Position numbers and translations under genes: made by a program. A stretch of 21,946 nt of DNA, taken from IMG/VR virus record IMGVR_UViG_3300029448_000501, positions 1 to 21,946 of that record; one strand, written 5' to 3'. Below, piece by piece: positions 1 to 21,946 of this stretch (positions are counted from its first letter, which is position 1; each line of letters begins with the position of its first letter). The notes beneath the pieces were generated by a model that made no database searches, was not told the DNA's origin, and worked only from the letters and a program-made list of their open reading frames with translations. The stretch comes from a virus.

Positions 1-105
1 ACTACTTGCAGTAGCTGAGTTTAAAAACACTAGACCACCTCCTACACCACTAGGTAATGCTGTTACACTTGATAAAGTATTATTATTTGCTCTTAAAACT
101 GCCAT
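1..105 (-). CDS. Partial tail appendage protein, N-terminus only
   Basis: Only the first 35 codons lie in the window; the gene runs off the left edge. It starts at ATG 105, preceded on the minus strand by AAAGGAATAAGAT, a good ribosome site. The first residues (MAVLRANNNTLSSVTALP) are almost the same as those of the next gene upstream (120-713), and the DNA is nearly identical over about 53 bases at the 5' end. After that the two diverge. It is therefore the next member of a tandem family of tail-fibre or appendage proteins that share an N-terminal module. The function as a virion appendage is inferred from its position at the end of the tail module. Confidence 0.75.
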   Translation of the reverse strand, partial: MAVLRANNNTLSSVTALPSGVGGGLVFLNSATASS

Positions 106-119
106 ATCTTATTCCTTTT

Positions 120-713
120 TTATGATTTAACTACTCCGTACATATTTATTTCACCAGATTCTAAATTCCCAGAACTGAATAAAAATTGAACTGCATCTAC
201 ATCTGCTGTTGCCATTCTTGCTCCAGAACCAAACTGTGGTCTCATTGAACCCTCACTATATATAGCTGTTCCTTGATAAGACATAGTTGTAAAAAGTGAA
301 CTATTAGAGGGTTGGTATAATTGCAGTATTAAGGAAATTCCTTCTCCAGAAGCAGAACCTATATTAACAGAACCTTGATTGAGACCCATAAAAGTAGAAT
401 CTACTGAACCAGTAGCTTCAAAACTATTACCATTGTTTACAGCACAGCTTCTGGTATCATAATCACTAGAACCACTATCGTAACTAGAACCACCATCTGT
501 TGATGTTCTCATGTATAATTGCACACCATCACTAACTGGCACTACATTATTTAACATAAATATATATGTTTCGTATGTGCTATCTATACCAGTAAAAGCA
601 GTTGATGCAACATTTGATAATGTAACACCAGATATAAACACTAGACCACCAGTTGAAAAAGGTAATGCAGTTACACTTGATAAAGTATTATTATTTGCTC
701 TTAAAACTGTCAT
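120..713 (-). CDS. Tail fibre/appendage-like protein, paralogue of neighbours
   Basis: This 197-residue protein is rich in Ser, Thr, Gly and Asn, as expected of a beta-rich phage fibre or appendage. Residues 1-18 match the partial gene at 1-105. From about residue 24 to the end it aligns by eye with the C-terminal half of the 376-residue protein at 723-1853. Shared features are a region around SGEG..L.L..P..SS...TMSYQ, and an ending of the type F..SG....G.I..YG.V.S. Upstream, the stop codon of 723-1853 is fused to the ribosome site (TAGGAGAAAATT then ATG 713). No catalytic motif is visible. It may be a receptor-binding tip domain, but that is inference from the modular pattern. Confidence 0.8.
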   Translation of the reverse strand: MTVLRANNNTLSSVTALPFSTGGLVFISGVTLSNVASTAFTGIDSTYETYIFMLNNVVPVSDGVQLYMRTSTDGGSSYDSGSSDYDTRSCAVNNGNSFEATGSVDSTFMGLNQGSVNIGSASGEGISLILQLYQPSNSSLFTTMSYQGTAIYSEGSMRPQFGSGARMATADVDAVQFLFSSGNLESGEINMYGVVKS

Positions 714-722
714 AATTTTCTC

Positions 723-1853
723 CTATGAATCTACTATTCCGTAACACCTAATAACACCACCCTCAAAAGTACCACTATTTGGAAAGAATCTAATAAAGTT
801 TGTAGCCAAAGGTTCACTTTGTGCAGATGCTCCAGTTAGAAATGTTAATGATTCATCAGTATATCCTGTGTTTCTGTCTGCAATAGTTATAAATTGATAT
901 TCCATTCTGGTTTGCATACTACTTGTTGTGGGGTCATATAAAAACATTTTTCCATACAAACCTTCTCCAGCGGCATTTCCTTGGTAAACACCATTTGCTC
1001 TGCCTAGTCTTAATTCAGCAACTGTTCCTTCTGAACGATAACTTGTTGTGCCACCCTCGTTTACTCTCCAGTTAGCTGTTCTATAACCACTTGAGGGAAT
1101 AGTGCTTCCATTATCTGCTGAAAGTCTCGCAACTATGCTTTCTGAACCACTTGAAACCGAATCAAAAACTGCTTCAAAAACAAACATATATGCTCCATAT
1201 GTAGTAGTTAAAATACTACTGTTAAAATCAACTGCTGAAGTACCACTACTAATTGTTCCACTTGTAGCTAAAAACTGTAAACCACCACTTGGGGTATCAA
1301 CAAAACTTAATTGTCCTACTGCACTTGTACCACTTCCTGTAATAGAAGCCACTTTCATAATCTTATCTGCGGCAATATTCTCCGTTGGCAATTTAATCGT
1401 ATATCCTTGTCCAGCAGAATGAGCTGGACTTGCAATCTTTACCCCATGGGAATTTTGTGAGCAATTAAGTTGAACAGTACCATCAGTCGTGCCATCACCT
1501 TTAATTGACAAACCAGCCGCACTTGATGTAGATACAAAGTTTGTCTTAGCATTGGTAACTGTCGCATCTGACGGAGTTCCCACATTTAAAACATCGCCTA
1601 AAATTATGATGCTGTTTATTACATCTCCAGTTACCAAAGCAGAAGTAAAGGTAATCGTTGAACCAGATATTGTATAGTTTGTGGTAGGACTTTGTAATAT
1701 ACCATTGACAGTAACTAACATTTGATTAGCACTTTCTGGACTAAAATTTGCTCCATCTAATTGCATTGTATAAGCCGCTTGAGCATTAACTGTACTGATA
1801 GCATCAAGTTTTTGAAATGCTCCAGATGTCGGTAATTTTCCTAAATAAGGCAT
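723..1853 (-). CDS. Tail fibre-like virion protein (MPYLG N-terminus)
   Basis: This 376-residue protein starts with MPYLGK, an opening shared with 2176-2871 and typical of fibre-like proteins in marine podoviruses and pelagiphages. Roughly, residues 1-100 form a beta-rich attachment domain (including VTVNGILQSP and NYTISG), residues 100-190 a Gly/Ser/Thr-rich middle, and residues 190-376 a C-terminal domain homologous to the 197-residue protein downstream. The ribosome site AAGGAA is made by the last codons (Lys-Glu) and stop of 1857-2183. The call as a tail fibre rests on family resemblance and location after the connector genes; no enzymatic domain is seen. Confidence 0.75.
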   Translation of the reverse strand: MPYLGKLPTSGAFQKLDAISTVNAQAAYTMQLDGANFSPESANQMLVTVNGILQSPTTNYTISGSTITFTSALVTGDVINSIIILGDVLNVGTPSDATVTNAKTNFVSTSSAAGLSIKGDGTTDGTVQLNCSQNSHGVKIASPAHSAGQGYTIKLPTENIAADKIMKVASITGSGTSAVGQLSFVDTPSGGLQFLATSGTISSGTSAVDFNSSILTTTYGAYMFVFEAVFDSVSSGSESIVARLSADNGSTIPSSGYRTANWRVNEGGTTSYRSEGTVAELRLGRANGVYQGNAAGEGLYGKMFLYDPTTSSMQTRMEYQFITIADRNTGYTDESLTFLTGASAQSEPLATNFIRFFPNSGTFEGGVIRCYGIVDS

Positions 1854-1856
1854 AGT

Positions 1857-2183
1857 TTATTCCTTTGGGTTTGCATCTTTAATAGTTTTTATTCTTGCTT
1901 TCCAAGCATCAATATCAGTATATATTTCATCAAGTTGGTCTCCAATATCTCCATATAAACTTTTTCGTGTTTCTCTAACTTCATGATTTTTTTCTTCTGT
2001 GTTACCAGCAGTTTCATAGGAAGATAATTGAGAGTCTGAGGGTTTTGCTACTGAATCAATATTCCATTCAGCAATATAATCTCCACTTCCATCATTACGA
2101 AGTATAACATCTTTAAGAAAATCTATTGTTGTAACAGAATTTGCTTTTAAATATAAAGTTACTTTGGTTGCAAGACTAGGCAA
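1857..2183 (-). CDS. Small conserved phage protein with XkdW-like C-terminus, TTG start
   Basis: I place the start at TTG 2183, giving 108 residues (MPSLATKVTLY...). GGAGG lies eight bases upstream of that TTG. The frame is open further upstream to ATG 2261, but that 26-residue extension lies wholly inside the 3' end of 2176-2871 and looks like shadow sequence. The 8-base overlap with that gene suggests translational coupling. The C-terminal half has the pattern RKSLYGDIGDQLDEIYTDID followed by WKARI, resembling a motif common in small phage proteins near tail-fibre genes (XkdW and fibre-assembly-type proteins). A helper or chaperone role for the adjacent fibre is plausible but unproven. Confidence 0.7.
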   Translation of the reverse strand: MPSLATKVTLYLKANSVTTIDFLKDVILRNDGSGDYIAEWNIDSVAKPSDSQLSSYETAGNTEEKNHEVRETRKSLYGDIGDQLDEIYTDIDAWKARIKTIKDANPKE

Positions 2184-2871
2184 TTTGAAATCCTCCAAAT
2201 GTTGTTTTCGTGGTTTTAATATCTGATGTACCTGCAAGATTTTTTGAAGAACCTGCATCATGATATATAGCCATTCCCATTGTGCTATTTTGTGTCATTT
2301 GAAAGATACAAGCAACAGTCATAGCTTGGTCGCTGGTTGCCGCTCCACTACCAACACTTCCTGTGCCAGACCATAATTGTTGTCCAGTATAAGAAGCATC
2401 ACCAGCAATCGTATGATTAAAATAAGCTGAAAATCTTTGTGTACCTATTGCATACATATATAAATTTGCATAGAAAAAATACTTACCATCAGAGGGTGCA
2501 GTAAATACATTACTAGCGAAATCACTACCTATATCAAATTCTTCACTACCAAATGGTAATGCTGTTGTTGTTGTATTTGCAATACTAAAATCACTATTAT
2601 TCCATGCTCTAAATGCCACACTTGATGTAAATGAAGTTGCCTTGATTAAAGAGTAATCTATTCGTTTAATTACACCAGCATCGGACAATAAAAATTCGTC
2701 TGTGTCCGCAGGAGCCACTCCTAATTCTGTTTGACCACTAATAACATCTGCATTAAATTTTGCACCCGTAACTGCATTTGCCGCTATTTTTGCAGTAGAT
2801 ACTGCACTATCTGCCATATTGGCAGTATTAACGCTACCAGTAGGTGCGGGTGAAATACCTAAATAGGGCAT
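2176..2871 (-). CDS. Tail fibre-like protein with C1q/TNF-like C-terminal domain
   Basis: This 231-residue protein starts with MPYLGI. Residues 15-45 contain a short repeat (ADSAVSTAKIAANAVTGAKF) typical of phage fibre shafts. Residues about 80-231 resemble the C1q/TNF-like jelly roll: an opening SVAFRAWNN, a central VFTAPSDGKYFFYANLYMY strand pair, and an ending TTFGGFQIA. Such domains trimerise and form receptor-binding tips in phage fibres. The start at ATG 2871 is set by GGAG, encoded in the last codons (Met-Glu-Leu-Ala) of 2873-3232. The downstream gene begins inside its last codons. The C1q assignment is by pattern, not a profile search. Confidence 0.75.
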   Translation of the reverse strand: MPYLGISPAPTGSVNTANMADSAVSTAKIAANAVTGAKFNADVISGQTELGVAPADTDEFLLSDAGVIKRIDYSLIKATSFTSSVAFRAWNNSDFSIANTTTTALPFGSEEFDIGSDFASNVFTAPSDGKYFFYANLYMYAIGTQRFSAYFNHTIAGDASYTGQQLWSGTGSVGSGAATSDQAMTVACIFQMTQNSTMGMAIYHDAGSSKNLAGTSDIKTTKTTFGGFQIA

Positions 2872-2872
2872 A

Positions 2873-3232
2873 TTACGCTAGCTCCATAATACTTAAAGCA
2901 GCATCTATCTTTGACGCTACATCGCAATCAATTAATACATCGTCTGTTGTTTGTAATACAATTTTATTACCTGACATAATTTCTAATGAAGAACCTGCAG
3001 GTATACTTACATTCTTAGCTATAAATACATCTTCGTTTGAATTTGGATTACCCCCAGAAGTTGATGACGTTATTTTTACACTTGCTGTTCTAGCAGAAGT
3101 GTCAATGTTACATAACAAAAGACCAATGACCACAGCCGTTGTACTACTTGGAACAGTATACAAGGCTAAAGGTGTACCTGCTGAAGCAGGCATTGCTGCA
3201 TTAGTTACAAGTTTAAATGTGTTTGTTGCCAT
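2873..3232 (-). CDS. Small beta-rich virion protein
   Basis: This 119-residue protein includes YTVPSSTTAVVIGLLLCNID near residues 25-45 and VSIPAGSSLEIMSGNKIVL near residues 75-93. The alternating hydrophobic pattern suggests a small beta-sandwich. Similar short proteins are frequent in the tail-appendage modules of pelagic phages, generally without assigned function. The start at ATG 3232 follows TAGGAG, in which the stop codon of 3242-3640 is part of the ribosome site. A structural role is inferred from location and composition only. Confidence 0.75.
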   Translation of the reverse strand: MATNTFKLVTNAAMPASAGTPLALYTVPSSTTAVVIGLLLCNIDTSARTASVKITSSTSGGNPNSNEDVFIAKNVSIPAGSSLEIMSGNKIVLQTTDDVLIDCDVASKIDAALSIMELA

Positions 3233-3241
3233 TTTTTTCTC

Positions 3242-3640
3242 CTATGCTAATGCTATTGATAAAGCAGTTATATCTATATTATTTACAGATGTGTTTGCCG
3301 GTAAACCAACAGATGTAGCTGTATCCAATACTAATGCTCTACTTGCAGGTAATGTACAAAAAACATCTTTTGTTCCGGCACTAAAATTCACGGCACTATC
3401 ACTATTAGAACTTGAGATTACACTCGTTCTTGTTAAATCGGAACTGTCTCCGTCTAATGTACCAAACCCAACTTCAAACTCTGCATTAGCTTGATGAGCA
3501 ATACAATAATAAGTTGTGTTACTGTTGCCAATACCCGCTGCAAATGTATCAAAACCAGTTTCTGCACCACCAAGGGCAACAGCCCCTGTACCTGTTGTAG
3601 TCGTAGTTTCTTTTACTCTGTCATTTACAACAAAAGCCAT
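3242..3640 (-). CDS. Conserved phage tail-region structural protein
   Basis: This 132-residue protein opens with MAFVVNDRVKETTTTTGTG and continues with a Gly/Ser/Thr-rich beta pattern that includes SDSAVNFSAGTKDVFCTLPA. I recognise this overall layout as a common small protein of phage tail-fibre regions, often found as a stand-alone protein or as a fibre domain. Its ATG (3640) overlaps the TAA stop of 3640-4077 by one base. The ribosome site AGGAT is supplied by that gene's Arg-Ile codons. The precise function is not known to me. Confidence 0.75.
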   Translation of the reverse strand: MAFVVNDRVKETTTTTGTGAVALGGAETGFDTFAAGIGNSNTTYYCIAHQANAEFEVGFGTLDGDSSDLTRTSVISSSNSDSAVNFSAGTKDVFCTLPASRALVLDTATSVGLPANTSVNNIDITALSIALA

Positions 3641-4077
3641 TATGTAATCCTAAGTATAGCCGCGCTTGCAGTAAAGGCAGGAAATTGAATTGTAAAAGTT
3701 CCTGATGAAGCTGATTTGTCTCCACCAAAATCTAAGACTGCGACAGCAGGATCGCCAGATGCAGTATCGTTATATATTAAAGCTCCTCGTGCAGTCAGTG
3801 TTACTCCTGTAAAACTTCTATCAGCAAAATCAATAATAGCTGTATTTGTAGATAGAGAGGTTCCCCCATTTGTAAGAGCCCCACCACCACTTGTATACTG
3901 ACCTGTATTACTTACCTGATTATCCGTTGTAAAACTTGTAGTTGATTTACCAAGAGTTGCACTACTTGTATAAAGAGACAGTTTGAAAGAATTACCACCG
4001 GAGGCTTTAAAATTATGGGTGCCCTCCAGTAATTCTTTTTTAAATGAATTAGTTATTACACTTGTAGTTATTGCCAT
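3640..4077 (-). CDS. Conserved phage structural protein, beta-rich
   Basis: This 145-residue protein begins with an ITNSFKKELLEGTHNF segment, continues with SFKLSLYTSSATLGKSTTSF, and ends with the pattern RGALIYNDTAS...AVAVLDFGGDKS followed by FTIQFPAF. This order is characteristic of a widespread but poorly characterised phage virion protein that usually sits just after the connector genes. It starts at ATG 4077 behind AGGAGAACTAT. It probably belongs to the tail or neck appendage; a specific role cannot be assigned from sequence alone. Confidence 0.75.
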   Translation of the reverse strand: MAITTSVITNSFKKELLEGTHNFKASGGNSFKLSLYTSSATLGKSTTSFTTDNQVSNTGQYTSGGGALTNGGTSLSTNTAIIDFADRSFTGVTLTARGALIYNDTASGDPAVAVLDFGGDKSASSGTFTIQFPAFTASAAILRIT

Positions 4078-4091
4078 ATAGTTCTCCTAAT

Positions 4092-4742
4092 TTATGGTGA
4101 GGGTGATTGAATCGGTATTCTTGGAACACCATCATCATACTGCCCTCTTCGTTTTTGTCCCATTTGCTGTAAAGCAAATGCCTGAACATCATTAGTATAC
4201 CTATCAAAATACAATTTGTACATATCCATAGGTCCTTTTAAAAATGTAAAACATTCTGCTAAAACTCCGTTCAATAAAAGACTCTCCTGATAGTTTGATA
4301 AAAATGTTGTATTAGATGATGTAAAATGTGGTGGATCAATAATATAATTAATTTGTATCACAAAAGCTGCATTTGGAGCAGGCGCTAAAGCAATAGTAAA
4401 CTCATCCCAATTTGCATAATATTTAGGTATACCCGAGGCATCAGATGCATTAAATTCTGATATAAAACTTGTATCTCTTTTTTCTAAAAAACTTCTTTCG
4501 CCACTATTTGTAATTTGTACGGAACGTAAATAAATTAAATCTGCAGGTAAACTAATATATCTTTGCGCACTTACAGTTGTAGATGTAGCATATTTTCTTA
4601 AATCATCGTAATCAACTTTTCCAGCAATATCAAGTTCAACATTTCTAATAAATTGATCAATAGTAGAATCTGTTAAAACATTAGAATCAACCTCTGCAAA
4701 ATTTCTGATTTGTGTTAAAAAAGTTGAGTGCGTTATTGTCAT
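4092..4742 (-). CDS. Head-tail adaptor/connector-like protein (SU10-adaptor type)
   Basis: This 216-residue protein starts with a helical segment (residues 5-40), continues with DDLRKYATSTTVSAQRYISL near residue 44 and LIYLRSVQITNSGE, and then has a GIPKYYANWDEFTIALAPAPN strand region. A helical C-terminus (SLLLNGVLAECFTFLK.. and a later RYTNDVQAFALQQM) follows. This resembles the adaptor proteins of podoviruses such as SU10 that dock under the portal ring. Its first ATG (4742) overlaps the TGA of 4739-5053 in an ATGA junction. The assignment is by pattern and by position between connector and tail genes. Confidence 0.65.
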   Translation of the reverse strand: MTITHSTFLTQIRNFAEVDSNVLTDSTIDQFIRNVELDIAGKVDYDDLRKYATSTTVSAQRYISLPADLIYLRSVQITNSGERSFLEKRDTSFISEFNASDASGIPKYYANWDEFTIALAPAPNAAFVIQINYIIDPPHFTSSNTTFLSNYQESLLLNGVLAECFTFLKGPMDMYKLYFDRYTNDVQAFALQQMGQKRRGQYDDGVPRIPIQSPSP

Positions 4743-5053
4743 GAGATAGATACCTCTACAGTTCCAATTTCAGTAGTAGCAGAAAAACTGGTTAACTCTG
4801 TCCCTAATATACCTTTATCAACATTTGTGTATAATAAGAAATTTTTTGTATTATCCTTACCTCTAGGTCTAGCGTTGGCTAAAGCAATTGCATCTGCCTT
4901 AATATGTTTTCTTCTTATTTGAGGATGCTTTGCTTCAAATTCAGATTTATGAACAAGTAAACCATTCCATTCTTTTACCATTTCTGTATAGGGAAAAGCC
5001 ATGCCAGAACGATCGGATATTGCTAAAGAATGTTTACCACGCGCATATGCCAT
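4739..5053 (-). CDS. Conserved small marine-phage protein (AYARGK..DRSG family)
   Basis: This 104-residue protein begins with MAYARGKHSLAISDRSGMAF and continues with EMVKEWNGLLVHKSEFEAKH and PQIRRKH. I recognise this as a small protein common next to connector genes in marine podoviruses. In related sequences I recall, a Cys often precedes the DRSG motif; here that position is Ser (ISDRSG), so any metal-binding idea is not supported. The start at ATG 5053 is fixed by AAAGGAG, encoded in the Lys-Gly codons of 5054-5398. The function is unknown; a head-completion or neck role is possible from context. Confidence 0.7.
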   Translation of the reverse strand: MAYARGKHSLAISDRSGMAFPYTEMVKEWNGLLVHKSEFEAKHPQIRRKHIKADAIALANARPRGKDNTKNFLLYTNVDKGILGTELTSFSATTEIGTVEVSIS

Positions 5054-5398
5054 TTAAAATACTCCTTTGAATCCTTTACCTCTTATTGCTAATTTAGTTC
5101 CTCTTGCTATACCTCCGTCTACAAGAGAAGTATATTTAGCCACATAAGATTTTTGTTTTTCTGGTTTGTATGCCATATATTTATTATATTCAGAAGTAAT
5201 GTCTCCACGATATTTTGTTTTACCAGAATCATCCATTTTTCTATAAGAAGCAAGTTGATTCTGATAATCAGACATCATTGCTTTTTGTCCTTTAGGACTT
5301 AAAGTCATGTATACGGATCTTGCGGCATCCGCTACTCTGGGCATTTCATTTCTAAGTTCTCTAAAGTAAATTGGTAATTCTTTTTTTTTGTTTTCCAT
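5054..5398 (-). CDS. Small basic protein of unknown function
   Basis: This 114-residue basic protein is probably mostly helical, with many Lys, Arg and Tyr residues. I do not recognise its family. Near the C-terminus it has VDGGIARGTKLAIRGKGFKG; a Gly-Gly followed by a basic tail recurs in several neighbouring proteins. The final codons encode AAAGGAG, which is the ribosome site of 4739-5053. It starts at ATG 5398 behind AAGGAG, itself encoded in the Gln-Gly codons of 5401-6090. It lies between two connector-like genes, which suggests a virion or assembly role without proving it. Confidence 0.7.
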   Translation of the reverse strand: MENKKKELPIYFRELRNEMPRVADAARSVYMTLSPKGQKAMMSDYQNQLASYRKMDDSGKTKYRGDITSEYNKYMAYKPEKQKSYVAKYTSLVDGGIARGTKLAIRGKGFKGVF

Positions 5399-5400
5399 AA

Positions 5401-6090
5401 TTAGACTCCTTGAGGAAAGTAGGTTTGAGGGGTTACATAGACAGAAGTTCGTTGCCCATCTTCATTGAGGGCTCTAGACAATTCATCTTCGTAAATTAAT
5501 TTATTTTGTTGTGTCATTTGGGGGTTTACTTTCATACTTAAGTAATAAGCTAACCCTGCGCACATACAGGGTATAAACCTAAAAACCACGTCAGCAGTAT
5601 TTGTATAACTTCCGACATCCTCAATTCGTTTTAATATATAATATTTTACATAAGTGTATGTTGACGCATCTGGAGTTTGATAAAGTGTTATTGTTGGAGT
5701 TGTCTGCCTATCAATATAATACTGAGAAGGTTGTCCAGTTGAACCTTTGTTAGGTAAAGCAGCATATTCACTTCTTGATATTTTAGTTAATGACACATCT
5801 GTAGTGCTTGCAGTCTGTCCAGTAGTAGTAGAAATATAAGCTTCTAGAACATCATTCGTGGACGTAGGTGCTGTGTAAGTTGCTGTTCCGGAGGTTAATA
5901 GTTGTTCTTGTAGTTCTACTTTCCAAAGATGAATTCCTCTATTTCCCCATTCTGAGAAAAGAATATTTAAACTTCTTCTTGCTGATTTTAAATCTCCACC
6001 ACTGTTAACACGTCCACCACATCTTTCATATGCCTCTTGAATAATATCATCAATATTTAGATCAAATGTAGTTGTTCCTGAAGTTGCCAT
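5401..6090 (-). CDS. Head-tail connector-like protein (P22 gp4/T7 gp11-like)
   Basis: This 229-residue protein starts with TTTFDLNIDDIIQEAYERCG, then DLKSARRSLNILFSEWGNRG and IHLWKVELQE. This gives helix, loop, long helix ending in a W-x-N/D-G turn, then beta strands. A C-terminal helix around residues 170-210 (IPCMCAGLAYYLSMKVNP and a following helix) completes the fold. The layout matches the tail accessory/adaptor proteins that bind the portal in short-tailed phages (P22 gp4, T7 gp11). It starts at ATG 6090 behind TTAGGGTGAATT, almost the same leader as that of 6099-6434. The exact family is a judgement by eye. Confidence 0.65.
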   Translation of the reverse strand: MATSGTTTFDLNIDDIIQEAYERCGGRVNSGGDLKSARRSLNILFSEWGNRGIHLWKVELQEQLLTSGTATYTAPTSTNDVLEAYISTTTGQTASTTDVSLTKISRSEYAALPNKGSTGQPSQYYIDRQTTPTITLYQTPDASTYTYVKYYILKRIEDVGSYTNTADVVFRFIPCMCAGLAYYLSMKVNPQMTQQNKLIYEDELSRALNEDGQRTSVYVTPQTYFPQGV

Positions 6091-6098
6091 AATTCACC

Positions 6099-6434
6099 CT
6101 AACTTCTGTGTATTTTATTTGGATCTTTAACTCCTTGAATTGCCATACCACCAAATTTTTTACGTTTAATATCTTTTAATTCAGCAGATCCTGCTACTGT
6201 TGGTGCAAGGGCTGCGCCTATAACACTTTTTTTCAAACCTGCTTTAGGGTCTAACACTTTTCTTATTAATTTTTTAAATTTTTTATAAGACATTTTGTCT
6301 ATTTCTTTGGATGTTTTACCTGAATGTCTTTCTAAATATTCAACTCCATCTTTTAAGTGTGGATCGTTTCTTGCGTCACCCTCAAGTTTTAATTTATCTT
6401 TTGTTTTAAAAAAAAGTTTGTTTTTTTTATCCAT
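6099..6434 (-). CDS. Small lysine-rich protein of unknown function
   Basis: This 111-residue protein is very rich in Lys. Its tail contains AELKDIKRKKFGGMAIQG (from about residue 84), which parallels AELKKIERKKYGG in the next upstream gene, so the two share a C-terminal element. There is no signal peptide or membrane segment. It starts at ATG 6434 behind TTAGAGTGAATT. Similar lysine-rich proteins are common in pelagiphage late regions. They may be packaged DNA-associated proteins, but this is inference and I cannot name a family. Confidence 0.7.
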   Translation of the reverse strand: MDKKNKLFFKTKDKLKLEGDARNDPHLKDGVEYLERHSGKTSKEIDKMSYKKFKKLIRKVLDPKAGLKKSVIGAALAPTVAGSAELKDIKRKKFGGMAIQGVKDPNKIHRS

Positions 6435-6442
6435 AATTCACT

Positions 6443-7036
6443 CTAATATATTGGTGTTTTCTTTTTAAAGCCACCCTTTGCCATTTTCACACCTACAGAG
6501 CCACCATATTTCTTTCTTTCTATTTTTTTAAGTTCTGCATTACCCATTTTAGTTGGTACTAAAGATCCTAATGCACCCAAAGTTTTTGAAACGAAAGGAA
6601 CAGTCTTACCCACTGCTCTAGAAACCTTGTCTACTGCTAGAATATCCTTCTTAAACTGTCGCATTATCATGCGATCATGTTTTCTTTTTTTCTCTGGATA
6701 CTCAGCAATCGCTTTTTTTGCAGCTTTGTGAATTTTATCTATATTTTTAATAGATTTTTTATATTCAAAATCCACGTTACTTGTTACTTTTGCAGGTGGT
6801 TTGTTTTTAAGAGATTTTCCTGAAGGATCTTTTTTTCCTTGTTCAAAATTTTGCTCCAACTTTTTTTCTTTAAATTTTCTATAAGGAATAAGTTCACCAT
6901 TTGCAGCCCTAATCATAGACCCCATTTTTACATTCATAGATTTTTCAATAGCCATACCTCGTTTTTTTTCATAACCAGATAATTTACCATCTTTATTTAA
7001 ATCAGCTTTTTTTGGATTTTTTAATTTTTTACTCAT
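6443..7036 (-). CDS. Lysine-rich protein with N-terminal EF-hand loop
   Basis: This 197-residue protein carries a canonical EF-hand calcium loop near its N-terminus: D12-x-N14-x-D16-G17-K18-L19-S20-x-x-E23, within KADLNKDGKLSGYEKKRG. Only one loop is visible, like the single calcium loops of dockerin-like or excalibur-type proteins. The rest is highly basic, with a helical middle (residues 95-150) and a C-terminal AELKKIERKKYGG element shared with 6099-6434, followed by a second Gly-Gly. Calcium binding is predicted from the motif; the role in the virion or host is unknown. A single base separates it from 7038-7628. Confidence 0.75.
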   Translation of the reverse strand: MSKKLKNPKKADLNKDGKLSGYEKKRGMAIEKSMNVKMGSMIRAANGELIPYRKFKEKKLEQNFEQGKKDPSGKSLKNKPPAKVTSNVDFEYKKSIKNIDKIHKAAKKAIAEYPEKKRKHDRMIMRQFKKDILAVDKVSRAVGKTVPFVSKTLGALGSLVPTKMGNAELKKIERKKYGGSVGVKMAKGGFKKKTPIY

Positions 7037-7037
7037 A

Positions 7038-7628
7038 TTACAATATACCTTTATAATAAGTTTTCATCAACCCACCTTTGTTAAATTCAAATTTTAATTC
7101 GGCTTCTATTTTTTTTTGTGTGTTTCCTTTTGCGTCTTTACTATAACTTCCTCTAACCCCTCCATACCTACCTTCTACACTAGCAGATACACCTTTTTTT
7201 CTTCTTTTGCTTTTATAATTTGGTGATTCCATTTCGTCATATTCTTTAAAAACTTCTGCTGCTAAATTAGGAAATACTTTATTTTTTTTTAAAACTTCTA
7301 AACTCGGCCTTGTGTATGTAAAAGTGCGATCACCTTTTTTTTGTTTGTTTAATTTAAGTTTTGGCTTTACAATTAAATCTCCATTTCTTGCAAAGGTTTT
7401 TACATTTGTTGGTTTACCCCCAACTCCTTGAGCCTTTGCTCTTTTTCTTGTAATGGCACTTCTTTTTTGACTTTCACTCATTCTATTAGCCTTTGCTTGT
7501 GGTACACATTTTGGATACTTTCTTTTTGAGGTAGCTGCGTTTTTTCTACCACATTGTTTGTAACCTCCTCCTTTTTTTGGAGAACTTATGTCTACCCATT
7601 TTTCGTCAAACCACTTTTTTAAACCCAT
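7038..7628 (-). CDS. Basic DUF5872-like phage protein
   Basis: This 196-residue protein has an N-terminal domain (residues 5-80) with WFDEKWVDISSPKKGGGYKQ, Cys26, YPKCVPQAKANRM (Cys41), then SQKRSAITRKRAKAQG and GKPTNVKTFA. This is the layout of the phage family I know as DUF5872, whose function is not established; the two conserved Cys could bind metal. The remainder is basic and ends in NKGGLMKTYYKGIL. Its last codons encode AAAGG, placed about 11 bases before the next start. Its ATG (7628) shares one base with the stop of the upstream gene. It is probably a DNA- or virion-associated protein (inference). Confidence 0.75.
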   Translation of the reverse strand: MGLKKWFDEKWVDISSPKKGGGYKQCGRKNAATSKRKYPKCVPQAKANRMSESQKRSAITRKRAKAQGVGGKPTNVKTFARNGDLIVKPKLKLNKQKKGDRTFTYTRPSLEVLKKNKVFPNLAAEVFKEYDEMESPNYKSKRRKKGVSASVEGRYGGVRGSYSKDAKGNTQKKIEAELKFEFNKGGLMKTYYKGIL

Positions 7629-8149
7629 TATAATAAATCTTTATAATAATCTGATGCAGAAGGATTACTTAACATGTCCCCATCTATATCAACTGATATT
7701 GGTGAACCTGTAACAGCATGACCACTAACATTGTTAAAACCACCTTCTGAATACATTTTTGTCATTTTTTTAGAAGTTCTATTTCTTTTTAACATTCTCT
7801 GCCTCATTAACTCCATGCGTTTGGCTTCTTGTTTCGCTCTCATTTCGGTTAACTCTTGTGTAGAATATTTTCTTCTTCTCGCTTCTGTATTATATTTTTT
7901 ACTGTTACTCATTCTAGGTTGAATCTTCGGTTTTGCTCTTTTGTTTTGTGAATTTTCTGAAGTCTCTGCAAATGTGCCAACATTAGCAGAAGCTGGTTTA
8001 GGACCTTTAAAATCTTTTCGTTTAGTACCACTTGGATCTTTAATTTTACCTGCACAGATTTTTGATGCATAAGCATTTGCATATGCAGAAGGATATACTT
8101 TAAATTTTCTTTTTGCGGCCGCTTTGCCTCTTGGACATAATTTTGTCAT
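7628..8149 (-). CDS. Basic phage protein with LCPRGKAAAKRKFKVYPSAY domain
   Basis: This 173-residue protein begins with an LCPRGKAAAKRKFKVYPSAY block followed by ANAYASKICAGK (Cys5 and Cys32), a domain I recognise from many marine and cyanobacterial phages without known function. Residues 75-130 are Arg/Lys-rich and probably helical. The C-terminus contains SEGG and ends in SDYYKDLL, matching the endings of its two neighbours. The ATG (8149) overlaps the TGA of 8146-8376 as ATGA. The ribosome site AAAGGAG is inside the upstream coding sequence. Function unknown. Confidence 0.75.
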   Translation of the reverse strand: MTKLCPRGKAAAKRKFKVYPSAYANAYASKICAGKIKDPSGTKRKDFKGPKPASANVGTFAETSENSQNKRAKPKIQPRMSNSKKYNTEARRRKYSTQELTEMRAKQEAKRMELMRQRMLKRNRTSKKMTKMYSEGGFNNVSGHAVTGSPISVDIDGDMLSNPSASDYYKDLL

Positions 8150-8376
8150 AATAACTCCTTTATATAATCAGCCATTCCACCCATGGAAAAACCTTTCTTT
8201 TTAAGTTTTTTGGCGCCTTCTTCTTTACCATACAAAAATTTGTTTGCATTCTTCTTTTCTTGTTCTATTTTAGCTGAATATGCTTTCATAAGCCTATTTG
8301 AATATCTTCTTTGATTTCTTTTATATGTTTTTCTCTGTAGTCTTTCTATTTCTATATCATTAATTAATTTGGTCAT
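8146..8376 (-). CDS. Small lysine-rich protein ending GGMADYIKELL
   Basis: I start this 76-residue protein at ATG 8376 (MTKLINDIEIERLQ), because that ATG overlaps the TGA of the upstream 38-residue gene in an ATGA junction. A frame six codons longer (ATG 8394) is less likely, since it lies inside that gene. The body is helical and basic. The C-terminus GGMADYIKELL resembles those of 7628-8149 and 7038-7628. Its final Lys-Glu codons (AAG GAG) form the ribosome site for the next gene, five bases before its ATG. Function unknown. Confidence 0.7.
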   Translation of the reverse strand: MTKLINDIEIERLQRKTYKRNQRRYSNRLMKAYSAKIEQEKKNANKFLYGKEEGAKKLKKKGFSMGGMADYIKELL

Positions 8377-8489
8377 GCTTTTTTGTACCCCCAACGATTT
8401 TCAGATAAATCCCAAACACGATTAGTCTGTTTAGGGATCTTAACTAAATAGTCATCTTTAAATCGTATGATGTGTTTTGTTAATAACAT
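8373..8489 (-). CDS. 38-residue small protein, unknown
   Basis: This short gene reads MLLTKHIIRFKDDYLVKIPK... and ends RWGYKKA with TGA overlapping the next ATG (ATGA, 8373-8376). The start at ATG 8489 follows AAGGTGGT about 10 bases upstream, inside the end of the previous small gene. The junctions on both sides fit the tight packing of the region, and the composition (Trp, Tyr, charged residues) looks coding. I do not recognise it. Confidence 0.65.
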   Translation of the reverse strand: MLLTKHIIRFKDDYLVKIPKQTNRVWDLSENRWGYKKA

Positions 8490-8492
8490 AGT

Positions 8493-8600
8493 TTATACTA
8501 CCACCTTCTTTGTCTTCTTTCTAGACACTACCTTTTTCTTCTTTCTTTTAGAAGGGCCAAGTGTTATTTGTTTGCTCATTGAAGCTCGTGTCATTGGCAT
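8493..8600 (-). CDS. 35-residue very basic peptide
   Basis: From ATG 8600 the frame gives MPMTRASMSKQITLGPSKRK followed by runs of Lys/Arg and a VVV end (stop TAA at 8493). AAGG lies eight bases upstream of ATG 8600, favouring this start over ATG 8594, which would instead overlap the M15 stop as ATGA. The peptide has about fourteen Lys or Arg residues, so nucleic acid or envelope binding is conceivable. It sits directly behind the M15 peptidase gene, overlapping it by ten bases. Confidence 0.6.
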   Translation of the reverse strand: MPMTRASMSKQITLGPSKRKKKKVVSRKKTKKVVV

Positions 8601-9052
8601 GGTATATACCTTGTTTTTAAATTTTCATCTTTAAAGGCTCGTAAATATTGAAACCTACATTCCTCTCCCTGATAAGAAACATGAACCCACCCAGAGTTGG
8701 GTTCTTCCATATCATGAAACTCTAAAATTAATTGATCATAGTTACAACTTCTGTGTATCCAGTCTGCAAGTTCTTTATTTGATGTGCCCATAATTTCAAT
8801 GTCCGCAGCCATGCCTTTACAGTGTTGTGATTTTGATGAAGACCCTATTTTTTCACTTAACTCAGGGCTTCTAAAACCTGATGAGATGGTAACTGGCTTT
8901 GCAAAAAAAGAACGTACAGGTTGTAATATATGAACACAAAGTTGCCTAAGGTTTTCTATATTTTCTTTAGAGGGTTGGTTTTTTATACCTAACCTTATGG
9001 CAGTTTGACTTTTTGTCATTTCGTCTAAAGTAAAATTTGCTGATAACTGCAT
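8591..9052 (-). CDS. Peptidase M15A-type endolysin
   Basis: This 153-residue protein belongs to the M15A peptidase family (D-Ala-D-Ala carboxypeptidase-like), which cleaves peptidoglycan stem peptides. It starts with the typical LSANFTLDEMTKSQTAIRLG, has ISSGFRSPELSEKIGS at residues 57-72, the zinc motif S-x-x-H77-x-x-G-x-A-x-D84, and the third ligand in GWVHVSY (H124). The length is usual for the phage lysin form. There is no signal peptide, so release would need a holin. The start at ATG 9052 is supported by the family N-terminus, although it lies 86 bases inside the upstream membrane-protein frame. Confidence 0.9.
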   Translation of the reverse strand: MQLSANFTLDEMTKSQTAIRLGIKNQPSKENIENLRQLCVHILQPVRSFFAKPVTISSGFRSPELSEKIGSSSKSQHCKGMAADIEIMGTSNKELADWIHRSCNYDQLILEFHDMEEPNSGWVHVSYQGEECRFQYLRAFKDENLKTRYIPCQ

Positions 9053-9176
9053 GTTTTAACCTATCTATTGGATAATATAATAAAGCTCCGGTGCCTAATA
9101 CAATACCTATAATAATAAATACAAATATAAATATCGCACTTATTAAAAAATCAAAGATAGTATTGCATACACACAT
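8967..9176 (-). CDS. Putative small membrane protein/holin candidate overlapping lysin
   Basis: This 69-residue frame begins MCVCNTIFDF and has one strong membrane helix (ISAIFIFVFIIIGIVLGTG, about residues 12-30), then YYPIDRLKH and a basic tail. The part between 9053 and 9142 is not covered by any other gene and is strongly hydrophobic, which supports coding. The 3' 86 bases overlap the M15 lysin gene in another frame, and the 5' 34 bases overlap the small gene at 9143-9256. No clear ribosome site precedes ATG 9176, so translation may be coupled. Position just before the lysin suggests a holin or spanin-like helper, unproven. Confidence 0.5.
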   Translation of the reverse strand: MCVCNTIFDFLISAIFIFVFIIIGIVLGTGALLYYPIDRLKHAVISKFYFRRNDKKSNCHKVRYKKPTL

Positions 9177-9256
9177 AGTGCCATTATAACAAAATCTCTA
9201 TTATCTTTAAAGTAAGTTTTTATTACTTCCCATTTATCTTTTAACATATCTAGCAT
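9143..9256 (-). CDS. 37-residue single-TM small protein
   Basis: From ATG 9256 the frame reads MLDMLKDKWEVIKTYFKDNR then a membrane helix DFVIMALCVYAILSLIF and stop. GGAG lies six bases upstream of this ATG; an alternative ATG two codons earlier (9262) is too close to that site. It overlaps the stop of 9250-9561 by seven bases and runs into the following membrane frame. The amphipathic N-terminal helix plus one TM segment fits a small holin or antiholin-like protein, which is inference from its position ahead of the M15 lysin. Confidence 0.65.
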   Translation of the reverse strand: MLDMLKDKWEVIKTYFKDNRDFVIMALCVYAILSLIF

Positions 9257-9561
9257 TTCCATCTCCTTCTTGCTTGACAAATTCTTTTGTTAGGTGTTTT
9301 TCTACAACTAATGTTGTGCATTCTAGCTTGTCCCGCAGAACGAGCACAAAATGATTTTCTTCTTTTTGCAGATTTACTGCCTTTTTTAACTTTACCAGTG
9401 ACTGCAGTTTTTAATTTAGAGCCAGGGTTTTTTCTACGATAAGAAGCAACCCCTGCCGCAGTCATTCCGGCTCCAGATTTAGTAGGCCTGTAATTTTTTT
9501 TATTACGAGCAGGCATACCTCCTGCTTTAAGACCTAATAAATCTAAAACATAATTATCCAT
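9250..9561 (-). CDS. Basic DUF6321-like phage protein
   Basis: I start this 103-residue protein at ATG 9561 (MDNYVLDLLGLKAGGMPARN), eight bases inside the end of 9554-10159; an upstream ATG at 9633 lies wholly within that gene. The body has MTAAGVASYRRKNPGSKLKT, then AVTGKVKKGSKSAKRRKSFC and ARSAGQ, ending with a Cys-rich basic tail (ISCRK..RICQARRRWKC). This pattern corresponds to the phage family I recall as DUF6321, of unknown function. High charge and four Cys suggest nucleic acid or metal binding. Confidence 0.75.
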   Translation of the reverse strand: MDNYVLDLLGLKAGGMPARNKKNYRPTKSGAGMTAAGVASYRRKNPGSKLKTAVTGKVKKGSKSAKRRKSFCARSAGQARMHNISCRKTPNKRICQARRRWKC

Positions 9562-10159
9562 AGTAAACTGTTGCACTTCCTGCAGAACCTGCAGGTATAT
9601 CAACATAAGCTCCTGCATTAAACAAAATACCATCGTCAGGAATATAAGGCTCTATGTAATCTTTAGTTGTTGTAGCAACTAAAAAAGAAAATAAAGTTGT
9701 TCCTGCTGGTGAAGTATTTTTAAATGCAATAGTGTCAATAGTTCCACCTGTAGTAATCTGCATTCCTTTGACTCTCGTTCTACCGGCAAAAATCACTCCT
9801 GTCACATGATTCGAGTGACCTATAGAAGTATTAGTTCCAACACTTGCCCCCGTGGCTACTTGACTTACTGTTTTGTAAAACAAAGTAGTAAACACAGTAG
9901 TAGCATTTGGTCCTGCTATAACTTCACTTTGTGCATCTCCATTAACATCTGTGCCCGTTACAGTAAAATTTACACCAGATATATTACCACTAGATGTAAA
10001 GGATACTTTTGGAGCAGTATTAGCGTTTGCATAAGTGCCACTTGTTGCAGCAGAAGTAAGGGTGAAATTAGCCGCGCCTGATACAGTCTGAGCCACCCCC
10101 AATGCCGTAGTGGAAGATGCTACAGGTACAAAAGTTTTGACTTGTAATTGTAAACCCAT
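9554..10159 (-). CDS. Conserved marine phage structural protein
   Basis: This 201-residue, Thr/Ala/Gly/Ser-rich beta protein includes NISGVNFTVTGTDVNGDAQS, EVIAGPNATTV and VIFAGRTRVKGM, ending in DIPAGSAGSATVYYG. I recognise it as a virion-type protein common in pelagic phage genomes near the capsid gene, without a specific assigned role. It starts at ATG 10159 behind TAGGAGTAAATT, where the TAG is the stop codon of 10169-10888. It could be a head decoration or a tail/neck component. Confidence 0.7.
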   Translation of the reverse strand: MGLQLQVKTFVPVASSTTALGVAQTVSGAANFTLTSAATSGTYANANTAPKVSFTSSGNISGVNFTVTGTDVNGDAQSEVIAGPNATTVFTTLFYKTVSQVATGASVGTNTSIGHSNHVTGVIFAGRTRVKGMQITTGGTIDTIAFKNTSPAGTTLFSFLVATTTKDYIEPYIPDDGILFNAGAYVDIPAGSAGSATVYYG

Positions 10160-10168
10160 AATTTACTC

Positions 10169-10888
10169 CTATCTATCAGATGCAGCAAACATATAATCAA
10201 TTGATGTAACTTTAGTTCCAGATGCATCGCCTGATAAAGACAATGCCGCTATTGTTAAAATTTCATCAGTGGGAATATTATCTGTATGAGTTGCAACTAA
10301 ATTTCTATTAACAAAAAAATCAACTTTACCTGTGCTTTGACAACGAATACTTAATGTAACATCTGTATCATTAGTCATATCAATACCAGAATCTGTTGAA
10401 GTTTCTGTGCCATCTTTTTCAGTTTTGCAAAGAAGTGATGCATCTCCATCATCTTTTTGAAACACAATTCTATCTGCAGCTGCAAGCATAGCTTCAGGGT
10501 TTGATGCAAAATTAACTGTGAAACCAAAACATAAGTCTGTTTGTGTTACATCTGAAGTTCTAACTTTTGTTTCAAACCATAAATCTTTATTAGCTTGTAC
10601 CTGAAAGATTTCATTCTTTTGAATAGAAGCTCCATCATTATCGGTAGTTGCTGTTGAATTTAAATTTACCAAACCATTAAGTTGATCTGCGGCAATCGCA
10701 ACGGACGCGCCTGAATCTTTTACAACAGTCCATCTGTGACCTGTGTTAGAATCAAATCCGATTCTATCAAAGTCATCAAAATAAACTACATAGTCTGGGT
10801 TTTTATCAATTGGTAAATTTTCAAACCATTTCTTTTCATTGTTTTTTCCTGCGAAAAGAATTGGTCCTGTAAAATGTACACCTGCCAT
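10169..10888 (-). CDS. Probable lectin-like (concanavalin/LamG-type) virion protein
   Basis: In this 239-residue protein, from about residue 33, the sequence runs as a beta-sandwich: YVVYFDDFDR, WTVVKDSGAS, LWFETKVRTSDV, CFGFTVNF, DRIVFQKDDGDASLLCK, VTLSIRCQSTGKVDFFVNRN, then ending in SIDYMFAASDR. This alternation resembles concanavalin A-like/LamG carbohydrate-binding domains in phage capsid or fibre proteins. It is the first gene after the terminator that follows the capsid gene, with the ribosome site TAGGAGAAAAAA. A glycan-binding head or appendage protein is a reasonable guess; the fold is judged by eye only. Confidence 0.6.
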   Translation of the reverse strand: MAGVHFTGPILFAGKNNEKKWFENLPIDKNPDYVVYFDDFDRIGFDSNTGHRWTVVKDSGASVAIAADQLNGLVNLNSTATTDNDGASIQKNEIFQVQANKDLWFETKVRTSDVTQTDLCFGFTVNFASNPEAMLAAADRIVFQKDDGDASLLCKTEKDGTETSTDSGIDMTNDTDVTLSIRCQSTGKVDFFVNRNLVATHTDNIPTDEILTIAALSLSGDASGTKVTSIDYMFAASDR

Positions 10889-10984
10889 TTTTTTCTCCTA
10901 GCTATATAATGTAGTCCTCTAGGTTTGTCTGCCAAGTCAGTCTACATTACGATTAATATTATCTTGGTAAATATATTATACAAT
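10889..10984 (-). promoter_or_regulatory. Leader region between capsid terminator and virion genes
   Basis: This AT-rich stretch of about 100 bases contains a perfect 8-base inverted repeat, taatgtag at 10907-10914 with ctacatta at 10942-10949, separated by 27 bases. It ends in the ribosome site GGAG of 10169-10888. A TATAAT is present on the minus strand at 10980-10975, but no convincing -35 partner precedes it. It may hold a weak late promoter, or merely the leader of readthrough transcripts. Confidence 0.35.
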
Positions 10985-11008
10985 AAAAAAGGGGACTCGT
11001 AAGTCCCC
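10985..11008 (-). terminator. Rho-independent terminator after major capsid gene
   Basis: On the minus strand, GGGGACT, a TACG loop and AGTCCCC are followed by six T residues (stem arms 10991-10997 and 11002-11008). It lies 25 bases downstream of the capsid stop codon. It probably limits readthrough so that capsid transcripts exceed those of the downstream tail genes. Confidence 0.9.
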
Positions 11009-11032
11009 CTTCTTAACTTTAACAAAAAATAT

Positions 11033-11944
11033 TTAAGCAGCTCCTGGAGAACCAAAAATTCCTCTAGGATCAGAGAAACCAAATGAATATCTCTCTCTTG
11101 CCTTAAATCTTACGTTACCTGTGTCAAAGTCACCTTCAACAGCAGTTTTAATTGGACTTCTAACAAACATTTTCATGCCGTTAGGAGCATCCGTCATAAT
11201 GAAGAAAGCATCAGTATCTGTTAAATAATGATTGACTCTATAGCCTTGTGGGATCATTCCCATAGAAGCCATTGCGTTTATGTCATTATCTGCAGTACCA
11301 ACTCTTTGTGGAGTTTTTAAGATTCTTTCTGCAGTGAACTGAAGTTCTTTTGGTATAACCAACTTCGCTCCTTGCATAGCAATCTTTAACCCTCTTTCAT
11401 CTACAAATGCAGCAATATCAATCATAGACTGCTCTAAAGAAGTCTCTGATAAATCTGCAGCTACAGATAATTCATTAGCAAATGTTCCACCTGTTGCAAT
11501 TGGGTGGTCAGTCGCACATAATTCTTTACCATCTCCTCCAGCAAAACTAGAGTTAAAGGCATTATTAAGTACGTTAGCAGCTTTTACCTGCTTAGTGTTT
11601 GCCATTGAACGAGCAAGTGCTCTTGTGTATCGTGCAGCTAATCTGTCGTACAAATTATCTTCAATTGCTTCTTCTGTAATAGCAAATGCCATTGCAATAG
11701 TTTCGTGAGTGTATCTCGCAGTAAAAGATTCAGATGCTTGGTCAAATGTAACCGCTGCACCTTCATTTTTAACTGGAGCACTTCCGAAACCAGTAAGCAT
11801 TACTTCTTCTTCAAAAGCTCTATCAGATGCTTCTGTAGCGAAGATTTCTGCATGTTCGTTTTCGTATTTATTGTATTCTAAGCCAAAGAGAGCGTTTAAA
11901 CCTGGTTCTAACTCTTTGACCAATTGTGATCTTGAAATAGCCAT
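11033..11944 (-). CDS. Major capsid protein (HK97 fold)
   Basis: This 303-residue protein has SRSQLVKELEPGLNALFGLE at the N-terminus, a strand with FEEEVMLTGFGSAPVKNEG, the long helix region YDRLAARYTRALARSMANTK, CATDHPIATGGTF, KLVIPKELQFTAERIL and a C-terminal RYSFGFSDPRGIFGSPGA. This is the familiar HK97-fold capsid family of marine podoviruses and siphoviruses (Mu gpT-like). No long N-terminal delta domain is visible, which agrees with a separate scaffold gene upstream (13097-14044). The start is behind GGGAGATAAAAT. A strong terminator follows the gene. Confidence 0.92.
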   Translation of the reverse strand: MAISRSQLVKELEPGLNALFGLEYNKYENEHAEIFATEASDRAFEEEVMLTGFGSAPVKNEGAAVTFDQASESFTARYTHETIAMAFAITEEAIEDNLYDRLAARYTRALARSMANTKQVKAANVLNNAFNSSFAGGDGKELCATDHPIATGGTFANELSVAADLSETSLEQSMIDIAAFVDERGLKIAMQGAKLVIPKELQFTAERILKTPQRVGTADNDINAMASMGMIPQGYRVNHYLTDTDAFFIMTDAPNGMKMFVRSPIKTAVEGDFDTGNVRFKARERYSFGFSDPRGIFGSPGAA

Positions 11945-11955
11945 ATTTTATCTCC

Positions 11956-12555
11956 CTATACGCCAGTATCTGCAGCCGCTGATGGCGGATTCAGAAAATG
12001 GTTTTGAATTCTTACCACAACATTTGTATTTGCTGAGGCAGTATCTTCATTGTTAACATCTTGGCTTATATCTACTGCTTGCAATGGAATTGCATTAGTA
12101 GAATCTGCAGTACTTGTATCGAGTTGTACTTTAGATATGCCGGTTGCTGTGTTTCCTGTTACGTTAGTTGTTTTGTAACCAATAAACAGACCTGCTCTTG
12201 TCATAGCTTCGTCTGAATCAACTAAAAACAACGTGTTAGGATCATCAATCACATTAGCAACAATATCACTAGCTACAATATTAGCAGGATAATAGTTACT
12301 AAAAGTTGGTTTCTTCGTAGTAGGGTCAGTGTAAAATACACCATTGAACACACCTATGGGTTTAACAGCACCACTACTTGCAGTAACATCATATCTTTCA
12401 ATGTTTCCTGCTGCAGTTGGAACTACCAAGTCACCTTGGAAAATTGCTGTACCATAATTGCTTGCAATAGTATACCTATTCTGAGCGTTATTCCACGGAG
12501 CACCATTGAGTGACTTATAAGGTCTTAGACCAAATTTTTCACTTACGTTTGCCAT
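11956..12555 (-). CDS. Probable head decoration/stabilisation protein
   Basis: This 199-residue protein begins MANVSEKFGLRPYKSLNGAP and continues with NRYTIASNYGTAIFQGDLVV, KPIGVFNGVFYTDPTTKKPT and NYYPANIV. I recognise the pattern as a protein routinely encoded directly before the capsid gene in pelagic phages. Its position between scaffold and capsid suggests a head decoration or capsid-stabilising subunit, but this role has not been shown to my knowledge. It starts at ATG 12555 with a strong AAGGAGATTACAT. Confidence 0.7.
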   Translation of the reverse strand: MANVSEKFGLRPYKSLNGAPWNNAQNRYTIASNYGTAIFQGDLVVPTAAGNIERYDVTASSGAVKPIGVFNGVFYTDPTTKKPTFSNYYPANIVASDIVANVIDDPNTLFLVDSDEAMTRAGLFIGYKTTNVTGNTATGISKVQLDTSTADSTNAIPLQAVDISQDVNNEDTASANTNVVVRIQNHFLNPPSAAADTGV

Positions 12556-12621
12556 ATGTAATCTCCTTAATTAGGCGTTATTATTAAACAATTACTTACC
12601 GCGATGGCTTTTATCAAAAAA

Positions 12622-13092
12622 CTATGACTTACGACCACCACCAAAAGTTACACGAGACTGCCTATCAACATTAACAGGCATCTCTGGTCGTTGTTCCCTA
12701 AGAATATCTTGATCAACGGCTTTTACTTGGTCAGAGGTTATTTTTTTAAAATACTCTTTACGTTGCTCAACAATTTCTTCAGGTATCCTTGCCAACACAA
12801 GGCCACCAACCCCGATTAACCCCTTGTAACTGCCATTCTGGATTACTGGATAGTCGTGATCACCAAGTTGGTTCATAACCTCCTCGGATCTTACAAATTC
12901 CCATCCTTCTCTGAGTTTTTTTGAAACATTACCCGTATCCTGGGCTCCCATAAACTCAGTTCTAATCCATCTGTGCTTGTACCCTTTCGGTGCAGGGGGT
13001 GCATCTAAACTTGATGGTGGTGTCCAAGGTTTATTCCTTTTTGGCTTATTCTCTTGTGACACGCGTGAGGTTCTTTCTATTTTTTCATTCAT
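12622..13092 (-). CDS. Conserved capsid-region protein, unknown function
   Basis: In this 156-residue protein the core reads LDAPPAPKGYKHRWIRTEFM, NVSKKLREGWEFVRSEEV, GSYKGLIGVGGLVLARIPEE and IVEQRKEYFKKITSDQVKAVD, ending in RQSRVTFGGGRKS. This layout is a common companion of scaffold and capsid genes in marine podoviruses. The start is set by AAGGAG, formed from the last Lys-Glu codons of the scaffold gene. A head-assembly role is inferred from location. A 66-base AT-rich gap without visible signals follows it. Confidence 0.75.
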   Translation of the reverse strand: MNEKIERTSRVSQENKPKRNKPWTPPSSLDAPPAPKGYKHRWIRTEFMGAQDTGNVSKKLREGWEFVRSEEVMNQLGDHDYPVIQNGSYKGLIGVGGLVLARIPEEIVEQRKEYFKKITSDQVKAVDQDILREQRPEMPVNVDRQSRVTFGGGRKS

Positions 13093-13096
13093 TTTT

Positions 13097-14044
13097 TTAC
13101 TCCTTCACGAATTTTGCGTATTCTTCTAGTGGCACCCCTAGTTTTTTGGCAATAGCCACTTGTGAGCGGGTGAGCTTCACTGTTTTGCGTCCTTCCTGTT
13201 TACGCCCCGCAGAGGCAACAGTTTGTACGGGTTTCTTTTCAGTAGCAAACTTGTGAGGAAAATAATCCCTTACTTGTTTGTCAATTTCATTGTAATAGTC
13301 TTCTGACTCCGCGTCAAACCCCTGCTCCACTAAATCTTGATGAATTCCAAAAGCAGCATTGGTCATAACTTTATCATCTCCAAACCATTTGTTTTCTTCT
13401 GCCCACTGTTTTGCACGAGGTGTAGCAGGAGAAGGCGTAGGTTGTGGAGGTTGCGCAACCTCTTTAGGTTTATTTTCTTCTTCTTGTTTTTGTGTTTCTA
13501 TTCTTTCTTTTCTTTGTTCTTGATGTATTTTAGCTTTTTCTTTTTCAACAGCTAATCGTGTCAAAGCATCATTAGCTTCCATAATTTTATCAGTATCATT
13601 ATTTTCAATTGCAATTTTTAAATTGTTTTTGACTTGTTCTCTTTGAGCGTCTACTCGCCCTTCAAACTCTTTAAGATAATTTTCATCAACTGAGTGTAGT
13701 TTTTTGTCAGTGTCTGAATATTTTTTTTGTAATCCTTTTGCATAATCTAAAGCCGCTTTTTCTCTTCGTTCTGCTTCTCTATATTTTCTTGTAAGATTAT
13801 CTATTCTTTTTTGTACAGAAGTTGTAACTTCCTCTAAATTTTCTGTTTTTGGTTTTTCTGTTGTCGTTTCTTCTTTGGTGGTTTCTTCTTTTGAAGTAGC
13901 CTTAACATTTTTTTGAATAGGGTCTGTGTACCCTAAATCCACTTCTTCTGTTTTAACTGGTTCTTCTTTTACTTGAATAGGTGTGGATATAGTTTCTTCT
14001 TTAACGTCATCTGTATCCAACTCAACTAGGTTTTCTTCGGCCAT
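13097..14044 (-). CDS. Capsid scaffold-like protein
   Basis: This 315-residue protein has an acidic, low-complexity N-terminus (residues 1-75, rich in Glu, Lys and Thr), a long coiled coil (about 75-195), a Pro-rich linker (PPQPTPSPATP), then a conserved C-terminal region with WAEENKWFGDDKVMTNAAFG, DYYNEIDKQVRDYFP and a final RSQVAIAKKLGVPLEEYAKF. That architecture and the position just upstream of the capsid genes fit an internal scaffold whose basic helical C-terminus binds capsid protein. The ribosome site TAGGAG includes the stop codon of the co-chaperonin gene. Confidence 0.8.
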   Translation of the reverse strand: MAEENLVELDTDDVKEETISTPIQVKEEPVKTEEVDLGYTDPIQKNVKATSKEETTKEETTTEKPKTENLEEVTTSVQKRIDNLTRKYREAERREKAALDYAKGLQKKYSDTDKKLHSVDENYLKEFEGRVDAQREQVKNNLKIAIENNDTDKIMEANDALTRLAVEKEKAKIHQEQRKERIETQKQEEENKPKEVAQPPQPTPSPATPRAKQWAEENKWFGDDKVMTNAAFGIHQDLVEQGFDAESEDYYNEIDKQVRDYFPHKFATEKKPVQTVASAGRKQEGRKTVKLTRSQVAIAKKLGVPLEEYAKFVKE

Positions 14045-14054
14045 TTATTATCTC

Positions 14055-14480
14055 CTAAAATAATGCGAGGATATCCTCGGGTTTTTCAATTGTTCCAATA
14101 ATTTCATCATCATTTAAAATGCGATGCTCTCCGTATTTTGTTTTAAATCGTGCTCCTGCATAACGTCCATAGACAATAAATTGACCTTCTTTACACCAAG
14201 GGCCTGTTGGAAACTTTGTTTTATCTTGATAGCACAAATCACCCATCTTGATTACAACACCAACAACAGTTGTCATTTGAATGTTTTCTTGAGTTTGTTC
14301 GGAGAGTAGAATACCGCCTTTTGTTTTTTTGTGACCAGACCAAGGTCTGATTAAAAGTCTGTATCCAACTGGATTGGGTAGTTTCTTTATATATTCCTCA
14401 ATTTCTTTTGGTCCTTTTGGAATATTTGCGTCCTCATTATCTTCCTGTGAGAATCGTTCAGGTTTTATCAATGTCTTCAT
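14055..14480 (-). CDS. groES: GroES-like co-chaperonin (T4 gp31-type role)
   Basis: This 141-residue protein has a 36-residue N-terminal extension, then a Cpn10 domain: NPVGYRLLIRPW (strand 1), the mobile loop KKTKGGILLSEQTQEN with the GGILL element that contacts GroEL, VVGVVIKMGD, and a C-terminal FIVYGRYAGARFK..EHRILNDDEIIGTI. Phage co-chaperonins such as T4 gp31 replace host GroES so that the host GroEL can fold the capsid protein. Its place in the head-assembly block, just before scaffold and capsid, fits that role. An inserted loop around residues 83-97 (CYQDKTKFPTGPWCKEG) is longer than in bacterial GroES. The family is clear by eye; the partner is inferred. Confidence 0.82.
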   Translation of the reverse strand: MKTLIKPERFSQEDNEDANIPKGPKEIEEYIKKLPNPVGYRLLIRPWSGHKKTKGGILLSEQTQENIQMTTVVGVVIKMGDLCYQDKTKFPTGPWCKEGQFIVYGRYAGARFKTKYGEHRILNDDEIIGTIEKPEDILALF

Positions 14481-14667
14481 TGAAAATATCCTCTCTTTTT
14501 TGCAGGTCTTTTAGATCCTGAAGCAGTGATTCATATGCACTGAGCTTGCCTTTAGCATACTGTAGTTTTTCAATTGTGTCTATACTGTATACAATATCCT
14601 CTTTTGTTTCTGCTAATCTCTTCTTAATATAGTGTCTTATATTTTGTACTGTATCAATATCAAGCAT
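14458..14667 (-). CDS. Small coiled-coil protein
   Basis: This 69-residue protein is almost entirely helical and charged: HYIKKRLAETKEDIVYSIDT, then KLQYAKGKLSAYESLLQDLK. I recognise this as a short protein of unknown function recurring in the capsid region of pelagic phages. It overlaps the co-chaperonin gene by 23 bases and the upstream 43-residue gene by 8, so the three are probably translationally coupled. It could be an assembly partner, but there is no direct sign of that. Confidence 0.72.
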   Translation of the reverse strand: MLDIDTVQNIRHYIKKRLAETKEDIVYSIDTIEKLQYAKGKLSAYESLLQDLKDLQKREDIFNEDIDKT

Positions 14668-14791
14668 GTTTAAATATTCTTAAATGTGACTTAGGCCCTA
14701 ATTTTTTACGATGTCTAAACCCTAAAGGTTTGTGTCTTCTTCTTGTCTTCTTACAAGGACTATAAGAAACTTGTGTTTGTTTTTTTGCCAT
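14660..14791 (-). CDS. 43-residue very basic peptide
   Basis: From ATG 14791 the frame reads MAKKQTQVSYSPCKKTRRRH, then KPLGFRHRKKLGPKSHLRIF, and stops with TGA overlapping the next start by eight bases. Composition is strongly basic. The ATG directly follows the T-run of a terminator hairpin, so there is no room for an ordinary ribosome site. Translation would need readthrough transcripts and perhaps a weak leaderless or hairpin-exposed start. The overlap with the following conserved gene supports it being real. Confidence 0.6.
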   Translation of the reverse strand: MAKKQTQVSYSPCKKTRRRHKPLGFRHRKKLGPKSHLRIFKHA

Positions 14792-14820
14792 AAAAAAATA
14801 GGGTGCTCTACACACCCTAT
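14792..14820 (-). terminator. Rho-independent terminator after the PqqA-like gene
   Basis: On the minus strand, ATAGGGTG, a 7-base loop and CACCCTAT are followed by seven T residues (arms 14798-14805 and 14813-14820). It lies about 40 bases after the stop codon of the PqqA-like gene and ends directly at the ATG of the 43-residue gene, so it separates the terminase/portal transcript from the capsid-assembly genes. Confidence 0.85.
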
Positions 14821-14860
14821 CCTAAATTAACTTAAATAAAAACAATATAAATATAACAAA

Positions 14861-14941
14861 TTACTTCTCCGCACATGCGTAAGAATTAATTTCTAGTCCT
14901 ACTGATATTTCAGTAATTTTTGGTTGTGACCATAGATTCAT
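14861..14941 (-). CDS. pqqA: PqqA-like precursor peptide
   Basis: This 26-residue frame reads W4-x-x-P7, then KITEISVGLEINSYACAE to near the end. It resembles PqqA, the ribosomal precursor of the redox cofactor pyrroloquinoline quinone. In PqqA the conserved Glu-x-x-x-Tyr pair is cross-linked by the radical-SAM enzyme PqqE; here it is E17-I-N-S-Y21. The W-x-x-P opening, the EI-x-VG-x-E core and the SY-x-x-AE ending match the Methylorubrum/Methylobacterium type of PqqA as I recall it. GGAGA lies six to seven bases before ATG 14941, and a terminator follows. No pqqB-E genes are in the window, so the host enzymes would have to process it. Chance similarity of so short a peptide cannot be fully excluded. 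Confidence 0.72.
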   Translation of the reverse strand: MNLWSQPKITEISVGLEINSYACAEK

Positions 14942-14979
14942 AACATTCTCCGGTTAAAGTTAAACAAATCAAAATCATT

Positions 14980-15378
14980 TTACTCTTTTAAATTTTTTCT
15001 TGCAACCCCTTTACTCTTTTCAAAGCTGCGCATGCCGCCTAATCCGAGTAATGCAAGGGTCAAAGACATAAGTTCACCTGTCTGAAGATTCGGTAATTGA
15101 ACACTAGGGGCCCAAATAGCACACGCCCATTCTGCAATAGGTAATATAAAAAAATTAGTAAACAAACCTAAAGCACAAATCCACATAATAGCAGGTCTAG
15201 CTCCTGAAACAAATAACGATGGATGTTTCGCTTGTTCTGTGTTTGCTTTTGCTTGTTCTTGAGATAGAGCCAAAGTTTGTTTTCTTAACTCTCCTTCTAT
15301 CTTTGTTTTTAAATCTTTGTCCTCGACAAACTTGTCTAGAATTTTACCGGCTACACCGATTACACTTTCTGCGATCAT
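14980..15378 (-). CDS. Holin, 3TM/GTA-holin-like
   Basis: This 132-residue protein has a cytoplasmic helical N-terminus (residues 1-50), then SGARPAIMWICALGLFTNFF with a first membrane span at about 63-89, and a second span LMSLTLALLGLGGMRSFEK at about 103-117. This order, with RPA before the first span and LGLGG-x-R-x-x-E-K after the second, is that of the phage and gene-transfer-agent 3TM holin family (PF11351-type). It would permeabilise the inner membrane to release the M15 lysin, which is encoded about 6 kb downstream. Its ribosome site GGAG is encoded in the final codons of 15378-16106. Confidence 0.75.
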   Translation of the reverse strand: MIAESVIGVAGKILDKFVEDKDLKTKIEGELRKQTLALSQEQAKANTEQAKHPSLFVSGARPAIMWICALGLFTNFFILPIAEWACAIWAPSVQLPNLQTGELMSLTLALLGLGGMRSFEKSKGVARKNLKE

Positions 15379-16106
15379 TATTTTACTCCTATAAATTTTT
15401 TACCTTTTAACTGTATGGGGCTAATACCTTTAATGTCACTTTTGACCCCCATCTCTCTATGAGGACAACCCATACCACCTACTTTTAAACCCATAGTTTC
15501 TTTCGTAGTAATACCTGTTTCTTTTTTACTAGGAGTGTACCCTACAAAACTATTTCCATAAGAAGACCCTTTTTTTTGTTTTTCAAAATCAGTAAAGGCT
15601 TGATTCATTCTGTTCTTAAAACGAGATTTAAAATCTCTTTTAAAAAGACCTGTGACAGCTTCTTTCAAAACTTTATCTTTGTTTTGATTAAATTGTTGTC
15701 CAAAAAATTTTACAAATTCAGCTCCATCAGTTGTACCACCTTTATTTCTTCTAACAATTTGATTACTTCTTCTTATAGCAGCAGTAACTGCTTCTTTTGC
15801 AGTTTTATAGGTTTTAACTCTGCGATTGGTTGAAGGATCTGTTTTGGTTTTACTGTACATTTTTGTCAATGCCTCTTCATTTAATTCTTTGCCATTATAA
15901 ATGGAAGGAACATTTGTAAAACCTTTTTTTGTTTTAATTGTTTTGCTGTATTCTGTTCTGTTCTCTGTTCTTCCCGATGGCAAAGTTTGAATTTTTTTTA
16001 CTGGACGTTGTTTGAGTTTAGGTTCAACCAGTCTACCACTATTCATACCTTGAGGTTGCGGTCCTTTCATAGGAGGGGCTCCAAATCGTTTACCTTTTTT
16101 GAACAT
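15378..16106 (-). CDS. Lysine-rich virion-associated protein with 'TNVPSIYNGK' domain
   Basis: In this 242-residue basic protein, residues 62-116 read KGFTNVPSIYNGKELNEEAL, a variable stretch, then YKTAKEAVTAAIRRSN. This small domain recurs in many phage internal or portal-associated proteins (pattern: N-x-P-x-[IV]-x-x-G-K, then EA..AA..RS). The C-terminus has GLKVGGMGCPHREMG and ends in GKKFIGVK. The start overlaps the portal gene by 17 bases, with GAGG just upstream. It may be an ejected or DNA-associated virion protein (inference). Confidence 0.7.
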   Translation of the reverse strand: MFKKGKRFGAPPMKGPQPQGMNSGRLVEPKLKQRPVKKIQTLPSGRTENRTEYSKTIKTKKGFTNVPSIYNGKELNEEALTKMYSKTKTDPSTNRRVKTYKTAKEAVTAAIRRSNQIVRRNKGGTTDGAEFVKFFGQQFNQNKDKVLKEAVTGLFKRDFKSRFKNRMNQAFTDFEKQKKGSSYGNSFVGYTPSKKETGITTKETMGLKVGGMGCPHREMGVKSDIKGISPIQLKGKKFIGVK

Positions 16107-18423
16107 CTTGCCTCAACTTTTCTTTTTGTAAGTTTATCTTCTCTTCACCAATTTTTATTCTGTCCTTACCCGCTTCTTCAGCATCTTCACGTTTCATTTT
16201 GTCTAAATCAAGGCGCTCATCAAATTCTTGACCTTTTCTTTGTTCTTCAACGGCAAATTCTTGCGCTTTTCGTTGCAAGTCCATCGCTTTTAAATCTAAT
16301 TCTCTTTGTTTCAATAACACTAACTCGTCTGGTTTCTCAGTTCCTTGTTCTGCCTGTTGTAACTCTACAGTCAATACAGCAATTCTTTGCGCCAGTGCCG
16401 AATCAAACTCTATTTGAAATCTTTGTGGATCTTTTTTCTGCATTTCTAAAAATTCTGGTTTCTGAAGCACTAATGCCACAGTCTGGGCTCTTGCTTTTAA
16501 AGAAATGTGCTCTGATATGTGCGCTTGAAGTAAAGCATATACCACTGGGTTAATTTGCACCATTCGTGTCCTAATAAAAGCAGCATGACTCGCAATATGC
16601 GCATCGTGATTCTGTTGTGGGTATGCTTTTGGCACTTGAGTTCGTAAAGCTTCTGCATTTTCAATCCCAGGATCTTTTGGAATCGGTGGTGTTTCTGGTT
16701 TTAATAAATTATCTATCTGTTTTGTTCCCAATGACTCATAAACTCGTCTATAAGCCTCTCTTAAATTGTGCATGGCTGGATTTGTCTGCGCAATTTGTAA
16801 CTGAGTCTGCGCTAATGTCACTCTTTGAGCCATAGAAAAAATATTAGGGTCTGCAACTGGGATAACATCAACCTCTTCACTGAAATCTGCAACTTTTATC
16901 ATGCGATTTCCACCATAAACTGCATATGGATACGAAGGAGGTAGATATGTTCCAAAAACTTTAGCTAAAAGTCTAAATTCTTGACGCATTGAGTAGTAAC
17001 AACGCTTATGAATCGCACTCATGACCCTTGAACCGCGCTCCATGAGAGCCACTGTTGTACCCACGGCTCGATTTTGAGTGTCATTTCCAACCGCCATGTC
17101 AGCAATTGAAGCAAATCGTTGCCCCGCTTGTACTACAAATCCTAACAATTGAAATAAAGTAGGACTCGGCTCTTTAAAAGGCAGTAATTGAAATTGATCT
17201 TTGATATTTCCACCAGGAGCATCTACATCTCTAAACTCTCCGGGTTGAAAAGGCTGGTCATCATCTCTAATTCTAAGTCCTCTTGACTTAAATCCTGCAG
17301 GTAAGTTACTCAAGGTCCCTGCATCGAGAAGCTGGCGAAGTGCAGCCGTTGCCGTTTTAGATAAACCACCAATCATATGTATTAAACCAAAGCCATAAAA
17401 CCCTAGACCCGGTAAAAACTTGTAATGTACAAAATATTCTTTACGTTTTAAAATTGGATCGTCACTAGCAAAATTACGATAGATACTTAACACTTCTTGT
17501 GAGCCTTCGTCAATCGTAACAATGTACGGAACCTTTACATTTTTTTCTGAATTGTCAACTTCATATTCTGCTAAGTCCAAATCAACATGCATCTCCAAAA
17601 TATTATACTGACTATCATACTGACTGTTTCTTTCTACACCCTCCATAGAATTATATTTATCCTGAATCTCATCATCTTCGTCAGAAGGAGAAACATTTAC
17701 ATCTCTATAAAAACCAGACTTTTGTTTTTTTAAAATATCATTCTCAGTCATCTTGACCACATGTGTGATTCTCTCACAGTCATTTAAATCAGTCGCATAA
17801 TACGGCACCACTAAATCTTCTGCCGGTATAAATTTGCTCACGGCTCTTTGGAGCATACTGTCATAATATATTTTTTTAAAAGATGAACCTGCCAGAGGTA
17901 GATAAAATAATAATTGATCAAATTCTGGAGTGTACTCCTCCATCTTTTCCATAATCATATAATTCATAAATTCTTTTACACGATCCGCTTGTTGTTCTCT
18001 TTGTGGAGAAACTTCTCCAACAACATGCGTTCTTACTGGACCATCACTCGGAAGAAGTTCTTTGTAAGCTTGTGCTTGAAATTGAGTAACGGCTTCAGAC
18101 AACAAAGGATGAGTCACTCCACTTGCTCCCTTAAAAGGTTGACCCGATTCACTATACTTAAATCCTAATAAATCTAAACCAGAAGTATAGGACTTTTCCC
18201 AATCGCTTCGGGACTCTCTATCTTTTTTATATTCTGAAATTAATTCATTCGCCAAAGAAGTTAAAACTCGTTCATCCATATCTTCTGAAAGATTTGCATA
18301 AAAATCATCTTCTTCAACTTGAGCCTCTTGAGGAGCCTCTGCCATTTCCTCTGTGTTTTCTATTTCAAAATCTACAGGTTCTTGTTGAGCCTCTTCTTGC
18401 TCCAAATCTTTTTCTTCAGCCAT
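16090..18423 (-). CDS. Portal protein (P22-like)
   Basis: This 777-residue protein forms the dodecameric DNA gate at the head vertex. After an acidic N-terminus (1-45) come ISEYKKDRESRSDWEKSYTS, the conserved GASGVTHPLLSEAVTQFQAQ, YKELLPSDGPVRTHVVGE, SSFKKIYYDS, and the central DDQPFQPGEFRDVDAPGG region, then VGTTVALMERGSRVMSAIHK (portal core and clip). The C-terminal 130 residues are a long charged coiled coil ending in EEKINLQKEKLRQDVQKR, which would form a barrel-like crown. The length is near that of P22 gp1 (about 725 residues). It overlaps the upstream stop by one base. Confidence 0.92.
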   Translation of the reverse strand: MAEEKDLEQEEAQQEPVDFEIENTEEMAEAPQEAQVEEDDFYANLSEDMDERVLTSLANELISEYKKDRESRSDWEKSYTSGLDLLGFKYSESGQPFKGASGVTHPLLSEAVTQFQAQAYKELLPSDGPVRTHVVGEVSPQREQQADRVKEFMNYMIMEKMEEYTPEFDQLLFYLPLAGSSFKKIYYDSMLQRAVSKFIPAEDLVVPYYATDLNDCERITHVVKMTENDILKKQKSGFYRDVNVSPSDEDDEIQDKYNSMEGVERNSQYDSQYNILEMHVDLDLAEYEVDNSEKNVKVPYIVTIDEGSQEVLSIYRNFASDDPILKRKEYFVHYKFLPGLGFYGFGLIHMIGGLSKTATAALRQLLDAGTLSNLPAGFKSRGLRIRDDDQPFQPGEFRDVDAPGGNIKDQFQLLPFKEPSPTLFQLLGFVVQAGQRFASIADMAVGNDTQNRAVGTTVALMERGSRVMSAIHKRCYYSMRQEFRLLAKVFGTYLPPSYPYAVYGGNRMIKVADFSEEVDVIPVADPNIFSMAQRVTLAQTQLQIAQTNPAMHNLREAYRRVYESLGTKQIDNLLKPETPPIPKDPGIENAEALRTQVPKAYPQQNHDAHIASHAAFIRTRMVQINPVVYALLQAHISEHISLKARAQTVALVLQKPEFLEMQKKDPQRFQIEFDSALAQRIAVLTVELQQAEQGTEKPDELVLLKQRELDLKAMDLQRKAQEFAVEEQRKGQEFDERLDLDKMKREDAEEAGKDRIKIGEEKINLQKEKLRQDVQKR

Positions 18424-18752
18424 TAACTTAACCTTGTTGGTTTATTCTTACCGAGTTTACATTTTGCAGTTACGAAGTCTCCCTTTTTCAATTTAAGAGG
18501 TTTATCTTCCTTCTCTATTATTGATTGTATACTTGGAATTTTCTTTGCAAAAATATTATATTTATCTCGCGGTCTAAAATCTTTTCTGTAGTTTCTAAAC
18601 TTTGATTGAAACCGATCAATATCTTCATGTTGTAAGCGTCTGCCTCTAGACTTCTTCTTACCCATAATAAGTTCAGACATGGTAGTAGGACCACCAAACA
18701 TCTCTGATAGTATTTTAAACTTTTCTTTTTTTTTTATTGCATCTTCTGACAT
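18423..18752 (-). CDS. Small basic protein between terminase and portal
   Basis: This 109-residue protein has an N-terminal helical part (SEDAIKKKEKFKILSEMFGG), SRGRRLQHEDIDRFQSKFRN in the middle, and KGDFVTAKCKLGKNKPTRLS at the end. I recognise no family. It shares one base with both neighbours (TAATG junctions). A strong AAAGGAG lies inside the end of the terminase gene, but about 14 bases before the ATG, which is longer than usual. A head-completion or packaging-helper role is possible; it lacks the length and obvious helix-turn-helix expected of a small terminase. Confidence 0.7.
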   Translation of the reverse strand: MSEDAIKKKEKFKILSEMFGGPTTMSELIMGKKKSRGRRLQHEDIDRFQSKFRNYRKDFRPRDKYNIFAKKIPSIQSIIEKEDKPLKLKKGDFVTAKCKLGKNKPTRLS

Positions 18753-20224
18753 TAGTAATATGAATACTCCTTTGGGGGTAAATCTTCGTTATCTACATAA
18801 TCTGAGTATAACTCAATAAAGTTCCCTTGGCGATACCTTAACACAGCTTGGGTAGTAGAATCAACATAATCATCATTTGCACCATGCGGAAACGAAGCGC
18901 ATTCATCCATAACATCATCTGCAAATTTTTCTCCATGAGGATACCACACTTGCCCACTCTCAAACACAGGAGCGCATGCATTCACTCTGGTGTATTTATC
19001 GTTGCCCTTACTCGGCACAAACGGAACCACCGGTATACCCATTCTTCTAAACTCTTGAGTCAAAGGTTCTCCACTCGCTTTTTGCTCTATAATAATGGTC
19101 TCTGGTTCCCAATATTTATTAGCATCTAAAGCCACTGCTTTCAATTCTGGAAAATCATACTTACCTCGTATGGCATCTAATAAAATCATGTGAGGCGCTC
19201 CACCCTCTTCTGGAAAAAATACACCCCAAGTGGTAATCGCAGAATAATCAGCAGTCTCCTTTTTTGAAAATGCAGTATCATAACTTTGTATGACATGCAT
19301 CAAATTCGGTATCTGCCCTTTCCAAGGTTGCCACCACTCTCGTTTTAAAATTGCACCCTCCTCAGAAGTAGGCTCTTGCATATACTGAGCCGACCAATTA
19401 CGAATCGGTACCGATGCTTTTATTTTTTCAAGTTCTGACAATTCCCAATACTCTGGCCAAACAGGGTTCCCTGAATCGAGAATCGCGGGAAATGAAATCT
19501 GTTTCCATGTATCTGCTTTAGGCTCCGTTTGAGCCTTCAATAATCTGCCCGTCAAATCATCCTCTGCCCATCTCGTCATAACCAACAATATTGAGCCTCC
19601 AGGTTGTAGTCGTTGTCGAGGACCCGAAGTGTACCAGTCATACGCACGTTCCATCGCAGAATCTGACATAGAATCTTGCTCCGTGTGTGGGTCATCTATA
19701 ATCAACAAATCCGCACCACGGCCCGTGATACTCGCTCCAACTCCAGCAGCATAGTACTCGCCCCCTTGATTTGTTTCCCAACGTCCTTTTGCCTTGGAGT
19801 CCTCACGCAGTTTCACGTCACCAAAAATTTGTTTATACTCCCTTGAATCAATAATGTTACGAACCTTAGAACCAAACCTCACGGCTAATTCTGTGTTGTG
19901 GGAAACTTGCATAATTTTTAATTTTGGATACTTGCCAATGATCCACGCAGGAAAATAGACAGAAGCAAATTCAGATTTAGTATGTCGTGGAGGCATATTT
20001 ATAATGAGCCTTCCTTTTCTGTTGGTTGCAATTTGTGTAAACTGATCTGCAATAATTTGGTGATGGCCCCACTTTTTTCTTTCACGTTCTTTTCTACATA
20101 TAAAATCAGGCCATATCTCTTGAACAAAATATAAAAAATGATCTTGACAAAGTTTGATGTGTTTTATCCAGAGCCTCTCTACTTCGAGCCTCAGCTTATC
20201 TGTGGGCATTAGTTCAGATTTCAT
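18752..20224 (-). CDS. terL: Terminase large subunit
   Basis: This 490-residue packaging motor has an N-terminal ATPase with Walker A-like NMPPRHTKSEF (residues 76-86), Walker B LLIIDDP (173-179), a coupling motif VMTRW (215-219) and a C-terminal RNase-H-fold nuclease with acidic residues in SYDTAF (D316), IIIEQKASG (E380) and NDDYVDS (D451-D455). The size and order are usual. No good ribosome site precedes ATG 20224; ATG at residue 6 is an alternative. No small terminase is recognisable nearby. The palindrome-rich non-coding region directly upstream may hold packaging or control sites. Confidence 0.95.
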   Translation of the reverse strand: MKSELMPTDKLRLEVERLWIKHIKLCQDHFLYFVQEIWPDFICRKERERKKWGHHQIIADQFTQIATNRKGRLIINMPPRHTKSEFASVYFPAWIIGKYPKLKIMQVSHNTELAVRFGSKVRNIIDSREYKQIFGDVKLREDSKAKGRWETNQGGEYYAAGVGASITGRGADLLIIDDPHTEQDSMSDSAMERAYDWYTSGPRQRLQPGGSILLVMTRWAEDDLTGRLLKAQTEPKADTWKQISFPAILDSGNPVWPEYWELSELEKIKASVPIRNWSAQYMQEPTSEEGAILKREWWQPWKGQIPNLMHVIQSYDTAFSKKETADYSAITTWGVFFPEEGGAPHMILLDAIRGKYDFPELKAVALDANKYWEPETIIIEQKASGEPLTQEFRRMGIPVVPFVPSKGNDKYTRVNACAPVFESGQVWYPHGEKFADDVMDECASFPHGANDDYVDSTTQAVLRYRQGNFIELYSDYVDNEDLPPKEYSYY

Positions 20225-20278
20225 AAATGCATTAAAACAAACTTAGAATAAAATTGCAATGTTTACATATATCTAACT

Positions 20279-20300
20279 TAACCTTTAGGGGTAAAGGTTA
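20279..20300. repeat. Inverted repeat, 9-bp arms, GGGG loop
   Basis: taaccttta at 20279-20287 pairs perfectly with taaaggtta at 20292-20300 around a four-base gggg loop. No T-run follows on either strand, so it is not a standard terminator. Confidence 0.8.
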
Positions 20301-20322
20301 CACCGCCCCGCCCGGCTGGGTG

Positions 20323-20345
20323 CTTGAGGTCAATTGACCTTCAAG
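20323..20345. repeat. Near-perfect palindrome around GGTCAATTGACC
   Basis: The 12-base core ggtcaattgacc (20328-20339) is a perfect palindrome. The flanks cttga (20323-20327) and tcaag (20341-20345) extend it with one bulged base. It looks like a binding site for a dimeric protein. Confidence 0.75.
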
Positions 20346-20372
20346 GGTAGTTAGAACGGCAAATGAGCCTTC

Positions 20373-20438
20373 TAGAGCGCCATATCATAGCTTACTAAGG
20401 GTTAATAAGCTATGATATGGTATGGTCTTAGTGCTCTA
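20373..20438. repeat. Inverted repeat with 15-bp arms and outer arms
   Basis: ccatatcatagctta (20380-20394) pairs perfectly with taagctatgatatgg (20406-20420) around an 11-base loop. Outside it, tagagc (20373-20378) pairs with gctcta (20433-20438). In addition, actaag (20394-20399) could pair with cttagt (20427-20432), allowing an alternative fold. There is no T-run next to it. Confidence 0.85.
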
Positions 20439-20442
20439 CAAT

Positions 20443-20458
20443 TGTTTCATGTGAAACA
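20443..20458. promoter_or_regulatory. parS-like ParB-binding palindrome
   Basis: TGTTTCATGTGAAACA differs from the well-known bacterial parS consensus TGTTTCACGTGAAACA at one central base. The palindrome extends to nine-base arms (ATTGTTTCA/TGAAACAAT, 20441-20460) and touches the stop codon of 20460-20864. ParB CTPases nucleate on parS to segregate chromosomes and plasmids. No parA or parB gene is in the window, so host ParB or a gene elsewhere in the phage would be needed. Confidence 0.65.
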
Positions 20459-20459
20459 A

Positions 20460-20864
20460 TTATGCTACATAATATATCTGACTTGCATTGAAATGCACTT
20501 TCTTAAAATCGTTATCAACAAAATGTCTTTTTGAAAGTAAAACTTGTTTAGCTTTATCTAATGGTTTCTTAGAAGATGCATCAACAAAGCTACTATATTT
20601 ATAAGGATTATAGGTAGCTACCCTAATAGGTGTGTTAAGTTCAAAGTCATTTACTAGAGTGCCTACGACATAAGCATGTACATTTTTTCTTTTTTCTTTT
20701 AAAACTTTTTGTCTAAGCTTTTCTGAAACTTTAAATTGTACATCAATTAAAGGAACATCATTGCTATATTTAATTACTTTGCCGTAGTTCTCTTTTTCAA
20801 GAGAAACGATTGAGTAACACTTCTTATGTAAGTTATAATAAACTTTAACTTTTTTATCTGTCAT
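20460..20864 (-). CDS. Phage protein of unknown function
   Basis: This 134-residue basic protein includes KVKVYYNLHKKCYSIVSLEK, then FKVSEKLRQKVLKEKRKNVH, AYVVGTLVNDF and IRVATYNPYKYSSF. It resembles an uncharacterised phage protein of similar size that I recall only generally, so I assign no function. It has its own promoter and a leader nearly identical to that of the neighbouring 46-residue gene. The parS-like palindrome begins at its stop codon. A start at ATG 20864 is supported by GAAAGG ten bases upstream. Confidence 0.75.
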   Translation of the reverse strand: MTDKKVKVYYNLHKKCYSIVSLEKENYGKVIKYSNDVPLIDVQFKVSEKLRQKVLKEKRKNVHAYVVGTLVNDFELNTPIRVATYNPYKYSSFVDASSKKPLDKAKQVLLSKRHFVDNDFKKVHFNASQIYYVA

Positions 20865-20872
20865 TTTTTAAG

Positions 20873-20935
20873 CCTTTCGTTGAGTTAATATTAATGACAT
20901 TATTATAATAGGATATAATAAGATAGGTGTCAACA
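20873..20935 (-). repeat. 63-bp promoter/leader repeat, copy A
   Basis: This 63-base segment is repeated at 21106-21168 with only two base differences. It holds a TTGACA box, the 17-base spacer, the -10 region and the leader palindrome TTAATATTAA up to the ribosome site of 20460-20864. Confidence 0.85.
20905..20933 (-). promoter_or_regulatory. Sigma70-like promoter of the 134-residue gene
   Basis: On the minus strand TTGACA (20933-20928) is followed after 17 bases by TATTAT (20910-20905). The -35 box lies at the centre of a perfect inverted repeat, which suggests an operator over the promoter. Confidence 0.7.
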
Positions 20936-20948
20936 CCTATCTTATTAT
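20915..20948. repeat. Perfect 16-bp-arm inverted repeat covering a -35 box
   Basis: ataataagataggtgt (20915-20930) and acacctatcttattat (20933-20948) are perfect reverse complements with a 2-base centre. On the plus strand seven T residues follow (20948-20954), so it could also terminate plus-strand transcripts. On the minus strand it contains the -35 of the 134-residue gene, so an operator role is the alternative. Confidence 0.8.
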
Positions 20949-20956
20949 TTTTTTAA

Positions 20957-21097
20957 CTACTTCGTTTCTTTTAATTTTTCAGCCAGTGCATTCCAATCTT
21001 GATTTAAAGAATATCTGTGTACTGGGTCAGAAACACTTTGAATAACTTTCCAAGAAAAGTCCATCCAAGCACTTGTTTTTAATCTTTCATCTATCAT
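20957..21097 (-). CDS. 46-residue small protein, unknown
   Basis: The frame starts at ATG 21097 (MIDERLKTSAWMDFSWKVIQ), continues with a helical, Trp-containing sequence (DWNALAEKLKETK at the end) and stops at TAG 20957. AAAGGA precedes the ATG by eight bases, and its own copy of the 63-base promoter/leader lies upstream. I do not recognise the protein. Small proteins in such control regions are often early host-takeover or regulatory factors, but that is speculation. Confidence 0.7.
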   Translation of the reverse strand: MIDERLKTSAWMDFSWKVIQSVSDPVHRYSLNQDWNALAEKLKETK

Positions 21098-21105
21098 TTT
21101 TTAAT

Positions 21106-21168
21106 CCTTTCGTTAAGTTAATATTAATGACATTATTATAGTAGGATATAATAAGATAGGTGTCAACA
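21106..21168 (-). repeat. 63-bp promoter/leader repeat, copy B
   Basis: This is the second copy of the 63-base segment, upstream of the 46-residue gene, with two substitutions relative to copy A. The inverted repeat seen around the -35 of copy A is largely lost here, because the downstream half reads caacatcttttttt. Confidence 0.85.
21138..21166 (-). promoter_or_regulatory. Sigma70-like promoter of the 46-residue gene
   Basis: On the minus strand TTGACA (21166-21161) is followed after 17 bases by TACTAT (21143-21138). It is the same architecture as the promoter in copy A. Confidence 0.7.
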
Positions 21169-21199
21169 TCTTTTTTTATTTTATTTATTATTTTTTTAT

Positions 21200-21262
21200 T
21201 TGACATTATCTTATTATCATATAATATAATAAGTGAACCATTAATATTAACTTAACGAAAGG
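21200..21262 (+). promoter_or_regulatory. Plus-strand promoter and shared leader
   Basis: TTGACA at 21200-21205 is followed by TATCTTATTAT, an AT-rich -10 region (TAATATAATAA, about 21222-21232) and the leader TTAATATTAACTTAACGAAA from 21241, ending in the ribosome site GAAAGG. TATCTTATTAT and the leader are the same elements as in copies A and B, on the opposite strand, giving a divergent, probably co-regulated control region. Confidence 0.7.
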
Positions 21263-21269
21263 AAAAAAA

Positions 21270-21617
21270 ATGGCTCAATTAAAAAAAGCAAAGTATAATT
21301 ATCAACATGAGTTTCTAACCAACGATGAAACTCAATTAATGATAGATGCTTTTCATGCACAAACAATGGCTAAAAAATGGGCTTTAATTGCTAAGCAAAC
21401 AAAAGCTCAGGTTATTGAAACTCTTGATTATCATAAAATTGATAAAGTAAGTTTTGTAATCCCAAAAAAAGGGAATTGCATTTTAAATCGTAAAGAATCA
21501 AACAGTAAAAGATTTGACAAAGATTTATTTTGTACAAAATTTGGTCAAGAAACTTACGATGAATATAGAGTAAAAGAAATCACTTCAATTGCTCTTGAAT
21601 TTTTAACTGATAAATAG
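21270..21617 (+). CDS. Phage protein of unknown function, first gene of rightward unit
   Basis: This 115-residue protein has a helical N-terminal half (TNDETQLMIDAFHAQTMAKK, then WALIAKQTKAQVIETLDYHK), followed by DKVSFVIPKKGNCILNRKES and RFDKDLFCTKFGQETYDEYR. The beta-strand pair and the RFD..F...G...YDEY end look like those of other small phage proteins that I cannot name. It starts at ATG 21270 behind GAAAGG and the shared leader, and is followed by a strong terminator. It probably belongs to the early or DNA-metabolism arm (inference). Confidence 0.78.
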   Translation: MAQLKKAKYNYQHEFLTNDETQLMIDAFHAQTMAKKWALIAKQTKAQVIETLDYHKIDKVSFVIPKKGNCILNRKESNSKRFDKDLFCTKFGQETYDEYRVKEITSIALEFLTDK

Positions 21618-21622
21618 AAGGG

Positions 21623-21656
21623 AAAAGGGAAGGCTAACAACCTTCCCTTTTTTTTT
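21623..21656 (+). terminator. Rho-independent terminator
   Basis: AAAAGGGAAGG and CCTTCCCTTTT form an 11-base-pair stem around a 7-base loop (arms 21623-21633 and 21641-21651), running into a T-tract to 21656. It lies just after the stop codon of the 115-residue gene. Confidence 0.9.
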
Positions 21657-21659
21657 ATT

Positions 21660-21875
21660 ATGGTAGGGACTAAATTAAAAATCTTTTTAACTCTTTTTTC
21701 ATTGAGTTGTTTTTGGTGTGTTTATGCACTTGCAACAATGTTAATAGAAGTAAGCTTTAATATTAATATATTTCAAGGTTTAATAATATATCCAATGATG
21801 TTTATATTTTTTATAAATGGCTTGATGTATATTTGTTGGGCTTTCCAAAAAGAAATAACAAAAACTTTTAAATAA
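21660..21875 (+). CDS. Small two-TM membrane protein, unknown
   Basis: This 71-residue protein has two predicted membrane helices, about residues 7-28 (KIFLTLFSLSCFWCVYALAT region) and 38-60 (FQGLIIYPMMFIFFINGLMY region), and a short basic C-terminus (QKEITKTFK). ATG 21660 follows the T-tract of the terminator by only three bases, so there is no normal ribosome site. The function is unknown; superinfection exclusion, membrane anchoring or lysis-related roles are all possible. Confidence 0.6.
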   Translation: MVGTKLKIFLTLFSLSCFWCVYALATMLIEVSFNINIFQGLIIYPMMFIFFINGLMYICWAFQKEITKTFK

Positions 21876-21893
21876 TGAAGGGACTATAAAAAA

Positions 21894-21946
21894 ATGAAAA
21901 CTTATAATGGTCATAGAAGTAAAAACGCCTGGAATGTTTCACTACA
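21894..21946 (+). CDS. Partial conserved phage protein (YNGxRSxNxWNVSL type)
   Basis: Only 17 codons are present before the right edge: MKTYNGHRSKNAWNVSL. The YNG...WNV-[SA]-L opening is that of a widespread small phage protein family of unknown function. GAAGGGA lies about 10 bases before ATG 21894, supporting the start. It follows the membrane protein gene by 18 bases. Confidence 0.7.
   Translation, partial: MKTYNGHRSKNAWNVSL

Follow-up and report, generated by a model that had tools for sequence, protein, structure and literature searches.

The locus analysed here raises the question of whether a frame of only 26 codons, lying in a virus contig and resembling the gene for the PQQ precursor peptide, is a genuine pqqA gene, and, if so, what a phage could do with it. 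By way of background, PqqA provides the backbone of PQQ, and PqqE, acting with PqqD, joins a Glu residue of the peptide to a Tyr residue; the joining is also noted in PMC9851590. Our analysis indicates that the frame is likely a genuine pqqA that serves a marine phage as an auxiliary metabolic gene, the product of which would be processed to PQQ by enzymes of the host. The identity of the peptide as PqqA is well supported and very likely correct, and its translation, its processing, the host and the benefit to the phage are inferred. The DNA stretch analysed, henceforth the window, is a virus record of 21,946 nt (IMGVR_UViG_3300029448_000501, positions 1 to 21,946), and its relevant features are as follows.

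18752..20224, minus strand: terminase large subunit, 75% identical to that of the Pelagibacter phage HTVC023P
16090..18423, minus strand: portal-like protein, the query for finding relatives (position after the terminase, gene order of relatives)
14980..15378, minus strand: holin-like protein (GTA_holin_3TM, phrog_3427), the upstream neighbour of pqqA (profile matches)
14947..14951, minus strand: ribosome-binding site GGAGA (sequence; 6 nt from GGAG to ATG)
14861..14941, minus strand: pqqA, 26-aa PQQ precursor peptide MNLWSQPKITEISVGLEINSYACAEK (PqqA models, conservation in relatives, pN/pS)
14792..14823, minus strand: terminator-like hairpin (about 14823-14795) and U run 3' of pqqA (folding)
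14458..14667, minus strand: 69-aa protein of unknown function, downstream, conserved at this position among phages of the group (family f6)
14055..14480, minus strand: GroES-like co-chaperonin (Cpn10), downstream neighbour (Pfam and NCBIfam)
11033..11944, minus strand: major capsid protein, Phage_capsid_4 (Pfam)

The original prediction, made from the sequence alone, had placed at 14861-14941 a 26-codon gene with W-x-x-P, EI, VG-x-E and Glu-x3-Tyr motifs, a ribosome site GGAGA and a following terminator, inside the head-assembly region. The gene held, and its strand, left unstated there, is the minus strand: the frame 14941..14861 comprises 26 codons for MNLWSQPKITEISVGLEINSYACAEK followed by a stop. 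The plus-strand reading of the same interval was ruled out, as the frame is full of stops. All the predicted motifs are present in MNLWSQPKITEISVGLEINSYACAEK (W4-x-x-P7, E11-I, V14-G15-x-E17 and E17-x3-Y21), with E17 and Y21 as the Glu-x3-Tyr cross-link pair, and the features expected of a PqqA-type peptide (a length within about 20-30 residues, W-x-x-P and G-x-E) are met. The ribosome site held as well (14951-14947). As for the terminator, folding did find a hairpin followed by a U run (-15.5 kcal/mol, z=-3.0), which a simple terminator scan did not flag. The location was roughly right: pqqA sits among virion genes, between the holin-like gene and GroES, with the terminase, portal-like and holin-like genes upstream and GroES, a coiled-coil protein and the capsid gene downstream. 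Directly after the terminator-like hairpin begins a small basic ORF that had not been listed (MAKKQTQVSYSPCKKTRRRHKPLGFRHRKKLGPKSHLRIFKHA, 43 aa, 14660-14791, minus strand).

The portal-like protein gave no significant Pfam match and is so named because its gene follows the terminase and because DSL-LC04 has its portal at the same place in the order. The window represents the same phage type as the pelagiphages HTVC023P and HTVC027P (the terminase is 59% identical to that of the latter), and in HTVC023P, the nearest isolate, the order of GroES and capsid genes after the large portal-like gene matches that in the window. In contrast to the window, both isolates lack pqqA.

The assignment of the peptide to PqqA, for which an HMM search had been proposed as a check, was borne out by two curated models. 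MNLWSQPKITEISVGLEINSYACAEK scores 29.1 bits against Pfam PqqA PF08042 (gathering score 21.1, E=1e-6) and 36.1 bits against the NCBIfam equivalog TIGR02107 (cut-off 20, E=4e-9), the latter match covering the full model (1-21 of 21); no PqqA match was found in any of 14 control genomes. The peptide thus shares with alphaproteobacterial PqqA, the PqqE substrate encoded in pqqABCDE operons, a full-length match, W-x-x-P, Glu-x3-Tyr and the core found in bacteria of the HIMB59 order. Unlike in those operons, the gene in the window is phage-encoded and stands alone, and pqqB-E were not seen in the phage neighbourhood of pqqA.

The same peptide is encoded at the corresponding position of dozens of further contigs, which represent sister phages. 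The expectation that related phages keep the frame with its Glu and Tyr was met, with no frame loss and no loss of either residue among the copies found. To have an unbiased set, we used IMG/VR loci fetched by the portal-like or GroES protein rather than by pqqA itself. The PqqA profile detected 32 copies among the 37,316 short frames of these loci (overlapping loci of a single contig account for some of these copies). All were intact with both Glu and Tyr, and no degraded copies were found there down to E=1. In the window's phage group, the 21-codon core occurs in 14 different DNA versions but yields only four peptides (pS 0.34, pN 0.03, pN/pS 0.087), which points to strong purifying selection; pN/pS is 0.21-0.27 in five other phage groups. 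The distribution of the gene is patchy: it is present in 12 of the 46 loci that allowed a judgement on absence, and these are dispersed across the portal tree. The loci L007 and L008, without pqqA, fall inside a pqqA-bearing clade of that tree.

The core of the peptide, EISVGLEINSYAC, is identical to the PqqA core of marine Alphaproteobacteria of the HIMB59/MED-G10 type, and a genome scan showed that the core EISVGLEINSYACAEK also belongs to such bacteria (L197, L199). In the HIMB59 order, pqqA is present in 31/32 genomes, often in 2-5 copies, and pqqB scores over the cut-off in 22/32. Equivalog models confirm the pqqB-pqqC-pqqD-pqqE operon, and 20/32 genomes have a PQQ alcohol dehydrogenase that scores over the cut-off and lies near the pqq genes. 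In G051, for example, this dehydrogenase (C5:64871) is close to pqqA (C5:59268), pqqB (C5:59415) and pqqE (C5:61424). More broadly, pqqE scored over the cut-off in 15 of the 20 bacterial genomes tested, with PqqE reaching 575 bits in bacteria sharing the phage core. The genes pqqBCDE, for which a check of hosts had been proposed, occur in the probable host order. That the window's own host is a HIMB59-order bacterium is an inference and has not been proven; the nearest isolate, HTVC023P, infects Pelagibacter. One HIMB59-order genome, G123, holds an 18.8-kb contig of an HTVC023P-type phage (portal 56% identical) without pqqA, which could be a binning error. Six genomes of the order (G047, G050, G061, G062, G064 and G126) have 4-5 separate pqqA copies, most of them distant from the pqq operon.

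Taken together, we regard the identity as PqqA as well supported because two curated models are passed above their cut-offs, Glu-x3-Tyr is present in every sister copy, the gene is under purifying selection and its core is identical to that of pqqBCDE-bearing bacteria.

Beyond the reach of the original prediction, the gene turned out to be widespread. Scanning IMG/VR with a degenerate DNA pattern that describes the core of PqqA retrieved at least 119 stretches, whose neighbour genes form about 14 sets, with at least ten gene neighbourhoods of podovirus, T4-like, T7-like and other kinds. Groups 0 and 1 are of the HTVC023P type, group 2 is T4-like with gp32 and gp59, group 5 comprises phages with DUF6267, which we take to be T4-like, groups 8 and 7 have a T7-type terminase and a nozzle protein, respectively, and the remaining groups have different terminases or ribonucleotide reductase. 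In this set, the search pattern itself accounts in part for the constancy of W, P, E, V, G, E, N and Y; A-C-A at core positions 19-21, left free by the pattern, is conserved too. A second phage peptide type, KEVAVGLEINCYACAEI, found in other groups, has its matches in further MAGs of marine Alphaproteobacteria, and pqqE is present in most of these. The phage DNA closest to the window's copy is that encoding WSKPTITEISVGLEINSYACA peptides in the T4-like group 2 (89%). Two pqqA-bearing phage contigs, L223 and L171, are binned into Flavobacteriaceae and Maricaulis MAGs, probably through binning errors.

The scan suggests that pqqA is likely common in marine phages of Alphaproteobacteria. PHROGs has no PqqA family. 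When 50,697 phage records were searched by tblastn with three variants of PqqA, no convincing match was obtained, and the gene is thus not known from any isolate of that collection. Gene callers usually impose a minimum length, which a gene of 26 codons does not reach, and we attribute the fact that phage pqqA has so far been largely invisible to this limit and to its absence from PHROGs. No quinoprotein (PF13360) was found in 50 pqqA-bearing records.

The relatives also have an RNA leader. A hairpin of the form P1-GA-P2-CG-P3-loop-P3'-AAC-P2'-P1' lies ahead of the pqqA ribosome site in groups 0, 2, 4, 5 and 9 (examples of the 32-nt hairpin are L019:9020-9051, L285:622-650 and L381:6396-6427). 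Among 32 distinct sequences, changes on both sides are seen in 7/10 pairs and 98.4% of cells are paired; the observed pairing was reached by 0/500 shuffles, and structures slid along the alignment dropped to 21-60%. Single-sequence folding energy was unexceptional in 2/3 cases, and the case for the structure therefore rests on covariation. When IMG/VR was scanned for the leader alone, 99 stretches were obtained in all, each followed by a pqqA frame, inside which the contig ends in two of them. A calibrated leader model matched 57 of the 84 sources searched, in three phage groups, and gave no match in groups 1, 3, 6-8 and 10-13. The same model found no leader upstream of pqqA in the window, where only 38 nt separate the holin stop from the pqqA ATG. 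With short cis-regulatory leaders such as riboswitches and protein-binding operators the element shares a conserved internal loop, covarying stems and a place just before the ribosome site; unlike known ones, it matches no family among the Rfam covariance models, and it is a property of the window's relatives, not of the window itself. At three phage loci, an alphaproteobacterial-type (permuted) tmRNA is encoded (L376:1-238, L381:6107-6390 and L398:2269-2560); no more than about 20 nt lie between its end and the pqqA leader in L381 and L398, compared with about 830 nt in L376.

The cellular distribution of the leader bears on what it may sense. None of 121 bacterial pqqA copies carries it. The whole genomes of the HIMB59 order yielded one strong match (E=2.6e-8), situated in G051 (isolate AG-896-A16) directly before rpoH, encoding sigma-32 (L492, i.e. 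G051:C2, C2:10946-10979, minus strand). This element closely resembles the leaders of group-4 phages, and the resemblance extends to the second hairpin and the ribosome site. Other readable rpoH upstream regions contain no such element, and the leader model also found none in those genomes. Two weak matches (28 bits) in another genome were taken as chance, being inside coding sequence, at least one of them in what we take, from our own reading of the translation, to be a lipoamide-dehydrogenase-like frame. A class-wide leader scan scored few candidates per genome and was insensitive.

A reading of the leader as a PQQ riboswitch is weakened by its absence from bacterial pqqA and by the position of the only cellular match before rpoH. 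Since that sole strong match in the HIMB59 order precedes rpoH, the leader may possibly derive from a host stress gene and need not sense PQQ. A second helix is predicted to cover the ribosome site in some leaders, an arrangement that would suit translational control. A bolder reading, which we consider no more than possible, is that the leader represents a new class of cis-regulatory RNA by which translation of phage PqqA would be set by a signal of the infected cell, be it PQQ, a pathway intermediate or a host protein. If true, phages would tune a host cofactor pathway via a RiPP precursor and a sensor of their own, and the leader offers a regulatory switch that is open to testing and has no counterpart in Rfam.

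As to the role of the peptide, the original prediction proposed that the phage supplies precursor to host enzymes, and this remains the best and likely reading, in the absence of biochemical data or of any data on expression, processing or fitness. The infecting phage would make PqqA, which host PqqD and PqqE would bind and cross-link between Glu17 and Tyr21, host PqqB and PqqC together with proteases would complete PQQ, and the cofactor would activate a periplasmic quinoprotein alcohol dehydrogenase of the host. Of the components of the pathway, only PqqA is consumed one for one, the enzymes turning over, and for this reason a 26-codon gene may be enough to raise PQQ output without the phage carrying any enzyme. 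A phage bringing pqqA alone could thus raise the flux provided that the peptide is limiting, and the role as supplier of the only consumable depends on the assumption that PqqA limits PQQ in the host. Conversion of PqqA to PQQ has been observed in a cell-free setting, when the peptide was added to a Gluconobacter extract (PMC9851590). An importance of dosage fits the up to five pqqA copies kept by bacteria, both in the HIMB59 order and in one methylotroph with five copies (PMC9851590). A possible caveat is that PQQ made late in the lytic cycle might arrive too late to help.

Other explanations fare less well. The peptide might be a decoy occupying host PqqD and PqqE, thereby slowing PQQ synthesis or freeing SAM or iron-sulphur capacity. 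A competitor would likewise need to resemble PqqA, and the product was not measured here, but one would expect a decoy to have lost one of the two cross-linked residues, whereas Glu and Tyr are both kept in all copies of the unbiased set, as is A-C-A, which lies outside the search pattern; we deem this alternative unlikely. Less plausible still is a new RiPP, matured by another radical SAM enzyme into another product. PqqA does belong to a wider world of radical-SAM-modified peptides, but the whole-length equivalog match and the high-scoring PqqE of bacteria with the same core make this very unlikely. Both possibilities had been raised in the original prediction; neither is excluded, yet neither has positive evidence, because the phages carry the unmodified alphaproteobacterial consensus.

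It could also be argued that pqqA is a passenger, a small cassette moving among phages and retained for reasons unrelated to PQQ, for example along with the leader. The patchy presence on the portal tree, the close match of the window's copy to DNA of T4-like group 2 and the moron-like combination of gene, leader and terminator are compatible with this view. However, strong purifying selection acts on the amino-acid sequence in six groups, and the peptide types follow the phage group and the probable host, so that this explanation, too, seems unlikely. A chance ORF without function, for which one could invoke the very short length and the negative terminator scan, is all but excluded by the model scores, the dozens of conserved in-register copies and pN/pS.

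Phage pqqA as such is already known. It was reported in the Lake Baikal methylophage VP_266, together with methanol dehydrogenase (PMC7678222), and viral pqqA, pqqE and pqqD were reported as counts from reservoir sediments (PMC13188868); in both cases, as here, an auxiliary metabolic role was proposed for viral pqqA. Methylophilaceae are the hosts of VP_266, a T4-like virus from fresh water, whereas the phages described here are marine and of several kinds, encode an alphaproteobacterial peptide without a quinoprotein and have an RNA leader in many groups. A RiPP survey (PMC11118758) counts PqqA as a RiPP family and mentions its co-expression with defence systems, without presenting it as a phage gene in the relevant passage. 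Searches combining pelagiphage with PQQ and PQQ with riboswitch returned nothing on the gene or the leader in the open full text searched, subscription papers and preprints being outside its scope. Within the literature that could be searched, the marine breadth, the quinoprotein-free form, the leader and a link to alkB are thus likely new. If our reading is true, phages could control the metabolism of abundant ocean bacteria cheaply: providing the sole consumable of the PQQ pathway would let them steer the alcohol oxidation that depends on this cofactor.

The link to alkB concerns 18 phage loci (including L346, L448, L302, L362, L432, L359, L428 and L460) in which a gene for an AlkB-like alkane 1-monooxygenase (PDB 8sbb, E=6e-30) lies upstream of pqqA on the same strand, an arrangement of T4-like phages. 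The alkanol produced by AlkB would, by inference, be a substrate of the PQQ alcohol dehydrogenase, and an alkane monooxygenase ahead of pqqA would tie virus infection to hydrocarbon oxidation. In L456, the contig ends inside pqqA downstream of alkB. The distance from the end of alkB to the Trp codon of pqqA is 157-167 nt in most loci and 789 nt in three.
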